DNA of 64,000 nt, from NCBI GenBank assembly GCA_017459075.1, contig JAFUDQ010000013.1, positions 1 to 64,000 on the forward strand. The letters are read 5' to 3'. Every line of letters starts with the position of its first letter. Within the stretch, counting starts at the first letter, position 1. Under the pieces are notes generated by a model. That model was not told the origin of the DNA, ran no database searches, and saw only the letters and a program-made list of their open reading frames with translations. Positions 1 through 64,000 of this stretch are shown here, piece by piece. The translations under genes and the position numbers were made by a program. Source of the DNA: Bacteroidales bacterium. GTDB lineage: Bacteria; Bacteroidota; Bacteroidia; Bacteroidales; UBA932.

Positions 1-132
1 ATTTAAAGAGAAACGTTTTTCAGCGTCTTGCTGTATTTTGATTCCGGCGACTCCAAATAATCCGTTCTGGGCAAAAGCCGATGTAGAAACAGCGATCAGG
101 GCTGTTGCAATCATTAAAAATTTTAAGCGCAT
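1..132 (-). CDS. Exported protein, 3' part outside the window
   Basis: Partial gene read leftwards off the window edge. Only the first 44 codons are present. They begin with ATG at 132 and encode a clear Sec signal peptide (MRLKFLMIATALIAVSTSAFAQ, likely cut after Ala-Phe-Ala), followed by a Gly/Val-rich mature start. A good Bacteroidota promoter lies about 40 bases upstream of the ATG, which supports the start. The mature part is too short to assign a family; small outer-membrane beta-barrel proteins often begin this way, but that is a guess. Confidence 0.7.
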   Translation of the reverse strand, partial: MRLKFLMIATALIAVSTSAFAQNGLFGVAGIKIQQDAEKRFSLN

Positions 133-170
133 AATCCTGTTTGATAATTGTTTATTCAATAATAGTTGTA

Positions 171-202
171 CAAATATACATAATTACAAAAGCATTAACA
201 AA
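171..202 (-). promoter_or_regulatory. Bacteroidota-type promoter for the exported protein at the left edge
   Basis: On the minus strand the -33 box TTTG (199-202) is separated by 20 bases from the -7 box TATATTTG (171-178), matching the TTTG-N19/20-TAnnTTTG consensus known for the Bacteroidota primary sigma factor. The predicted start of transcription lies around 165, giving a leader of about 30 bases. Confidence 0.7.
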
Positions 203-503
203 AATTTGCCTTTTTTCAGTTTCCACACCAGTCTTTGGTAAATAATTGATTAATAAATATTTACAATCGATAGAGCTTGGCCTGTTTCCACACTTGGTTA
301 TTTGAGGTCTATTTATCTTGTTTATTGAGGAAGTTTTCCAAAATCCAAAGCTCTCGATCGGTAGAAAAGATCAGGCTCCGTTGCCGCTTGTACCATAGTC
401 TGCTTAAAGCCCATAATAGGCCACTTTGTGTCGTTAAAGGAGACCCTTCACCTCGCCTTCATCTCGCCTTCACATAGCCTTCGGCTTCGCTCAGGGCTAA
501 AAG
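203..503. other. Gene-free stretch
   Basis: I see no convincing gene. The left half is AT-rich. The right half (about 450-500) carries short repeated words such as CTCGCCTTCA and a GCCTTCGGCTTCGCTCAGG block, of the kind found in scattered intergenic repeats of Bacteroidota. Short open frames here lack codon structure. Confidence 0.5.
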
Positions 504-533
504 CTCAGAATGACAGTCTAATGTCATTCTGAG
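504..533. repeat. Perfect 12-bp palindrome (REP-like or terminator hairpin)
   Basis: CTCAGAATGACA (504-515) is followed by a 6-base loop and its exact reverse complement TGTCATTCTGAG (522-533). It starts 6 bases beyond the stop codon of the minus-strand gene ending at 540, so it could act as a 3' hairpin for that gene. It has no T-run, and its TGTCATT core recurs near 2,840 and 33,955-33,990, which suggests membership of a dispersed intergenic repeat family. Confidence 0.6.
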
Positions 534-539
534 ACAGGT

Positions 540-1076
540 TTAGTTGCCGAAGGGAGAATAGGGGTTGTTATAGCCGGAATAGGGGAGGTCCTCTTTTTTC
601 CCAGCCTGAATCAAAGTGATTACTCCGTCTTCCACATCAAAGCAAAAGTCCCAATATTCATTTGCGTAAACAACATACTGATTCTGATTATTCAAAACCG
701 TTAACGCATTCCCCTGAATACCTCTTCCATATGGTGTATTGACAAAATCAATGCTTTGCAAACGCTCCAAACTATCTCCGACTTTTATTCCTCCGTCTAT
801 GAAATCGGAGAAAACGCAGAATCGGTCAGAAGAAAAAGACAAACCACTAAAGACAAATGAGTCGTTGGCATTTTTGTCGTAAAAGACCTGAAAGTCTGAA
901 TAGATAAGTGTTTTATCTGCCTGATTTATCAGACCATTGTCGATTTGATTAGGTGTACCATATAAAAGCGTAACCTCATCGGGAGTTTTATTTACCAACA
1001 CTTTTATATCTGAAAATTGTGCTTTGGCCTGGAGCGAAATAACCGCCGCAAGGAACAGGAATAATATCTTTTTCAT
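540..1076 (-). CDS. Exported protein, tandem paralog 1
   Basis: Unrecognised 178-residue exported protein. The ATG at 1076 (MKKILFLFLAAVISLQAKAQ) gives a clean Sec signal peptide; an in-frame TTG three codons upstream is a weaker start. The mature protein matches its upstream neighbour (1146-1679) in several blocks: DIKxLVNKTP near the N-terminus, DFIxGGIKxGDxLxRLQSIDFVxTPYGRG in the middle, and a C-terminus ending NPxSPFGN. The pair is therefore a tandem duplication with about 60 bases between the genes, probably one transcript. Predicted periplasmic or surface location; no catalytic motif is visible. Confidence 0.7.
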   Translation of the reverse strand: MKKILFLFLAAVISLQAKAQFSDIKVLVNKTPDEVTLLYGTPNQIDNGLINQADKTLIYSDFQVFYDKNANDSFVFSGLSFSSDRFCVFSDFIDGGIKVGDSLERLQSIDFVNTPYGRGIQGNALTVLNNQNQYVVYANEYWDFCFDVEDGVITLIQAGKKEDLPYSGYNNPYSPFGN

Positions 1077-1145
1077 AATAGACAATGTTAATGGATTATC
1101 GATTCTTCTTTGGTTACAGTTAATTATGTAAATACAATTCCAAGG

Positions 1146-1679
1146 TTAATTGCCGAATGGAGAGTTGGGATTAATATTGTTTGGATTGTTATCTGCAAGA
1201 GTTCTAATATATATCTTTGCGATAGTGCCGTTTCCTATTAAAAAGTTAATGTATAAAAATTCGTTTCCGTATACTATGTATGAATTCGTGTTTTCTTGTG
1301 TAAGTGCATTCCCGTTATCTCCTCTTCCATACGGAGTATGAACAAAGTCTATACTTTGCAATCTTGCCAGTGTGTCTCCAATTTTAATTCCACCGTTGAT
1401 AAAATCAGAAAATAAACAAAATGAAGTAGATGTAAAGTCGAAGTAATTTATACTGTATCTTCCACTGGGATCTTGATCATATCCAATAGTAAAAGAATTA
1501 CCATTTACAATGGCATTGACACCATAATCCCACATTGCATCGGTATTCAATGATGAATCAGGGTAAAGATTGACTATCTCTTGAGGTGTTTTATTAACGA
1601 GATTCTTGATATCCGTTACTTGTGCGAATGTCGGTATTACTGCCATCAAGACAATAATGATAGATATTATTCTTTTCAT
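1146..1679 (-). CDS. Exported protein, tandem paralog 2
   Basis: Unrecognised 177-residue exported protein, first of a tandem pair. The start chosen is ATG at 1679, which puts the signal peptide MKRIISIIIVLMAVIPTFAQ at the N-terminus; an in-frame ATG at 1700 adds seven residues with no signal-peptide benefit. It shares the DIKNLVNKTPQEIVNLY block, the GGIKIGD...RLQSIDFVHTPYGRG block and the C-terminal SPFGN ending with the gene downstream. The intervening residues are diverged, so the duplication is not recent. Function unknown. Confidence 0.7.
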   Translation of the reverse strand: MKRIISIIIVLMAVIPTFAQVTDIKNLVNKTPQEIVNLYPDSSLNTDAMWDYGVNAIVNGNSFTIGYDQDPSGRYSINYFDFTSTSFCLFSDFINGGIKIGDTLARLQSIDFVHTPYGRGDNGNALTQENTNSYIVYGNEFLYINFLIGNGTIAKIYIRTLADNNPNNINPNSPFGN

Positions 1680-1783
1680 AGCTGGGAGATTTAGTTGCAT
1701 ATAATATTATCAATCCTTCCTTGGGTACGATTAATACTACTTACATTTATTGTGCCATTAATATTACGATAGGTAGACCGTGT

Positions 1784-2229
1784 CTAAACTATGGTGCATG
1801 TAATAGGAATAACCGCAGGAGCACGGTAAGTTGGTCCGGTTTCCGGAATTTCCTCGAAAATCTCAATTTCTTGTTCCTGTTCCTGTGCAAAAGCAGTGGC
1901 CCATTTTTTGCTGAAAGGAAGTAGGAAATTGCCTTGTCAGGTTCTGTTGGATATCTCCCAACCAATATTTGGGAATAGTTGAATAGATTCCTGGCAAAAA
2001 TTACGGTATCAAGTATTGGCTTACACATATATGCTCTATACGCACTGTCCGCCTTTTCTTTTTCTCTACTATTACCTAAACAAACTGCAATTCTACCATC
2101 CAGAATCCATTCTGACTTTTTATCGTGAGATTTAATTGCGTATTTTCTTGCATGTTCCGCATGCAGTAATGCCAAATCGGCAATATACTTCACAGAATAA
2201 AGATCTGACAGAATGCTGTTTATCAGCAT
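1784..2229 (-). pseudogene. Frameshifted remnant of a helical (TPR-like) protein gene
   Basis: The minus-strand frame from about 2229 encodes a plausible helical protein (segments such as LALLHAEHARKYAIKSHDKK and ADSAYRAYMCKPILDTVIFA). At a run of six A (plus-strand T1904-1909) the meaningful reading moves by one base. In the shifted frame the product continues KKWATAFAQEQEQEIEIFEE and ends ...TYRAPAVIPITCTIV before a TAG at 1784-1786, whereas the unshifted frame turns into Arg/Leu-rich nonsense. Upstream of 2229 the frame also degenerates. I interpret this as a decayed gene with a homopolymer frameshift and a lost 5' end. The helix spacing resembles TPR regulators of Bacteroidota, but the family is not certain. 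Confidence 0.55.
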
Positions 2230-2322
2230 CTTGTCTGTTCTATCCCACCTGCCACGCATTGGTGAAAGGAAACATTGATGATGAAATGAATCGGGGAAAG
2301 GGAAAGAGGGGGCAAGGGACAA

Positions 2323-2508
2323 TAGGAAGAGTCGGTGTTGTGCGATGGCACCGTGCAGGGAGCGGTGACGGACACGGAGGCGCACGGGACCCTGAAGGAC
2401 AAGATGGTGCTTACACCTGTCTTGGACGAAGGGGCCTGGGCGCACAGAGTGGACGGCATGACGGCGTGTGACCGACAACCGTTACGGGCGGCCCAAAGAC
2501 GTCCGTAA
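2323..2508 (+). other. GC-rich coding-like fragment of unknown origin
   Basis: Between TAG at 2323 and TAA at 2506 one plus-strand frame reads like real protein (DGTVQGAVTDTEAHGTLKDK, then MVLTPVLDEGAWAHRVDGMT). GC content is clearly higher than in its surroundings. There is no convincing start or signal. It may be a fragment of a decayed or transferred gene; I do not recognise the family. Confidence 0.25.
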
Positions 2509-2794
2509 AAGGGAGGAGTTAGCCGTCAAGCGAGCGGTGTGGCACCGACCTCTTCCGTCGTCCCGGTCCCCTCTTCCCTTTCCCCGACATACAACGGAAC
2601 AAAGTTGTGCGGGCTACACTGCATTTTGGTAAGTTATTGATTCGCAGGTACTTGCTAAAGAATACCGTGGCCCGCGTAAATTCAGATTTGTGTTTGGTGC
2701 ATATATCGGTGCAAACGAAGGTACCCATAGATGTAAAAAAGGCCGTTTTTGCTTACAACGGTCCACAGCATAGCACCTGTATAAGCACCTGGGG
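2509..2794. other. Gene-free stretch
   Basis: No supported gene. Short overlapping frames on both strands lack starts and consistent codon use. The words TTTTGGTAAGTTATTGATT (2625-2643) and TTTGGTAAATAATTGATT (near 233-250) are similar and occur on both sides of this accessory region, which may or may not be meaningful. Confidence 0.4.
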
Positions 2795-2880
2795 AAGAGA
2801 TTTCTCCGCTACGGCCTGACGGCCTTCGGTCGAAATGACAGGAGGGGATTCCCGGTCGGAGCCGGGAATGACGGGGTGGG
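2795..2880. repeat. REP-like intergenic repeat cluster
   Basis: Contains CTTCGGTCGAAATGACA (reverse complement TGTCATTTCGACCGAAG), an exact 17-base match to 33,986-34,002 on the other strand. A small hairpin TTCCCGG-6nt-CCGGGAA lies at 2849-2868, followed by further GGGAATGACGGGG words. This resembles a dispersed non-coding repeat family common in Bacteroidota intergenic DNA. Any translation of it (for example CHFDRRPSGRSGEISSPG) is spurious. Confidence 0.6.
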
Positions 2881-2941
2881 AACCGGGAATGCCGGAAAGG
2901 ATGCATAGCGGGGGAAAAGGGTGCGGAGGCCTTGCGAAGCG

Positions 2942-2972
2942 AAAAAAGTGCCGCGGGGAGGCGGCACTTTTT
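2942..2972 (-). terminator. Intrinsic terminator after rpoC
   Basis: Perfect 12-bp stem AAAAAGTGCCGC / GCGGCACTTTTT with a 6-base loop (GGGGAG on the plus strand). Read on the minus strand it ends in a T-run. It lies 46 bases beyond the rpoC stop codon, a suitable end for the whole ribosomal-protein/RNA-polymerase transcript. Confidence 0.85.
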
Positions 2973-3018
2973 AAAATGGTATTCAGGATGAAGTCTTTGT
3001 GCTTGATCCAAGCGGGAA

Positions 3019-6000
3019 TTAAAGCTCGTTCATCTCGCGCTCATACTCCTCCTTGCTGCCAACAACCAGATCCTGGTAATCCTTAAGACCGGTTCCGGCA
3101 GGAATGAGGTGACCGCTGATAACATTCTCCTTAAGACCCTCAAGGTTATCTACGCGGGCGCGGATAGCAGCCTCGCTGAGCACCTTCGTAGTCTCCTGGA
3201 AGGAAGCGGCAGAAATGAAGCTGTCTGTCTTGAGCGCAGCCCTTGTGATACCCTGGAGAACAAGTGAAGCAGTTGCAGGCACAGCCTCGCGAACAGCCAT
3301 CATCTTCAAGCCCTGACGGCTCAGAGAATCATTCTCACCGCGCATGTCATGCTCGGAAATAATGTCTCCGGGATAATACTTGGTGGAATCTCCGGCGTCC
3401 AGCACATAGTACTTGCCATAGATTTCATCATTGGTATCCATGAACTTCCACTTGTCCACAAGCTCCTCAGGAAGGAATCCGGTATCACCAGGATTTCCAA
3501 TCTGAACCTTGCGCATCATCTGGCGGACGATAATCTCAAAATGCTTGTCATTGATCTTTACACCCTGCAGACGGTACACAGCCTGAACTTCGTTAACAAT
3601 GTACTCCTGAGCCTTAACAGGACCAAGGACATTGAGGATATCGGAAGGAGAAACACCACCGTCGGAAAGCCTTGCGCCGGCCCTTACGTAGTCATTCTCC
3701 TGAACAAGGATCTGCTTGGTAAGAGGAACAAGATAATGCTTCTCTATGCCGCTGCGATGGCGAACGATAATCTCACGGTTACCCCTCTTGACCTTACCCA
3801 TGATAACTTCACCGTTAATCTCGGAGATAATGGCAGGGTTGGAAGGATTACGGGCCTCGAAGAGCTCTGTAACGCGGGGCAGACCACCGGTAATATCGGA
3901 AGCCTTACCGATTGCGCGAGGTATCTTGATAACAGTGTCACCAATCTTAACCTCTGAGCCATCCTCTACGGTAACGTGGGCACCTACAGGCAGGTTGTAC
4001 TGCTTCAGGACCTTGCCCTCGCCGTCTACGATAAGCAGTGACGGGTTCATAGCCTTGTTACGGGACTCGATAACCACCTTGTCACGGCTTGCAGACATAC
4101 CGTCGGAAGCCTCGCTGCGGAAGGTAACATCCTCCTGCATATTCTCGAAGCGAACGGTACCGGCGATTTCCACGATAGTGGTAGCGTTGTAAGCATCCCA
4201 CTCGCAGATAAGGTCGCCCTTAACTACGCTCTCACCATCCTTCTTGTACAGGCGTGCTCCGTAAGGAACATCGTACTGGGAGAAGGTGATTCCGGTATTC
4301 TCGTCCACGATGCGGAGCTCTGTAGAGCGGCTGACAACGATGAGCTGTTTGCCGTCCTCTGCATCCTTTTCAATGGTACGAAGCTCGTCATAATGGAGCT
4401 TACCGTTGTATTTGGATTCGATGGATGAATCAGCTGCAGTAGAAGATGCGGTACCACCAACGTGGAAGGTACGCAGGGTAAGCTGTGTACCAGGCTCACC
4501 GATGGACTGTGCAGCGATAACGCCCACAACCTCACCTTTCTCAACCATCCTGCTGGTAGCGAGGTTACGTCCGTAGCACTTAGCGCAGACACCCTTGCGG
4601 GACTCGCAGGTAAGTACGGAACGAATCTCAACCTGCTCGATAGGAAGAGAGTTGATAAGATCTGCATCTTTCTCCCTGATCTCTTCGCCGGCCTTGATGA
4701 TAAGTTCTCCGGTAAGAGGATTGAAAATATCGTGTACCGATGTACGGCCAAGAATACGCTCTCCAAGAGACTCAACAACCTCGTCCTTGTTCTTGATGGC
4801 GGTAGCCACAAGACCGCGAAGAGTGCCGCAGTCGTCCTCTGTGATGATGACATCGTGGGAAACGTCTACAAGACGCCTTGTCAGGTAACCTGCATCAGCA
4901 GTCTTGAGGGCGGTATCAGCAAGACCCTTACGTGCACCGTGGGTAGAGATGAAGTACTCAAGCACTGTCATTCCTTCCTTAAGGTTGGAGATGATAGGAT
5001 TCTCGATAATCTCCGCTCCGGCGGCACCGGACTTCTGGGGCTTGGCCATAAGGCCACGCATACCGCAAAGCTGCTTGATCTGCTGGGTTGAACCACGGGC
5101 ACCGGAATCCAGCATCATGTAAACAGGGTTGAAGCCCTGCTGGTCGCTGGAAATCTTGGCGGTCACGATGCTCTGGAGCTTGCTGTCGATAGAAGACCAG
5201 AGGTCGATAACCTTGTTGTAGCGCTCGTTGTTGGTGATAAGACCCCACTGGTAATTGCCGCGGATTTCCTCTACACCCTTGTAACCTTCCTCAATGAGGG
5301 CTGCTTTCTCTTCAGGGATAAGCACATCGCCAAGGTTGAAGGAAATACCTGCACGGAATGCCTGGTCATAACCAAGGTTCTTGATATCGTCAAGGAATTT
5401 GGCGGTGCGGGTAACACCGGTATTCTTGATTACATTGGTAATAATCTTGCGGAGAGACTTCTTTCCAAGCACCTCGTTAACGTAAGGAACCTCATCAGGA
5501 ACATACTGGTTCACAATGATACGGCCGGCGGTAGTTTCCACCATCTCAGTACCCTTGGTAGGATCCATTTTGTCCTTGGGAAGACGTACGTTGATAAGGG
5601 CGTGCATGTCGATAGCCTTCTCATTGTAGGCTACGATGACATCCTCTGCTCCGTAGAAGTACTTTTTCTCACCCTTTGCACCGGGACGAACCTTGGTGAT
5701 GTAGTACAGACCAAGCACCATATCCTGTGAAGGCACGGTGATAGGGGTACCGTTGGCGGGGTTAAGAATGTTCTGGCTTCCGAGCATGAGCAACTGGGCC
5801 TCCATGATGGCAGCGTTGCCAAGAGGGAGGTGAACAGCCATCTGGTCACCATCGAAGTCTGCGTTGAAAGCGGTACAAGCGAGAGGATGCAGCTGGATTG
5901 CCTTACCCTCGATCATCTTGGGCTGGAAAGCCTGGATACCAAGCCTGTGCAGGGTAGGTGCACGGTTCAGCAGAACAGGATGACCCTTCATCACGTTCTC

Positions 6001-7266
6001 AAGGATATCCCAGATAACAGGGTCCTTGCGGTCAACGATTTTCTTTGCACTCTTGACGGTCTTTACAATACCACGCTCTATCAGCTTCCTGATAATGAAC
6101 GGTTTGTAAAGCTCTGCAGCCATGAATTTTGGCAAACCGCACTCGTGCATGTTAAGCTCAGGACCAACAACGATAACGGAACGGGCTGAATAGTCCACAC
6201 GTTTACCAAGGAGGTTCTGGCGGAAGCGTCCCTGCTTACCCTTAAGGCTGTCAGAAAGGCTCTTGAGAGCCCTGTTGGATTCGCTCTTGACTGCGCTTGA
6301 CTTCTTGGAGTTGTCAAACAGTGAGTCGACAGCCTCCTGAAGCATACGCTTCTCGTTGCGGAGAATCACCTCCGGAGCCTTTATCTCTATAAGTCTCTTA
6401 AGACGATTGTTACGGATGATTACCCTTCGGTAAAGGTCATTGAGGTCCGATGTTGCGAAACGGCCGCCATCGAGGGGAACCAGAGGACGGAGATCCGGCG
6501 GAATAACCGGAATCACCTTCATGATCATCCACTCGGGACGGTTGACGTCCTTGGACTCCTCAAACCACTTGACGATGGAAAGCCTCTTGAGGATTTCCGT
6601 CTTGCGCTGCTGGGAAGTCTCCTGTGCCATGGCGATGCGAAGCTCGCGGGCGAGGGCGACTACATCGATTTCCTTAAGAAGGTCGTAAATACCTTCCGCA
6701 CCCATCTTTGCTACGAACTTGTCCGGATCGTCATCTGCCAGGGAGGCATTCTCCGGAATGGTGGCAAGCACGTCAAGATACTCTTCCTCTGAAAGGAGGT
6801 CAAGCTTCTCAAGGCCGCTCTTTCCGGGTTTGATAACCACGTACTTCTCATAGTAAATGACAGTCTCCAGTTTCTTTGAAGGCATGCCGATGAGGGCAGA
6901 AATCTTGTTAGGAGCTGATTTGAAATACCAGATATGTGCTACAGGCACGGTAAGGGTGATATGACCCATCCTTTCCCTGCGCACCTTCTTCTCTGTTACT
7001 TCCACGCCGCAGCGGTCGCAGACGATTCCGCGGTAGCGAATCCTCTTGTACTTGCCGCAATAGCATTCGTAATCTTTGGTAGGACCGAAGATTTTCTCAC
7101 AGAAAAGACCGTCTTTCTCAGGCTTGTAAGTCCTGTAGTTCACCGTTTCAGGCTTCAGGACCTCTCCGCATGACCTCGCGCTGATATCCTCAGGGGAAGC
7201 CAGGGAGATGCTGATTCTCTGGAAATTGCTCTTTACCTTATTGTCTTTATTGTTGAAAGTAGGCAT
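3019..7266 (-). CDS. rpoC: DNA-directed RNA polymerase beta' subunit
   Basis: Catalytic core subunit of RNA polymerase, 1,415 residues, full length for Bacteroidota. Visible landmarks are the N-terminal zinc finger (Cys68, Cys70, Cys83, Cys86), the universal magnesium-binding NADFDGDQM motif (Asp470, Asp472, Asp474) and the second zinc site ([13 protein letters not shown]) in the C-terminal third. The gene follows rpoB by 28 bases on the same transcript and is closed by an intrinsic terminator at 2942-2972. The start [15 protein letters not shown] is typical of the phylum. No disruption is seen. Confidence 0.99.
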
Positions 7267-7294
7267 ATTTCTTTATTCAAATCTGGGGTTTCAA

Positions 7295-10200
7295 TTAGTC
7301 CAAAGTAACTTTAAGGCCGAGTCCGCGAAGCTCATGCAGGAGCACGTTCAGGGACTCAGGAATACCGGCAGCGGGCATAGGATCGCCCTTAACAATAGCC
7401 TCATAGGTCTTGGACCTGCCGACTACGTCATCAGACTTCACGGTAAGAATCTCCTGGAGTGCATTTGCAGCACCGAAGGCCTCAAGGGCCCAAACCTCCA
7501 TCTCTCCGAATCTCTGGCCACCGAACTGGGCTTTACCGCCGAGAGGCTGCTGTGTGATAAGGGAGTAAGGTCCGATGCTTCTTGCATGCATCTTGTCGTC
7601 AACCATGTGACCAAGCTTGATCATATAGATGACACCGACAGTAGCGGGCTGGTCGAACCAGTCACCGGTACCACCATCGCGAAGATGGGTCTTTCCGTAA
7701 CGGGGAACACCTGCTTTGTCCGTATAGTCGCAGATTTCCTCGATGCTTGCACCGTCGAAGATAGGGGTGCTGAACTTAAGGCCCAGTTTCGCGCCTGCCC
7801 ATCCGAGCACGGTCTCGTAAATCTGGCCGAGGTTCATACGTGAAGGCACGCCCAGAGGGTTGAGCACGATATCCACGGGAGTACCATCCTCAAGGAACGG
7901 CATATCCTCTTCGCGGACAATCTTTGCCACGATACCCTTGTTTCCGTGACGTCCCGCCATCTTGTCACCCACGGTGATTTTTCTCTTCTTTGCGATGTAA
8001 ACCTTTGCAAGCTGCATTACACCGTTGGGAAGTTCGTCACCAATCTTCAGTTTGTCAATGAGCCTCTTGTTTCTTGCTGCCTCTTCCTTGACGGCGATGC
8101 AGTAGTTGTTGATGAGTTCCTTGACAAGGAGGTTGGTATTCTTGTCCGATGTCCACTTGTTGGAGTTGACATTGTCGTAATCGATGGTCTTAAGCACATC
8201 GGCGGTGATAACCTTTCCCTTGGAAAGAATCTCAACGCCGTAGAGGTCGCTGATACCGGTGGTCTTCTTGCCCTCTACGAGGGTGAGAAGCTTCTCAAGG
8301 AAGGTAGCGAACAGGGCTTCCTGCTTGCGTGCGAAATCCTCCTCAAGAGCATCGGTCTTGGCCTTCTGCTCGGCCTTTCCGCCGCGGCGTCCGGTCTCTT
8401 TTGCAACCTTTGCGTAAAGAGCTGTCTTAATGATAGTTCCGCTAAGTGAAGGATTAGCCTTGAGGGAAGCGTCCTTTACATCACCGGCCTTGTCGCCGAA
8501 GATTGCACGGAGCAGTTTCTCTTCCGGAGAAGGATCGCTCTCACCCTTAGGGGTGATTTTACCGATCATGATGTCACCCGGCTCGATGTGTGCACCGATG
8601 CGGACGATACCGGTCTCGGGATCCAAATCCTTTGTGGCATCCTCGCTTACGTTAGGAATATCGGAAGTAAGCTCTTCCATTCCGCGCTTGGTCTCACGAA
8701 CCTCGGTAAGGTATTCGTCAACATGGATGGAAGTAAGGATATCCCAACGTACCATCTTCTCACTGAGGACGATAGCATCCTCATAGTTGTAACCTTTCCA
8801 AGGCATGAAGGCAACCATAAGGTTCCTTCCAAGTGCGAGTTCTCCGTCCTGTGTTGCATAACCTTCTGTAAGCACCTGACCGGCCTCAATCTTGTCACCC
8901 TTGCGGACGATAGGCTTGAGAGTGATTGTGGTGCTCTGGTTGGTTCTGCGGCAGATAGGGAGACGGTATACGGTAACCTCAGGAGAGAAGCTTACGAACT
9001 TCTCATCGTCTGTGCGGTCGTACTTGACATGAATCTCGTTTGCATCGACATAAACGACCTCACCCTTGCGCTCTGCAATAACCTGGGTGCGGGAATCGAC
9101 GCAGACGGTCTCTTCCAGACCTGTACCAACGATAGGGGACTCGGGGCTGAGGAGCGGAACTGCCTGGCGCATCATGTTCGCACCCATGAGGGCACGGTGG
9201 GCATCGTCATGCTCAAGGAAGGGAATGAGGGATGCAGCAACGGATGCCATTTGGTTAGGAGCAACATCCATGTAGTCAACCTCTTCTTTGGTAACTACAG
9301 GGAAGTCAGCCTCCTTGCGGCACTGAATCCTGTCGTCAAGGATGTTTCCGTCGTCATCCATCTTCACGTTTGCAAGGGAGACGAGTTTGTTCTCCTCTTC
9401 CTCTGCGCTCATGAAGCCCCAGCCTTCGTCGCTAAGGTCTACTTTTCCGTTCTCTACCTTGCGGTAAGGAGTCTCAATGAAGCCAAGGTCGTCAATCTTC
9501 GCGTAAACGCAAAGGGATGAAATAAGACCGATGTTCGGGCCTTCAGGTGACTCGATAGGGCAGAGTCTTCCGTAGTGGGTATAGTGTACGTCTCGAACCT
9601 CGAATCCGGCGCGGTCTCTTGAAAGACCACCGGGGCCAAGGGCTGAGAGACGCCTCTTGTGAGTAATTTCTGCAAGAGGGTTGGTCTGGTCCATGAACTG
9701 GCTCAGCTGGCTGGTCCCGAAGAAGGAATTGATAACGGAGCTGAGAGTCTTGGAGTTGATAAGATCAGTGGGGTTGAACTGCTCGCTGTCGCGGACATTC
9801 ATCCTCTCACGTATGGTTCTTGCCATCCTTGAGAGACCTACGCTGAACTGGTTTGCAAGCTGCTCTCCTACGGTGCGTACGCGCCTGTTGCTAAGGTGGT
9901 CGATATCGTCCACGGTAGCCTTGGAGTTGGTGAGCTGGATGAGATACTTGATAATCTCGATGATATCATTGTTGGTCAGCACCCTGATAGACGGGTCTGT
10001 GGTCATTTCAAGCTTCTTGTTGAGTCTGAAACGGCCTACGCTGCCAAGATCGTATCTCTTCTCAGAGAAGAACAGTTTGTCGATGACGTCCCTTGCGGTA
10101 GCCTCATCCGGCGGTTCACTGTTGCGAAGCTGTTTGTAGATATAGTTGACGGCTTCTTTCTCTGTGTTCGTAGGGTCTTTCTGCAGAGTGTTGAAGATGA

Positions 10201-11116
10201 TGGCGTACTCATTGTCATTGGCCTCATCTTTCTGAAGAAGAACGGTTTTAACCTCTGCGTCGGACAGTTTCTGGATGGTATCCTCATCGATAACCTCTCC
10301 ACGCTCTACTACGGGCATGGTACGCTCGATGGGAATGAATTCACCGGTATCCTCATCCACGAAGTCCTCATTCCAGGTCTTGAGCACCTTGGCTGCAAGT
10401 TTGCGGCCCATGTTGGCCTTGAGGGATTCGGGTGTTGCCTCGATTTCTTCTGCAAGACCGAAAATGTCGATGATGTCCTTGTCTGCATCGTAGCCGATGG
10501 CTCTGAGAAGGGTGGTCACGGGCAGTTTCTTCTTACGGTCGATGTAAGCGTACATCACATTGTTGATATCGGTAGCAAACTCAATCCATGAGCCCTTGAA
10601 GGGGATAATCCTGGCTGAATAGAGCTTGGTGCCGTTTGCGTGCATGCTCTGGTCGAAGAATACACCGGGGGAGCGGTGGAGCTGGGATACTATGATTCTT
10701 TCGGATCCGTTGATGACGAAGGTTCCGGCAGGAGTCATGTAAGGGATGTTACCAAGGTAAACATCCTGTACTCTGGTGTCGAAGTCCTCGTGATCAGGAT
10801 CACTACAAGAAAGGCGGAGTTTTGCCTTCAGAGGAACATTGTAGGTGAGTCCTCTCTCAAGACACTCTTCAATCGAATACTGTGGAGGGTCGATGAAATA
10901 ATCTATGAATTCGAGCTCGTAGTTATTTCTCGTATCCTCAATCGGGAAAATCTCTTTGAATACCTGGTACAGACCTTCGTTCTTCCTGTTTTCAGGAGTG
11001 GTGTCAAGCTGGAAGAAGTCCTTGAATGACTTGAGCTGCACCTCCAGGAGATCCGGGTATTTCAGGATTTTTGAAGTTGCGAAATTTATTCGTTTATTGT
11101 TGGTCTTTTTTGACAT
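7295..11116 (-). CDS. rpoB: DNA-directed RNA polymerase beta subunit
   Basis: Second large core subunit, 1,273 residues. The rifampicin-pocket region ([20 protein letters not shown] then [20 protein letters not shown], around residues 465-505) is intact and carries the residues usual in rifampicin-sensitive enzymes. The C-terminal clamp motifs [20 protein letters not shown] and GAA are present. It is separated from rplL by a hairpin attenuator (11154-11187), so its expression can be set partly independently of the ribosomal proteins, and it is followed directly by rpoC. Confidence 0.99.
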
Positions 11117-11153
11117 AGTCTGCCTTTGAAATAGAGAAAAACTTTAAGACGAC

Positions 11154-11187
11154 AAAAAGGTTTAGAGCCTTAAGCAGCTCTAAACCT
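11154..11187 (-). terminator. Attenuator hairpin between rplL and rpoB
   Basis: Read on the minus strand: AGGTTTAGAGC, 8-base loop, GCTCTAAACCT, then a T-run. The 11-bp stem is perfect and sits between the rplL stop (11220) and the rpoB start (11116). By analogy with the partial terminator between L7/L12 and beta in other bacteria it should lower, not abolish, read-through into rpoBC. That role is inferred. Confidence 0.8.
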
Positions 11188-11219
11188 GTTGTTGTTCCCA
11201 TCCAAGGGGGAAAGGGAGA

Positions 11220-11594
11220 TTATTTAATCTCAACCTCTGCACCAGCCTCTTCGAGAGCAGCCTTAATCTGCTCAGCTTCAGCCTTGGATACTTTCTCTTT
11301 CAAAGTTGCGGGAGCCTTGTCGGTAAGATCCTTAGCTTCCTTAAGTCCGAGTCCGAGGGCCTCTTTAACTGCCTTTACAACAGCAAGTTTGGTCTGACCT
11401 ACGGAGGTGAGAACTACGTCGAATTCGGTCTGCTCTGCGGGAGCTGCCTCTGCGGCTGCAACGGGACCAGCTACTGCTACTGCTGCAGCTGCGGGCTCAA
11501 TGCCGTACTCATCTTTGAGAACCTTTGCAAGTTCCTGAACGTCTTTTACAGTAAGGTTTACCAACTCTTCTGCAAGTGCTTTGATGTCTGCCAT
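11220..11594 (-). CDS. rplL: 50S ribosomal protein L7/L12
   Basis: Stalk protein of the large subunit, 124 residues. The N-terminal dimerisation helices ([20 protein letters not shown]) are joined by an Ala/Pro-rich hinge ([20 protein letters not shown]) to the C-terminal factor-binding domain ([34 protein letters not shown]). It contacts EF-Tu and EF-G through that domain. Lies 40 bases after rplJ, its partner in the L10-L12 complex. Confidence 0.98.
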
Positions 11595-11634
11595 AATAAT
11601 ATAAAATTTAAATTGTTGTTATTATTTCCTGTTT

Positions 11635-12159
11635 TTATCTTTCTTCGAGGGTTTTCACGAGACCGCCAATTGTATTGGCACCAGCATTCTGGAGAGCGCT
11701 GATAACATTGCGTACAGGGCTCTGGAGCAGGCTGATGATGTCTCCGAGGAGTTCTTCCTTAGACTTGATAGCTGCGAGCTCGTCAAGCTTGTCTGCGCCT
11801 ACAAATGCACACTCCTGAACGTAAGCGGCTTTGAATTCGGGCTTGGGGAGACCTTCCTTGCGGAGTTTCTTTATAAGTTTGGCAGGTGCGTTAGCAACCT
11901 CTGTGTACATAATTGCGGAATTTCCCTTGAGGGCGGGAATAACGAGAGCCATTTCCTCGTTACCCATTTCCTTAATCACGTGCTCGAACAGGGTGTTCTT
12001 TACAACGGTGAGCTTGATACCGGCCTCGAAGCATGCGCGACGAAGGGTAACAGTCTGACCTGCGTTAAGACCAGCGATGTCTGTGATATAGAAATTGGGA
12101 GTTTCCTTAAGCTGAGCTGCGATAGTCTCGATTACCTGGGCTTTAAGTTCTTTTCTCAT
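11635..12159 (-). CDS. rplJ: 50S ribosomal protein L10
   Basis: Base of the ribosomal stalk, 174 residues, usual length. The N-terminal RNA-binding part (MRKELKAQVIETIAAQLKET, FYITDIAGLNAGQT) and the C-terminal L12-binding helix (NVISALQNAGANTIGGLVKT) are recognisable. It sits 15 bases downstream of rplA. In many bacteria L10 represses its own operon by binding the mRNA leader; no specific leader structure could be identified here. Confidence 0.97.
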   Translation of the reverse strand: MRKELKAQVIETIAAQLKETPNFYITDIAGLNAGQTVTLRRACFEAGIKLTVVKNTLFEHVIKEMGNEEMALVIPALKGNSAIMYTEVANAPAKLIKKLRKEGLPKPEFKAAYVQECAFVGADKLDELAAIKSKEELLGDIISLLQSPVRNVISALQNAGANTIGGLVKTLEER

Positions 12160-12174
12160 AGCTTTTCAGTTTAA

Positions 12175-12873
12175 TTAGTCAGCAACGAAACCTTTGATAT
12201 CGAGTTTGACACCGGGGCTCATGGTTGTGCAAACAGCTGCGCTCTTCATGTAGGTACCCTTGAGTGCCTGAGGTTTGAGCTTGGCGATTGCAGAGAGCAC
12301 GGCTTTAACGTTCTCGAAAATCTGCTCAGGAGTGAATGAAACCTTACCAACTGCGCAGTGAACGATACCGGTCTTGTCAACTTTAAAGTCAATCTTACCA
12401 GCTTTTACGTCCTTTACAGCGGTAGCGATGTCCATGGTTACAGTACCGGTCTTGGGGTTAGGCATAAGGCCACGGGGACCGAGGATACGGCCGATAGGAC
12501 CAACCTTTGCCATGACGGAAGGAGTACAAATGATGACGTCTACGTCTGTCCAGCCACCTTTGATCTTCTCGATATAATCGTCAAGACCAACAAAGTCTGC
12601 GCCAGCCTCTTTAGCCTCATTCTCCTTGTCGGGAGTACAGAGTACGAGCACGCGGGTAACCTTACCTGTTCCGTTAGGAAGGGTAACGACGCCACGAACC
12701 ATCTGGTTGGCCTTACGAGGGTCAACACCAAGGTTCACTGCAAGCTCTACGGATGCATCAAATTTTGTGAAGGTGATGTCCTTGAGAAGACCACACGCCT
12801 CTGAAATCTCATAAAGTTTGGAAGGATCGTACTTTGCTACGACTGCCTTCTGGTTTTTTGTAAGTTTTGCCAT
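12175..12873 (-). CDS. rplA: 50S ribosomal protein L1
   Basis: L1-stalk protein, 232 residues. Family motifs include the conserved RNA-binding segment [20 protein letters not shown] and the end MSPGVKLDI. Translated 12 bases after rplK, the usual rplK-rplA pairing. L1 represses the L11 operon in enterobacteria; whether it does so here cannot be read from the sequence. Confidence 0.98.
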
Positions 12874-12885
12874 AATGCGTGTGAA

Positions 12886-13332
12886 TTATTTAACGTCTGC
12901 AGGGAATTCTCCGGTAACCTTGATACCCATGCTTCTTGCGGTACCAGCTACCATTGACATTGCTGATTTAAGAGTGAATGCGTTCAGGTCGGGCATCTTG
13001 CCTTCTGCGATTTCCTTTACCTGATCCCAGGTAATGGTTGCAACCTTTGTACGGTTAGGCTCGCCGGAACCCTTCTGAATCTTAGCGGCTTCCTTGAGGG
13101 AAACTGACACAGGGGGCTGCTTTACCTCGAATGTGAACGACTTGTCAGAATATACACTGATGACTACGGGGAGCACTTTTCCTGCCTGACCCTGGGTGCG
13201 GGCATTGAACTGCTTGCAGAAGTCCATGATATTCAGTCCCTTTGAACCGAGTGCCGGTCCTACGGGAGGTGCAGGATTCGCTGCTCCGCCTTTGATCTGG
13301 AGCTTAATGAATCCGGTAACTTCTTTTGCCAT
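12886..13332 (-). CDS. rplK: 50S ribosomal protein L11
   Basis: GTPase-associated-centre protein, 148 residues. Typical opening ([40 protein letters not shown]) and C-terminal rRNA-binding domain ([30 protein letters not shown]). Lies 6 bases after nusG, so probably translationally coupled. Confidence 0.98.
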
Positions 13333-13338
13333 AATACG

Positions 13339-13896
13339 TTATTCTTTAGTTACTTGATTAAAGTTGAGCTCGAGCAGGGTTTTCCTGCCGAAGATCATAA
13401 CTATGACTTTGATCTTGCTTCTGTCCTCTACAATCTCATCCACTGTACCATCAAATCCGGTGAAAGGACCGTCTGTGATCTTGACTGAGTCGCCTACCTG
13501 GTAGTCGAACTCCGTCTCTGCTGCAGTAACGGCGGTTTCATCCTGCTGGCCGAGTATGCGCCTTGCCTCATCATCCCTGATGGGAACTGCGCGTCTTTCA
13601 CCAGCCTTGTCAGTCTTTTCGGTAAGGAAGCCGGACATGCCGGGAACAAGGTTCCTGATTACATACTCAAGTTCCGGGCTCAGCTCCGCCTCAATCAGTA
13701 CGTAGCCGGGGAAGAGCAGCTTTTCTACAGCCGTTCTCTTGCCATTCTTGACAACATACTTCTTTTCAACCGGAACCAGAACCTGTTCAACCTGATTCTG
13801 TAGGTTACCCCTGAGAATTTCCTTCTCAAGATATTCCTTGGCCTTCTTTTCTTTGCCTCCTGCCGTTCTAAGGACGTACCATTTCTTTTCGCCCAT
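13339..13896 (-). CDS. nusG: Transcription antitermination factor NusG
   Basis: General elongation factor that binds the RNA polymerase clamp and links it to ribosomes or Rho; 185 residues. The N-terminal NGN domain starts KKWYVLRTAGGKEKKAKEYL and includes FPGYVLIEA. The C-terminal KOW domain has VGDSVKITDGPFTGFDGTV and ends KTLLELNFNQV. Bacteroidota often also carry NusG-like capsule or surface regulators (UpxY), but the secE-nusG-rplK context identifies this as housekeeping NusG. Confidence 0.97.
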   Translation of the reverse strand: MGEKKWYVLRTAGGKEKKAKEYLEKEILRGNLQNQVEQVLVPVEKKYVVKNGKRTAVEKLLFPGYVLIEAELSPELEYVIRNLVPGMSGFLTEKTDKAGERRAVPIRDDEARRILGQQDETAVTAAETEFDYQVGDSVKITDGPFTGFDGTVDEIVEDRSKIKVIVMIFGRKTLLELNFNQVTKE

Positions 13897-13908
13897 GATG
13901 GTAATGAA

Positions 13909-14097
13909 TTACAATGTATAAATTGCGGACATCAGATGCTGGAAAGCGTAGTCTATGATGAAGAGTGCCACGGCGATGATGACGGTAGCGACCATAACAA
14001 GGATGGCAGAACTCTGAAGTTTCTCCCAAGTAGGCCAAGTCACCTTCGTGGTGAGCTCAACGAAAGACTCTTTACAATAGTTTATGAACTTTCTCAT
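13909..14097 (-). CDS. secE: Preprotein translocase subunit SecE
   Basis: Small clamp subunit of the SecYEG channel, 62 residues with one transmembrane segment (about residues 28-55, AILVMVATVIIAVALFIIDY). The amphipathic N-terminal half includes the conserved V-T-W-P-T motif (TKVTWPTWEKLQSSA) before the membrane span. Lies 12 bases upstream of nusG and just downstream of tRNA-Trp, the usual position. Confidence 0.95.
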   Translation of the reverse strand: MRKFINYCKESFVELTTKVTWPTWEKLQSSAILVMVATVIIAVALFIIDYAFQHLMSAIYTL

Positions 14098-14179
14098 CTT
14101 TTTCTTTAATGGGCCCTGAGAATTGGAAGCGGCTCCCAGAACCTGTTAAACATTACCAAATCGTAACCTTTGATATTTG

Positions 14180-14250
14180 CAGGGGAAGCAGGATTCGAAC
14201 CCACATCGACGGTTTTGGAGACCGCTGAACTACCCTTGTTCTATTCCCCT
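14180..14250 (-). tRNA. tRNA-Trp (anticodon CCA)
   Basis: 71-base cloverleaf on the minus strand. Acceptor AGGGGAA pairs with TTCCCCT, discriminator G. Anticodon stem GCGGT/ACCGT carries CTCCAAA; T-arm loop TTCGAATC. The 3' CCA is not encoded. It sits between tuf and secE, a conserved bacterial arrangement. A hairpin (14256-14264 with 14284-14292) separates it from tuf and may guide processing. Confidence 0.95.
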
Positions 14251-14309
14251 GTGGGAAAGACAGACCGTCTTTTTACGGGCCGATCTGTCTTTAATTATTT
14301 CTTGAGAAC

Positions 14310-15503
14310 TTAGTCCTCGATGCGGATTACCTGTCCTGCACCAACGGTACGTCCACCTTCGCGGATAGCGAACTGGAGACCCTCGTTCATAGCAACAGGA
14401 GTGATGAGCTTAACCTGAATCTCTACGTTATCACCAGGCATAACCATCTCCTTGTCAGCAGGGAGCATAATCTCACCAGTTACATCCAGTGTACGGATGA
14501 AGAACTGAGGACGATAGTGGTTGTGGAAAGGAGTGTGACGGCCACCCTCTTCTTTCTTGAGGACGTAGATCTGGGCTACGAAGTCGGTATGAGGAGTAAT
14601 AGACTTGGGAGCTGCTACAACCTCACCTCTCTTAACCTCTTTCTTATCTACACCACGAAGGAGAAGACCAACGTTATCACCAGCCTCACCCTGAGGGAGG
14701 AGTTTGCGGAACATCTCAACGCCGGTAACGACTGAGGTGCGAGGCTCATCGCCGAAGCCAACGAGCTCAACAGGGTCGTTAACGTGGATGGTACCAGCCT
14801 CGATACGGCCTGTAACAACGGTACCACGACCGGTGATGGAGAAGATGTCCTCGATAGGCATAAGGAAGGGCTTGTCAACAAGACGAACCGGCAGAGGAAT
14901 GTACTCATCAACTGCGTTCATGAGGTCCATAACCTTGTCTTCCCACTCTTTCTCACCGTTGAGTGCACCAAGTGCAGAGCCACGGATGATAGGGCAGTTC
15001 TCGTCGAAGTTGTAGAATGCGAGGAGGTCACGGATCTCCATCTCTACGAGGTCGAGCATTTCCTCATCGTCAACAAGGTCAACCTTGTTCATGAAAACGA
15101 GGATCTTAGGAACGTTTACCTGGCGGGCAAGAAGGATGTGCTCACGAGTCTGAGGCATAGGACCGTCAGTTGAAGCAACAACCAGGATTGCACCGTCCAT
15201 CTGGGCAGCACCAGTAACCATGTTCTTTACGTAGTCAGCATGGCCAGGGCAGTCTACGTGTGCATAGTGACGATTAGCTGTTTCGTACTCTACGTGTGCA
15301 GAGTTGATGGTGATACCACGCTCTTTCTCTTCAGGAGCGTTGTCAATCTGATCGAAGGATTTAACCTTGTCAGCGTTACCTGCAACTCTCTCTGCAAGTA
15401 CCTTGGTAATAGCAGCGGTAAGAGTTGTTTTACCGTGGTCAACATGGCCAATTGTACCGATGTTAACATGCGGCTTGGTTCTCTGGAATGTTTCTTTTGC
15501 CAT
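14310..15503 (-). CDS. tuf: Translation elongation factor Tu
   Basis: GTPase delivering aminoacyl-tRNA to the ribosome, 397 residues, full length. G1 motif GHVDHGKT (residues 19-26), G3 DCPGHADY, G4 NKVD, followed by the two beta-barrel domains ending [15 protein letters not shown]. It is embedded in a tRNA-rich transcript (Thr, Tyr, Gly, Thr upstream; Trp downstream), so its products act on each other's pathway. This is the only tuf in the window. Confidence 0.99.
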
Positions 15504-15554
15504 AATATTATGTTTAAATTGTGTATATACTTATTAACACTATTTCATAAAATG

Positions 15555-15626
<72 letters not shown>

Positions 15627-15634
15627 TTAACCAG

Positions 15635-15707
15635 AGCGGAAAACGAGGTTCGAACTCGCGACCCTCAGCTTGGAAGGCTGATGCTCTACCAACTGAGCTA
15701 CTTCCGC
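15635..15707 (-). tRNA. tRNA-Gly (anticodon TCC)
   Basis: 73 bases, minus strand. Acceptor GCGGAAG pairs with TTTCCGC (one G-T). Anticodon stem TCAGC/GCTGA with loop CTTCCAA (TCC, reads GGA/GGG). Eight bases separate it from the following tRNA-Thr. A spacer of about 49 bases upstream contains the small hairpin AAATGTGG-5nt-CCACATTT. Confidence 0.96.
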
Positions 15708-15756
15708 GTTTCTCATATGAAAAATGTGGAAGTACCACATTTCCTATGAATATTTG

Positions 15757-15837
15757 TGGGAGGTGGTGGACTCGAACCACCGAACCCTGAGGGAGCGGAT
15801 TTACAGTCCGCCGCAATTGCCACTATGCGAACCTCCC
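15757..15837 (-). tRNA. tRNA-Tyr (anticodon GTA)
   Basis: 81 bases with the long variable arm expected of class II tRNA-Tyr. Acceptor GGGAGGT/ACCTCCC, discriminator A, anticodon loop CTGTAAA. Second gene of the tRNA-tuf transcript. Confidence 0.96.
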
Positions 15838-15860
15838 AAAGTTTTTAAGCCTTTCAGCTG

Positions 15861-15934
15861 AGCCGATAGAGGGATTCGAACCCACGACCCCGAGATTACA
15901 AATCACGTGCTCTGGCCAACTGAGCTATATCGGC
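15861..15934 (-). tRNA. tRNA-Thr (anticodon TGT)
   Basis: 74 bases, minus strand. Acceptor GCCGATA/TATCGGC, discriminator T, loop TTTGTAA (TGT, reads ACA/ACG). The anticodon stem CGTGA/TCTCG has one T-T mismatch in its middle pair; the rest of the cloverleaf is normal. First gene behind the promoter at 15963-15993. Confidence 0.94.
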
Positions 15935-15962
15935 TTTTTGTGTCGCCCTTAAAAAGGGATTG

Positions 15963-15993
15963 CAAAGATAGGCATTATTCTTTATTCTCCAAA
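15963..15993 (-). promoter_or_regulatory. Promoter of the tRNA-tuf-rpl-rpo transcript
   Basis: Minus strand TTTG (15990-15993), 19-base spacer, TATCTTTG (15963-15970): an exact match to the Bacteroidota consensus. It overlaps the last codons of dxs. The following leader, CTTTGCAATCCCT then TTTTTAAGGGCG, is nearly shared with the tRNA-Glu promoter at 57961-57991 and could carry a growth-rate or antitermination signal. Confidence 0.8.
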
Positions 15994-17873
15994 ACTTTTT
16001 TGAAAAAAATGCGCTCTATCTTTTGTAAAATTCCTTGTTTGTCTATGCCGCATCCCGCCCTTTGGGCTTTCTGGGTGTCCTGGGCGATGAATTCATCCGG
16101 CACTCCAAGGCCGTACAGGGCCGTTTTTATCTGCTCACGCTCCAAAAGTTCGGCTACCGCCCCGTACAAACCGCCTTTGATGCAGCCGTCTTCAACCGTC
16201 AGAACGGCCTCGTGCGTCCTTGCGGCCTCCAGCACCATCGGCTCATCCAAAGGTTTAAGGAACCTGAGGTCGATGACGGTGGGGGCGAGCCCCAGTTTCT
16301 CTTCGGCCTCAGCCGCGGCCTCCATGGCCCTGCATACGCAGTTGCCAAGGGCCAGTATGGCTATCCTGCCACCTTTCTTCAGTACCGTTCCCGTTCCGGG
16401 AGTGATTTCAGCGAATGGAGCCTCCTTGTACGGTACTCCTTCTGCGCACCCGCGCGGGTACCTTATAATATAGGGGCCGCTCTTGCTGCACAGTCCGCTG
16501 AACATAAGGTTTTTAAGCTCAAGCTCATTTCTTGGGGAGCAAATTATTGCGCCGGGAATACTCCTGTATGCAGCCATGTCAAAGACTCCCTGGTGGGTGG
16601 GGCCATCTTCTCCAACCACTCCGCCTCTGTCAAAACAGAGAACGACGGGCAGCCGTTGCAGGGCTACGTCGTGTATAATCTGGTCGTAAGCCCTCTGCGA
16701 GAACGAAGAATAAATGTTGCAGAACGGTCTAAGACCCCCTGCTGCAAGGCCTGCGGAGAAGGTTACTGCATGTTCCTCTTCAATTCCCACGTCATAGAAT
16801 CTCTCCGGAAGACTTGCCTCCAGGGCGGACATTCCGCAGCCGGACGCCATGGCCGGAGTTACTCCTACGACTCTGGGATCACGGCGGGCAAGTTCAGTAA
16901 GGACATCGCCAAAGACATCCTGCCACCTGGGAACGTCATATTTGGAAAGAATCCTCTCTCCTGTTTCAGGATTGAAACGCCCCGGGGCGTGCCATACGGC
17001 GGGCGAGGCCTCTGCCGGAGCATAGCCTTTGCCCTTCTTTGTGTGCACGTGAAGAATCCTTGGTCCGTGAAGGTTTTTCAGTCTTGAAAGAGTGTTCGTA
17101 AGTGCCTGTAAATCATTACCATCGATGGGGCCGAAATACCTGAAGCCAAGGGCTTCGAACAAGGCTCCTCCTGACTTTCTGACAAGATTGGATTTTGCAT
17201 CTATCGTCCATTTTTGGAACCTGTTCCTGAGCCAGCCTTCTCCCAGATGATCCCACACGCTCTTCTTCAGGCGGTTGTATTTTCCGGAAGTGGTTATCTT
17301 TAGCAGGTAATTATGGATGGCCCCTGTGGGCTTGTCAATTGACTGGTCGTTGTCATTAAGGATGATGAGAAGGTTCGCCTTGCTGCTTCCCGCATTGTTC
17401 ATTCCTTCGAAAGCCAGTCCCCCGGTCATGGCACCATCGCCAATTACGGCCACCACCTTTTCATCTTTTCCCAGTATACGGGCCGATTCCGCCAGACCAA
17501 GCGCGGCGGAGATGGACGTGGATGAGTGTCCGGCGCCAAAGGCATCGTACGGGCTTTCATCAATTTTTGGAAAGCCGCTTATTCCGTCCTTTGTCCTGTT
17601 GGTTTTGAAGGCTTCCTTCCTGCCGGTCAGTATTTTATGGGCATAAGCCTGGTGTCCCACGTCAAAAACAAGCTTGTCCTTGGGTGTGTCATATACATAG
17701 TGCAGGGCTGCGATAATCTCCACGGCGCCAAGGGAGGCTCCCAGGTGCCCAGGGTTCTGTGCACAGCATTTAATCATATAATCCCTTACTTCGGAACATA
17801 ATTCCCTGAGCTCGCTAATGCTCAAAGACTTGAGGTCCGACGGGGAACTTATATTATCCAGCAGTTTGTACAT
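15975..17873 (-). CDS. dxs: 1-deoxy-D-xylulose-5-phosphate synthase
   Basis: First enzyme of the methylerythritol phosphate isoprenoid pathway: condenses pyruvate and glyceraldehyde 3-phosphate with thiamine diphosphate in the cytosol. 632 residues, full length. The ThDP/metal motif GDGAMTGG...NNAG lies near residues 145-165, and the conserved opening LKSLSISELRELCSEVRDYM is present. Transketolase pyrimidine and C-terminal domains follow. The next MEP enzyme, dxr, is at 59,896 in this window. A TACCTTTG -7 box at 17893-17900 is 20 bases from the ATG, implying a very short leader. Confidence 0.97.
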   Translation of the reverse strand: MYKLLDNISSPSDLKSLSISELRELCSEVRDYMIKCCAQNPGHLGASLGAVEIIAALHYVYDTPKDKLVFDVGHQAYAHKILTGRKEAFKTNRTKDGISGFPKIDESPYDAFGAGHSSTSISAALGLAESARILGKDEKVVAVIGDGAMTGGLAFEGMNNAGSSKANLLIILNDNDQSIDKPTGAIHNYLLKITTSGKYNRLKKSVWDHLGEGWLRNRFQKWTIDAKSNLVRKSGGALFEALGFRYFGPIDGNDLQALTNTLSRLKNLHGPRILHVHTKKGKGYAPAEASPAVWHAPGRFNPETGERILSKYDVPRWQDVFGDVLTELARRDPRVVGVTPAMASGCGMSALEASLPERFYDVGIEEEHAVTFSAGLAAGGLRPFCNIYSSFSQRAYDQIIHDVALQRLPVVLCFDRGGVVGEDGPTHQGVFDMAAYRSIPGAIICSPRNELELKNLMFSGLCSKSGPYIIRYPRGCAEGVPYKEAPFAEITPGTGTVLKKGGRIAILALGNCVCRAMEAAAEAEEKLGLAPTVIDLRFLKPLDEPMVLEAARTHEAVLTVEDGCIKGGLYGAVAELLEREQIKTALYGLGVPDEFIAQDTQKAQRAGCGIDKQGILQKIERIFFKKVLENKE

Positions 17874-17927
17874 AACGTTTTATTAAGGGGTACAAAGGTA
17901 AGATTTTATTCTCATATCGAAAAATCT

Positions 17928-17958
17928 TTTGTTGTTGTAAAGTTTTTTCCTATATTAG
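17928..17958 (+). promoter_or_regulatory. Promoter of the MFS operon
   Basis: TTTG (17928-17931), 19-base spacer, TATATTAG (17951-17958). The -7 box deviates from TAnnTTTG at one position (A for T). It lies 42 bases before the first MFS gene and is divergent from dxs. Confidence 0.55.
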
Positions 17959-18000
17959 CAGTTCAAGAGAAAATGTCGTTAAAAAACTGATTTACAGATT

Positions 18001-19431
18001 ATGGCAGAAAAAGTGAGAAAACTGATGAACGACTACCCCGGAATGCGTTGGGCGGCGTTGATTCTTATAGCCTTGATGATGCTCTTCGGCTATATGTTTG
18101 TGGATGTAATGTCTCCGCTTCAGCAGCTTGTTGAGGCAGAGAGGGGCTGGACTCCTGATGCTTTCGGTACCTATGCAAGCTCGGAATACCTGCTTAACGT
18201 ATGCGGATTCCTTATCCTTGCCGGTATCATCCTGGACAAGATGGGTATCCGTTTTACAGGTACTCTTTCTGCATCGATGATGTTCATCGGAGCAGCCATC
18301 AAGTTCGTTGCGGTAAGCAGCTGGTTCCAGGAAACCGGTCTCTGCGCATGGCTTGACAGCTGGTGGGTAAGCATGCCTGGAAGCGCCAAGCTTGCATCGC
18401 TGGGCTTCATGATTTTCGGCTGCGGATGTGAAATGGCCGGAACGACGGTATCAAAAGCTATCGCCAAATGGTTCAAGGGCAAGGAAATGGCCATGGCCAT
18501 GGGAGTTGAGATGGCAATTGCCAGAATCGGCGTGTTCGCCATTTTCTCTATCAGCCCCCTGCTTGCAGAGAAGATGGGAAGCATCCAGGGCCCCGTTGGC
18601 TTCTGCACCGCCCTCCTTCTCATCGGCCTTATCAACTTCCTGGTATTCAGCGTGATGGACAAGAAGTTCGATGCTCAGCTTAAAGAAGAAGGCAAGCTTG
18701 AAAAGGGTGAATCAGACGAAGAATTCAAGGTCTCAGACCTCAAAAAGATATTCACGTCAAAGAGTTTCTGGGTGGTTGCCATCCTTTGCGTACTCTATTA
18801 CAGTGCAATATTCCCCTTCCAGAGGTATGGAGCCAACATGCTCCAGTGCAACCTGGACGGTATTTCAGCAAAGGCCGCTTCTGATATCTTCCGCTGGTTC
18901 CCTGTGGGTGCCGCTGTAATTACTCCTTTCCTTGGCAGGTATCTTGATACCAAGGGTAAGGGTGCGACGATGCTTATTTTCGGTGCGCTGCTTCTTATCG
19001 TATGCCACCTTGTATTCGCCTTCGTACTGCCGGCTACCCACAGCGAGATTATCGCTTACTCTACTATCGTAGTTCTTGGCGTTAGCTTCTCACTGGTTCC
19101 CGCAGCCCTCTGGCCTTCAGTTCCCAAGATTATCGATGAAAAGATTCTCGGTTCCGCATACAACCTTATCTTCTGGGTTCAGAACATAGGCCTTTGCCTT
19201 GTGCCTATGCTCATCGGTTCCGTACTTTCTTCTTCAAATGCGAACAATCCTGCCGTTGTGGCAGCAAAGGCTACCGGAGCAGAGTTCATACCTTACAATT
19301 ACACAGTTCCGCTAGTTATTTTCGCATGCTTCGGCATCGCCGCCTTCGTCATAGCCCTGTACCTCAAGGCAATTGACAAGAAGATGGGCCTGAATCTTGA
19401 GAAGCCCAACATCGTAAAGGAAGAGGCATAA
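18001..19431 (+). CDS. Major facilitator superfamily transporter, tandem copy 1
   Basis: Inner-membrane secondary transporter, 476 residues, about 12 hydrophobic helices with a charged central loop (DKKFDAQLKEEGKLEKGESD, residues about 220-245). The segment SLVPAALWPSVPKIIDEKIL then GSAYNLIFWVQNIG is typical of the subgroup around animal MFSD1, whose members carry small peptides; the substrate here is inferred only at that level. The second copy begins 17 bases downstream and shares this signature (ALWPSVPKI/AMWPSVPKI), so the two arose by duplication and may act together or as alternates. Confidence 0.85.
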   Translation: MAEKVRKLMNDYPGMRWAALILIALMMLFGYMFVDVMSPLQQLVEAERGWTPDAFGTYASSEYLLNVCGFLILAGIILDKMGIRFTGTLSASMMFIGAAIKFVAVSSWFQETGLCAWLDSWWVSMPGSAKLASLGFMIFGCGCEMAGTTVSKAIAKWFKGKEMAMAMGVEMAIARIGVFAIFSISPLLAEKMGSIQGPVGFCTALLLIGLINFLVFSVMDKKFDAQLKEEGKLEKGESDEEFKVSDLKKIFTSKSFWVVAILCVLYYSAIFPFQRYGANMLQCNLDGISAKAASDIFRWFPVGAAVITPFLGRYLDTKGKGATMLIFGALLLIVCHLVFAFVLPATHSEIIAYSTIVVLGVSFSLVPAALWPSVPKIIDEKILGSAYNLIFWVQNIGLCLVPMLIGSVLSSSNANNPAVVAAKATGAEFIPYNYTVPLVIFACFGIAAFVIALYLKAIDKKMGLNLEKPNIVKEEA

Positions 19432-19448
19432 ACTTAAAACAAGGACCT

Positions 19449-20822
19449 ATGAGTGCAGACAATAAAAAGATATTAGGTAAGACCGCCTGCTGGATAGCGC
19501 TGGCGTGTCTTGTCGTACCCATGTTCGGCTCGTACTTCTTTGACGATATGTTCTCAACCCTGAGCCAGCTTTTCAAGCATCCTGAAAGCCTTGAACTTGG
19601 TTGGGATTCGGCTAATTACGGTTTTTACGCCGGCGGGTATTCCTTCCTGTGCGTTTGGGGAGGACTTATAATCTGCGGAGTACTCCTGGATTTATACGGC
19701 GTACGCCTCGTAGGCTCGATATTCGTCGGTATGATGGTTCTGGGCGCCGGGCTTGTGACTTATGCAATCACTGCCGGCTACACTCCTTCCACGTCAATGA
19801 CGATAGCCTATATCGGCTGCATGATATTCGGCCTTGGAAGTGAAATCGCAGGAGTGGCCGTTACCCGCTCCATCGCCAAATGGTTCAAAGGCAGGAACGT
19901 GGCCTTTGCCATGGGCCTTCAGCTTGCGATAGCCCGTCTTGGAACGGCATCGGCCTTCATTATTTCGCCAATGCTGGTTGCACAGAAGGAGCCCGGGCAG
20001 ATGTATTCCCTTGCTGAAACCGCCCGCCCTGCATTCTTCGGACTGACGATTCTGCTTGCCGGAGCGGTGCTATGGGGTATTTTTGTGGCGATGGATGCCC
20101 GGTTCGATGCTGCCAAGGGTATTGTCAAGACCAAGGGAGAGGTTAAGGCAGAGGACAAATTCGTATTCTCCGATATCATCAAGATTCTCACCAACAGGCG
20201 TTTCCTGATGATTTCCCTGCTTTGCGTCTTCTTCTATTGCTGTATCATCTCCTTCAAGAAATTCGGAACATCCATCGTTATTCCAAGATTCGGAATGGAT
20301 GTAGATTCTGCAAAGTGGACGATTACAATGATTCCTTTCTTTACCGTTATCTTCACCCCGCTCTTCGGTGCGATTGTGGATAAGGTTGGAAAGGCAACCC
20401 ATTGGATGATAGCCGGAGCCCTTCTGGTGCTTGTGGCCCACCTTGTAATAGCTTTTGCTCCTGCCGGAGTGCCTTTCTACGGATATCTGGGTATAGCTAT
20501 CCTTGGCGTAGGTTACTCCCTGGTACCGTCTGCAATGTGGCCATCCGTACCCAAGATTGTTCCAGAAAAGACCCTTGGAACTGCTTATTCCCTCATTTAC
20601 TGGATTCAGAACATGGGAATGCTGCTTGTCCCTATTTTCGTTGGCAATATCTTCAAAAACGCTTCTGAAAATCCTGAGATTTCGGAAGCATCGGCCGCCG
20701 TCAGCGCTGAATATATTTTCATAGGTCTGGCAATCGTGGCCATTACTGTAGCTGTGTTCCTTCGCCTGTCATCGGCAAAGAACCCCTCATTGGAATTGGA
20801 CCTGCCTAATAAGAAATCATAA
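19449..20822 (+). CDS. Major facilitator superfamily transporter, tandem copy 2
   Basis: 457-residue paralog of the preceding carrier with the same 12-helix layout and matching motifs (SIAKWFKGRNVAFAMGLQLA, SLVPSAMWPSVPKIVPEKTL, GTAYSLIYWIQNMG). The opening MSADNKKILGKTACWIALAC reads straight into the first membrane helix, supporting the ATG. Twenty-one bases separate it from the zinc-ribbon membrane protein. Possible di/tripeptide carrier by resemblance to the MFSD1 group; unproven. Confidence 0.85.
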   Translation: MSADNKKILGKTACWIALACLVVPMFGSYFFDDMFSTLSQLFKHPESLELGWDSANYGFYAGGYSFLCVWGGLIICGVLLDLYGVRLVGSIFVGMMVLGAGLVTYAITAGYTPSTSMTIAYIGCMIFGLGSEIAGVAVTRSIAKWFKGRNVAFAMGLQLAIARLGTASAFIISPMLVAQKEPGQMYSLAETARPAFFGLTILLAGAVLWGIFVAMDARFDAAKGIVKTKGEVKAEDKFVFSDIIKILTNRRFLMISLLCVFFYCCIISFKKFGTSIVIPRFGMDVDSAKWTITMIPFFTVIFTPLFGAIVDKVGKATHWMIAGALLVLVAHLVIAFAPAGVPFYGYLGIAILGVGYSLVPSAMWPSVPKIVPEKTLGTAYSLIYWIQNMGMLLVPIFVGNIFKNASENPEISEASAAVSAEYIFIGLAIVAITVAVFLRLSSAKNPSLELDLPNKKS

Positions 20823-20843
20823 ATAACTTAAAAATAATCTATT

Positions 20844-21764
20844 ATGGGAAATTTTTGTCCTCAGTGCGGTTCTCCGCTAGCTCCCGGTCAGAATTTCTGT
20901 CCGTCATGCGGTTTTAAGCTTGCAGCATCAGTTGCCCCCCAGCAGCCTGCTGCTCCAAAGGCCCCTGTAGCACCGCAGCAGCCCGTAGCACCTCAGGCAC
21001 CGGTTCAGCCACAGCAGCCCGTTGCTCCCCAGCCAGTGGCACCCCAGGCTCCTGCAGCTCCACAGTATCCACAGCAGCCTCAATACCAGCAGCCGGTACA
21101 GCCGCAGTATCCTCAATATCAGTATCCTCAATATCAGCAGCCCCAGTATCAGCAGCCGGCATACGGCGCACCTGCTGCCCCCAAGAAAATTAACAACCTT
21201 TGGGCAGTAATAACCGGAGCAACCGTCGCATTCTTCAGCCTGCTCCTGCTTGTATTCGGCCTTATCGGTTCAAGCTTCCGCGGATTCATGAACATGCATT
21301 CACTCATTGGTCTCTGCCTGTTCTTCAGCGGCGTCGGCCTTTCTGTATTCTATCTTGGAATTCATCCTTTCAAGGCTCCCGTTCCCCAGAACCAGAAGAT
21401 ATTCTCCCTCGCATTCGTAGGCAGCCTGATTTCTGCATGGCTGTTTGTGATGATTGGCTTCATGGCAATCCGTTCAGCAGACGTATTGTTCATCTTTGCA
21501 CTGCTGTTCTTCATTGCTGCAGGCGTATTCGGAGTCCTTTCTAACCTCGACCTCTTCAAGAAGCTTAACTTCCTTACATGGGGTTTTGCAGCTACACTGT
21601 TCAACATTTTCATGTGGTTCATCTTCTCAATCCTTAATGTTGCCGCCGCTTCAGGTCTTGGTTTCTTCACAGTAATGTTTGTTCTCACAGCGTTGCTTAC
21701 AGCCGGTGCTGCGGTAATGTTCACACTTCACTTCATGAAGGCTCCCGAGACTAAATTATTCTAA
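20844..21764 (+). CDS. Zinc-ribbon membrane protein with Pro/Gln-rich linker
   Basis: 306 residues in three parts: an N-terminal zinc ribbon with two CxxC pairs (FCPQCGSPLAPGQNFCPSCG, residues 4-23), a low-complexity Pro/Ala/Gln/Tyr linker (about 30-110), and a C-terminal membrane domain with five or six hydrophobic helices. It lacks a signal peptide, so the ribbon should face the cytoplasm. The family (zinc-ribbon domain-containing membrane protein) is common, with no fixed function. The linker contains a perfect 15-base tandem repeat (21105-21134), a potential slippage site. Cotranscribed with two MFS carriers upstream and a small lipoprotein downstream. Confidence 0.8.
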   Translation: MGNFCPQCGSPLAPGQNFCPSCGFKLAASVAPQQPAAPKAPVAPQQPVAPQAPVQPQQPVAPQPVAPQAPAAPQYPQQPQYQQPVQPQYPQYQYPQYQQPQYQQPAYGAPAAPKKINNLWAVITGATVAFFSLLLLVFGLIGSSFRGFMNMHSLIGLCLFFSGVGLSVFYLGIHPFKAPVPQNQKIFSLAFVGSLISAWLFVMIGFMAIRSADVLFIFALLFFIAAGVFGVLSNLDLFKKLNFLTWGFAATLFNIFMWFIFSILNVAAASGLGFFTVMFVLTALLTAGAAVMFTLHFMKAPETKLF

Positions 21765-21785
21765 ACTACTAATACCTTATTCATT

Positions 21786-22184
21786 ATGAAAAAGATTTTT
21801 ATCGCATTCGTAGCAGCCGCAATGCTCGTAGCTTGTGGTGGCGGTCCCAAAACTCCTGCAGACCAGCTTTGCAGTCTCCTTGATGAGGGTGCTGCATTCC
21901 TCCTCGCCGGCAACAAAGATGCAGACGATGTTTTCGAAGACAAATTCGAGGCTCTCTTTGACGAGAATGCTGATTATGTTCTCACAGAAGCAGACAAAGA
22001 CAAAATCATTGATAAGTTCAGTGATCTTATGGACGATGCTTTGGATGCAGCCATAAAGAACAAACAGATTCCTGAGGAGATGCTTGATCTTGCAAAGGGC
22101 CAGATGAGTCAGGAAATTGATGAAATGAAAGCAAAACTTGACAAGGCAGAAACCTTTGGCGATCTTAAGAAGATTTTTGACTAA
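21786..22184 (+). CDS. Small acidic lipoprotein
   Basis: 132 residues. Signal peptide with lipobox-like end MKKIFIAFVAAAMLVACGGG, Cys at residue 17 as the predicted lipidation site. The mature part is short, helical and strongly acidic in the middle (DADDVFEDKFEALFDENADY). No family recognised. Last gene before a strong bidirectional terminator. Confidence 0.75.
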   Translation: MKKIFIAFVAAAMLVACGGGPKTPADQLCSLLDEGAAFLLAGNKDADDVFEDKFEALFDENADYVLTEADKDKIIDKFSDLMDDALDAAIKNKQIPEEMLDLAKGQMSQEIDEMKAKLDKAETFGDLKKIFD

Positions 22185-22201
22185 TCTCTTCTGAATCAAT
22201 G

Positions 22202-22231
22202 AAAAAGCTGGCCATCTGGCCGGCTTTTTTT
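22202..22231. terminator. Bidirectional intrinsic terminator
   Basis: AAAAAGCTGGCC (22202-22213), loop ATCT, GGCCGGCTTTTT, then more T. The stem has one G-T pair. It has an A-run on one side and a T-run on the other and lies between the converging lipoprotein gene (plus) and cls (minus), so it can stop both. Confidence 0.85.
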
Positions 22232-22250
22232 GTCTTTCAGGGCGAAGAAT

Positions 22251-23438
22251 CTACAGTTGCCTTGCAAACAGCCTGAAAAACCATTGCAGGACTCTTTGCT
22301 TTAAGGAAACCCTCTGCCAGTCTGCCGGGTTAACCTCCCTTGAAATCTCCAAATCCTTATTGAAAATCTCTATATTGCGAAGCGCGGTTTCCCTGTCGTA
22401 CATATATGTATTGACTTCGTAGTTAATCGCAAAACTGCGGTTGTCAAGATTTGCAGAGCCGATGCTGCTCAGGTAATCATCGGCAATAAAAGTCTTTGAA
22501 TGAATAAAGCCGCCGCCTCTTTCAAAGATGCGAATCCCGGCATTCAGACATTCCTTGTAATAGGACTGGATGGCATAGCCAAGGAAGACGGTTTCCGGCA
22601 CCATCGGCACCATGACACGGACGTCAACTCCTCGGGCAGCAGCATCTTTCAAGGCCTGCAGAATATCGGCTGGAGGTACAAAATAAGGGGTTTGAAGCCA
22701 GAAATAGTCCTTTGCGTTTCGGATGGCCCAGACATAACTCTGCTGCAGGACAGCCTTCTTTGAGTACGGCCCGTCAGGGGTAACCTGAACCAGCTTGTCT
22801 TTAAGGATACCGTCGCCCGGGACCTCGCCTGAGGGATGCGTTGAAACCGGGTAATAATACTCTTCCGGCCTGTCCAGCCTGCCCCGGACCTCCTTCCATC
22901 CATCAAGGAAAATCCGCTGCAAAGAGGAGACAGCGGGCCCGGTTATGCGAAGGTGAGTATCCCTCCAATGGGTGAAATACCTGTCCTTGATATTCATTCC
23001 GCCGGTGTAGCCGATGCGACCGTCAATAACTACTATCTTCCTGTGGTTACGGCGGTTAAGACCCAGAATCAGCTTAACCGGATTAAGTGATGGCCGATAG
23101 ATGCGTATCAGTTCCACCCCGTACTTCCGCATTTCGTTGTAAAACCCCCGCCTTGTGTCATAATTGGCGATGTTTTCATGAAGAATCCTGACCTTGACTC
23201 CTTCTTTCGCTTTTTTAATCAGCGCTTCGCGGACGGCAAGGCTGCTTACATCCTTGCCGAAAAGGTAATACTGGAAATGAATATATTCCTTGGCCTCCGA
23301 GATGTCCTTTAGCAGGGACTTCAGCTTGTCAGTCCCTTTTGTGAAGATTTCTATGTTGTTGCCGGAGGTGACGCCGGGCCTGGCTTCTTCAGAGAGAAGC
23401 TGAACCAAAGGCTGGTACCGTGGGTCTACAGAGCACAT
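22251..23438 (-). CDS. cls: Phospholipase D family cardiolipin synthase
   Basis: Makes cardiolipin from phosphatidylglycerol. 395 residues with both catalytic HKD motifs: HRKIVVIDG (His132, Lys134, Asp139) and HSKTFIADD (His313, Lys315, Asp320), each followed by the Gly-containing GGMN or SAN tail. The one or two N-terminal membrane helices of the usual ClsA-type enzyme (about 480 residues) are absent; the protein opens directly with the soluble PLD region. The ATG lies 2 bases after the rpoN stop, so translation is probably coupled. Confidence 0.85.
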   Translation of the reverse strand: MCSVDPRYQPLVQLLSEEARPGVTSGNNIEIFTKGTDKLKSLLKDISEAKEYIHFQYYLFGKDVSSLAVREALIKKAKEGVKVRILHENIANYDTRRGFYNEMRKYGVELIRIYRPSLNPVKLILGLNRRNHRKIVVIDGRIGYTGGMNIKDRYFTHWRDTHLRITGPAVSSLQRIFLDGWKEVRGRLDRPEEYYYPVSTHPSGEVPGDGILKDKLVQVTPDGPYSKKAVLQQSYVWAIRNAKDYFWLQTPYFVPPADILQALKDAAARGVDVRVMVPMVPETVFLGYAIQSYYKECLNAGIRIFERGGGFIHSKTFIADDYLSSIGSANLDNRSFAINYEVNTYMYDRETALRNIEIFNKDLEISREVNPADWQRVSLKQRVLQWFFRLFARQL

Positions 23439-23440
23439 TT

Positions 23441-24847
23441 CTAAAGCTCTTTCCTTAGTCTTGCCTTGGGAATTCCCAGTTGGTCGCGATACTTGGCAAT
23501 TGTCCTTCTTGCAACCTTGTAACCGCGTTTTTCCATCTCGTCCACCAGCTGGTCGTCGGTCAGGGGCTTGTGCTTGTTCTCTCCGTCAACGCACTCCTGG
23601 AGCACTTTTTTGAGCTCCCTTGTGGAGACTTCTTCGCCCTCCTGGTTCTCAAGGCCTTCAGAGAAGAAATACTTCAGAGGAAATATTCCGAAGTGGGTCT
23701 CAATGTACTTGCTGTTGACAACCCTGGATATGGTGGAAATGTCAAACCCCGTCTTCTCTGCTATATCTTTTAGCACCATCGGCTTAAGATTGGACTCGTC
23801 ACCCGTCTGGAAGTAGGTCTCTTGATAGTCCACGATGGCCTGCATGGTGCTCATAAGGGTGTTGTGGCGCTGCTTGAGGGCTTCCACGAACCACTTGGCG
23901 GAATCCATTTTCTGCTTTACGAAGGTTGCTGCTTCCTTCTTCTGCCTCTCGGACGAGCCGGCTGCCTCCATAAGAAGCTCTGCGTATTTCTTGTTAACGC
24001 GAATCTCCGGAAGGGAGAACCTGGGCATAGTAAGGTTCAGCTCCCCGTTGTCGTAAGTAAGCACGAAGTCCGGAACAATCTGCTGGGCCTGGTCTACGTA
24101 GGAATCATCAACCTGTCCGCCGGGTGCCGGATTCAGCTTTACAATCTTGGCAGTAGCCGCCTTCATCTGGGCCTCGGTAAGCCCGAGGCGGCTCATTATC
24201 CTCTGGAAATGTCTGTTGGAGAAGTCCTGGAAGCAGTTTGTGAGGATTTTTGTGGCATTGGCTGTAGCCTCGTCCTGATTCAGGTTTTTAAGCTGAATCA
24301 GCAGGCATTCCTGCAAATCGCGGGCTCCTACGCCCGTAGGTTCAAACTCCTGCACAACCTTCAGCATCTTGAGCACTTCCTCTTCCGTTGTGTCGATGTT
24401 GGCACGGAAGGCCATGTCGTCCACCAGATTCTCAATATCGCGCCTAAGGTAACCATCGTCATCAAGGCTGCCTATGATAAAGGCCGCCACATCATGCTGG
24501 TGCTTGCTGAGGTTCCTGAAGCCAAGCTGCTCCATTAGTGACTGTGTGAAGCTTTGCTTGACGGAGAAGGTGTTGTACTGCGGCCTCTCATCCTTGCCGT
24601 AGTTATTCACATGCAGGCGGTAGGAAGGGATGGGGTCGTCTTCATTAATCTCGCTCAGGGAAACGTCACGTGTTTCATCGTCCTCGCTCTTTTCAGAGGG
24701 AGAGTCATCCAGAACCGGGTTTTCCTCCAGTTCCTTACGAATCCTCTGTTCAAGCTCAAGGACAGGAAGCTCAATTATTTTTATTGTCTGGATCTGAAGC
24801 GGAGAGAGCTTCTGTTGCTGTTTCAGACCTAATTCCTGTTTAAGCAT
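23441..24847 (-). CDS. rpoN: RNA polymerase sigma-54 factor
   Basis: Alternative sigma factor for activator-dependent promoters, 468 residues. N-terminal Gln-rich activator-interacting region (MLKQELGLKQQQKLSPLQIQ), core-binding middle, and C-terminal DNA-binding part ending in the RpoN box (ARRTIAKYRDQLGIP). Upstream is the SPOR-like gene with a 2-base gap; downstream is cls with a 2-base gap. No sigma-54 activator gene is present in the window and I found no convincing -24/-12 element. Confidence 0.97.
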   Translation of the reverse strand: MLKQELGLKQQQKLSPLQIQTIKIIELPVLELEQRIRKELEENPVLDDSPSEKSEDDETRDVSLSEINEDDPIPSYRLHVNNYGKDERPQYNTFSVKQSFTQSLMEQLGFRNLSKHQHDVAAFIIGSLDDDGYLRRDIENLVDDMAFRANIDTTEEEVLKMLKVVQEFEPTGVGARDLQECLLIQLKNLNQDEATANATKILTNCFQDFSNRHFQRIMSRLGLTEAQMKAATAKIVKLNPAPGGQVDDSYVDQAQQIVPDFVLTYDNGELNLTMPRFSLPEIRVNKKYAELLMEAAGSSERQKKEAATFVKQKMDSAKWFVEALKQRHNTLMSTMQAIVDYQETYFQTGDESNLKPMVLKDIAEKTGFDISTISRVVNSKYIETHFGIFPLKYFFSEGLENQEGEEVSTRELKKVLQECVDGENKHKPLTDDQLVDEMEKRGYKVARRTIAKYRDQLGIPKARLRKEL

Positions 24848-24849
24848 TG

Positions 24850-25413
24850 TCAGAGTTCAACAGTAGTTATTCTTATTGTGTCAGTTACGAAGGTGTTGCT
24901 TTTGTCTGCAGCCGGATAGTTGATGTTTTCCTTGACTATGAAGGCCGACGGGAAGAGGCCTTTGACTGCACGAAGCAGGACCATTGCCTCTGATTTTGTG
25001 CGGAAGTCTCCGGCGGTAACTTTGAAAAACGGGCTTTGGTAGCTCCTGTAAGTGGGAATGCCGTGAAAGTTCTTGGTGAAGGTTTCAACTGCATTCTCTG
25101 AAGCGACTCTTGCAGACTGTTTGTTGTCAAAGAAAATCCTTACCCTGTAGCCTGTCAGTACGCGGTCTTTGTTGCGGATGATGTATTTGTCAAGGCCTTC
25201 TGATGTGGCCGGAGTCTGGATTATGTTGACATCGGCCGCATTGCCCTTTGACTTCGATGGCATGATGTCCAGGATGGAAGAGCCCACCAAAGTTGAATCA
25301 ACGGTAGCCGCCATCCTGTAAATGACTGTATCTCTGACTTCCTGTGCGCTGATGCTGCCGCAGCCCAGAATTAGGGCCGCGATGGCTGTCACAGTGAAAA
25401 TAACTCTCTTCAT
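24850..25413 (-). CDS. Exported SPOR-like domain protein
   Basis: 187 residues with an N-terminal signal sequence (MKRVIFTVTAIAALILGCGS, continuing to SAQ). The C-terminal half has the pattern of a SPOR fold: GYRVRIFFDNKQSARVASEN, then YRSYQSPFFKVTAGDFRTKS, then EAMVLLRAVKGLFPSAFIV. SPOR domains bind denuded peptidoglycan at division sites. The cysteine inside the signal sequence could make it a lipoprotein (LGC), less likely than SPase I cleavage after SAQ. Confidence 0.75.
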   Translation of the reverse strand: MKRVIFTVTAIAALILGCGSISAQEVRDTVIYRMAATVDSTLVGSSILDIMPSKSKGNAADVNIIQTPATSEGLDKYIIRNKDRVLTGYRVRIFFDNKQSARVASENAVETFTKNFHGIPTYRSYQSPFFKVTAGDFRTKSEAMVLLRAVKGLFPSAFIVKENINYPAADKSNTFVTDTIRITTVEL

Positions 25414-25415
25414 AA

Positions 25416-25886
25416 CTAATTCTTAATAAAGCGTTTAACCGGTACATTCTTAAACGAGAACGACTTTGAGAACCCGTGGACTTTGGCTTTTGCAGAGATG
25501 TCTGTCCTCATGTTCTCTGCGGAAAGCGTGGGCAGCAGTGCCAGCAAATCCAGCAGGGATTTGCTCTCATCCAAATCAAGGATGCAGGAGCACTGGTAGG
25601 TTTTCTTACTTTTGCCATCCACCGTCAACGGGTCCATTGTATACTTTACAAAAGGCTCGCCATTATAGTAAAGAATGCCGGAAATATCTTTTAATGTTAC
25701 TTTTGTCGCCGGATTGTCAAGCTCCAGGGCCAGTTTTGCCTCCAGCGAACGCAAGCCGCGCAGGGATACGGATTCCAGGGACCACGAAGTAGCTTTAATG
25801 TCTTTAAGCTTCTTGTAGTTGCAGCCGGTCGCAAGTATCAGCATGGCAAGCAGTGCCACAAATGCTGTTAAAACCCTGTTTCTCAT
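25416..25886 (-). CDS. LEA/WHy-like lipoprotein
   Basis: 156 residues from ATG at 25886 (MRNRVLTAFVALLAMLILAT then GC), a standard lipoprotein signal with Cys22; an upstream in-frame ATG would spoil the signal. The mature part follows the LEA type 2 (WHy) beta-sandwich pattern: SLESVSLRGLRSLEAKLALE, LDNPATKVTLKDISGILYYN, then a conserved Pro/Leu region. Role unknown; often called a late-embryogenesis-abundant-like envelope protein. First gene of the run to rpoN and cls. Confidence 0.7.
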   Translation of the reverse strand: MRNRVLTAFVALLAMLILATGCNYKKLKDIKATSWSLESVSLRGLRSLEAKLALELDNPATKVTLKDISGILYYNGEPFVKYTMDPLTVDGKSKKTYQCSCILDLDESKSLLDLLALLPTLSAENMRTDISAKAKVHGFSKSFSFKNVPVKRFIKN

Positions 25887-25909
25887 CTGTCTGTCTTGGC
25901 TTAGGTCTA

Positions 25910-25936
25910 CAAAGATACGAAAATTTTGTATCTTTG
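25910..25936. promoter_or_regulatory. Face-to-face -7 boxes in a perfect inverted repeat
   Basis: CAAAGATAC (25910-25918), 9-base centre GAAAATTTT, GTATCTTTG (25928-25936). Each arm contains a TATCTTTG -7 box, one facing the LEA-like gene (minus) and one facing miaB (plus), so the two divergent genes appear to share a symmetric promoter core. Neither side has a well-placed TTTG -33 box. Confidence 0.55.
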
Positions 25937-25955
25937 CCACCGCTAAGCAAAGAGC

Positions 25956-27287
25956 ATGCTAAAAATGGACAGAAAAAAACTATACATAGAGACTTACGGC
26001 TGCCAGATGAATGTCAGCGACACAGAGGTTATTTTCTCAATTATGGCCCGTAACGGGTATGACAGGACTGAGGATATTTCGCAGGCCGACGTCATCCTGG
26101 CCAATACCTGCTCCATCAGGGATAATGCGGAGCAGAGGATTTACGGACGCATAGACCAGTTCGCCCGTGAGAAAAAGCAGCGCGGTGACGTTCTTGTAGG
26201 CATCGTCGGCTGTATGGCGGAAAGGCTTAAGGAAGCCCTCCTGGATACCGGGAAGGTAGATATCGTCGCCGGTCCGGATGCATACCGCAACCTTCCAGTC
26301 CTTGTAGAGGCTGCCCGCCCCGGCCATCCCCAGATTGATGTAATGCTTTCACACGAAGAGACTTATGCCGATATTTCCCCGGTTCGCCTGGATAAGAACG
26401 GAGTCTCTGCCTTTGTGTCCATCATGCGTGGCTGCAACAATGTCTGCTCTTATTGCGTAGTGCCTTATACCCGCGGTGCGGAGCGCAGCAGGGACCCTCG
26501 TACAATCGTCCGGGAGGTCTGTGACCTGCATGCAGCCGGCTACAAAGAGGTCACCCTCCTTGGCCAGAATGTGGATTCGTATTTCTGGAAGTCGGAAGAG
26601 GGAACTGTTGACTTTGCAGACCTTCTTTCCCTTGTTGCCGATGTCAGCCCGGAGCTTCGCGTCCGCTTCTCTACCTCCCATCCCAAGGATATCAGCGACA
26701 AGCTGATAGAGACCATGGCCTCCAGGGACAATATCTGCAGGTGCATACACCTTCCGGTCCAGTCCGGAAGCAACCGGATGCTTGAAAAAATGCGCCGCCG
26801 TTACACCAGGGAGTGGTATCTTGACCGCGTAGCCAAAATCCGCAAGGAAATGCCGGATTGCGCCATTACAACGGATGTAATAGCCGGTTTCTGCTCAGAG
26901 ACAGAGGAAGATCACAAGGATACTTTAAGCATAATGGAAGAGGTAGGATACGATTACGCCTATATGTTCCAGTATTCGGAGCGCCCCGGCACCCTTGCCG
27001 CCAGGAACTATCCTGACGATGTTCCCCCGGAGGTCAAGACCCGCCGCCTCAATGAGATTATTGAGCTCCAGAACCGCCTTGGTCTTGAAAGCAACAAGCG
27101 CGATGTGGGCAAGACTTTCAAAGTCCTTGTAGAGGGGCCTTCCAAGCGTAGCGCCGATGAACTTTGCGGCCGCGCTTCCAACAACAAAATGTGCGTCTTC
27201 CCGGACAAGATTCACAGGCCGGGTGACTACGCAATGGTAGAAGTGCTTTCCTGCACTTCAGCAACGTTAATCTGTAAGCTGGTTTAG
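25956..27287 (+). CDS. miaB: tRNA-2-methylthio-N6-dimethylallyladenosine synthase
   Basis: Radical-SAM methylthiotransferase that modifies A37 of tRNAs reading UNN codons. 443 residues. The N-terminal UPF0004 domain holds the auxiliary cluster cysteines Cys16, Cys52 and Cys86; the radical-SAM CxxxCxxC motif is Cys160, Cys164, Cys167 (CNNVCSYC). A C-terminal TRAM-like segment follows (KTFKVLVEGPSKRSADELCG). Start at ATG 25956; ATG 25965 (MDRKKLYIETYG) is equally plausible. Its stop codon overlaps that of convergent upp. Confidence 0.95.
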   Translation: MLKMDRKKLYIETYGCQMNVSDTEVIFSIMARNGYDRTEDISQADVILANTCSIRDNAEQRIYGRIDQFAREKKQRGDVLVGIVGCMAERLKEALLDTGKVDIVAGPDAYRNLPVLVEAARPGHPQIDVMLSHEETYADISPVRLDKNGVSAFVSIMRGCNNVCSYCVVPYTRGAERSRDPRTIVREVCDLHAAGYKEVTLLGQNVDSYFWKSEEGTVDFADLLSLVADVSPELRVRFSTSHPKDISDKLIETMASRDNICRCIHLPVQSGSNRMLEKMRRRYTREWYLDRVAKIRKEMPDCAITTDVIAGFCSETEEDHKDTLSIMEEVGYDYAYMFQYSERPGTLAARNYPDDVPPEVKTRRLNEIIELQNRLGLESNKRDVGKTFKVLVEGPSKRSADELCGRASNNKMCVFPDKIHRPGDYAMVEVLSCTSATLICKLV

Positions 27288-27937
27288 AGTTTCTCTCCGT
27301 ATGCCAGGTCTCCTGCATCTCCCAGCCCGGGAACAATGTAGGAGTGGCTGGTCAGTTCCTCGTCTATGGCAGCCGTCCACAGGGTGATATCGTCAGAAAG
27401 CAGATGCTTCTTCAGGTAATCTACGGCGAAAGCGCTTGCGATGGGGCATACCAGATGGGTGTGCTTGGGCTTTCCGTCCTCGCTCAGCTTGTTGTAGGCA
27501 ACCTCTATTGAAGCTCCCGTGGCAAGCATGGTGTCTGCCAGGATAAGAATCTTTCCTTCCAGCAGGGGAGCGGTGGCATATTCAATCTGAATATGGAAGT
27601 CATCGCCTTTGTCATATTTCCTGTAGGCTGCGATGAAGGCGTTCTCTGCATTGTCAAAGACGTCCAGTATACCCTTGTGCAGGGGCAGTCCTGCGCGAAG
27701 GATGGTAGATGCGACCACGGTGTCATCCAGCGTTGGAACGCTTGCAATGCCAAGCGGCGTTTCTACGTCCTTTGAACTGTAATTCAGTGTTTTACTGATT
27801 TCATATCCAAAAATGTAACCGATTCTTTCAAGGTTGGTGCGAAAGCGCAGGCGGTCTTTCTGGATTACCCTGTCGCGAAGTTGTGCAACATAGTTGTTGA
27901 GGGCGGAGTTAGACTCTCCAAGGTTGATGACTTTCAT
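27284..27937 (-). CDS. upp: Uracil phosphoribosyltransferase
   Basis: Pyrimidine salvage: uracil plus PRPP to UMP. 217 residues starting MKVINLGESNSALNNYVAQL. The PRPP-binding segment is ILILADTMLATGAS, and the C-terminal uracil-binding tail YIVPGLGDAGDLAYGEKL is present. Longer frames upstream of 27937 are AT-rich leader, so ATG 27937 was chosen. Stop TAA (27284-27286) overlaps the miaB stop TAG (27285-27287) on the opposite strand. Confidence 0.95.
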   Translation of the reverse strand: MKVINLGESNSALNNYVAQLRDRVIQKDRLRFRTNLERIGYIFGYEISKTLNYSSKDVETPLGIASVPTLDDTVVASTILRAGLPLHKGILDVFDNAENAFIAAYRKYDKGDDFHIQIEYATAPLLEGKILILADTMLATGASIEVAYNKLSEDGKPKHTHLVCPIASAFAVDYLKKHLLSDDITLWTAAIDEELTSHSYIVPGLGDAGDLAYGEKL

Positions 27938-28040
27938 GTTCGGATCATTTTTATTCCGAAAAACAAAATTATCAAAAAAATCCATAGAATCAAATATTTT
28001 TGATATGTACCGGGTAAAAAACACTTCTCACAAGGCTTTG

Positions 28041-31040
28041 TCACTGCTTCCAGTCCGGCACTGAAACATAATCAATTACATAGTATGAAAACCCGAAGGC
28101 ATCGGTCTGCGAATCGTAGGTATAGTGGTACATACCGCTGTTGAAAGGAGACTTTTGCAGGCAGGTCAGACCGGAGTAATCCATAAGCAGGGGAGCTTTT
28201 TCATTCCATGCAAGGAATGATGACAGGGAACTATACTTTCCGTAGGACGCTTCAATCGAACCAATTGATATGGTGTAAGCTGTTTCCCCGAGCTTTGCCA
28301 TTCCCGGCCAGTTAACATCACAGAATACAGTCAGCATGCCGCTTTGGTTCGGGGCTGTAAACTGGTTCCCCATTTCATCAAACTCGTCCAGATAATTCCA
28401 GTACCCTTTCCCAAGATTGTAGAAAGACCCGTTCGCAAAATTGCATCTTACAGCCGCTTCGTCTTCAAACAAGGCGTTCCTGAGGCTTCCGAAGGCAGGG
28501 CAAATCCCTGCCCCGGCAATATCTGTACTCACTTCCGGCCGCATTTTATCCAGGTCGATGGTTGCAAGGGGAACGGTATGAAGATATACTTCCAGGTACC
28601 CGGCCGGGAAGGAGAGCCATTCTCCGCTGCGGGTATTGTGCACCCTTGCGTTCACAATGTTCCTTCCTACACTGAGTGCGGAATAAGAGCTTTTCCCGGT
28701 TACGGCCAGGCTGCCATCCGCCTTTGGCGTGAAAGAAATGTCTTCAAAATCATCAATTGACAGGTTTGAAAGCGATACTCCGTATTCAAGCTTCAGCCCT
28801 GGAAGGGTTGCCGTCCTGCCCTTATTAACCGCTACTCCCTGCGAGTGGACGGACGCATGCCCTGTAAGAACATGGTTGTCAATCGTGCCAAGTTTATTGT
28901 CTTCCCCTTCATGACCGATTGGCGATTTTATCTTGAGCCCGCAGTATACCGGAACAATGTCCGGCGCCGATGCTGCTGAAACTTTTATGCCATCCTGCCA
29001 GCTTTTTCCAAACAGGCTTACAATGTTTTGATCTCCGCTATTGAGTCTTGAGACATAAACGGAATTCCCTGAGCTGCCAAGGTATGCGGTTGCCGGCCCT
29101 TCCTGAAGCGAAACTCTTGGTGAAAGCAGTGCTGCGTAAAGGCTTGGTGCAAAGCTGTTTCCATAGCCTGCACCATCGCTTCCAGCTACTGTCATGACCT
29201 GTCCTGACTCTGTTACATAATATGGAGCCAGCGGGGAGGCGGTGCCGTCCGGAGAGACTTCGCAAACAGTTGTCCCGGCTAAAAGGATAGGAGCCTTTAT
29301 CTGTACAGGAATCTTTCCTGTGCAGACGGCGGCGCCCTGTTCTGTGGTTCCGGTATAAGAAACAAAGGCTTCCCCTTTCTTCTTGGTTCTCACGATGCAG
29401 CTTCCGTCTCCGGCGCTGTCATCCACTTCAATATAGTCCTTGTATTCTTCCGGAACGGAATACCGTACTTTCTTTACGCTTCCGGAAACGACGGCTTTCC
29501 TTATCACTCCCTGCTGCGCTATATATTCCGGCCTTCTTTCCCACTCAGTTATAACGGAACCATCGGCTTTGACCTGTACCGTAACGGTTGAAGAATGCAT
29601 ACCGTCATGTGTCTCGATGGTTACGGGAAATGCCTGGCCGCTGCTTAATTCGTGAGCAGGATGAAACTCCAGAACTACGGAAGCCGTACCGTCTCCAAAG
29701 TCCAGCTCTGGCAGGAGTAAATAACTGATATCCAGCTCTTCCAGCTGCCTTAGAGTGCTTTCAGAAAGTTTCCATCCCGGGCTCTTTTCAAAGTCATCCA
29801 CCGTCCTTTCCTCTTCGCTTAGGACATAAGAGGGAATAAGGTAAAAATCGCCCGTCACGTTCACTTCCTGGTAGGGGGCCCCAGGCAGTTCCTCCGGAGG
29901 GGAAACAGGCTGCAATGACAGCGACCTCCCGTCCGGAACGTCCAGGAAAGCTTTCCAGTCTTTAATGGCAAATCCGTTCTCTGTTGCAGTTACAACTACA
30001 TTGTATTTGGTGTTTCTCCTGATGTCGAAATTTGATGTAGTATTGTCTCCAAGACAGAACCGGTAGGTAATATAACCGTTTTCTCCCCAGTCCGTGCAGG
30101 CCGGTGAAATTATTTCTACGGCTGAACGTTCTGCTGCTTTTCCCATTGCCTCCCCATGCCTGTCCCTTACAGACGACGGCGTCTTTTTATCAGCATCAGA
30201 GTTCCCTTCAAGAAGATTCCCAAGCATGTTTTCCGGTACGTAAAATACAAAGGGAGTATCAGCGGATACGCTTCTTCCGCCTCCTCCTGAAGTCCTTGTT
30301 TCAACAGGAAGAATGGAGAATTTATCAGATACATTTACTGCGCCTTCTTCAGAAAACGGGGCGAAAATCCTGCTTCCCATCGCTGCCCCGCAGCTCTGCG
30401 ACCCACCGCTTTCAAGCCCGACTTCCACCCTTTTTACAGCAGATGCGTCAAAGGTTACATATACCTTTGCCCACAGGGAACTAATTGGAACAGAGACTTT
30501 TCCGTCTGCCGTTCCGTCACTTGCGTCCAGCCGCTCCGGCGTCATTTTTCCGGTGCTTCCGGCCCTGTCCGGCCCGTAGACTCTTAGCACTTCCGTCATG
30601 TCGTATTCCCCGCCGGAATTCTTGCTTGTATTCTCTATTGTCAGGGAAGCAAGTTCATCTTCACTCCCCGGAAATTCGATCACTCCGGCAATGTATCCCG
30701 TGACAACATAGCAGCTGTATACTCTTTCCTTATTGAGCCTTACAGCTTCCGTAAAGCCGGTAAACTCTCCTTCAACCCTTTCCTGATGCACCAGAACGCC
30801 GTTTCCGTCGTAAATTGCCAACGCGGCGCCAATAATCTTTTCCTCCTCTGCCAGCACTGCGTCCCGTCCCTTGGTCCAAACGTTCTCTTCAACCGCAATG
30901 CCGGAAGAAAACGTCAGCTCCATCGTTCCTTCAACATCGTCCCCGGGCCTCAGATCTACCGTGACCTCATCACTGCAAGACCATGCAAACATCGTCAAAA
31001 CCACTGGCAGCCAGCAGATTACATTTTTTACCTTTTCCAT
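28041..31040 (-). CDS. Large FimB/Mfa2-like (DUF4906-type) surface lipoprotein
   Basis: 999 residues, probably attached to the outer membrane. The N-terminal signal ends FAWSC followed by S-D-E, an acidic stretch after the lipid Cys as in Bacteroidota surface lipoproteins. The segment ITYRFCLGDNTTSNFDIRRN then TKYNVVVTATENG (about residues 320-355) matches the conserved core of FimB/Mfa2-type fimbrial anchor proteins and DUF4906. The rest is beta-rich with immunoglobulin-like spacing. Such proteins anchor or regulate fimbriae, but no fimbrillin gene is nearby. Its ATG lies 3 bases after the radC stop. Confidence 0.75.
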   Translation of the reverse strand: MEKVKNVICWLPVVLTMFAWSCSDEVTVDLRPGDDVEGTMELTFSSGIAVEENVWTKGRDAVLAEEEKIIGAALAIYDGNGVLVHQERVEGEFTGFTEAVRLNKERVYSCYVVTGYIAGVIEFPGSEDELASLTIENTSKNSGGEYDMTEVLRVYGPDRAGSTGKMTPERLDASDGTADGKVSVPISSLWAKVYVTFDASAVKRVEVGLESGGSQSCGAAMGSRIFAPFSEEGAVNVSDKFSILPVETRTSGGGGRSVSADTPFVFYVPENMLGNLLEGNSDADKKTPSSVRDRHGEAMGKAAERSAVEIISPACTDWGENGYITYRFCLGDNTTSNFDIRRNTKYNVVVTATENGFAIKDWKAFLDVPDGRSLSLQPVSPPEELPGAPYQEVNVTGDFYLIPSYVLSEEERTVDDFEKSPGWKLSESTLRQLEELDISYLLLPELDFGDGTASVVLEFHPAHELSSGQAFPVTIETHDGMHSSTVTVQVKADGSVITEWERRPEYIAQQGVIRKAVVSGSVKKVRYSVPEEYKDYIEVDDSAGDGSCIVRTKKKGEAFVSYTGTTEQGAAVCTGKIPVQIKAPILLAGTTVCEVSPDGTASPLAPYYVTESGQVMTVAGSDGAGYGNSFAPSLYAALLSPRVSLQEGPATAYLGSSGNSVYVSRLNSGDQNIVSLFGKSWQDGIKVSAASAPDIVPVYCGLKIKSPIGHEGEDNKLGTIDNHVLTGHASVHSQGVAVNKGRTATLPGLKLEYGVSLSNLSIDDFEDISFTPKADGSLAVTGKSSYSALSVGRNIVNARVHNTRSGEWLSFPAGYLEVYLHTVPLATIDLDKMRPEVSTDIAGAGICPAFGSLRNALFEDEAAVRCNFANGSFYNLGKGYWNYLDEFDEMGNQFTAPNQSGMLTVFCDVNWPGMAKLGETAYTISIGSIEASYGKYSSLSSFLAWNEKAPLLMDYSGLTCLQKSPFNSGMYHYTYDSQTDAFGFSYYVIDYVSVPDWKQ

Positions 31041-31043
31041 ACT

Positions 31044-31772
31044 CTATGCCGATTTTTCCCTTGTATTCTTAGTATAAATGCTCCTTCTGCCCCGGATTAT
31101 GTTCTCTTCAGAGAAACTGAAGAACCCGCCGTCACCTATTATGATGTGGTCAAGCAACCTCAACCCGATTGGCTGCAATGCGCTTTTAAGTATCATGGTA
31201 AATTCCAGGTCATGCTCTCCAGGGGTGGGGGCTGAATAAGGATGGTTATGCAGCATTATAATCTTGCTGGCTTTTCTGGCCAGGGTTTTGGCTATTATCA
31301 TCTGTACATCCACTCCGGTGGCTACGGGCGTTCCGCTTGTCAGGCGCTCCGCTCCTATAAGGCGCAGGCTCCTGTTCAGGTAAATCAGCCAGCATTCTTC
31401 GTGGTCCAGGTCTTTCATTCTTGGCTCCATGAAGAGGTAAGCCTTTCTGGCATCAGAGATTATGGGCACATCCCTTTGCGGCTCTTCTGCCATTATCCTT
31501 CTGACAAGTTCAAACACAGCCGCAAGCGTGGCTGCCTTGTCTTTGCCGATGCCGTTGAATTCAACCAGTTTGTCCTGCGTCTGCCGCGCCAGTTCCGCCA
31601 GCCTGTTTCCGTTTGCTGCCAGCAGTTCGCGGGCCAGCTCCAGGACATTCTTTTTCCCTGTCCCCGTGCGAAGAATAATTGCAACAAGGTCTGCGTTGCT
31701 AAGAGCCTCAGGCCCCTTGGCCCTTAGTTTCTCCCGAGGCATGTCGTCGGGACTTAAAAGTGAGAGTTTCAT
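31044..31772 (-). CDS. radC: RadC family JAB/MPN-domain protein
   Basis: 242 residues. The N-terminal helix-hairpin-helix part (MKLSLLSPDDMPREKLRAKG, LRTGTG) precedes a C-terminal JAMM metal site: His175, His177 and Asp188 in HNHPYSAPTPGEHD. The common family form is HNHPSGDPTPSxxD, so this copy has Tyr for Ser after HNHP and Gly for Ser in SxxD. ATG 31772 is the family-typical start. RadC's biochemical role is unsettled. It is followed after 3 bases by the 999-residue lipoprotein, an unusual partner. Confidence 0.9.
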   Translation of the reverse strand: MKLSLLSPDDMPREKLRAKGPEALSNADLVAIILRTGTGKKNVLELARELLAANGNRLAELARQTQDKLVEFNGIGKDKAATLAAVFELVRRIMAEEPQRDVPIISDARKAYLFMEPRMKDLDHEECWLIYLNRSLRLIGAERLTSGTPVATGVDVQMIIAKTLARKASKIIMLHNHPYSAPTPGEHDLEFTMILKSALQPIGLRLLDHIIIGDGGFFSFSEENIIRGRRSIYTKNTREKSA

Positions 31773-31863
31773 ATCGTAAAAATTATTTATTTGCACTATC
31801 CGGGGTGGTGCCGGTGCACGAGTTTGCACCTGTTTTCTGATGTCAAAAGTAGGAAACAGGAAA

Positions 31864-31897
31864 TAAAAAAACGGCCAAAAGTGTCTTTTGACCGTTT
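31864..31897 (-). terminator. Intrinsic terminator after the carboxyltransferase gene
   Basis: Minus strand: AACGGTCAAAAG, 3-base loop, CTTTTGGCCGTT, then a run of T. 12-bp stem with one G-T pair, 65 bases beyond the stop codon at 31962. Two partly repeated TTTTTACGAAT words lie between the stop and the hairpin. Confidence 0.8.
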
Positions 31898-31961
31898 AAT
31901 TTTTACGAATTTTATGAAAATTTTTACGAATCTTATGATTCGAAAGAAAAAGCCACCTTTT

Positions 31962-33746
31962 TTAGCTCTGGATAAAGGCTACGATTTCACCCTTTTCTAC
32001 ATGCTCACCCTGCTTTCCGGTAACGGTAATCACGCGGCCGTCGGCAGCCGGAACAATCTCTTCAAGACCGTAATAGGTTTGAACGAAGCCCATCGGCTTG
32101 CCGCTTTCCACCTTGGTGCCTGCAACCGGAGCCTTGGAGTCGTCAATGACGTCTACCTGCCACAGGAGCTGGCCCTTAACCGGGGACTGAACGGGGATTG
32201 CCTCCGGGTGCTTTGCAACGAAGGAGTCAATATCGAACTTGGGCATATCTACAACGGGGCGAACCACATTGATAGGTGCGCCGGCCTTGGCCTTCAATTC
32301 TTCAAGTTCCTTGTTGAAGCGCTCCTTTGCTATGCCGCTCTTGTAGTCGCGGTACTGGCGCTCGTGCATTGCAAACTCAAAGAGCTCTTCCTGGTCCTCG
32401 CCCTCGTCCCAGCCTTCTTCTTTCATCATCTGCTGGAAGTGGGGAAGTTCGTCAGGATAGTTGTCCTGAGGGTTGCCAGTGCTGAATTCCAGGCCCTTGC
32501 TCTTTGCCAGTTCTACGATTTCGGGGGCAAGTTTGCCGGGCAGCTGGCCCATGTTGCCAAGAATCATTCCCCATGTATCTTTGTCGATGGTGCTCCAGCG
32601 AGGCTTGTCGCTCAGCATGTTGAACAGGTTCATGAGGGCGGTATTCTTTACATACTGGCTGAACGGGGTTACGAGCGGCGGATAGCCGAGTCTTGGCCAT
32701 ACGTACTCTACTTCTTCAAAGAGCTTGACCATGAGGGTGTCAAGAGACATCTCCGGGCGGCCGTGAGCCCTCTGGGTGGCGTTGATTGCGCCCTGGAAGC
32801 CCTTGAGGTCTGCCATCATGGAACCCATCATTCCGCCGGGAAGGCCGCAGCCAACCAACAGGGAGGTCATCTTTGCATTTGAAGGATTGATCCAGTATCC
32901 AAGGAAGTCGTCAATGAACTTCTGGGTAAGGCGGCGAACCTCCATGTATGCGTCCATGTTGAGGTCTTTTACCAGGAAGCCATCGGATTTAAGCATTTCG
33001 CGGATGGTAATTACGTCCGGATGTACCTTGCCCCAGGAGAGGGGTTCAACAGCTACATCAAGGTAGTCTGCGCCTGCGCGGGCGACTTCCAGCATCGATG
33101 CAGTAGAGAATCCGGGGCCAGTGTGGCCATGGTACTGAACCTTGATGTGGGGATATTTTTTCTTGATGTCGCGTACAAGTTCTCCAAGGATGTTGGGGCG
33201 TCCGATTCCGGCCATATCCTTGAGGCAGATTTCGTCGCAGCCGTACTCTACAACCTTGTCTACTATTCCCATGTAATATTCAACGGTGTGAACAGGGGAG
33301 TGGGTGATGGAGAGGGCTACCTGGGATATCATTCCGCCTTTCTTTGCGCCGAGGACGGATCCTTTAAGGTTTCGGTGGTCGTTGAGTCCGCAGAAGGAAC
33401 GGGCGATGTCAGTGCCTTGTTTCTTCTTGACTTTGAACATCAGTTCGCGGACGTCGTTCGGAACCGGGTTCATTCGGAGTGCGTTGAGGCCTCTTTCAAG
33501 CATGTGTGTCTGGATGCCGGCCTTGTGGAAAGGTGCTGTCCAGCGTCGTACTGCCACGTTCGGGTTCTCTCCGAAGAGGAGGTTTACCTGCTCAAATGCG
33601 CCGCCATTGGTTTCTACCCTGTCAAAGCATCCCATGTCGATGATTGCCGGAGCTACTTCTTCCAACTGGTCTACGCGGGGCACGTATTTACCCGATGACT
33701 GCCACATGTCCCTGTACACCAGGGAGAATTTTATTTCTTTTGCCAT
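31962..33746 (-). CDS. Oxaloacetate decarboxylase/pyruvate carboxylase-type carboxyltransferase
   Basis: 594-residue carboxyltransferase of the OadA/PycB family, cytosolic. The TIM-barrel domain shows RDMWQSSGKYVPR (residues about 12-25), the metal/carbamyl-lysine motif CLKDMAGIGRP, the HGHTGPG metal ligands and EPLSWGKVHP. The C-terminal 80 residues have a biotinyl-domain fold (ending VEKGEIVAFIQS), but where EAMKM is expected the sequence is QTYYG (556-560), so the biotin-accepting Lys is replaced by Tyr559. Biotin must then sit on a separate carrier, or the domain is non-biotinylated. ATG 33746 chosen; the longer frame upstream is a purine-rich leader. A TATCTTTG -7 box lies at 33772-33779. 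Confidence 0.85.
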   Translation of the reverse strand: MAKEIKFSLVYRDMWQSSGKYVPRVDQLEEVAPAIIDMGCFDRVETNGGAFEQVNLLFGENPNVAVRRWTAPFHKAGIQTHMLERGLNALRMNPVPNDVRELMFKVKKKQGTDIARSFCGLNDHRNLKGSVLGAKKGGMISQVALSITHSPVHTVEYYMGIVDKVVEYGCDEICLKDMAGIGRPNILGELVRDIKKKYPHIKVQYHGHTGPGFSTASMLEVARAGADYLDVAVEPLSWGKVHPDVITIREMLKSDGFLVKDLNMDAYMEVRRLTQKFIDDFLGYWINPSNAKMTSLLVGCGLPGGMMGSMMADLKGFQGAINATQRAHGRPEMSLDTLMVKLFEEVEYVWPRLGYPPLVTPFSQYVKNTALMNLFNMLSDKPRWSTIDKDTWGMILGNMGQLPGKLAPEIVELAKSKGLEFSTGNPQDNYPDELPHFQQMMKEEGWDEGEDQEELFEFAMHERQYRDYKSGIAKERFNKELEELKAKAGAPINVVRPVVDMPKFDIDSFVAKHPEAIPVQSPVKGQLLWQVDVIDDSKAPVAGTKVESGKPMGFVQTYYGLEEIVPAADGRVITVTGKQGEHVEKGEIVAFIQS

Positions 33747-33886
33747 ATTTCTACGAATTTTCTTGAATTTGCAAAGATAGAAATAAAATTTGATATGCCG
33801 ATGTCTAACTTCTTTTCTCTTTCCTCTCTCCTCTCGCTTTCCTGCTTCCTCTCTCCCGCTGCATTCCATCTCCCTGCGCTACATGG

Positions 33887-33923
33887 CTGTGTGGTTGGAA
33901 AACTTACGCTTCCAACCACACAG
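33887..33923. repeat. Perfect 14-bp inverted repeat
   Basis: CTGTGTGGTTGGAA, 9-base loop, TTCCAACCACACAG. No T-run on either side, so it is not an ordinary terminator. It lies between two divergent transcription units. Confidence 0.6.
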
Positions 33924-33985
33924 ACCATTTCGCTCCGCAATGCCCCCGCACCCTCCTGTCATTCCGACAGAATCCGATGCATGTC

Positions 33986-34002
33986 ATTTCGACCGAAGTC
34001 CG
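33986..34002 (-). repeat. REP-like repeat copy
   Basis: TGTCATTTCGACCGAAG is the exact reverse complement of the word inside the cluster at 2795-2880. A related GTCATTCCGACAGAA word occurs just upstream (about 33958). Confidence 0.6.
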
Positions 34003-34030
34003 AAAGGATACCTTCACCTGGAGCCCAATG

Positions 34031-34061
34031 TTAGGATATTCAAAAAATAAGCTTAACTTTG
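34031..34061 (+). promoter_or_regulatory. Promoter of the dicarboxylate-asparaginase operon
   Basis: TTAG (34031-34034, one mismatch to TTTG), 19-base spacer, TAACTTTG (34054-34061). Lies 32 bases before the transporter ATG. Confidence 0.6.
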
Positions 34062-34093
34062 TAGTATAATTAAAACGTTAAAACAATAACTAT

Positions 34094-35425
34094 ATGGATA
34101 CAGTCCTTCTTTTTGTGCAGTTGCTGGTGGTTCTTGCGATGATTTTCATCGGAGCCCGCGTTGGTGGAATCGGAATGGGTATTTACGGTATGGTTGGCGT
34201 TACAATCCTGGTATTTGTGTTTGGCTGTGAGCCGGGGCAAATACCAGTGGATGTGATGCTTATCATCGTGGCTGTCATTACGGCATCGTCCTGCCTGCAA
34301 GCCGCCGGAGGCTTGGATTACATGGTATCCGTGGCAGCGAAATTCCTGCGGAAGCACCCGGCCCAGATTACCTTCTACGGCCCGCTTACCACCTGGCTCC
34401 TTTGCATCCTCGCCGGCACCGCACACACCTGCTACGCCCTGCTTCCAATCATTTCTGAAATCGCCACCAAGGCAAAAATCCGCCCGGAGAGGCCGCTTTC
34501 AGTAGCAACCATAGCCGCATCCCTCGGAATTACCGGTTCTCCCGTATCCGCCGCAACCGTAGCAATCCTTTCCACAAGCCTTCTTGGCGCCCATGGAATA
34601 GGAATGAAGGAGATTTTCATTGTGACAATACCGGCTTCAATCATAGCCATTCTTGTAGCGGCCTTTGTCCAGAACTTTGTAGGAAAGCCGCTTGAGGAAG
34701 ACCCTGAGTATCAGCGCCGTGTAAAAGAAGGCCTCATTAAACCGGAAGAACTTGACAGCGCCGGGGAGCAGGAGGAAGAAAAAGCCAATCCCCGCGCCAA
34801 ATGGTCTGTTGTTGTTTTCCTGTTCGGAGTTCTTGCCGTGGCCCTTTTGGGAAGTTTCCCCTCCCTCCGTCCAACCGCCGGCGGGCAACCCCTGGCCATG
34901 AATCCCGTCATCGAAATGGTAATGATGGCTATCGCCGCCCTCATCCTCATCGTCAGCAAGGCCGATGTCAAAGTTGCCGTCAAAGGCAATATTTTCAGCG
35001 CAGGAATGACGGCGATGATTTCAATCTTCGGTATTGCCTGGATGGGCAGCACCTTCTTCGAGCATAACAAGGTGGCCATCACGGACGCTTTCTCCGGTAT
35101 GTTTACGCAGTATCCCATAATCTTTGCAGTGGCCCTCTTCGTATTCAGCGTAATGCTCTTCTCGCAGGCCGTCACCGTAAAGACACTGTATCCCCTCGGA
35201 ATCAGCCTTGGCATCCCGCCGCTTCTTCTGCTGGCAATGTTCCCGGCTGTGAACGGATACTTCTTCCTGCCCAACTATCCTACGGAAGTTGCCGCCATCG
35301 GCTTTGACCGCACGGGAACCACAAAAATCGGCAAATATGTAATCAACCACTCCTTCCAGCTGGCCGGCTTTATTACAACCTTCGTCAGCATAGGCGTAGG
35401 TTGCCTGATAATCAGCTTCTTATAA
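34094..35425 (+). CDS. Anaerobic C4-dicarboxylate antiporter, DcuA/DcuB family
   Basis: Inner-membrane exchanger, 443 residues, about 11-12 helices. Family motifs: GARVGGIGMGIYGMVGV near the N-terminus, CILAGTAHTCYALLPIISEI, IRPERPLSVATIAASLGITG then SPVSAATVA, and FLPNYPTEVAAIGFDRTGTT near the end. These carriers exchange external aspartate, malate or fumarate for succinate during fumarate respiration. The asparaginase gene begins 18 bases downstream, suggesting uptake of aspartate released from asparagine in the periplasm. DcuA versus DcuB cannot be decided here. Confidence 0.93.
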   Translation: MDTVLLFVQLLVVLAMIFIGARVGGIGMGIYGMVGVTILVFVFGCEPGQIPVDVMLIIVAVITASSCLQAAGGLDYMVSVAAKFLRKHPAQITFYGPLTTWLLCILAGTAHTCYALLPIISEIATKAKIRPERPLSVATIAASLGITGSPVSAATVAILSTSLLGAHGIGMKEIFIVTIPASIIAILVAAFVQNFVGKPLEEDPEYQRRVKEGLIKPEELDSAGEQEEEKANPRAKWSVVVFLFGVLAVALLGSFPSLRPTAGGQPLAMNPVIEMVMMAIAALILIVSKADVKVAVKGNIFSAGMTAMISIFGIAWMGSTFFEHNKVAITDAFSGMFTQYPIIFAVALFVFSVMLFSQAVTVKTLYPLGISLGIPPLLLLAMFPAVNGYFFLPNYPTEVAAIGFDRTGTTKIGKYVINHSFQLAGFITTFVSIGVGCLIISFL

Positions 35426-35443
35426 TTTTTATCACACATAACT

Positions 35444-36496
35444 ATGAAACACATCAAATTTTTGGCAGTAGTAGCTCTTGCACTCTGCATCGGCGTTTCA
35501 CTTAACGCAAAACCCAAGATTCGCATCATCGCTACCGGAGGAACTATCGCCGGCGTAAGCACAACCTCAGCATCATCGGCCTATACCGCCGGACAGGTTG
35601 GTATTCAGACACTTATCGACGCTGTTCCTCAGATTCTGCAGCTTGCGGACATTAGCGGCGAGCAGCTTGTAAACATCGGCTCACAGGATATGAATGATGA
35701 AGTTTGGCTCAAGCTTGCCAAACGCATCAATGTTCTTTTGAATGAAGAAGGCTACGACGGCATCGTCATCACCCACGGAACAGATACGATGGAAGAGACC
35801 GCATACTTCCTGAATCTTACCGTTAAAAGCGACAAGCCCGTTGTGCTAGCCGGTTCAATGCGCCCGTCAAATGCCATCAGTGCCGACGGTCCTGCAAACC
35901 TTTACAACGCTGTTGCAGCTGCCGTTTCTCCCGCCTGCAAGGGTGTGGGCGTTCTCTGCTGCATGAACAACCAGCTGCTGGATGCAAAGACTGTCATCAA
36001 GACCCACACCATTGACTGCGACACCTTCGAAGGCGGCCCTTCCGGCATCATCGGCTATATATATAATGGTGAGGCCCACATGCTTCAGACCCCCAACAAC
36101 AAGCACACCGTGAACTCTGTTTTCGATGTTACCAAGCTTGACAAACTCCCCCGCGTCGGTATCGTTTACGGTTATGCAAACTGCTCTCCGCTTCCGATGA
36201 AGGCTTTTGTCGATGCAGGCTTTGACGGTATCGTCCTTGCCGGCGTTGGCGATGGTAACTTCTACAAAGATGTATTCGATGTCGCTGTGGGCGCACAGAA
36301 CAAGGGCATCCAGATTGTCCGTTCAAGCCGCTGCCCCACCGGCCCTACCTGCCTTAACAGTGAGGTCGATGATGCCAAGTATCACTTTGTTGCAGCTCTT
36401 GACCTGAACCCCCAGAAGGCACGCGTACTCCTTATGCTTGCTCTTACCAAGACTCATGACTGGCAGGAGATTCAGAAATTCTTCATGGAATACTAA
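35444..36496 (+). CDS. ansB: Type II L-asparaginase (periplasmic)
   Basis: Hydrolyses asparagine to aspartate and ammonia. 350 residues with a signal peptide (MKHIKFLAVVALALCIGVSL, cut near NA-K), so periplasmic. Nucleophile motif ATGGTIAG (Thr34), second motif GIVITHGTDTMEETAYFL, then VVLAGSMRPSNAISADGPAN. The C-terminal domain carries VGIVYGYANCSPLPMKAFVD and SSRCPTGP. Sits between the Dcu exchanger and a porin in one transcript; together they suggest asparagine entry, deamidation and aspartate uptake. Confidence 0.95.
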   Translation: MKHIKFLAVVALALCIGVSLNAKPKIRIIATGGTIAGVSTTSASSAYTAGQVGIQTLIDAVPQILQLADISGEQLVNIGSQDMNDEVWLKLAKRINVLLNEEGYDGIVITHGTDTMEETAYFLNLTVKSDKPVVLAGSMRPSNAISADGPANLYNAVAAAVSPACKGVGVLCCMNNQLLDAKTVIKTHTIDCDTFEGGPSGIIGYIYNGEAHMLQTPNNKHTVNSVFDVTKLDKLPRVGIVYGYANCSPLPMKAFVDAGFDGIVLAGVGDGNFYKDVFDVAVGAQNKGIQIVRSSRCPTGPTCLNSEVDDAKYHFVAALDLNPQKARVLLMLALTKTHDWQEIQKFFMEY

Positions 36497-36508
36497 TTGG
36501 CGGAAAGT

Positions 36509-37666
36509 ATGAAAAAATTATTGTCAATCCTGGCCATTGCGGCCATGTCTACAGTAGCCTTCGCACAGGGTGGAAATGTTGGCGACGGAGGTAGCGATGG
36601 AAACTATAAATCCCTGTCAGAGAGGCTTTTGAACCTTGAGAAGAAGACAGAGAACTTCAATCTGTTCCTAAATTATGCAGCCAGTTACCAGATGTCGGAG
36701 GCTGCCGATGAATGGACTTCAGCCTTCCGCGCAAAGCAGCTTCGTCTTGAAATCAAGGGCCAGTTCGGAGACCATCTTACCTACCGTATCCGTCACCGCC
36801 TGAACCGTGCGCAGGATGGCAAGAGCGAAGAGAATTTCGCAAAGGCTACCGATATCATGATGTTCGGCTGGAAGTTCAACGACAAGTTCACCCTTATGGG
36901 CGGAAAGCTCTGCCAGTTCTGGGGTGGATACGAGTTCGATGAGAATCCTATGTACATCTATCAGTATTCAGACATGATAGACAACCTGGACAACTTCCTT
37001 GCCGGCGTTGCCTTGTCTGTTACTCCCATCCCTTCACAGGAATTCGTTTTCAATATCAGCAACTCTTACAGCGGCAAGTTTGCCGATGAGTACGGAGCTG
37101 GAGCAGTGACTGCTGACGGCAAAGTTCTCCAGGCAGCCAACCATCCCCTGGCATACATTTTCAATTGGAACGGAAGCTTCGGCGGCGGCCTTGTTACAAC
37201 CCGTTGGGGAGTTGGTTCCTACACTCAGGCCAAGCATTACCATGACAATATGATTTTCCTTGGACAGAGCCTGAATCTTCCCAAATTCCAGTGGTACTTT
37301 GACTATATGGGTGCTTTCGAAGGCCTTGACCGTCTTCGCATTGCAACAGGTGAGTTCGGTGGCAACGGATACCAGACCCATGTCCGCTACAATTCCTTCG
37401 TGACCAAGATGAACTGGCAGTTCTCAGAGGGCTGGAACCTTATGCTCAAGGGTATGTATGAGACAGCCGCCACCAAGGACTTCGGCAAGTTCAGGACTTC
37501 GCTGGGCTACATTGGCGCGCTTGAGTACTATCCTCTTAAGGATCAGGACCTTCGCTTCTTCGTCGCTTATGTAGGACGCCACTTCAGCTACAACAAGCTG
37601 ATCACCCCGGACTACAGCACCAACCGCATAGAACTGGGCTTCATGTTTCGCATCAAAGCCTACTAA
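36509..37666 (+). CDS. Outer-membrane porin (OprO/OprP-like barrel)
   Basis: 385-residue beta-barrel protein with signal peptide MKKLLSILAIAAMSTVAFAQ. The mature part begins with a short coiled stretch (SLSERLLNLEKKTENFNLFL), then alternating amphipathic strands, ending YSTNRIELGFMFRIKAY. The aromatic C-terminus suits BAM-dependent assembly. ATG 36509 is used; an in-frame TTG at 36497 would precede the signal peptide. Twelve bases after ansB, so probably the outer-membrane entry route for its substrate. Confidence 0.85.
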   Translation: MKKLLSILAIAAMSTVAFAQGGNVGDGGSDGNYKSLSERLLNLEKKTENFNLFLNYAASYQMSEAADEWTSAFRAKQLRLEIKGQFGDHLTYRIRHRLNRAQDGKSEENFAKATDIMMFGWKFNDKFTLMGGKLCQFWGGYEFDENPMYIYQYSDMIDNLDNFLAGVALSVTPIPSQEFVFNISNSYSGKFADEYGAGAVTADGKVLQAANHPLAYIFNWNGSFGGGLVTTRWGVGSYTQAKHYHDNMIFLGQSLNLPKFQWYFDYMGAFEGLDRLRIATGEFGGNGYQTHVRYNSFVTKMNWQFSEGWNLMLKGMYETAATKDFGKFRTSLGYIGALEYYPLKDQDLRFFVAYVGRHFSYNKLITPDYSTNRIELGFMFRIKAY

Positions 37667-37761
37667 CAGCAGCAGCCCGTTTTCCTGTTTCCAGGACTGC
37701 TAACGAGGACTGCCCGTTTTGCATCTGGAACTTGAAGAATGCCTCAGGGCCGGAAAACAAC

Positions 37762-37790
37762 AAAAAGCATCGCGGAAGCGATGCTTTTTT
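37762..37790. terminator. Bidirectional intrinsic terminator
   Basis: GCATCGC (37767-37773), loop GGAA, GCGATGC (37778-37784), flanked by AAAAA and TTTTTT. Ends the asparaginase-porin transcript on the plus strand and tRNA-His on the minus strand. Confidence 0.9.
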
Positions 37791-37795
37791 GCTGG

Positions 37796-37869
37796 GGTGA
37801 GTGATGGGGCTCGAACCCACGACACTCGGAACCACAATCCGATGCTCTACCAACTGAACTACACTCACC
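37796..37869 (-). tRNA. tRNA-His (anticodon GTG)
   Basis: Minus strand; acceptor GTGAGTG/CACTCAC with discriminator C and the extra 5' G (-1, position 37869) typical of tRNA-His. Anticodon stem TCGGA/TCCGA with loop TTGTGGT. No encoded CCA. It lies 51 bases downstream of the NigD-like gene and directly before a terminator. Confidence 0.96.
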
Positions 37870-37920
37870 ATGTTTGGGAGTGCAAAGATAGAGATTTTTC
37901 AGTTAACTCCAAATATTTTT

Positions 37921-38628
37921 TTAGTTTGAATACAAGGAATGAATAATTCCGCTGGAAGAATTGGTCTCTGTAAGGGGAGACATCACTCCGTCCTCCGTGA
38001 TATGCCACTCCCAGTCAATCACAACTTTCATGGCCTTGCCGCGCGGAATAAAGTCCTGGACCGGGAAAGACACAAGCGACCTCCCAAGAACAACATCGTC
38101 AAAAGTCAGGTCAGAAGAACCGGGGTTCACGGACTCGCCATTCCCGTTGTGCCTCAAAGTGAAGTGCAAGGTATCCTCCGTACAAGCATCCTCATCCAGG
38201 ACAAGATTAATAATATGCTTGGTATCAGAGTCCTTAATGAAAGTAGTTAGAATCTCCATATTAAGGTAAAGCCCTGAAGCCCAGATACTTTGAATCTTTA
38301 TCGGGTCTTTGCCCACAGCATCCGGGTCAGCTATCGTACTTGATTTAAGGACATCCTTCTTAAGCACCCTTTGCCAGGCAAGAAGCTCCGCCTCATACTC
38401 CCTTTCCGACACCTTTTTAAGCACATTGCAGGTAAACATCACCCTCTGGTTACTCTTGTAACCATCGTCACAACTCACTTTGGTAATGCGGAAAGAAATG
38501 CCGTTATCGCCGTAAATAACCTCCGAACCAACATCGCCGAAAGACTGAAACTGGTTCAGGATGGTATCGTCCTTCTTGCAGGCGGCAAGGCAAAGGACGG
38601 CAAGCATTGAAATAAAAAACCTTCTCAT
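37921..38628 (-). CDS. NigD-like lipoprotein
   Basis: 235 residues. Signal MRRFFISMLAVLCLAACKKD with lipid Cys17 followed by K-K-D-D, a surface-export pattern of Bacteroidota. The mature sequence fits NigD-like proteins: an early beta domain (VIYGDNGISFRITKVSCDDG, KSNQRVMFTCNVLKKVSERE) and a C-terminal beta domain closing FIPRGKAMKVVIDWEWHI. NigD was first seen near a bacteriocin locus but the general function is unknown. Start is 2 bases after the fur stop, so coupled. Confidence 0.8.
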   Translation of the reverse strand: MRRFFISMLAVLCLAACKKDDTILNQFQSFGDVGSEVIYGDNGISFRITKVSCDDGYKSNQRVMFTCNVLKKVSEREYEAELLAWQRVLKKDVLKSSTIADPDAVGKDPIKIQSIWASGLYLNMEILTTFIKDSDTKHIINLVLDEDACTEDTLHFTLRHNGNGESVNPGSSDLTFDDVVLGRSLVSFPVQDFIPRGKAMKVVIDWEWHITEDGVMSPLTETNSSSGIIHSLYSN

Positions 38629-38630
38629 AG

Positions 38631-39074
38631 TCAATGTTTCTTATTAGGACGCGCAAGTATCACAACATCAACACCTTCCACCTTGTAGCCCCTGAACCTC
38701 TTCTTTCCCATCTGCTCCTGCAGAAGATCGAAAATGTCATTCGCCGGCAGGTCGCGGAACGTATGCCGGGCCATATCATACATGTGAAGATGCTTCGCGT
38801 TGCAGACATCGAAATACATTTTGTTGTTTATGCTGAGCCGATGCCGATAGATGCCATGCAGGGCCAGCTGCGCGAGGATGTTATACACCGATGACTGCGT
38901 GATTTTCACTTTTGAAGTCTCTGCAATTTTCTCTGCCACCATATCTGCGCTGGCGTGCACCAATTCCATCATGGCGCCATGGACGGCCAGCCTTTGGGAC
39001 GTAGCCCTCAGGTTATGCTTTCTGAGCTGGGACTTAAACTCCTCAAAGCCCGGTATATTGACGATTGGCTGCAT
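38631..39074 (-). CDS. Fur-family transcriptional regulator, divergent
   Basis: 147 residues from ATG 39074 (MQPIVNIPGFEEFKSQLRKH). The winged-helix reading QRLAVHGAMMELVHASADMV then KITQSSVYNILAQLALHGI is Fur-like. The dimerisation/metal half is divergent: the HHDHLIC motif is reduced to NAKHLHMYD, and neither structural CxxC pair is present. It could be a Zn/Mn/peroxide-sensing variant or one with a changed ligand. Divergent from trxB, which points to redox or metal control. A TAACTTTG -7 box lies at 39095-39102. Confidence 0.8.
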   Translation of the reverse strand: MQPIVNIPGFEEFKSQLRKHNLRATSQRLAVHGAMMELVHASADMVAEKIAETSKVKITQSSVYNILAQLALHGIYRHRLSINNKMYFDVCNAKHLHMYDMARHTFRDLPANDIFDLLQEQMGKKRFRGYKVEGVDVVILARPNKKH

Positions 39075-39214
39075 AGTTACGTAATCTTCAATGACAAAGT
39101 TACATATAATTTCCAAAAATCCGAACAGATTTGTATATTTGCAGGTTACAACTTATTATCAGGGCCGATGCTGCCGGAACCCGGAACCATCGAACCCTCC
39201 AATAAAGAAAAAGT

Positions 39215-40141
39215 ATGGAAGAAATCAGAAATTGTGTTATCATAGGCTCCGGGCCGGCCGGCTATACGGCAGCCATATATGCCTCAAGGGCCGGTCTGAA
39301 CCCTTTGCAGTATGAAGGTCTTGAGGTCGGTGGCCAGCTCCTTACCACAACAATCATAGAGAATTTCCCCGGCTTCCCCAATGGCGCCGATGCTGCAAAC
39401 CTGATGGCTGACATGAAAGCCCAGGCACAGCGTTTTGGAACGGAAATTCGCAGCGGAATAATAACTGAGGTGGATTTCACAGGCCCCGTCCACATCCTTA
39501 AGGACGATGCCGGACGTACTGTCAAAGCAAAAACCGTCATCATCGCCACCGGAGCATCGGCAAAATACCTCGGACTTCCGTCAGAAACAAAATACAAAGG
39601 CATGGGCGTCTCTGCCTGCGCCACCTGCGACGGCTTCTTCTACCGGGGCAGGGACGTGGCAGTAGTAGGCGGCGGAGACACAGCCTGCGAAGAAGCGGTC
39701 TATCTCTCCAACCTCTGCCGCAAAGTGTACATGATTGTACGCAGGGACGTATTCCGCGCCTCAAAAGCCATGCAGGACAAGGTCGCTAGCCGTGAAAACA
39801 TAGAAGTCCTCTGGAACTGCAACACACAGGAAGTCCTTGGCGACGGCGTCGGAGTCACCGGAGCACGCCTTTTAAGAAAAGATGGTAAGGTTTTTGATAT
39901 AAACATTGACGGCTTCTTCCTGGCAATAGGCCATCATCCTAATGCAGAGGTATTTGCAAGCTTTTTGCAGACCGATGCCGATGGTTACATTGTTGCAGAA
40001 CCCGGCTCATCCCGCACCTCTGTTCCCGGGATTTTCGCCGCAGGAGACGTCAGGGACAGGAATTATCGCCAGGCAATTACCGCCGCCGCATCAGGCTGTC
40101 AGGCAGCCCTTGATGCAGAAAGGTATCTGGCAACGCTTTAA
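39215..40141 (+). CDS. trxB: Thioredoxin-disulfide reductase
   Basis: NADPH-dependent flavoenzyme that reduces thioredoxin, 308 residues, cytosolic. FAD-binding GSGPAGYTAAIYASRA (residues 11-26), redox pair CATC (Cys135, Cys138), NADPH-binding VVGGGDTACEEA (150-161), C-terminal GIFAAGDVRDRNYRQAITAA. A TATATTTG -7 box at 39134-39141 gives a leader of about 65 bases. Divergent from the Fur-family gene. Confidence 0.96.
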   Translation: MEEIRNCVIIGSGPAGYTAAIYASRAGLNPLQYEGLEVGGQLLTTTIIENFPGFPNGADAANLMADMKAQAQRFGTEIRSGIITEVDFTGPVHILKDDAGRTVKAKTVIIATGASAKYLGLPSETKYKGMGVSACATCDGFFYRGRDVAVVGGGDTACEEAVYLSNLCRKVYMIVRRDVFRASKAMQDKVASRENIEVLWNCNTQEVLGDGVGVTGARLLRKDGKVFDINIDGFFLAIGHHPNAEVFASFLQTDADGYIVAEPGSSRTSVPGIFAAGDVRDRNYRQAITAAASGCQAALDAERYLATL

Positions 40142-40145
40142 TTGA

Positions 40146-41030
40146 ATGAATATGCGAGTTTTCAAGACACTTTTGCTTGTAATTGCTGCATCGGCCGCCG
40201 TGCAGGCCTGCTCTTCAAAGTATGACACGCTGCTCATGAGCAACGATGTCGACACAAAGTACAATGCCGCCTTCGAGTATTTCAACAAGGGCAAATTCCG
40301 CAAGGCCGCCGGCCTCTTCGAATCCCTGTCCGTAATGACAACGGGAACGGAGCGCGATGACTCAGTGCAGTATTACTGGGGCCTGAGCAATTACAAAAAC
40401 AAAGACTATTATACGGCCGAGGCCAATTTCTCCAAATTCGTCACCAACTTCCCCCGCAGCGTATTCACTGAAGAGGCTCGCTTCTATCGTGTAGACTGCC
40501 TCTTCCGCTCTACTCTCCGTTACGAGCTGGACCAGATTCCTACCTATACCGCCCTCTCTGCCATGGAGGAATTCCTGAGGGATTATCCGAATTCTGACTG
40601 GGCTTCAGACTGCCGCGCCAAGGCCAAGACGCTTAACGACCGTCTTGACAAGAAGGCTTTTGAAAATGCCAAACTGTATTACAGGATGGAAGACTTCAAG
40701 GCCTCCCGCGTAGCTTTCAAGAATATCCTCAAGACAGATGCAGAGAATATTTACCGTGAAGACATCCTGTATTATATAGCCATGTCTTCATACAAATATG
40801 CAAAAAACAGTGTTCCTGAAAAGCAGAAGGAAAGATATCTGGATTTCATGGACGACTACCTGAACTTCATCGGTGAAATCCCGGATTCCCCTTATTGCAA
40901 AGAGTTGAATGTCATGTATTTAAGGGCCCAGAGAGCAATCGGCAAGTCAGTAGGTGAAATGGATACGGACAAACTCAAGGACAAAGACTTTGAGAAAGAG
41001 CGCAAAGCCGCCGCTGCCTCAAAGAAATAA
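40146..41030 (+). CDS. bamD: Outer-membrane assembly lipoprotein BamD
   Basis: TPR lipoprotein of the BAM complex, 294 residues. Signal MNMRVFKTLLLVIAASAAVQ with lipid Cys22 (ACSS). TPR-like repeats begin KYNAAFEYFNKGKFRKAAGL and DSVQYYWGLSNYKNKDYYTA, with family pattern FPRSVFTEEARFYRVDCLF. ATG 40152 is an alternative start. Begins 4 bases after trxB; its partner BamA is at 47,702. Confidence 0.93.
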   Translation: MNMRVFKTLLLVIAASAAVQACSSKYDTLLMSNDVDTKYNAAFEYFNKGKFRKAAGLFESLSVMTTGTERDDSVQYYWGLSNYKNKDYYTAEANFSKFVTNFPRSVFTEEARFYRVDCLFRSTLRYELDQIPTYTALSAMEEFLRDYPNSDWASDCRAKAKTLNDRLDKKAFENAKLYYRMEDFKASRVAFKNILKTDAENIYREDILYYIAMSSYKYAKNSVPEKQKERYLDFMDDYLNFIGEIPDSPYCKELNVMYLRAQRAIGKSVGEMDTDKLKDKDFEKERKAAAASKK

Positions 41031-41089
41031 ATTTTTGAAACTTTTCACTATATGTTGATTGTATATATAGTTGAACAGTAATTAAGATT

Positions 41090-41413
41090 ATGGATAAGAA
41101 AAAAGTTCCCAACAACACTGTAACCCGCGACGTCAGGGTACTCGCAGAACCTACAGGCAACATTTATGAATCAGTAGTAATCCTCTACAAGAGGGCAAAC
41201 CAGATAGCACTCCAGGAGAAAAAAGAACTCAACAAGAAACTTGAGGACTTCAAAAACGAGCGCGACACCCTTGAGGAAGTATTCGAGAACCGTGAGCAGA
41301 TAGAAATCTCCAAGTACTATGAGAGGCAGCCCAAGCCGGGCCTCGTAGCCATCGAGGAATTCGAAGAAGGAGACCTCTATTATCGTATGGCTCAGAAAGA
41401 GTCAGAAGAGTAA
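41090..41413 (+). CDS. rpoZ: RNA polymerase omega-like (Rpb6-type) subunit
   Basis: 107 residues, short, charged and helical, corresponding to the Bacteroidota DNA-directed RNA polymerase omega/Rpb6 family: N-terminal strand (NTVTRDVRVLAEPTGNIYES) then conserved helix VVILYKRANQIALQEKKELN. Stabilises beta' folding. The stop TAA shares its last A with the recN ATG, implying coupled translation. Confidence 0.85.
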   Translation: MDKKKVPNNTVTRDVRVLAEPTGNIYESVVILYKRANQIALQEKKELNKKLEDFKNERDTLEEVFENREQIEISKYYERQPKPGLVAIEEFEEGDLYYRMAQKESEE

Positions 41414-43092
41414 TGCTCAAGGCTTTAAGGGTTAAGAATTTTATTTTGATAGACTCGCTGGAAATCACTTTTCCTGCGGGTCTGGTCATTATTACGGGTG
41501 AAACTGGCGCCGGAAAATCCATCCTCCTTGGAGCCGTCGCCCTTCTCACCGGGGGCAAGGCCGATGCTTCTACTGTAGGTCCCGCCTCAGACACCTGCGT
41601 CGTTGAAGGAGAATTTGACTGCGGTGCCGATGCTGCCCTTGAAGCCATGTTTGAAGAACTTGACCTTCCATGGAACGAAGGCCGGATAACAATACGCCGC
41701 GTGGTAAGCACCAGCGGCCGCTCACGCTGTTTCATCTGTGATGAACCGGTAAGCAAGGATGCTCTTGGCGCCATTTCTTCCCGCCTTGTAGACATCCATT
41801 CCCAGCACCAGACCCTGAAGCTTTCAGACCCGGCCTTCCGGCTATCCGTCCTTGACGCCTACGCCGGCTGCGCAAAACTGAAAGAGCAGTGCGCTGCCCT
41901 CTGGAAGAAACTCTCCCAGGAAAGGAAGAGCCTTGAGGAGGTCTCCGCCACCCTTGGCCGCATGGCCCTTGAAAAAGATTTCAATGAACTGATGTTCAAG
42001 CAGTTGGACGATGCTAAACTAAGAAGCGGGGAACTTGAGGAGCTGGAGGCCGAACAAAAACTCCTCTCCAACGCAGAAGAAATCAAGCTTTCCCTGGTAA
42101 AGGCAGAATCCCTAATGGAAGGCGGCCAGGAGGCCCCTTCCGTTAGCGCCACCCTAAGGGAAGTCTCCAAAACCCTATCCAAGCTGTCTTCTTTTGTTCC
42201 CGCAGCCGAAGAACTCTCAGAAAGGCTGGAATCCTCAAAGGCGGAACTTGAAGACATTCTCTCTGAAATAACAAGCCTGGAAGAGTCAACGGAAGTGTCC
42301 CAGGACCGCTTGGAGGCGGTTGAGGCAAGGATGTCGCTTCTTTACTCCCTTCTCTCAAAGCACTCCGTACGCACAATAGACGAGCTGATAGAAAAGAGGG
42401 ATTCCCTCTCTGATACCCTTTACAATTCAGACGAACTCCAGCAGCGTAAAGAGGCCCTTGAAAAAAGCCTGAAAGAAATCGAAGCCGCGCTCAAAGAAGC
42501 ATCGGAAAAACTGCATGAGAAAAGGGCAGGTGCGGCAGGAAAATTCGCGGCAGCGGTCACAAAATCCCTGCATAGCCTTTCCCTTGAAGGAGCCGTCTTT
42601 GGCGTAGAGCTTGAAACCGCGCCCCAGTCTGCCACAGGAACAGACGCAGTCAACTTTGTCTTCTCTGCAACCGGAGACAGGCCAGTGGATGTAAGCAAAG
42701 GCTCCTCCGGAGGCGAAATGTCCCGTATAATGCTGTCTGTCAAGGAACTCATGGCCCGCTATACAGCCATGCCTACAATGATTTTCGATGAGATAGACAC
42801 CGGCATCTCCGGCAGCGTGGCAGATGCAATGGGCTCAATGATTTGCAGGATGGGCAGTGACATGCAAATATTTGCCATAACCCATCTTCCACAGGTAGCC
42901 GCCAAGGGAAACGCCCACCTCCTTGTAACAAAAGAAACGACGCAGCAGGGCCGCGCCATATCAAAAATAAAACAATTGGACTCCCAGGAAAGGGTTCAGG
43001 AAATAGCCAGAATGCTAAGCGGTTCAAAGATTACCCCGGAAGCAATGGCTAACGCAAAATCTCTCTTACAGAATAGTCAGAATCAAAAATAA
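41413..43092 (+). CDS. recN: DNA repair protein RecN
   Basis: SMC-like ATPase of double-strand break repair, 559 residues. Walker A GETGAGKS at residues 29-36 in the opening MLKALRVKNFILIDSLEITF. A long coiled coil fills the middle (about 150-375), and the C-terminal half has the signature SKGSSGGEMSRIMLSVKEL with Walker B MIFDEIDTGISG and ITHLPQVAA. Its last 44 bases overlap the 3' end of the convergent LysM gene. Confidence 0.96.
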   Translation: MLKALRVKNFILIDSLEITFPAGLVIITGETGAGKSILLGAVALLTGGKADASTVGPASDTCVVEGEFDCGADAALEAMFEELDLPWNEGRITIRRVVSTSGRSRCFICDEPVSKDALGAISSRLVDIHSQHQTLKLSDPAFRLSVLDAYAGCAKLKEQCAALWKKLSQERKSLEEVSATLGRMALEKDFNELMFKQLDDAKLRSGELEELEAEQKLLSNAEEIKLSLVKAESLMEGGQEAPSVSATLREVSKTLSKLSSFVPAAEELSERLESSKAELEDILSEITSLEESTEVSQDRLEAVEARMSLLYSLLSKHSVRTIDELIEKRDSLSDTLYNSDELQQRKEALEKSLKEIEAALKEASEKLHEKRAGAAGKFAAAVTKSLHSLSLEGAVFGVELETAPQSATGTDAVNFVFSATGDRPVDVSKGSSGGEMSRIMLSVKELMARYTAMPTMIFDEIDTGISGSVADAMGSMICRMGSDMQIFAITHLPQVAAKGNAHLLVTKETTQQGRAISKIKQLDSQERVQEIARMLSGSKITPEAMANAKSLLQNSQNQK

Positions 43093-44500
43093 TCCTGCGG
43101 ATACCCGTATTAACATATCCTCCGCGGGGCAGTTTCATGAATTTGAAATCTGCCTGTAACATTTTTGCATTGCCTATACGGGACAGCTTCTTGGGCCATG
43201 AATTGCCGCTGTCGTGGCAAGCCTTGATGAAATAACCTGCCACATCGTAACCCTGGAAAGCGAACTGGCTGGGCTCAGTATTGAAAAGCGCCCTATAGGA
43301 CAGGATGAAACGCTTTACGCGAGGGTCGTCATAATCAATGTAATAAGAACTGCAAACATGAAGGCTCAAGCTGTGCAGGTTCTCAATATCAATAGTCTCA
43401 AAAGAGCGAATCTTGGAAGCGCTGTACAGGACAACATTGAACTTATTGTACTGCATCAGGTTCAGATTCCTGACGACATCGTTAACGAAGGCCTCCTTCT
43501 CTGAAAGCACAACCACACGGTTAACGACCTCCGGAACCATGGCAGCCTCAATCTTTGAGGTGATATTCCTGCCTTCCAGGATAGTGTAATCAATCTTTTT
43601 AAAGCCGATGCCGCTCTCTGACAGGATGGCCTCAGCTTCCTTCATCCCAGAGGAAAGCGCCGTGCCGGTCTCTGCGATAACAACCACATTGTCAGACTCT
43701 TCCCTCTCTTCGATAAGCCATGACGCAAGGTCTGAATACTGGCGGGAAGCGGCGGCTGGCGCCTGAATGAAATTCTCTGTGGAATCAGCAAAAACGGCTG
43801 CGCGGGGGTCCAGGGGTGAAATCACCGGAGTCTTTCCGGCAAAGAACAGCACTTTTTCAAGGTCATTGCCTGAAACCGGGCCTATGATAAGGTCGGAAGA
43901 CTCCAGGCGGGGAGAAAGCGCCGCGGTAAGGTCCTCGTTTGCAAGGTTGATTACTGAAACATCGGCACCTATGCCGGTCTCTCCCAAATCCTTGGCGGCA
44001 AGCAGGGCTCCGCTGTAGAAATCAAAATAATTGTCGCTGGCGGCATCGGCCCCAAGGGGAAGGATAACGGTAGCCTTGACTTTGCTCCTGAATCCGAAGA
44101 TAGCCCCCCAGTTCCAGGAAGACTCTTTTTTCTCCTCTTCCTGGCGGAAAGCCTCTTCCTCCTCCCGGCCAGCTGCCTCCTCAGAGACAGAAGCCGACTC
44201 GGCATTGTTAGCAACAGAGGTGCTGTCAGTAGTTACCGAACCCTCAGACTCCGCCTTGCGCCTGTAGTAGCTTTGCAAATCCACAGGAATCTTAAGCTTC
44301 ATTCTTGTCTTGACCTTGGGCTTGTCAAGCTCGTTCACCTCCATTATAACCTCTACCGGAACATCATATTTCTTGGAAATATCCTTGATGTTCTCATACC
44401 AGCGGACGGTATGGATAAAATACTCATTCTGTGCTCCCGCCGGAACATTTGCCAGCAGGAGACACAGCGAAGTGAGTAATATTATCCAAATACGCTTCAT
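43049..44500 (-). CDS. LysM domain plus periplasmic binding-protein-like domain
   Basis: 483 residues. Signal peptide MKRIWIILLTSLCLLLANVP...AGA, then one LysM repeat (HTVRWYENIKDISKKYDVPV, VIMEVNELDK, residues about 28-75) for peptidoglycan binding, an acidic Ser/Glu linker (about 83-127), and a C-terminal region like type 1 periplasmic binding proteins (LGADAASDNYFDFYSGALLA, LIIGPVSGNDLEKVLFFAGK, PSQFAFQGYDVAGYFIKACH). Such LysM-PBP fusions are widespread in Bacteroidota with unknown ligand. Lies 12 bases after the Skp-like gene. Confidence 0.8.
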   Translation of the reverse strand: MKRIWIILLTSLCLLLANVPAGAQNEYFIHTVRWYENIKDISKKYDVPVEVIMEVNELDKPKVKTRMKLKIPVDLQSYYRRKAESEGSVTTDSTSVANNAESASVSEEAAGREEEEAFRQEEEKKESSWNWGAIFGFRSKVKATVILPLGADAASDNYFDFYSGALLAAKDLGETGIGADVSVINLANEDLTAALSPRLESSDLIIGPVSGNDLEKVLFFAGKTPVISPLDPRAAVFADSTENFIQAPAAASRQYSDLASWLIEEREESDNVVVIAETGTALSSGMKEAEAILSESGIGFKKIDYTILEGRNITSKIEAAMVPEVVNRVVVLSEKEAFVNDVVRNLNLMQYNKFNVVLYSASKIRSFETIDIENLHSLSLHVCSSYYIDYDDPRVKRFILSYRALFNTEPSQFAFQGYDVAGYFIKACHDSGNSWPKKLSRIGNAKMLQADFKFMKLPRGGYVNTGIRRIIFDSDYSVREILR

Positions 44501-44512
44501 GCGAAAAAAGGC

Positions 44513-45145
44513 TTATTCAACCTCTCCTTTTGCTTTTTTCTGAACGTACTCCTCGTTAAGCCCGGCGATGATGTCGTCAGTGATATTGAGGCCGACGTTG
44601 CCTGCAGCTACGCTGCTTGCACCCTGGGTGGTGATGATAAGGGCATACTGCTTCTGCTCATTGTACTTCTGTACATACTCCAGGATGGCATTGCCAATCT
44701 TGTTAAGCATAACGGCCCTTTCCTCTGCGGCGATTTGCTGCTGCTGCTGATAGTAAGCGTCAAACTCCTGCTGCTTTGTCTGGAGCTCCTTAGCCTTGCG
44801 CTCTGCCTGGAACGAAGTAAGGTTGCCCTTGTTGTAATCGTTATTGAAAGCGTTCACCTGGTTCTGAAGCTGGTTTCCGCGGCGGGTAACCTCGTCGGTA
44901 ATACCCTTGATCTTCTTCTCGGTAGCATCGCCAAGCTCGTTGGCATAGTCATACTCTGCTGCTACTCTTTCAATGTCGAAGTAAACTACGGAACCTGCGC
45001 TTGCCTTGATGGAATCTGCTGCAACAGGGGCTGCGTTTACACTGTTCTTGCAACCGCCGGTGAACTGGAGGATGCCAAGGATGATAACTGCTACAAGAGC
45101 AATTACGCTGAGAATCATTGGTTTGTTGTTCATATTCTTTACCAT
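44513..45145 (-). CDS. OmpH/Skp-like periplasmic chaperone, membrane-anchored
   Basis: 210 residues. An N-terminal transmembrane anchor (PMILSVIALVAVIILGILQF) is followed by the OmpH/Skp pattern: SVVYFDIERVAAEYDYANEL, a long coiled coil (about 75-150, KELQTKQQEFDAYYQQQQQI) and the closing IITTQGASSVAAGNVGLNIT. Skp chaperones carry unfolded outer-membrane proteins to BAM; here the protein is tethered. ATG 45133 is an alternative start. A TATCTTTG -7 box is at 45188-45195. Confidence 0.85.
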   Translation of the reverse strand: MVKNMNNKPMILSVIALVAVIILGILQFTGGCKNSVNAAPVAADSIKASAGSVVYFDIERVAAEYDYANELGDATEKKIKGITDEVTRRGNQLQNQVNAFNNDYNKGNLTSFQAERKAKELQTKQQEFDAYYQQQQQIAAEERAVMLNKIGNAILEYVQKYNEQKQYALIITTQGASSVAAGNVGLNITDDIIAGLNEEYVQKKAKGEVE

Positions 45146-45161
45146 TTTTTAATATTCAACC

Positions 45162-45173
45162 AATTGCGCAATT
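45162..45173. promoter_or_regulatory. 12-bp palindrome in the Skp/LysM operon leader
   Basis: AATTGCGCAATT is a perfect palindrome, with a further TTGCGCA copy immediately to its right (to 45180). It lies 14 bases downstream of the -7 box and 17 bases upstream of the start codon, where an operator would be expected. No regulator is identified. Confidence 0.4.
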
Positions 45174-45232
45174 TTGCGCACAGACTACAAAGATAATCCA
45201 ATTATCCTTAAGAAATGAAATTTTTTTGATTT

Positions 45233-45973
45233 TTAAGCCGATGCTGCCTCTGCCTGGCCCTTTCTCACCGCCTCAAGATAGGCCTTTACAGTGTTTTCAA
45301 GACCCATATACAAGGCATCGCAGATTATTGCGTGGCCGATGGAAACCTCATCCGTCCAAGGAATGGTCTTGATGAAGTATGCCAGGTTCTGAAGGTTGAG
45401 GTCATGCCCTGCATTAAGGCCAAGGCCGCATTCCCTGACACGCTTCGCGGTGGCAAGGAAGTCCTTTATGGCAGCCTCCGGGTCCCTGGGGAACAGTTCT
45501 GCGTAGTCCGCGGTATAAAGTTCCACCCTGTCGCAGCCGGTCAGGGCCGCACCTTCCGCCATCTCCGGCTTAGCGTCGATGAAAATGGAAGTCCTTATTC
45601 CCTTAGATTTGAATTCTTTGCAGACATCGGTAAGGAACCCTTTATATTTAATGGTATCCCAGCCGGCATTGGAAGTGATTGCATCCTCTGCGTCAGGCAC
45701 AAGGGTAACCTGATCAGGGCGGACGTCGCAGACCAGGTCAATGAATTTCTGAATTGGATTACCTTCTATGTTGAATTCCGTCCTGATAAGGGGGCGGATG
45801 GAATAAACGTCGCTGTAGCGGATATGCCTCTCGTCCGGGCGGGGGTGCACGGTTATGCCCTCCGCTCCGAAGGCCTCAATGTCCTGCGCAGCCTTTGTCA
45901 CATCGGGCATGTTGCCTCCGCGGGCATTGCGTACAGTTGCTATTTTATTGATGTTTACGCTTAATCTTGTCAT
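45233..45973 (-). CDS. pdxJ: Pyridoxine 5'-phosphate synthase
   Basis: Condenses 3-amino-2-oxopropyl phosphate and DXP to pyridoxine 5'-phosphate. 246 residues, TIM barrel. Start MTRLSVNINKIATVRNARGG, then the family motif EAFGAEGITVHPRPDERHIR, QVTLVPDAEDAITSNAGWD and GLGLNAGHDLNLQN. It uses the product of dxs, also present in this window. Divergent from nadK. Confidence 0.96.
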   Translation of the reverse strand: MTRLSVNINKIATVRNARGGNMPDVTKAAQDIEAFGAEGITVHPRPDERHIRYSDVYSIRPLIRTEFNIEGNPIQKFIDLVCDVRPDQVTLVPDAEDAITSNAGWDTIKYKGFLTDVCKEFKSKGIRTSIFIDAKPEMAEGAALTGCDRVELYTADYAELFPRDPEAAIKDFLATAKRVRECGLGLNAGHDLNLQNLAYFIKTIPWTDEVSIGHAIICDALYMGLENTVKAYLEAVRKGQAEAASA

Positions 45974-46112
45974 CTTAAAAAGTCATTAAATGGTTATCAT
46001 TCAGCATTAGTGCGACACAAAAATATGCATAATTGTGCAGATTTTCTAAATAAAGTGTTAATTTTGGCAGTTTAAATTGCTAATTGCAAGAATTGCACCA
46101 CATAAAGAGAGT

Positions 46113-46934
46113 ATGAAAATTGGTATATTTCTTCTGAAACAGTCAATCAGGGAAAACGCACGCTACATTGCGCTGTGCAAGGAACTTAAGTCCGCTTCTT
46201 ATGAGTTGTATGAGATAGAGTCGAAGGCCGACATTCGTCCCATGACGGATTTGGTACTGAGCATCGGCGGTGACGGAACCTTCCTGTCCGCCGCCCAGAC
46301 AGTTGCAGACGTCGGCATCCCTATCCTCGGAGTAAACTTCGGAAGACTCGGATTCCTGTCAGAAAACAGCCCTGAGGTAGTTCTGCCAGCCCTTCTGCAA
46401 GGCGAATTCTCCGTTGAATACAGGACTATGCTCAATGCCACCCTCAAGGGCCAGAACGCCCGCAGGGACATCGGTCTCCTGCCTTACGCGGTGAATGAAG
46501 TTTCAATCCACAGGATTGGCGTAGGAGTGCTTGGAATCCAGGTTTCAGTTGACGGTGAGGCCCTTCCTACCTATTGGGCCGATGGTCTCCTGGTAGCTAC
46601 CAGTTCCGGTTCTACCGCCTACTCCCTTTCCGTCGGCGGCCCTATCTGCATGCCCGATACCAAGGTGCTAATCATTGCTCCTATCTGCCCCCACAACCTT
46701 AATGTAAGGCCTCTGGTTGTTCCGGACACATCCCGCATTAGCATAACTATAAAATCAAGGGACCCCAAGGTTACCATGACAATGGATAACAAAACCATGG
46801 AGATTGACTGTGACTGGACCCTTGAAGTCGCAATGGCACAATTTTCGCTCAAGAGAATCAAGCTCGCCAAGTCAGAATTTGTGTCTGCCCTTACCAGCAG
46901 GCTCTTCTGGGGTGAGGATAAGCGCAATATTTGA
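46113..46934 (+). CDS. nadK: NAD kinase
   Basis: ATP-dependent phosphorylation of NAD to NADP. 273 residues from ATG 46113 (MKIGIFLLKQ); longer starts are TTG in AT-rich leader. Gly-rich motif SIGGDGTFLSAA (GGDGT at 52-56), the second site PTYWADGLLVATSSGSTAYS and the C-terminal PICPHNLNVRPLVVP. A TAATTTTG -7 box is at 46059-46066. Followed after 11 bases by uppS. Confidence 0.96.
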   Translation: MKIGIFLLKQSIRENARYIALCKELKSASYELYEIESKADIRPMTDLVLSIGGDGTFLSAAQTVADVGIPILGVNFGRLGFLSENSPEVVLPALLQGEFSVEYRTMLNATLKGQNARRDIGLLPYAVNEVSIHRIGVGVLGIQVSVDGEALPTYWADGLLVATSSGSTAYSLSVGGPICMPDTKVLIIAPICPHNLNVRPLVVPDTSRISITIKSRDPKVTMTMDNKTMEIDCDWTLEVAMAQFSLKRIKLAKSEFVSALTSRLFWGEDKRNI

Positions 46935-46945
46935 TTTAAAAGCCG

Positions 46946-47674
46946 ATGCAGTTAGAAGAAGGAAAACGAGTCCCCCGCCATGTCTCCATCATCATGGATG
47001 GAAATGGCCGATGGGCGCAGGAACGCGGTCTGGAGCGCGTGAAAGGCCATTTGCAAGGAGTTGCCAGCGTGCGCGCCGCCCTTGAGGAATGTGCAGATAA
47101 CGGAGTGGAATACCTCTCCCTCTATGCTTTCTCTACAGAGAATTGGGGCCGCCCGGACGATGAGGTAAATTACCTGATGCAACTGATGTTCAAGTCTATA
47201 ATGGACGAGTTGGAGAATTTCATGGCCAACGGCGTCCGTTTCATGGTGCTTGGAAACAGGGCCTCGCTTCCTGACATCCTCAATGACTCCATTGACAAGG
47301 CGATGGAAATGACCGCCGGTAACAAGAGAATCACAATGATACTCTTCATAAGCTACAGCGGAAAATGGGACATCCTTCAGGCAGCCAAACACCTGGCAGC
47401 CAAGGCGATATCCTCCGGGGAAGGGGAGTCCTGGCTTGTAGGAGTAGGGGAGAAGGACTTCTCCTCCCTCCTTGTGACGGACGGTATTCCGGACCCTGAC
47501 CTTATAATCCGCACGTCAGGAGAGCAGCGCCTCAGCAATTACCTGCTTTGGCAGGGCGCTTATTCGGAATTCTACTTTACCAAGGTTTTGTGGCCGGACT
47601 TTGACAGGGCTCAGATGAAACTTGCCCTGGAAGAATACGGAAGGCGGGACCGCAGATATGGAAAAGTCAAATAA
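46946..47674 (+). CDS. uppS: Undecaprenyl diphosphate synthase
   Basis: cis-prenyltransferase making the C55 lipid carrier for peptidoglycan and O-antigen. 242 residues. Signature IIMDGNGRWAQERGLERVKG (Asp18 catalytic, Asn20, Arg22), YAFSTENWGRP, and the C-terminal DLIIRTSGEQRLSNYLLWQG. Uses isoprenoid units from the dxs/dxr pathway. Next to bamA as usual in Bacteroidota. Confidence 0.97.
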   Translation: MQLEEGKRVPRHVSIIMDGNGRWAQERGLERVKGHLQGVASVRAALEECADNGVEYLSLYAFSTENWGRPDDEVNYLMQLMFKSIMDELENFMANGVRFMVLGNRASLPDILNDSIDKAMEMTAGNKRITMILFISYSGKWDILQAAKHLAAKAISSGEGESWLVGVGEKDFSSLLVTDGIPDPDLIIRTSGEQRLSNYLLWQGAYSEFYFTKVLWPDFDRAQMKLALEEYGRRDRRYGKVK

Positions 47675-47701
47675 ATGTCGTATCTTTGTAGGTTGTAAAG
47701 A

Positions 47702-50305
47702 ATGCGTATGAGAAAAATATACAGGATATTGAGCCTTGTTGCCACGGTGCTGATGCTTCCGCAGGCGCTTTTGGCGCAGAATGACACTCCTGAATTCAAT
47801 TATGGAACCCCGCACAAATACTTTGTGGGTAATGTTGTGGTAGAGGGCAATACATATTTCAGTGACAATCAGATAGTCCAGCTTTCAGGCCTTTACAAGG
47901 GCGTAAGCGTCACCGTTCCGGGTGATGATATCACCAATGCCTTGAACCGCCTCTGGGCCCAAAGATACTTCCGTGACGTAGCCGTTACGGCTGATTCCGT
48001 CTCCGCTGCCGGCGACTCAATTTACCTGAGAATCGCCATCAAGGAGCGTCCCCGTGTATCCAGATGGTCTTACAGCGGCATCAAGGGAGGTGAGAGGAAA
48101 GACCTCATGGAGCGCCTGAACCTTCGCCGCGGCGGTGAATTCTCTGACTACGTGTCCAAGACCAGCTGCGATATCATCACCCGTTATTTCAAGGAAAAGG
48201 GTTTCTCCAATGTAAAGGTAACCCCGGAGGTTCAGAAAGACACCATCGTCCGTAATGCAATCCGCGTCAATTTCAAAATCGACAAGGGCAAGAAGACTAA
48301 AATCAAGGATATCGACTTCACCGGTAACGAGCATATCAGCACATATCAGCTGTACCGCAAGATGAAGAAGACAAAGGCCAAGAAATGGTATAACTTCTTC
48401 AACAGCAAGAAGTTCAATGCAAAGGAGTATGAGAATGACAAGAAGAACCTCATCTCCGCGTTCAACGAGGCCGGCTACCGTGACGCCCGCATCCTTAGGG
48501 ACTCTGTATACACTCTTCCGGATGGCCGTGTAAGCATCGGCATCGATATCGATGAAGGAAAGAAATATTATTTCCGCAACATAACCTGGACCGGCAACTC
48601 TGTCTACACCTCCGATGTGCTTAACAGCGTGCTGCGAATTGACAAGGGCGATGTTTACGATGTCGTTACCATGCAGAAGCGCCTTCTTGGAGGCGGCGGC
48701 CAGAATGACTACGATGTTTCCAAACTGTACAGGGACAACGGTTACCTGTTCTTCAACGTAAAGCCGGTTGAGCTTACCATTGACGGAGACTCCGTCGATG
48801 TTGAAATGCGAATCGTGGAAGGCAAGCAGGCAACCCTTAACAATATAGTAATCAATGGTAACGACCTTACCAATGAGAGGGTTGTACGCCGCCAGATTTT
48901 CACCCGTCCGGGCTATCTCTACAGCCAGAGTGACTTTGAGCGTTCCATCCGTGAAATCGCTTCAATGGGACAGTTTGACCCTGAGGCAATGTACAGTAGC
49001 GAGGGCTACTCAATCATTCCTGATGAGATGAATAATACCGTAGACCTTGTATACAATGTTACGGAGAAGCCTTCAAGCCAGCTCGAACTCTCCGGAGGAT
49101 GGGGCGGAAAGACCTTTATCGGAACCGTGGGTATCAGCTTCAACAACTTCTCTACCAGAAGGTTGCGTGACAAGTCTGCATGGCGTCCGGTGCCTCTTGG
49201 CGATGCCCAGACCCTGGCCCTCAGGCTCCAGACCAGCGGTACATATTATACCGCCCTGTCACTCAGCTTCATGGAGCCATGGCTCTTTGGCAAGAAGCCT
49301 ACTTCGCTGAGCCTTTCAGCATACTATACCCGCCAGACAAACTCCTACCTTGCATGGAACATCCTTAGCCATGACCGTGAAATGGAAATCTTCGGAGTTT
49401 CCGCCGGTTTGGGAAACCGTCTTGAGTGGCCGGACAACTATTTCGTCCTCTACAACTCACTCAGCTGGCAGGTTTACAGGCTTCGCAACTGGTATTCCAA
49501 CTACTTCATATTTGACGATGGCGTAGCCCACAACATCAGTTACACCCTTGGACTTTCCAGAACTTCAACAGACCAGCAGATATTCCCCCGCCAGGGTTCC
49601 GATATCTCCTTCTCTGTACAGCTGACCCCTCCTTTCTCCCTCTTCAGGAGAACTGACAAGGGTACCCTGGATGCCAACGGAAAACCCGTAAAAGTAAGCA
49701 GCTACAAGGATATCAATTACGATAACTGGTCCGCTAAAGACCGTTACAAATGGATTGAGTACCACAAGTGGACCTTAAAGGCTGATTTCTATACCAAGAT
49801 TGCCGGCGACCTTATTCTTAAGACAAGGGCACACTTCGGATACCTTGGCTATTACAACCGCCGCTGGGGCTATTCTCCTTTCGAGGGCTTCCTCGTCGGT
49901 GGAGACGGAATGTCCGGGTACAGCAATTACGGAAACGATGTGATTTCACTGCGCGGTTATGAGAACTATTCCCTGACTCCTATGGAGATAAGTTCCTATA
50001 ACAGCAATGGTTACAACTACGCCGGTAACGTATATGACAAATTCAGCGTAGAACTCCGTTATCCTATCATCCTGCAGCCGCAGTCAACCATTTACGCCCT
50101 TATCTTCGCCGAAGGCGGTAACGCCTGGTCCGATATCCGCAACTTCAACCCCTTCCACCTGAAGAGGTCTGCCGGTGCCGGTGTGCGAATCTACCTGCCT
50201 GTTGTCGGACTCATCGGTATAGACTGGGGTTATGGCTTTGACAAGGACGCCCAAGGCAACAAGGGCGGAAGCCAGTTCCACTTCATTATCGGTCAGGAAT
50301 TCTAG
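47702..50305 (+). CDS. bamA: Outer-membrane protein assembly factor BamA
   Basis: Core of the BAM complex, 867 residues. Signal peptide MRMRKIYRILSLVATVLMLP...LLAQ, five POTRA-like repeats (about 40-460, for example NVVVEGNTYFSDNQIVQLSG and NNIVINGNDLTNERVVRRQI), then a 16-strand Omp85 barrel ending SQFHFIIGQEF with terminal Phe. TATCTTTG -7 box at 47681-47688 just before the gene. The Skp chaperone follows. Confidence 0.96.
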   Translation: MRMRKIYRILSLVATVLMLPQALLAQNDTPEFNYGTPHKYFVGNVVVEGNTYFSDNQIVQLSGLYKGVSVTVPGDDITNALNRLWAQRYFRDVAVTADSVSAAGDSIYLRIAIKERPRVSRWSYSGIKGGERKDLMERLNLRRGGEFSDYVSKTSCDIITRYFKEKGFSNVKVTPEVQKDTIVRNAIRVNFKIDKGKKTKIKDIDFTGNEHISTYQLYRKMKKTKAKKWYNFFNSKKFNAKEYENDKKNLISAFNEAGYRDARILRDSVYTLPDGRVSIGIDIDEGKKYYFRNITWTGNSVYTSDVLNSVLRIDKGDVYDVVTMQKRLLGGGGQNDYDVSKLYRDNGYLFFNVKPVELTIDGDSVDVEMRIVEGKQATLNNIVINGNDLTNERVVRRQIFTRPGYLYSQSDFERSIREIASMGQFDPEAMYSSEGYSIIPDEMNNTVDLVYNVTEKPSSQLELSGGWGGKTFIGTVGISFNNFSTRRLRDKSAWRPVPLGDAQTLALRLQTSGTYYTALSLSFMEPWLFGKKPTSLSLSAYYTRQTNSYLAWNILSHDREMEIFGVSAGLGNRLEWPDNYFVLYNSLSWQVYRLRNWYSNYFIFDDGVAHNISYTLGLSRTSTDQQIFPRQGSDISFSVQLTPPFSLFRRTDKGTLDANGKPVKVSSYKDINYDNWSAKDRYKWIEYHKWTLKADFYTKIAGDLILKTRAHFGYLGYYNRRWGYSPFEGFLVGGDGMSGYSNYGNDVISLRGYENYSLTPMEISSYNSNGYNYAGNVYDKFSVELRYPIILQPQSTIYALIFAEGGNAWSDIRNFNPFHLKRSAGAGVRIYLPVVGLIGIDWGYGFDKDAQGNKGGSQFHFIIGQEF

Positions 50306-50368
50306 TATGGTCCGATGTTTGAAGTAAAATCATTTGCCTAAACTTGAAAATAAATAATATTGAAGGAT

Positions 50369-50935
50369 ATGAAAAAATTGATCATCATCGCTGCCGCAGC
50401 TTTCTTTGGTATCGCTGCATCAGCACAGAGCGCAAAATTCGCTCATGTCAACTATGACGAACTGGTTGCATTGTCACCTGCGGCCGATTCTGCAAGAGTC
50501 GTTCTCCAGAAAGCACAGAAGGATGCTTTGGAAGAACTCCAGATGATGCAGGAAGAGGCTCAGAATAAATATCAGCAGTACCAGCAGAAGGCTTCTACAT
50601 GGTCTGCTTCAGTACGTGAAAGCAAGGAGCGTGAACTCCAGGAAATGAGTAGCAGAATCCAGGATTTCCAGCAGTCTGCACAGGCAGACATCCAGCAGCT
50701 CCAGAACAACAAGATGGCCCCTATCTACAAGAGAGTTCACGAGGTTGTTGAAGATCTGGCAAAGAAGGGTGGTTTCATCTATGTTTTCGATGCTTCCTCA
50801 ATCCTTTATATCGATGCCGCCCAGAGTAAGGATTTGACTCCCGAGGCACGCAAGGTATTGGGAATTCCTGCAGGCAGGACTCTTGAGTCCCTCCAGGCAG
50901 AGCTTCAGGCCCAGCAGCAGGCAATGCAGCAGTAG
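50369..50935 (+). CDS. OmpH/Skp-like periplasmic chaperone
   Basis: 188 residues from ATG 50369 (MKKLIIIAAAAFFGIAASAQ signal peptide); an upstream TTG is not preferred. Mature part AKFAHVNYDELVALSPAADS, then a Gln/Glu-rich coiled coil (about 50-115) and FIYVFDASSILYIDAAQSKD. A Gln-rich tail ends LQAQQQAMQQ. Secreted counterpart of the anchored Skp at 44,513. Terminated by a strong hairpin. Confidence 0.92.
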   Translation: MKKLIIIAAAAFFGIAASAQSAKFAHVNYDELVALSPAADSARVVLQKAQKDALEELQMMQEEAQNKYQQYQQKASTWSASVRESKERELQEMSSRIQDFQQSAQADIQQLQNNKMAPIYKRVHEVVEDLAKKGGFIYVFDASSILYIDAAQSKDLTPEARKVLGIPAGRTLESLQAELQAQQQAMQQ

Positions 50936-50958
50936 ACTGTTTATTTGAGTAAAAATCC

Positions 50959-50995
50959 GGGAGATGTCAGATTTTTCTGATATCTCCCTTTTTTT
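50959..50995 (+). terminator. Intrinsic terminator after ompH
   Basis: GGGAGATGTCAGA, loop TTTT, TCTGATATCTCCC (13-bp stem with one G-T) followed by TTTTTTT. Closes the nadK-uppS-bamA-ompH run. Confidence 0.92.
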
Positions 50996-51005
50996 GTTAC
51001 AATTT

Positions 51006-51039
51006 TTTGGTGATTGTATCGTTTTTATTATTAGATTTG
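51006..51039 (+). promoter_or_regulatory. Promoter of gdhA
   Basis: TTTG (51006-51009), about 22-base spacer, TAGATTTG (51032-51039). The -7 box fits TAnnTTTG. It gives gdhA an unusually long leader of about 80 bases, in which I see no obvious riboswitch fold. Confidence 0.6.
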
Positions 51040-51125
51040 CATCGACAAACAAAAATCCATTTAATATTGTAATGGATTATTGCGCGAAACAACATAAACC
51101 AATAATAAATTAAATTTCATTTGTA

Positions 51126-52469
51126 ATGAAGACACAAGAAATTATGGCCAAACTTCAGGCCAAGTATCCTCTTGAGAAGGAGTATCTCCAGGCTGTTCAG
51201 GAAGTTCTCGAGTCTATCGAGGAGGTTTACAACCAGCATCCTGAGTTCGAAAAGGCAAAAATCGTTGAAAGAATGGTTGAGCCCGATCGTATTTTCACCT
51301 TCCGTGTTACTTGGGTTGATGATAAGGGTGAGGTTCAGACCAACCTCGGTTACCGTATTCAGTTCAACAGCGCAATCGGTCCCTACAAGGGAGGTCTCCG
51401 CTTCCACAAGGCTGTAACCCCTTCAATGCTTAAGTTCCTCGGCTTCGAGCAGACATTCAAGAACGCTCTTACCACTCTCCCTATGGGTGGCGCAAAGGGT
51501 GGTTCAGACTTCGACCCCGTAGGCAAGTCCAACGACGAAATCATGCGTTTCTGCCAGGCTTTCATGCTTGAGCTTTGGAACTGCATCGGCCCTGACCAGG
51601 ATATCCCTGCAGGTGACGTAGGTGTTGGTGGCCGTGAGATTGGCTTCCTCTATGGTATGTACAAGAAGCTCGCCCGCCAGTACAATACCGGTGTTCTTAC
51701 CGGCAAGGGTGGCACATGGGGCGGTTCAATCCTTCGTCCTGAGGCTACCGGTTTCGGCGCTCTCTATTTCACCCAGCACCTTCTTGCAAAGGCAGGCAAG
51801 GACATCAAGGGTAAGAAAGTCGCTCTCTCAGGCTTCGGTAACGTAGCATGGGGTGCTGCAACCAAGGCTACCGAGCTCGGTGCAAAGGTTGTTGCCATTT
51901 CAGGTCCTGACGGTGTTTGCCACATTCCTGACGGTATCACCAAGGAAATGATTGACTATATGCTTGACATGCGCGCTTCCAACCGCAACAAGGTAGAGGA
52001 TATGGCTACCAAGTTCCCTGAGAAGGCTCAGTTCACCGCCGGAAAGAAGGCATGGAGCATTCCTGTAGACATAGCTCTCCCTTGCGCATTCCAGAATGAG
52101 CTCAGCGAGGACGACGCTAAGGAACTCGTTGCCAACGGTTGCTGGTGCTGCTGCGAGGTATCCAACATGGGATGCCAGCCCGGTGCTATCCACTACTTCC
52201 AGAACAACGGTATCCTCTTTGCCCCTGGTAAGGCTGTAAACGCTGGTGGTGTTGCTACTTCCGGTCTTGAGATGACCCAGAACGCTTCCCATATCAGCTG
52301 GTCTGCAAAAGAGGTTGACGAGAAGCTTCACTTCATCATGGAGTCTATCCACGAGCAGTGCGTTAAGTTCGGTACTCAGCCTGACGGTCACATTGACTAT
52401 GTTAAGGGTGCCAACATCGCCGGCTTCATGAAGGTTGCACAGGCTATGCTTGAGCAGGGTACTATCTAA
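51126..52469 (+). CDS. gdhA: Glutamate dehydrogenase (hexameric, GdhA type)
   Basis: Reversibly aminates 2-oxoglutarate; main ammonia-assimilating enzyme in many Bacteroidales. 447 residues, full length. Conserved core YKGGLRFHKAVTPSMLKFLG, catalytic region TTLPMGGAKGGSDFDPVGKS, and dinucleotide site KVALSGFGNVAWGAATKATE. NAD versus NADP preference is not decidable by eye. The only gene on this side of the structured element at 52487-52583. Confidence 0.97.
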   Translation: MKTQEIMAKLQAKYPLEKEYLQAVQEVLESIEEVYNQHPEFEKAKIVERMVEPDRIFTFRVTWVDDKGEVQTNLGYRIQFNSAIGPYKGGLRFHKAVTPSMLKFLGFEQTFKNALTTLPMGGAKGGSDFDPVGKSNDEIMRFCQAFMLELWNCIGPDQDIPAGDVGVGGREIGFLYGMYKKLARQYNTGVLTGKGGTWGGSILRPEATGFGALYFTQHLLAKAGKDIKGKKVALSGFGNVAWGAATKATELGAKVVAISGPDGVCHIPDGITKEMIDYMLDMRASNRNKVEDMATKFPEKAQFTAGKKAWSIPVDIALPCAFQNELSEDDAKELVANGCWCCCEVSNMGCQPGAIHYFQNNGILFAPGKAVNAGGVATSGLEMTQNASHISWSAKEVDEKLHFIMESIHEQCVKFGTQPDGHIDYVKGANIAGFMKVAQAMLEQGTI

Positions 52470-52486
52470 TCAGTACTCTTTTAACA

Positions 52487-52583
52487 ATTAGAAAACCCTA
52501 GGGTTTCAGGACCCCCGCCTCCCGTCCGGGAGGCACCCCCTAGCCGGGGGTGGCACGACCTTGAAACCCTAGGGTTTTCTAAT
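52487..52583. repeat. Nested inverted-repeat element (three-way-junction fold)
   Basis: Outer arms of 22 bp are exact inverted copies (52487-52508 and 52562-52583); each itself contains the palindrome AACCCTAGGGTT. The GC-rich interior holds two more hairpins: GCCTCCC-GTCC-GGGAGGC (52517-52534) and ACCCCC-TAGCC-GGGGGT (52535-52551). As RNA it would form a long stem closing two hairpins. It lies 18 bases after the gdhA stop and 21 bases before the next promoter, so it is in the gdhA 3' region. No T-run, so not a plain terminator. Confidence 0.75.
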
Positions 52584-52603
52584 GTGTTTTAGAGCGTTAT
52601 ATT

Positions 52604-52635
52604 ATTGATTAATCTATAAATTGTTACTAATTTTG
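52604..52635 (+). promoter_or_regulatory. Promoter of the SLC13-M49 operon
   Basis: ATTG (TTG 52605-52607), 20-base spacer, TAATTTTG (52628-52635), fitting the Bacteroidota consensus. The start codon is at 52674. Confidence 0.65.
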
Positions 52636-52673
52636 CAGGCTAGACAAGAAATTAACAAACTTATTCAATAATA

Positions 52674-55658
52674 ATGGGCAAATCAAAATTAAACGTTAAG
52701 TATTGTGTCCTCCTGCCCCTCGTGCTCCTGGTCACAATCTTCCTGGTTTCGGTTCCCGTAGATTTCTTTGGAATCCCCGGACTTACCGTTGTACAGCAGC
52801 GTGTGATTGCACTCTTCGTGTTCGCTGCGCTTATGTGGATGTTTGAGATAATTCCTAACTGGACAACATCCCTGTTGGTAATAGTATTCTCACTGCTATG
52901 CGTCTCCAACAAGGGTATCGGCTTCCTTTGCAAGCCTGAACTCGGCCAGCTGGTGAACTACACAGACATCATGAAGGCATTCGCAGACCCGGTTGTAATG
53001 CTCTTCCTCGGCGGCTTCGTGCTCGCCATCATGGCAGAGAAATACGGCCTTGACGTCACCCTTGCACGTCTCCTGCTCAAGCCTTTCGGAACAAAACCTA
53101 AGATGGTGCTTCTTGGCTTCCTCATCGTGATCGCCGTATTCTCAATGTTCATGAGCAATACTGCAACCGCCGCCATGATGCTTGCATTCCTTGCACCTGT
53201 GCTTGCAGTGCTTCCCGCCGGTGAAAAAGGCAAGGTAGGCCTTGCGCTTGCCATTCCTATCGCAGCAAACCTTGGTGGTATCGGAACCCCTATCGGAACC
53301 CCTCCTAACGCAACAGCTGTGAAGTTCCTTGCAGAGGCCGGTTATGAAGTTACCTTCGGTGAGTGGATGATCCGCATGGTCCCTTACGTAGCCATCATGA
53401 TTTTCGTCGCATGGATCCTCCTCCAGGTATTCTTCCCCTTCAAGAGTGACAAGGTTGTCCTTGAAATTCCTGAGAACAAGGCTAAGAAAGACTGGAAGTC
53501 AAAGGTCGTTTGGATTACCTTCATCGGCACCATCCTCCTCTGGGCTACCGAGTCCATTACCGGAATCAACTCCAACGTAGTTGCCCTTATTCCTCTTGGC
53601 GTCCTTACCTGCACAGGTATCTTCACCAAGGAAGACATCAAGCAGATTAACTGGAGCGTGCTCTGGCTTGTTGCCGGAGGCTTCGCCCTTGGTACCTGCC
53701 TTCAGGGAACAGGTCTTGCAAAGGTCCTCATCCAGGCAATTCCCTTCGGCTCAATGTCCGTAGTGCTCGTGCTTGTAGTTGCAGGTCTTGTTTGCTACTT
53801 CCTTTCCAACTTCATCAGCAACTCCGCTACTGCAGCCCTCCTTATCCCTATCCTCATCGTTGTGGCACAGGGTATGGCAGATCCCGCAGCAGCTAGCCAT
53901 GACAGCTTCTTCGCCCTTGGCGGCACCCATGCAATGATTACCTTCATCGCAGTGTGCGCCTCCATCGCAATGCTTTTCCCTATCTCCACCCCTCCGAATG
54001 CAATTGCAGCATCCACCGGTCTTGTAGAGACCAAGCAGATGGCAAAGATTGGCATAATCGTAGGTGTAGTCGGCTTTATACTTGGTTTCTTCTGGCTCAC
54101 AACCCTCTTCCCCTTCAAGAGCAAGCAGGTAGAGAACAACTCCAACGAGTATGTAACAGTAGCTCTCCAGACTCCTTCATCAGCTGAGACACTGAGCCCT
54201 AACGGCAAGGTTGTCATCGAGCTCTTCAAGAAGGCAGCACAGGAGGCTGACAAGATTTACTGGAAGCAGAACTTCGGAGACAGGAACGCCCTCATGGAGC
54301 AGCTTGCAGAAGACAAGGACGCCCTTGCATTCGCAAAGATTAACTACGGTCCTTGGGATCGCAATACTGATACTTCTTTCGTCGCCGGTTATGGCAACCG
54401 TCCTCTCGGAGCCAACTTCTATCCCGCAGACATGACTACGGAAGAGTTCGAGGCCTTCGCAGACCCTGCAAAGAACAGCCCTTACACCATCATCCGCAGG
54501 AATGATTCCGGTGCTCTTGAGACCGTTTGGTATCACGATGCATACAAGGAAAACATCGACAATATCTGCAATTATCTGCAGCAGGCTGCCGACACCACCA
54601 TCAAGGCCAGCGTACGTGAGTACCTCCTTAAGAAGATTGACGCCCTCCGTACCGACAACTACTATGATGCCGATATCGCATGGCTCAACATGACCGACAG
54701 CCGTATGGACCTTGTAATCGGCCCTAATGAGGACAATGATGACAAGCTCTTCGGCCGCAAGGCATCTTACAATGCATTCGTAGTGCTCAAGGATATGTAT
54801 CGTACAGCCGCACTTGAGAAGTTCAGTGCAATGCTTCCTGAGTTCCAGAGCAACCTGCCGGTTGAGGACAAGTACAAGAGCTTCGTTCCCGGAACATCTT
54901 CAAGCATCTTCTCTTGCGACGCCATCTACTATGCAGGTAACGCAAACGCAGGTTTCAAGGTTATCGCTATCAACCTTCCTTACGACGAGAAAGTCCAGCA
55001 GGAGAAGGGTACCCGTACCATTCTCTTCCAGAATGTGATTTCTGAGAAGTTCTATGCTACTGTTTACCCTGCCGGCAATATCCTCCTCTCCAATGAAGAG
55101 AAGTATTATATGGATGCCGATGCCTTCTATTGGAACATCGTCTTCCGTGAGGTTGCCCACGGCCTTGGTGTCAAGAAGACCCTTGCCGGAGCATCTGTAA
55201 CAGAGGCCCTTGGTGCCGATGCCTTCACACTTGAAGAGGTTAAGGCCAACGCCCTTGGTACATCCCTTGCCTGCCAGATGATTGACGAGAACAAGATTTC
55301 CGATATCATCCAGAAGAAGAACTCCATCGCTACCTTCGTGGCCAGCGTAATCCGTTCTACGAGATTTGGCTCCGTAGCCGCTACCGGCCGTGCCAACATC
55401 GTTATCTACAACTGGCTGCGTGAAAACGGCGCCATCACCCTTGATCTTGCTGAAAAGGCTTATGCAATCGACTATGCAAAGGCAGAAAGCTCAATCCGCG
55501 GCCTTGTTTCCAAGGTGCTGATGCTTCAGGCCGAAGGCGATGCCGCAGCTGCTTCAGCTTTCATCGAGAGCTATTCTACTGTTGACGAGGAACTCAAGGC
55601 CGCTATTGCAAAGATGGCCAAGGCTAAGATTCCTGTTGATATTATCTTCAAGCAGTAA
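52674..55658 (+). CDS. SLC13/DASS transporter fused to a degenerate M49-peptidase domain
   Basis: 994 residues, one uninterrupted frame. Residues 1-480 are a divalent-anion:sodium symporter: hairpin motifs MSNTATAAMM (about 160), GGIGTPIGTPPNA (about 202) and SNFISNSATAALLIPI (about 379), with some 11-12 helices. Residues about 500-994 match dipeptidyl peptidase III (M49): INYGPWDRNTD, GANFYPADMTTEEFEAF, YYAGNANAGFKVIAINLP and FREVAHGLGVKKT. The expected zinc motif HEVAH reads R825-E-V-A-H829, and the second motif EExKAD reads EEVKAN (854-859), so catalysis is doubtful. By homology with VcINDY the C-terminus should be periplasmic. Porin gene starts 2 bases after the stop. Confidence 0.85.
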   Translation: MGKSKLNVKYCVLLPLVLLVTIFLVSVPVDFFGIPGLTVVQQRVIALFVFAALMWMFEIIPNWTTSLLVIVFSLLCVSNKGIGFLCKPELGQLVNYTDIMKAFADPVVMLFLGGFVLAIMAEKYGLDVTLARLLLKPFGTKPKMVLLGFLIVIAVFSMFMSNTATAAMMLAFLAPVLAVLPAGEKGKVGLALAIPIAANLGGIGTPIGTPPNATAVKFLAEAGYEVTFGEWMIRMVPYVAIMIFVAWILLQVFFPFKSDKVVLEIPENKAKKDWKSKVVWITFIGTILLWATESITGINSNVVALIPLGVLTCTGIFTKEDIKQINWSVLWLVAGGFALGTCLQGTGLAKVLIQAIPFGSMSVVLVLVVAGLVCYFLSNFISNSATAALLIPILIVVAQGMADPAAASHDSFFALGGTHAMITFIAVCASIAMLFPISTPPNAIAASTGLVETKQMAKIGIIVGVVGFILGFFWLTTLFPFKSKQVENNSNEYVTVALQTPSSAETLSPNGKVVIELFKKAAQEADKIYWKQNFGDRNALMEQLAEDKDALAFAKINYGPWDRNTDTSFVAGYGNRPLGANFYPADMTTEEFEAFADPAKNSPYTIIRRNDSGALETVWYHDAYKENIDNICNYLQQAADTTIKASVREYLLKKIDALRTDNYYDADIAWLNMTDSRMDLVIGPNEDNDDKLFGRKASYNAFVVLKDMYRTAALEKFSAMLPEFQSNLPVEDKYKSFVPGTSSSIFSCDAIYYAGNANAGFKVIAINLPYDEKVQQEKGTRTILFQNVISEKFYATVYPAGNILLSNEEKYYMDADAFYWNIVFREVAHGLGVKKTLAGASVTEALGADAFTLEEVKANALGTSLACQMIDENKISDIIQKKNSIATFVASVIRSTRFGSVAATGRANIVIYNWLRENGAITLDLAEKAYAIDYAKAESSIRGLVSKVLMLQAEGDAAAASAFIESYSTVDEELKAAIAKMAKAKIPVDIIFKQ

Positions 55659-55660
55659 TT

Positions 55661-56938
55661 ATGAAAAAATTCATTCTCAGTATTTTTGCACTGGCAGCAC
55701 TCTCAACTGTGCTGCCGGCGCAGAATGAGACTCCTGCCAAGTTCAAGCTTTACGGCTTCATCCGCAACTACGCTGTTTTTGACAGCCGCGAAGTTATGGC
55801 CGGCACGGACGATCTTTATTTCTATATGCCCAAGGACGAGGCTATTATCGGCAACGATATCGACAATAACCAGAATCCTTCATTCCGTCTGCTGTCCCTT
55901 ACCACAAGGCTCGGTCTTGATATAAGCGGATATCAGTATGGCAGCATGAAACTCTCCGGAAAGGTAGAGGCAGACTTCTATTGCAAGAGCGGTTCTACCG
56001 CCGTCCTTCGCCTCCGTCAGGCTTACGTCGGCCTCACATGGGACAAACTCGGTGCAAAAGGAGAGAATTCCATCCTTTTGAACATCGGTCAGACATGGCA
56101 TCCCATGGCAGTCGATATGCCTCATATCGTAAACCTTGAGACCGGTGCTCCGTTCAATCCGTTCAACCGTTCTCCCCAGGTGATGTTCAACTACAATTTT
56201 GGCAAGACCATTACCCTTACTGGCGGTGCAATCTACGGCATGCAGTATCTTCCTGTAGGCCCCAAGAGCAACACAGACATGACTTCCACCAAGTCAGCCG
56301 ACTATATGAAGTATGGTCTTCTGCCGGAGTTTTACGCAGGAATCACCCTCAGGCCCTCATCTTCATTAATGGCCAAGGTTGGTGCCAACCTTTTCAGCAT
56401 CAAACCCCGTTGGAAAGACGCACAGGGTTCACTCAGCGACCGTCTTACCACAGTTTCCCCGTTCGTCTTCATGCAGTACACAGGAAAGAACGGCTTCCAG
56501 GTCAGGGCAAAGACTATCCTTGCCGATGCCGGAGAGCACATGAATCTTCTTACCGGCTACGGAGTAAGCAAGGTTAACACAGACGGCTCCTGGGAGTACA
56601 CCCCCATGCGTAGCACAGCTTCCTTCATCTCCATGCAGTATGGCAAGAAATGGCAGGTTATGGGTATGGTTGGTTACATGAAGCTTCTTGGTACCACCGA
56701 GGACCTTCTTGACAACACCCGCTACTGGTTCAATGGCAGCGGCGCATCCAACTTCACCCAGATGTTCCGCGTAACCCCTACCATCGCCTACAACTTGGGT
56801 AAACTCACCCTTGCCCTGGAGTATAACCTCACCGGAGTTGAGTACGGCTCTGACATGGATGCCGCCGGCATTGTTCAGAACGACCTCCACTGGGTTCTCA
56901 ACCATCGCATCCTTACCATGGTGAAGTTTACTTTCTAA
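55661..56938 (+). CDS. Outer-membrane porin paired with the SLC13-M49 protein
   Basis: 425 residues with signal peptide MKKFILSIFALAALSTVLPA...Q. Amphipathic strands throughout, for example FKLYGFIRNYAVFDSREVMA and LGLDISGYQYGSMKLSGKVE, and a C-terminal strand ILTMVKFTF with terminal Phe for BAM recognition. Not close to the OprO/P-like porin at 36,509. The ATG is 2 bases after the upstream stop, implying coupled synthesis with the inner-membrane carrier and delivery of its substrate across the outer membrane. Confidence 0.85.
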   Translation: MKKFILSIFALAALSTVLPAQNETPAKFKLYGFIRNYAVFDSREVMAGTDDLYFYMPKDEAIIGNDIDNNQNPSFRLLSLTTRLGLDISGYQYGSMKLSGKVEADFYCKSGSTAVLRLRQAYVGLTWDKLGAKGENSILLNIGQTWHPMAVDMPHIVNLETGAPFNPFNRSPQVMFNYNFGKTITLTGGAIYGMQYLPVGPKSNTDMTSTKSADYMKYGLLPEFYAGITLRPSSSLMAKVGANLFSIKPRWKDAQGSLSDRLTTVSPFVFMQYTGKNGFQVRAKTILADAGEHMNLLTGYGVSKVNTDGSWEYTPMRSTASFISMQYGKKWQVMGMVGYMKLLGTTEDLLDNTRYWFNGSGASNFTQMFRVTPTIAYNLGKLTLALEYNLTGVEYGSDMDAAGIVQNDLHWVLNHRILTMVKFTF

Positions 56939-56943
56939 GAGTT

Positions 56944-57945
56944 ATGAGGAATATAATTATAAAGTTTTTCGTAGTGGTGACAGTACTGTCCTCACTGGTT
57001 TCCTGCAAGAACACAAAGGCGCTGATGCCCAATATCAGCGGAAAGGCCGGGGAGGTTATAGTTGTCATTGACCGTGAGAATTGGCAGGGCAATCTTGGAA
57101 ATGCAGTCAGGGAACTGCTGGCCGATGAGTGCCCTTACCTTGTCCCCCGTGAGCCGATGTTTACGCTTTCCAACGTAAGTCCTTCCGGCTTCGGGGACCT
57201 TTTCAAGGTTCACAGGAACATTCTCATATTCAATATCAACCCACAGAATCAGAAAGAGCATGTAAACTATGCCACTGACATCTGGGCAACCCCGCAGTGC
57301 GTAATCCAGCTGGATGCCTTTGACAAGGATTCAGCCCTGGCCCTCCTTAAGGAGAACGCCCCCAGGATTATCAGTACGATAGAGCAGGCTGAAAGGGACA
57401 GGAACATTGCCAACGCTACCAGGTATGAGAATACTTCCATTGGTGATGCAGTAAGGGAAATGGTAGGAGGTAGCCCTCATTTCCCCGATGGCTACAGGAT
57501 TCGCAAGAATACCGGCAGCTTCATCTGGGTAGCTTATGATTCTGCTTCAATCCTTCAGGATATACTTGTTTATACATATCCGGCACAGGGTAACGAGCAG
57601 GATTTCACCATTGAGAATCTTATTGCCAACAGGAATGAGGTTCTTAAGGAAAATGTCCCCAGTACCGCCGAGGGCAGCTATATGACAACGGACGAGTCTT
57701 ATCTTAAGCCTACCGTAGAGTATCTCAAGTTCCGCGGACGCCAGTTTGCACAGGTTCGCGGATGGTGGGATGTTCACGGCGGATGGATGGGAGGCCCCTT
57801 TGTAACCCATGCCTTCTACAGCCAGGATGCCAAGAGCATTATTGTCCTGGATGCCTTTGTACATGCCCCCGGACATGACAAAAGACAGCTCTTAAGGCAG
57901 GTTGAATCTATAATTTATTCCTTTGAATGGAAGAAAAGCGAATAA
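56944..57945 (+). CDS. DUF4837-type lipoprotein
   Basis: 333 residues. Lipoprotein signal MRNIIIKFFVVVTVLSSLVS followed by Cys21-K. The mature part begins LMPNISGKAGEVIVVIDREN and includes GDLFKVHRNILIFNINPQNQ, GSFIWVAYDSASILQDILVY and QVRGWWDVHGGWMGGPFVTH, the pattern of the Bacteroidota family DUF4837, function unknown. Five bases after the porin stop; third gene of the operon. Confidence 0.85.
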   Translation: MRNIIIKFFVVVTVLSSLVSCKNTKALMPNISGKAGEVIVVIDRENWQGNLGNAVRELLADECPYLVPREPMFTLSNVSPSGFGDLFKVHRNILIFNINPQNQKEHVNYATDIWATPQCVIQLDAFDKDSALALLKENAPRIISTIEQAERDRNIANATRYENTSIGDAVREMVGGSPHFPDGYRIRKNTGSFIWVAYDSASILQDILVYTYPAQGNEQDFTIENLIANRNEVLKENVPSTAEGSYMTTDESYLKPTVEYLKFRGRQFAQVRGWWDVHGGWMGGPFVTHAFYSQDAKSIIVLDAFVHAPGHDKRQLLRQVESIIYSFEWKKSE

Positions 57946-57960
57946 AGTTCTGAAAATAAT

Positions 57961-57991
57961 TTTGCAGAATAGATATTTTTGTCTACCTTTG
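57961..57991 (+). promoter_or_regulatory. Promoter of the tRNA-Glu/rpsT/tRNA-Pro run
   Basis: TTTG (57961-57964), 19-base spacer, TACCTTTG (57984-57991), an exact consensus match. The leader then reads CAATCCCT and, 17 bases on, TTTTAAGGGCG, nearly the same words as in the leader of the tRNA-tuf promoter at 15963-15993. Confidence 0.8.
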
Positions 57992-58030
57992 CAATCCCTA
58001 AGAAACGCCTTGCGCGTTTTAAGGGCGGAC

Positions 58031-58102
58031 GGTGGGTTCGTATAACGGTTAGTACTCGGGATTTTCATTCCCGCAATAGGAGTTCGATTCTCCTACCCAC
58101 TA
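58031..58102 (+). tRNA. tRNA-Glu (anticodon TTC)
   Basis: 72 bases. Acceptor GGTGGGT/ACCCACT with G1-T72 wobble as usual for bacterial tRNA-Glu, discriminator A. Anticodon stem CGGGA/TCCCG with loop TTTTCAT; T-arm loop TTCGATT. No encoded CCA. Confidence 0.96.
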
Positions 58103-58124
58103 CTAAATATAAAAAATAAAAACT

Positions 58125-58379
58125 ATGGCAAATAACGCATCTGCAGAGAAGTGCATTCGCCAGAGCGAAAGGCACAGATTGCATAATAAGTACTATGCAA
58201 AAACTACAAGGAATGCTATAAGGGCAATCCGTAACACCACAGACAAGAAGACAGCACAGGAGAATGCTCCCAAGGTTTATTCAATGATAGACAAGCTTGC
58301 CAAGATTGGTGTTATTCATAAGAATAAGGCTGCTAACCTCAAGAGTGGAATTGCAGTTTACATCAACAAGCTCGCGTAA
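58125..58379 (+). CDS. rpsT: 30S ribosomal protein S20
   Basis: Primary 16S rRNA binding protein, 84 residues, basic three-helix bundle: [30 protein letters not shown]-type segment ([20 protein letters not shown]), [20 protein letters not shown]. Sits 22 bases after tRNA-Glu on the same transcript and before a terminator. Confidence 0.96.
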
Positions 58380-58396
58380 GCGGCTTTGAAGATAAG

Positions 58397-58427
58397 AGAA
58401 CTGCTTCCCGGGCAGTTCTTTTTTTAA
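58397..58427 (+). terminator. Intrinsic terminator after rpsT
   Basis: AGAACTGC, 7-base loop, GCAGTTCT followed by TTTTTT. Lies 8 bases before tRNA-Pro, so that tRNA may depend on read-through or on its own promoter; none is visible in the gap. Confidence 0.85.
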
Positions 58428-58434
58428 CAGGGAT

Positions 58435-58507
58435 CGGGATGTAGCGCAGTTGGTAGCGTACTACGTTCGGGACGTAGGGGTCGTCCGTTCGAGTCGGATC
58501 ATCCCGA
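58435..58507 (+). tRNA. tRNA-Pro (anticodon CGG)
   Basis: 73 bases. Acceptor CGGGATG/CATCCCG, discriminator A, anticodon stem CTACG/CGTAG with loop TTCGGGA, giving CGG (reads CCG). No encoded CCA. Its 3' end is part of a larger perfect inverted repeat (58500-58551). Confidence 0.95.
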
Positions 58508-58551
58508 CACAAAAAAACAGGTTGCAAGACCTGTTTTTTTGTGTCGGGATG
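58500..58551. terminator. 23-bp perfect hairpin, bidirectional terminator overlapping tRNA-Pro 3' end
   Basis: Arms 58500-58522 and 58529-58551 are exact inverted copies with a 6-base loop TGCAAG. The inner part (AAAAAAACAGGT/ACCTGTTTTTTT) is a normal terminator for tRNA-Pro and, on the other strand, for rseP. The outer part duplicates CATCCCGACAC, the last 8 bases of the tRNA plus flank, in inverted orientation. Confidence 0.8.
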
Positions 58552-58554
58552 GGA

Positions 58555-59895
58555 TTACCTTATCAATCTTCCGATATCGTTGCCGCAGGCAAAGAGCATG
58601 AGGGCTAGGATAAGGACCATGCCAATCATCTGGGCAACCTCCATGAACTTGTCGCTGGGCTTGCGGCCGGTAATCATCTCGTAAATAACAAACACGATAT
58701 GACCACCGTCAAGGGCCGGGATAGGAAGCAGGTTCATAACTCCAAGCATGATGGAAAGCAGCCCCAGAAGGCGTACAAACAGCTCCCAGTTCCAACTCTC
58801 CGGCATAGCATCGGCAATAGTAATGAAACTACCCACAGACTTGTAAGCACCGGTGGAAGGGCTGAAAACCATCTTCAAATCCCTCAGGTAATTGCCAACG
58901 GTACTGACAGTAAGTTCAAGTCCCGCAGGAATCGACTCAAAGAAAGCATACGTCTTTTTGTTGTAACCCGGGATAGGAGCGTAAATCATAGCCTTTCCGG
59001 TACTGTCAGTAAGCATAGGCAGGCTAAGCGTATCCGCCCCGCGCACGACAAGGGCCGTCATGGAAGCATTGGGCTTGTCTGCAAAAAAAGCCCTGAAATC
59101 CTGCAAATAATCAATCCTGACGGAGTCAATGCCAATAATCCTGTCACCCTTCTGGTAACCATTCCGGTAGTTAAGGGAAACCGGGGGAATCGTATCCACT
59201 ACATAGGGAACTGCAAGGTCAAACATCCCCGGAGTGGAAATAATCTGCGGCAAGTAGCTATGATCTATATAAACCTGAACGGTATCCCCGTCCCTCTCTA
59301 CCGTAGCAATATGAGCGTTCCTTCTGGCGATATCAGCCTGCAAAGAGGTGAAATCGGTAGGCTCAAACTCATCCAGTTTAAGGATGCGGTCTCCCGTCCG
59401 GAAGCCCATTTCCTGGGCCAGTTCGCTGGCGTAAATCCTTGTCTCACTGTTATTTATGTAACGCGTACCCCAAATCTGGAGCGATGCAATATAAAGCAGA
59501 ATCGCAAAAATAAAATTGTACAGAACGCCTCCGGCCATAACCAGAAGCCTCTGCCATGCCTTCTTTGTGCGGAACTCCCATGGCTTGGGCGTTTGCTTCA
59601 TAGCCTCACGGTCCATGGACTCGTCAATCATGCCCGCAATCTTGCAGTAACCTCCAAGCGGCAGCCAGCCTATTCCATACTCTGTCTCCCTGGACTTAAG
59701 CCCCGGGAACAGACGTGAAAACCAGCCATGCTTGGTGCTCAGCAGGGCCTTTCCGCCAAGGTCAAAGAAAAGGAAAAACTTGTCAACCCTAATCTTGAAC
59801 AGCTTGGCAAATGTGAAGTGCCCGGCCTCATGAATCAAAATCAAAACAGACAGTGCAAGAATAAGTTGCACAACCTTAAGTATAGCCTCGCTCAT
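58555..59895 (-). CDS. rseP: Site-2 protease RseP
   Basis: Intramembrane zinc metalloprotease that cleaves anti-sigma factors and signal-peptide remnants. 446 residues. Active site IHEAGH (His22, Glu23, His26) in the first membrane helix, two PDZ-like domains (ELAQEMGFRTGDRILKLDEF and YRNGYQKGDRIIGIDSVRID), then NLLPIPALDGGHIVF with the third zinc ligand Asp. ATG follows the dxr stop TAA with no gap. Gly-rich tail ends in a membrane helix. Confidence 0.95.
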   Translation of the reverse strand: MSEAILKVVQLILALSVLILIHEAGHFTFAKLFKIRVDKFFLFFDLGGKALLSTKHGWFSRLFPGLKSRETEYGIGWLPLGGYCKIAGMIDESMDREAMKQTPKPWEFRTKKAWQRLLVMAGGVLYNFIFAILLYIASLQIWGTRYINNSETRIYASELAQEMGFRTGDRILKLDEFEPTDFTSLQADIARRNAHIATVERDGDTVQVYIDHSYLPQIISTPGMFDLAVPYVVDTIPPVSLNYRNGYQKGDRIIGIDSVRIDYLQDFRAFFADKPNASMTALVVRGADTLSLPMLTDSTGKAMIYAPIPGYNKKTYAFFESIPAGLELTVSTVGNYLRDLKMVFSPSTGAYKSVGSFITIADAMPESWNWELFVRLLGLLSIMLGVMNLLPIPALDGGHIVFVIYEMITGRKPSDKFMEVAQMIGMVLILALMLFACGNDIGRLIR

Positions 59896-61053
59896 TTAAA
59901 TTCTCTCCTTAGTTTGAGCCATAATCTGCTCGTGTGTAGCCACAAGGTCCTCCAAAGAAGGCTCCTTTACAAACGGTACCGTGTCCATAGCCTTTTCTAT
60001 GAGCGCCGGAATATCATAAAAACCAATCCTGCCGTTAAGGAAGGCAGCCACAGCCACCTCGTTCGCAGCATTCATGGCGCAGGCAATATTGCCTCCGCGC
60101 CCAGCCGCCTCGTATGCCAGGGCCAGGCAGGGGAACTTCTCCATGTCCGGAGCCTCAAAAGTCATCTTTCCAAGGGTAGGGAAGTCCAGCTTCCTGGAAG
60201 GAAGGTCGGGACGCATGGGGAAGCAAAGGGCAAACTGAATCGGCTGCCTCATGTCCGGGCTTGCCATCTGCGCCAGCACGGCACCATCGGCATACTCAAT
60301 CATGGAATGAATCACAGATTCAGGATGAATAACCACATTTATATCCTTGGGCTGCATCCCGAAGAGCCAGCTTGCCTCTATCATCTCAAAACCCTTGTTC
60401 ATGAGGGTGGAAGAATCAATGGTAATCTTCGCTCCCATCGTCCAGTTAGGGTGCTTCAGCGCCTGGGCAGCCGTCGCCTGGGCAATGTCCTCCCGGGCCC
60501 ACATGCGGAACGGGCCGCCGGAGCCGGTAAGGTGGATTTTGCGAATCTGGTTCCCGGCGGCCCCCATCAGGCACTGGAAAATCGCAGAATGCTCTGAATC
60601 CACAGGAAGGATGCGGGCATCGTACTTCTTTGCCAGGTCAATAATGAACGAACCCCCTGCAACTAGGGTCTCCTTATTTGCAAGGGCGATGGTTTTGCCG
60701 GCCTTCACCGCTGCCGTTGTGGGCAGCATACCGCTAAAGCCAACCATAGCCGTGAGAACCATATCAATATTGTCGCCGGCCACAAGCTGCTCTACAGACC
60801 GCATACCGGCGAACGCCTTCACATCCGTCCCCTTCAAAGCCTCTGCCAGCTGACTGTACTTGTCTGGATTGCAAATTACAGCCGCATTCGCATCAAAGGC
60901 GATGGCATCCTTTGCCAGCTGCTCTACATTTTCATTAGCCGTAAGCAGCTCTACCTCAAACATTTCCCTATTGCGGGACACAACATCAAGGGCTTGCTGG
61001 CCGATGCTGCCGGTAGCCCCCAGAATAGCTATTCTTCTTTTTTTATTTTCCAT
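59896..61053 (-). CDS. dxr: 1-deoxy-D-xylulose-5-phosphate reductoisomerase
   Basis: Second MEP-pathway enzyme, NADPH-dependent, fosmidomycin target. 385 residues. NADPH site LGATGSIGQQALDVV (residues 11-25), central catalytic segment LPVDSEHSAIFQCLMG and LTGSGGPFRM, then IDSSTLMNKGFEMIEASWLF. Start overlaps the M23 stop by one base (TGATG); stop abuts rseP. dxs is 42 kb away on the same strand. Confidence 0.97.
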   Translation of the reverse strand: MENKKRRIAILGATGSIGQQALDVVSRNREMFEVELLTANENVEQLAKDAIAFDANAAVICNPDKYSQLAEALKGTDVKAFAGMRSVEQLVAGDNIDMVLTAMVGFSGMLPTTAAVKAGKTIALANKETLVAGGSFIIDLAKKYDARILPVDSEHSAIFQCLMGAAGNQIRKIHLTGSGGPFRMWAREDIAQATAAQALKHPNWTMGAKITIDSSTLMNKGFEMIEASWLFGMQPKDINVVIHPESVIHSMIEYADGAVLAQMASPDMRQPIQFALCFPMRPDLPSRKLDFPTLGKMTFEAPDMEKFPCLALAYEAAGRGGNIACAMNAANEVAVAAFLNGRIGFYDIPALIEKAMDTVPFVKEPSLEDLVATHEQIMAQTKERI

Positions 61054-61898
61054 CAGAACTTGATGTATTCAGCCGGATTCACGGCTTCTCCTTTATACCA
61101 TAACTCCACCCTTAGTATCTGTGCATTGTCAGAGCCGGCCGGTGCCTGTACCGCGCCAACCGGGGCTCCTGCCTTGACACGGCTCCCGGTACCCACGCTG
61201 GCCTTTCCTGCACCTTTTATAATAGATACAAGGTCGTTTTCATGCTGAATTATAATGGAATACTTGTCCATATCGCTCCATGAAGAAACCATTACCGTAC
61301 CGTCCGCAACCGCCATGATAATGGCATTCACGGGGGCGCTCACCTCTACGAAAGGATGGGTGAATTTGTCAAAGCCCTGAGAGATGACGCCCTTCACGGG
61401 AGGGAAGAAATGCATACCCTCTATAGGCAGTTTCCTCTTTTCTGAGTGAAGGCCGAAGCGTTCCGCTTCTTCTGCTGCTGCGCGAAGGAGGGAATCACTC
61501 TTGCTGGAGCCCTGCTCTGAAGCGGCTGCATCGGCCGTACTCTTCCTGCGAAGCAGTGAGTCGATGGAGATGGTTTCCGTGCCGTCCAGCACCCTGCGAA
61601 GATTCTCTGAGTAAAACTCCCAGCGTGCAATAACCGTCTCCAGGGAGTCGATGGTCATGGCATTTGCCGCAGCGGCCCTTCTCTGGTGAGCATCCGGGTA
61701 GCCGGGGAAGAATGTCTTGACGGGGGTGACGGCTATAAGTACATAAATGGCAAGAATCAGCACGATAATCGCTGTCACGGCCGTAAATATAAGCCGCGAG
61801 CGTTTGCCGCGAAGCACCCATATCTGTTTGTGAGTGTTGTCGTCAATCAAGGAAATCCTTAATCTTCTTGCCCTGTGCTCTTTATTTTCTTTTGACAT
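61053..61898 (-). CDS. Degenerate M23 (LytM-like) peptidase-domain protein
   Basis: 281 residues: cytoplasmic basic N-terminus (MSKENKEHRARRLRISLIDD), one membrane helix (about 36-58), a helical periplasmic stretch and a C-terminal LytM fold (GMHFFPPVKGVISQGFDKFT to VNPAEYIKF). Zinc ligands are incomplete: His181 is kept but the Asp four residues on is Glu185, and the canonical HLHFE reads ILRVE (261-265). It is therefore probably a non-catalytic activator or scaffold, as for EnvC/NlpD-type LytM proteins. First of three overlapping genes with dxr and rseP. Confidence 0.8.
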   Translation of the reverse strand: MSKENKEHRARRLRISLIDDNTHKQIWVLRGKRSRLIFTAVTAIIVLILAIYVLIAVTPVKTFFPGYPDAHQRRAAAANAMTIDSLETVIARWEFYSENLRRVLDGTETISIDSLLRRKSTADAAASEQGSSKSDSLLRAAAEEAERFGLHSEKRKLPIEGMHFFPPVKGVISQGFDKFTHPFVEVSAPVNAIIMAVADGTVMVSSWSDMDKYSIIIQHENDLVSIIKGAGKASVGTGSRVKAGAPVGAVQAPAGSDNAQILRVELWYKGEAVNPAEYIKF

Positions 61899-61921
61899 AC
61901 GTTAACTTTTTCGTAACTTTG
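61891..61921 (+). promoter_or_regulatory. Promoter of yqgF, overlapping the M23 start
   Basis: TTTG (61891-61894), 19-base spacer, TAACTTTG (61914-61921). Exact consensus. The predicted transcription start falls at or next to the yqgF ATG (61928), and the -33 box lies inside the start of the divergent M23 gene (ATG complement 61896-61898). Confidence 0.8.
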
Positions 61922-61927
61922 TCCTCG

Positions 61928-62413
61928 ATGGACAGAATTATAGGTATAGATTATGGCAGGAAGCGGACAGGCCTCGCGGTCAGTGATCCGCTTGGCATAT
62001 TTGCTACCGCCCTTGAAACTGTACCGTCTGCAAAGATAATAGATTATATCAAAAATTACGCCGTGACGGAGCGAATTATACGGTTTGTGGTGGGTTATCC
62101 CCGCAATATGGACGGCTGTCCCTCCGAGGCGGCAGCAGATGTGGATGCCTTTCTGCCCCTGCTTGCCAAGCATTTCCCGGATATCCCGGTGGTGCTGGAG
62201 GATGAGCGTTTTACGTCGGTCCTGGCGCACAGGGCTATGATTGACGGGGGGATGAAGGCGTCGGACAGGAGGGATAAGGCTCAGGTGGATAAAATCAGTG
62301 CGGCTATCATTTTGCAAAGCTGGATGGATCGCACTTCCGGTTCCACTATGACCGTAGACCCCGCCACCGTCCCTGACAGTCTGTCCCGAAAAGTAACCAA
62401 AAAACGTAGATAA
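61928..62413 (+). CDS. yqgF: RuvX/YqgF family pre-16S rRNA nuclease
   Basis: RNase H-fold nuclease proposed to process the 5' end of 16S rRNA; 161 residues. Opening MDRIIGIDYGRKRTGLAVSD with catalytic Asp8; then RFVVGYPRNMDG, VLEDERFTS and a terminal acidic site DKAQVDKISAAIILQSWMD. The frame extends upstream to 61868 but the promoter position shows that ATG 61928 is the start; the message may be nearly leaderless. Confidence 0.93.
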   Translation: MDRIIGIDYGRKRTGLAVSDPLGIFATALETVPSAKIIDYIKNYAVTERIIRFVVGYPRNMDGCPSEAAADVDAFLPLLAKHFPDIPVVLEDERFTSVLAHRAMIDGGMKASDRRDKAQVDKISAAIILQSWMDRTSGSTMTVDPATVPDSLSRKVTKKRR

Positions 62414-62474
62414 AAGCTTTTTGAAAACGATGAAAAATTTTTATACATCAATATAAATTGAAAAAGATAGAACT

Positions 62475-63029
62475 ATGATACAACCGATATATTTATATGG
62501 CTCTGAGGTACTGAGACAGAAAGCCCAGGAAGTAGACCTTACAGACAAGGAAGGCATTAAAACCCTGGTACAAGACCTTAAAGACACACTGGCCGTGGCC
62601 GAAGGCGTAGGCCTTGCCGCCCCCCAGATAGGCGTCTCAAAAAGAGTGGTAATAGTAGACGGAACGGAGCTTACAGACACTTACGAATACCTTAAAGACT
62701 TCCGCCGCACCCTTATCAACCCCAGGATAATCTCTGAAAGCGACACCATGTGCACCTTCAACGAAGGCTGCCTCAGCATCCCCGGCATTTACGCCGACGT
62801 CCGCCGCCCGAGCTCAATGACGGTGGAATATTACAATGAAGACCTTGAGAAGGTAACAGAAACCTTCGACCGCTTCGCCTGCCGCATGGTTCAGCACGAA
62901 CTTTCACACCTTGACGGCGACATGTTCACAGACCATGTCGCTCCGATACGTAAGAAAATGATAGCCAAGAAGTTGGTGGGCATCGCCAACGGCCGGTACA
63001 CAACCAGATACAAATCAAAAATCAAATAA
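62475..63029 (+). CDS. def: Peptide deformylase
   Basis: Removes the N-formyl group from nascent proteins. 184 residues. All three motifs are intact: GVGLAAPQIG (44-53), EGCLSIPG (metal ligand Cys99) and QHELSHLDG (His141, Glu142, His145). 61 bases after yqgF, 11 bases before the phosphohexomutase gene. Confidence 0.97.
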   Translation: MIQPIYLYGSEVLRQKAQEVDLTDKEGIKTLVQDLKDTLAVAEGVGLAAPQIGVSKRVVIVDGTELTDTYEYLKDFRRTLINPRIISESDTMCTFNEGCLSIPGIYADVRRPSSMTVEYYNEDLEKVTETFDRFACRMVQHELSHLDGDMFTDHVAPIRKKMIAKKLVGIANGRYTTRYKSKIK

Positions 63030-63040
63030 TTAATAATATT

Positions 63041-64000
63041 ATGGGAGCATTTCACGCATACGACATCCGCGGTATCTACAATGTAGACTTCGACAAAGAG
63101 ACCGCCTATAAAGTAGGATATTTCCTTCCTGAACTCCTTTCCGCAGACAAGGTCCTCGTTGGCCGCGACTGCCGCCACTCCGGCCAGGAAATCCATGACT
63201 ATCTTATTAAAGGTATCACCGATGCCGGCGCTGACGTAGACGATATCGGCTACAGCAGTACGCCCCTGGTTTACTTCGGCACTGCAAACTACGGATATAA
63301 AGCCTCCGTTCAGATTACCGCATCCCACAATCCGCGTGAGTACAACGGCATGAAGGTAAGCCGTGAAAACGCCCTCCCGGTGGGTCTGGATACTGGTTTG
63401 GGCCAAATCAAGCAGTGGATTGACGAAGGCCGTCCCACCCCGGTTGCAGCAAAGAAGGGCACTATCAGGGAAATCGACATTAAACCTGACTACATCGCCT
63501 TCCTCAAAAAGTTCAAGGGCGACTATTCCAACCTTAAGATAGCCTTCGACCTTTCCAACGGCATGAGCACCCTCTTCGCAAAAGAGATTTACAAGGGAGA
63601 GAATGCTACCTATCTGTTTGACGATATGGACGGAAGCTTCCCTAACCATGAGCCTAACCCGTTGGTAGCCAAGAATGTAGAGCCTCTTAAGAAACTTGTA
63701 GGAGAGATTAAGGCCGATGTGGGCGTCATTTACGACGGCGATGCTGACCGCGTTATGTTCGTAGACGATAAGGCCCGCTTCGTGGCTCCTGACCTTGTGA
63801 TTGCCCTTATGGCCCGCTATTTCTGTGATGAGCGCGGTGAAAAAGCTCCCCGCGTGCTTCAGGAAATCCGCTCCAGCAAGGCAGTTGCAGAATATCTTGT
63901 AAAGAATTATAATGCCGATGTTCATACATGGCGCGTAGGCCGTGCTTTCGCAGCCCCCAAACTCCGTGAAATCGACGGACTGTGGGGTGGTGAGCTTGCC
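63041..64000 (+). CDS. Phosphomannomutase/phosphoglucomutase, 3' end outside the window
   Basis: First 320 codons of an alpha-D-phosphohexomutase. Start MGAFHAYDIRGIYNVDFDKE; active-site serine loop QITASHNPREYNGMK (Ser95); metal loop IYDGDADRVMF. These enzymes interconvert hexose 1- and 6-phosphates for nucleotide-sugar synthesis (GDP-mannose or UDP-glucose). Which sugar is preferred cannot be judged without the C-terminal sugar-ring motif, which is cut off. Confidence 0.93.
   Translation, partial: MGAFHAYDIRGIYNVDFDKETAYKVGYFLPELLSADKVLVGRDCRHSGQEIHDYLIKGITDAGADVDDIGYSSTPLVYFGTANYGYKASVQITASHNPREYNGMKVSRENALPVGLDTGLGQIKQWIDEGRPTPVAAKKGTIREIDIKPDYIAFLKKFKGDYSNLKIAFDLSNGMSTLFAKEIYKGENATYLFDDMDGSFPNHEPNPLVAKNVEPLKKLVGEIKADVGVIYDGDADRVMFVDDKARFVAPDLVIALMARYFCDERGEKAPRVLQEIRSSKAVAEYLVKNYNADVHTWRVGRAFAAPKLREIDGLWGGELA

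Follow-up and report, generated by a model that had tools for sequence, protein, structure and literature searches.

An SLC13-type carrier fused to an apparently dead M49 domain suggests a family of carrier-linked pseudopeptidases

Introduction

According to the report on TAXI-GltS, the secondary carriers known to use soluble receptors before that system comprised TRAP and TT transporters only (PMC12344293). Both couple an ion-driven carrier to a receptor in the periplasm, an arrangement also proposed here, with a receptor fold unrelated to M49. The same report describes TAXI-GltS receptor-carrier pairs as well as fusions, the latter in Lachnospiraceae, sets the membrane part of TRAP transporters beside VcINDY (DASS) as elevator-type structures and calls for additional carrier classes in order to test whether it is the elevator mechanism that permits receptor use (PMC12344293). 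TAXI-GltS, as described there, is a precedent for the putative psi-M49 system analyzed here: in both, a secondary carrier that belongs to neither TRAP nor TT and is presumed to be an elevator has a lipoprotein-type receptor as gene neighbor or fusion partner, with a link to acidic substrates that is presumed for psi-M49. It differs in that its receptor has the TAXI fold and is N-terminal in fusions, whereas here an apparently dead M49 domain is C-terminal and the carriers are of the DASS and AspT families.

Three further groups of proteins resemble parts of the system. VcINDY, a Na+/dicarboxylate DASS symporter, is like the carrier half but has no receptor domain. Pentapeptide-type bacterial dipeptidyl peptidases III (DPP III; Caldithrix 6EOM, Corallococcus 5ZUM) share fold, about 30% identity, cleft and conserved anchors with the M49 half; in these enzymes, which cleave dipeptides, HEXXH and the Glu zinc ligand are intact. 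In animals, collectrin/ACE2-B0AT1 and 4F2hc/rBAT-SLC7 place a peptidase-like (partly non-peptidase) or enzyme-like ectodomain on an amino-acid transporter, although with other folds, other carriers and separate subunits. Collectrin is a non-peptidase relative of ACE2 and the 4F2hc ectodomain is enzyme-like.

Results and discussion

One reading frame joins a DASS carrier to an M49 domain

The window, that is, the whole analyzed stretch of 64,000 nucleotides of a Bacteroidales contig, contains the following fusion gene.

52674..55658, + strand: SLC13-M49 fusion ORF, 994 amino acids, 994 codons, no internal stop
52674..54125, + strand: DASS/SLC13 carrier half, residues 1-484 (domain about 1-480), from Pfam, NCBIfam, PDB sequence matches and model
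53154..53162, + strand: first carrier motif SNT, residues 161-163, read from the sequence
53817..53825, + strand: second carrier motif, SNS instead of SNT, residues 382-384, read from the sequence
54108..54143, + strand: linker from the last transmembrane helix to the M49 domain, residues about 479-490; in the predicted model helix 453-478 ends here and pLDDT is below 50 at 483-489
54144..55655, + strand: M49 (DPP III-fold) pseudopeptidase domain, residues about 491-994, from Pfam, 6EOM sequence match and model

A preliminary description of this DNA had read the locus as a single frame joining a complete carrier to an M49-like domain that has lost its zinc motif, and had proposed a tethered binding or gating domain for peptides or dipeptide-like anions. 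The frame is uninterrupted, several stops fall on the opposite strand of 52674-55658, and Pfam recognizes both halves (CitMHS at 53-402, 1e-45; Na_sulph_symp at 14-470, 3e-36; Peptidase_M49 at 622-832, 2e-8, 33.4 bits against a cut-off of 21). All motifs it quoted are present (GPWDR, GANFYPADMT, YYAGNANAG, INLP, REVAH at 825-829, EEVKAN at 854-859), and its interpretation is supported by anatomy and gene context; the fusion, the M49 fold and the loss of the zinc site all hold, whereas gating or a peptide ligand would be further possibilities.

A local sequencing error or chimeric assembly is excluded because the fusion, with its Arg at 825, recurs in seven further taxa (L033-L038 and L197) from separate assemblies. 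Decay as a pseudogene is likewise ruled out by a dN/dS of 0.07-0.15 for the M49 half (obtained by simple counting, with dS reaching 1.2 between the two most distant sequences), indicating purifying selection. RNA and promoter scans returned nothing bearing on the fusion question. The host is a gut-type bacterium.

The carrier half matches the DASS/SLC13 profile TIGR00785 (dass) at 237.7 bits against a cut-off of 198.6, its PDB sequence matches include VcINDY (5e-33), which ranks below yeast Pho90 (5e-35), and its predicted model has the DASS fold (TM 0.78 by target length to VcINDY 6OKZ). It is the single Na_sulph_symp match in the whole genome. SNT is presumably the substrate motif, as in VcINDY, whose first motif we likewise take to be SNT; the fusion shares this first motif and, where a second SNT would be expected, carries SNS. 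Assuming that the carrier C-terminus is oriented as in VcINDY, a periplasmic placement of the M49 domain is supported indirectly.

The M49 half keeps a predicted DPP III fold and has lost its first zinc His

Sequence matches of the C-terminal part include DPP III of Caldithrix (6EOM, 9e-85) and of Corallococcus (5ZUM, 1e-64), and its predicted model aligns to 6EOM with a Foldseek TM of 0.91 by target length and an rmsd of 1.9. Together with the PF03571 profile this establishes descent from peptidase family M49. The domain search proposed in the preliminary description points to M49 and not to an unrelated family. The predicted fold is DPP III and not that of the periplasmic binding proteins DctP, TAXI or TctC. 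The residues relevant to catalysis are listed below with the corresponding CaDPP III positions; R-type and H-type denote domains with Arg or His at the first zinc position.

54735..54737, + strand: Asn688, where M49 enzymes have Tyr (Tyr242); Tyr in 56/56 H-type, 0/122 R-type
55146..55148, + strand: Arg825 (codon CGT), replacing the first zinc His (His379); 122/178 aligned domains have Arg, 56/178 His
55149..55151, + strand: Glu826 (Glu380 of the HEISH motif), kept in 122/122 R-type and 56/56 H-type
55233..55250, + strand: EEVKAN 854-859, remnant of EECKAD with Asp859 changed to Asn; in the R-type alignment E854 122/122, E855 82/122, N859 114/122
55383..55385, + strand: Thr904, where M49 enzymes have His (His460); His in 56/56 H-type, 0/122 R-type

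The short M49 domains aligned (n = 178) are divided by a single tree branch into 122 R-type and 56 H-type domains. These counts include near-copies (112 and 52 at 97% identity) and do not represent random sampling, since R-type sequences were collected for their similarity to the fusion or to the R-type profile. ORFs below 430 amino acids or 250 bits, domains below 480 amino acids and copies with identical last 300 residues were left out; the tree further omits near-copies and 16 of the 38 H-type representatives. Arg at the 825 position is invariant in the R-type set, which bears out the lost zinc His of the preliminary description, and no R-type domain has an HEXXH or HEXXGH motif with both His. 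Nor was an alternative intact zinc site found in the alignment columns examined. R-type domains differ from bacterial DPP III in the loss of the first zinc His and of the Tyr and the His at the positions of Asn688 and Thr904, as well as in the erosion of other ligands. We take Tyr242 (human 318) and His460 (human His568) to be catalytic, and presumably the Glu826 equivalent as well. His829 is kept in 95/122 R-type domains, and position 855 is E in 82, K in 30, D in 7 and other residues in 3. The window copy may retain a weak metal site because it keeps both His829 and Glu855, two of the three zinc ligands. Overall, sequence comparison suggests a catalytically dead M49 peptidase as part of the best explanation of this protein.

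R-type domains are encoded beside two carrier families

The 30 best loci of a genus search were all R-type. Among 30 loci typed from an order search, two were R-type (the window and L133) and 28 H-type, and in a class search of 247 genomes a score of 1e-190 was reached by the window's own genome only. R-type domains were also found in one other family, in 5 of 20 genomes, with motif and AspT neighbor confirmed in all five. A lipobox-like start, defined by a loose regular expression, is present in 32 of 34 unfused R-type ORFs; the same expression matches 283 of 1216 genes longer than 250 amino acids in the loci examined, M49 genes included. Unfused R-type domains thus look like lipoproteins.

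Gene neighborhoods were compared for 73 R-type genes chosen on the M49 profile alone, drawn from the 30 best genus-search loci and 40 picked down the ranked list (not every row) with neighbors unseen; a further 20 loci, selected in part for the length of their frame or a tandem arrangement, enter the residue counts but not this one. A same-strand DASS (32) or AspT (26) gene lies within 200 bases, measured between stop-to-stop frames, of 58/73 R-type genes, and carrier neighbors rise to 61/73 when divergent ones are included. The remaining 12 have no carrier neighbor within 1.5 kb, at least L232 being cut by a contig end. No DASS or AspT neighbor was found beside 55 H-type controls, 11 of them from the same genus. 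The contrast is strong (Fisher 1.5e-22) but does not amount to many independent replicates, because R-type versus H-type is one change on the tree. DASS and AspT are unrelated families, and partners have been exchanged within the R-type tree: starred branches force at least 3 changes for DASS-A, at least 6 for DASS-B and at least 4 for AspT, and the drawn tree has 5, 9 and 6, respectively. Conversely, among 80 related carrier loci there are 51, 7 with short flanks, in which no M49 gene lies within 5 kb; an M49 partner alongside is thus not a constant requirement of this carrier type.

The fusion gene itself is flanked by two genes of interest.

51126..52469, + strand: glutamate dehydrogenase gene, upstream of the fusion (Pfam, NCBIfam)
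55661..56938, + strand: porin-like outer-membrane protein; its frame begins 2 bases beyond the fusion stop codon

Fusion and porin-like gene probably form one operon, and a relative of the latter is encoded within 300 bases of the carrier at 34/80 loci, among them 5/6 fused loci. Since Pfam, NCBIfam and PDB searches gave no match for this protein, the term porin-like rests on its signal-type N-terminus and C-terminal Phe. A glutamate dehydrogenase gene lies within 6 kb of the carrier at 4/6 fused loci, 8/19 adjacent loci and 18/51 loci lacking M49.

A putative periplasmic receptor with retained ligand anchors

In CaDPP III, the ligand anchors described are Glu240, which binds the amine, Asn321, Lys346 and Arg450, and in 6EOM, Lys346 and Arg450 hold an Ala-Lys dipeptide, as reported for that structure (PMC5805324). 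Their equivalents in the window are as follows.

54729..54731, + strand: Glu686 (Glu240, amine-binding), kept in 116/122 R-type
54972..54974, + strand: Asn767 (Asn321, human Asn391), kept in 122/122 R-type
55047..55049, + strand: Lys792 (Lys346), kept in 122/122 R-type
55353..55355, + strand: Arg894 (Arg450), kept in 122/122 R-type

Across the aligned R-type domains, the published ligand anchors outlive the catalytic residues. At another ligand anchor, Asn324, Phe or Tyr is found in 114/122, and further subsite residues vary.

The loss of the zinc site, together with the carrier-adjacent dead enzyme in relatives, suggests nutrient catching instead of cutting. We hypothesize, with somewhat more confidence than doubt, that the dead M49 domain acts in the periplasm as a solute receptor dedicated to a secondary carrier. 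The tethered binding domain of the preliminary description thus gains strong support from anatomy and gene context, with lipoprotein-type starts, DASS or AspT neighbors and kept anchors all pointing to a putative binding role. Further arguments for a receptor are the recurrence of the fusion in eight taxa, the exchange of partners between two carrier families, purifying selection on the M49 half, the charge shift at the cleft sites given below and the TAXI-GltS precedent. Related carriers and R-type genes that lack a partner nearby, the altered Asn324 anchor and the single R/H change on the tree count against it. The solute would pass the outer membrane via the co-encoded porin-like protein and would meet, in relatives, a lipoprotein-type receptor encoded beside a DASS/SLC13 or AspT-type carrier or, in the window lineage, a receptor linked covalently to the DASS carrier at its periplasmic end. 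The two-lobed M49 cleft would then shut on the solute, with Arg825, Lys792 and Arg894 holding the acidic end of the solute and Glu686 together with Asn767 holding the amine end. Opening of the cleft above the carrier would hand the solute over to be moved inward by an elevator step, transport presumably depending on the domain. The ligand would most likely be anionic and bear an amine, as do the acidic amino acids glutamate and aspartate or short acidic peptides. To our knowledge, peptides are not among the known substrates of DASS and AspT carriers.

The domain could instead be a non-binding accessory subunit that folds, places or regulates the carrier, the cleft being a leftover. Collectrin, as described for B0AT1, raises carrier activity, probably via surface expression, and is not essential for transport catalysis (PMC4127817), and one fold serving two carrier families is what might be expected of a general chaperone. 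However, several anchors in the cleft are identical in all R-type domains although the catalytic residues have drifted, and the charge of the cleft has changed in one direction: over 15 zinc and ligand sites the net charge is +0.34 in R-type versus -3.96 in H-type domains, a shift of about +4 that none of 20,000 randomly drawn sets of H-conserved columns equaled. With the H-type zinc ion, which is left out of this value and of the random control, the shift would be about +2.3. The R-type pockets moreover fall into two main coupled types (69/122 and 24/122, with 29 others), which a passive scaffold would not need. We consider an accessory role unlikely.

It is less likely still that the protein remains an enzyme which, with another metal arrangement or a metal-free mechanism, trims peptides whose products the carrier takes up. 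Glu826 and Glu854 are invariant, His829 and Glu855 are frequently kept, and peptidase-carrier complexes are known, APN being described as raising B0AT1 affinity (PMC4127817). Against this, all 122 R-type domains lack the first zinc His and the Tyr and His of the active enzymes, 24/122 carry Lys at both remaining zinc-ligand positions together, and H-type relatives, which keep the zinc motif, were not found beside these carriers (0/55). Finally, a roleless dead gene copy that was fused by chance or hitch-hikes beside gdh and a carrier, while in keeping with the many related carriers lacking the domain nearby, is very improbable given purifying selection, the invariant Arg, the uniformly R-type best genus-search loci, the AspT-linked R-type copies of a second family and repeated re-pairing with carriers.

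A dedicated receptor is thus preferred over these alternatives, and by analogy the system probably works like TAXI-GltS, the receptor fold being unrelated and the carriers belonging to different families. A literature search found no system combining a dead M49 receptor with a secondary carrier, and the sequences considered here suggest a wider family of carrier-linked pseudopeptidases serving two carrier families. If true, both families would be added at once to the receptor-using class, with an unrelated receptor fold. The system would also clearly exemplify the conversion of an enzyme into a receptor, in which the same cleft and several of the same anchors are kept and the metal is replaced by fixed positive charge, and a function would be assigned to proteins probably annotated as peptidases or anion symporters. 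The putative psi-M49 system occurs in a genus with more than 400 species genomes, and the proposal is directly testable using same-genus His-type relatives and the natural fused and unfused forms.

Origin of the fusion

In all eight fused taxa the carrier is N-terminal. The long frames of L194, L195 and L133/L193 were ruled out as fusions and represent N-terminal frame extensions. On a quick tree the fusion of L197 does not group with the remaining seven; a single fusion event may nonetheless account for all eight, since their grouping is not rejected (p-AU 0.69).

Domain architecture and loss of the first zinc ligand

The frame 52674-55658 (+) runs uninterrupted for 994 residues. Family profiles and a PDB sequence match assign residues 1-480 to a DASS/SLC13 carrier, while Pfam and a sequence match to 6EOM place residues about 491-994 in the M49 (dipeptidyl peptidase III, DPP III) family. 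In a full-length AlphaFold model (59 rows, mean pLDDT 83, pTM 0.61) both halves are folded and residues 483-489, modelled with low confidence, connect them; the pTM does not fix their mutual placement. Using Foldseek, the C-terminal half matched Caldithrix DPP III (CaDPP III, 6EOM) with a TM of 0.91 (target length), an rmsd of 1.9 and 33% identity, and the N-terminal half matched VcINDY with a TM of 0.78. The open reading frame, domain search and structure match thus bear out the preliminary description of a single frame combining an SLC13 carrier with a C-terminal M49-like domain.

Position 825 is equivalent to the zinc ligand His379 of CaDPP III (residue mapping follows the 6EOM alignment as printed). 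Of 178 aligned short M49 domains, 122 carry Arg there and 56 carry His, with no third residue observed. The loss of a zinc His proposed earlier was therefore confirmed by homologs, and the two groups are from here on referred to as R-type and H-type. Among the 122 R-type domains, the second zinc His is retained in 95 (Lys in 24, Gln in 3) and the Glu ligand in 82 (Lys in 30, Asp in 7, others in 3). Residues equivalent to CaDPP III Tyr242 and His460, whose human counterparts are catalytic, are lost in all 122. Glu826, Glu854, Asn767, Lys792 and Arg894 are each conserved in 122/122 and Glu686 in 116/122. As described in PMC5805324, CaDPP III Glu240 and Asn321 (fusion 686 and 767) together with Asn324 bind the N-terminus of the substrate and its first carbonyl; an Ala-Lys dipeptide present in the crystal is bound by Arg450, Lys346 and Leu318 (fusion 894, 792 and 764). 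At the sequence level, R-type domains have thus lost the residues for cutting and kept much of those for holding. An exception among the anchors is the Asn324 position, which is Phe or Tyr in 114/122, and the S1 and S2 positions 700, 756, 772 and 902 are variable.

Net charge was summed over 15 sites of the cleft, comprising the zinc ligands, the Glu of the motif, Tyr242 and those S1, S2 and S' residues that PMC5805324 names. It changes from -3.96 in H-type to +0.34 in R-type domains, a sum that omits the H-type zinc ion (+2), with which the shift would be ~+2.3. When 15 H-conserved columns were drawn at random 20,000 times, no set showed a charge shift as large (0 of 20,000), a control covering the zinc-free sum only. 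For the second motif, PMC5805324 gives E441/E442 vs 411-412 by chain alignment, and the alignment numbering was adopted. Among the 122 R-type domains, two main coupled pocket sets were found, H829/E855/E700/L904 (69 domains) and K829/K855/G700/T904 (24), with 29 others.

Linkage of R-type genes to carriers

Using the M49 profile alone, 73 R-type genes were collected, 58 of which have a same-strand gene for a DASS (32) or AspT (26) carrier, two unrelated families, within 200 bases, with gaps measured between stop-to-stop frames. Counting divergent neighbours raises this to 61/73, and 12/73 have no carrier within 1.5 kb. In contrast, none of 55 H-type genes, 11 of them from the window's genus, has a DASS or AspT neighbour (Fisher's exact test 1.5e-22, which overstates the evidence because the genes share kinship). 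The 10 R-type genes typed among the matches of an M49-only family search, the window's own included, comprised 3 fused, 4 with DASS, 1 with AspT and 2 with none. AspT identity was established for the partner at L113 (Asp-Al_Ex 3e-75; PRK03818 equivalog 602.6 bits vs 449 cut-off), the remaining AspT partners being assigned by likeness to it. At L113, L193, L204-L206, L208, L210 and L211, the AspT/YidE-type carrier lies immediately 5' of the R-type (psi-M49) gene, often with a start-stop gap of a few bases.

At nine loci (L201, L202, L203, L207, L209, L212, L223, L229 and L239) a carrier of the DASS-B group lies between two psi-M49 genes, one FREIAKG and one FREVAHG in eight, with one motif unread in the ninth. 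This arrangement possibly represents two receptors for one carrier. The flanked L212 carrier (5895-7332) is broken into 208- and 268-aa ORFs, either an assembly error or a decayed gene, and at L229 the cluster is followed by an additional DASS carrier of another kind (517 aa, 5511-7061).

Genome neighborhood

The fused gene is flanked by:

51126-52469, glutamate dehydrogenase gene (gdh), upstream of the fusion
55661-56938, porin-like protein, 425 aa, 2 bases 3' of the fusion stop codon

The porin-like protein has no match in Pfam, NCBIfam or PDB and perhaps represents an unnamed outer-membrane family. Directly behind it lies a DUF4837 gene (PF16125, 56944-57945), found nearby on the opposite strand in two other fusion loci (L034, L035). 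Seven tRNA genes are present in the window (14180-15934, 37796-37868, 58031-58102), four of them clustered at 15555-15934.

Unfused relatives (L045, L047, L048, L117, L118) encode, in the same place, gdh, a psi-M49 lipoprotein-type gene, a DASS carrier and a porin-like gene, in that order. The fusion has carrier then M49, the reverse order, and we infer that an M49 gene formerly ahead of the carrier became its C-terminal domain. The 80 best carrier loci out of 186 relatives comprise 6 fused ones, 19 with an adjacent M49 gene, 4 with one within 5 kb and 51 with none (7 with short flanks), a sample biased towards fusions because the query was the fused protein. A porin-like gene is often near this carrier type (34/80 loci), lying within 300 bases in 5/6 fused, 6/19 adjacent, 0/4 within-5-kb and 23/51 M49-free loci.

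The source assembly is fragmented, with 53 contigs totalling 2.3 Mb, a completeness of 97.97 and an estimated contamination of 8.16. A genome-wide profile search found the fused gene as its sole Na_sulph_symp match, and the genome also encodes one long M49 protein bearing HECLGH and EEARAD and two AspT-type genes (four domain matches, two frames).

Putative function

A loose lipobox expression matches 32/34 unfused R-type and 34/36 H-type ORFs (near-copies included), against a background of 283/1216 genes >250 aa across the loci analysed, scanned over their first 45 aa and with M49 genes counted. One R-type miss has a visible Cys box and the other is an ORF extended at its start. Lipoproteins lie outside the cytoplasmic membrane, and the periplasmic C-terminus of VcINDY agrees with such a placement.

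The simplest reading is that psi-M49 is a putative solute receptor serving a secondary carrier, with proximity and fusion pointing to the carrier as its partner. The psi-M49 cleft would bind ligand and then hand it over to the carrier. Retained anchors and a more positive pocket suggest an amine-bearing anionic ligand; the neighbouring glutamate dehydrogenase and the AspT-type and DASS partners suggest acidic amino acids or dicarboxylates, and M49 ancestry suggests peptides. The favoured putative ligand is an acidic amino acid or a short peptide of acidic character.

Among the open-access papers listed, a set taking in few preprints, no title or abstract described an SLC13-M49 or M49-transporter system. 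The nearest working analogue is TAXI-GltS (PMC12344293), where lipoprotein receptors are encoded beside GltS and some TAXI-GltS fusions occur; its authors propose that an elevator mechanism may be what permits a receptor and call for further classes. The TAXI receptor fold is unlike that of M49, which places the fusion outside that system. A second analogue, per PMC4127817, is collectrin, a non-peptidase ACE2 relative supporting B0AT1.

Evolution and distribution

In a quick tree (52 R-type and 22 H-type rows; 27/71 inner branches weak), a single branch separates R-type from H-type (SH-aLRT 100), and carrier-partner labels switch several times inside R-type. Eight fused taxa were found (window, L033, L034, L035, L036, L037, L038, L197). 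A supported group unites seven of these and may also include the eighth. Comparing the window with four of its fused relatives gave dN/dS values of 0.07-0.15 for the M49 half and 0.02-0.06 for the carrier half. Records with close relatives are titled uncultured Prevotellaceae, Bacteroidales or Bacteroidia, many of ruminant origin; the host is probably a Cryptobacteroides-like rumen bacterium. A class search of 247 genomes returned no match past 1e-190 except the window's own.

R-type domains were found both in the genus to which the window belongs and in another family of its order. In that second family 5/20 genomes encode them, all five copies having Arg and a neighbouring AspT frame; transfer between families is possible. 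R-type M49 genes with an AspT frame occur in this family at L133, L193 and L253-L256 (5/11 genomes of one genus there).
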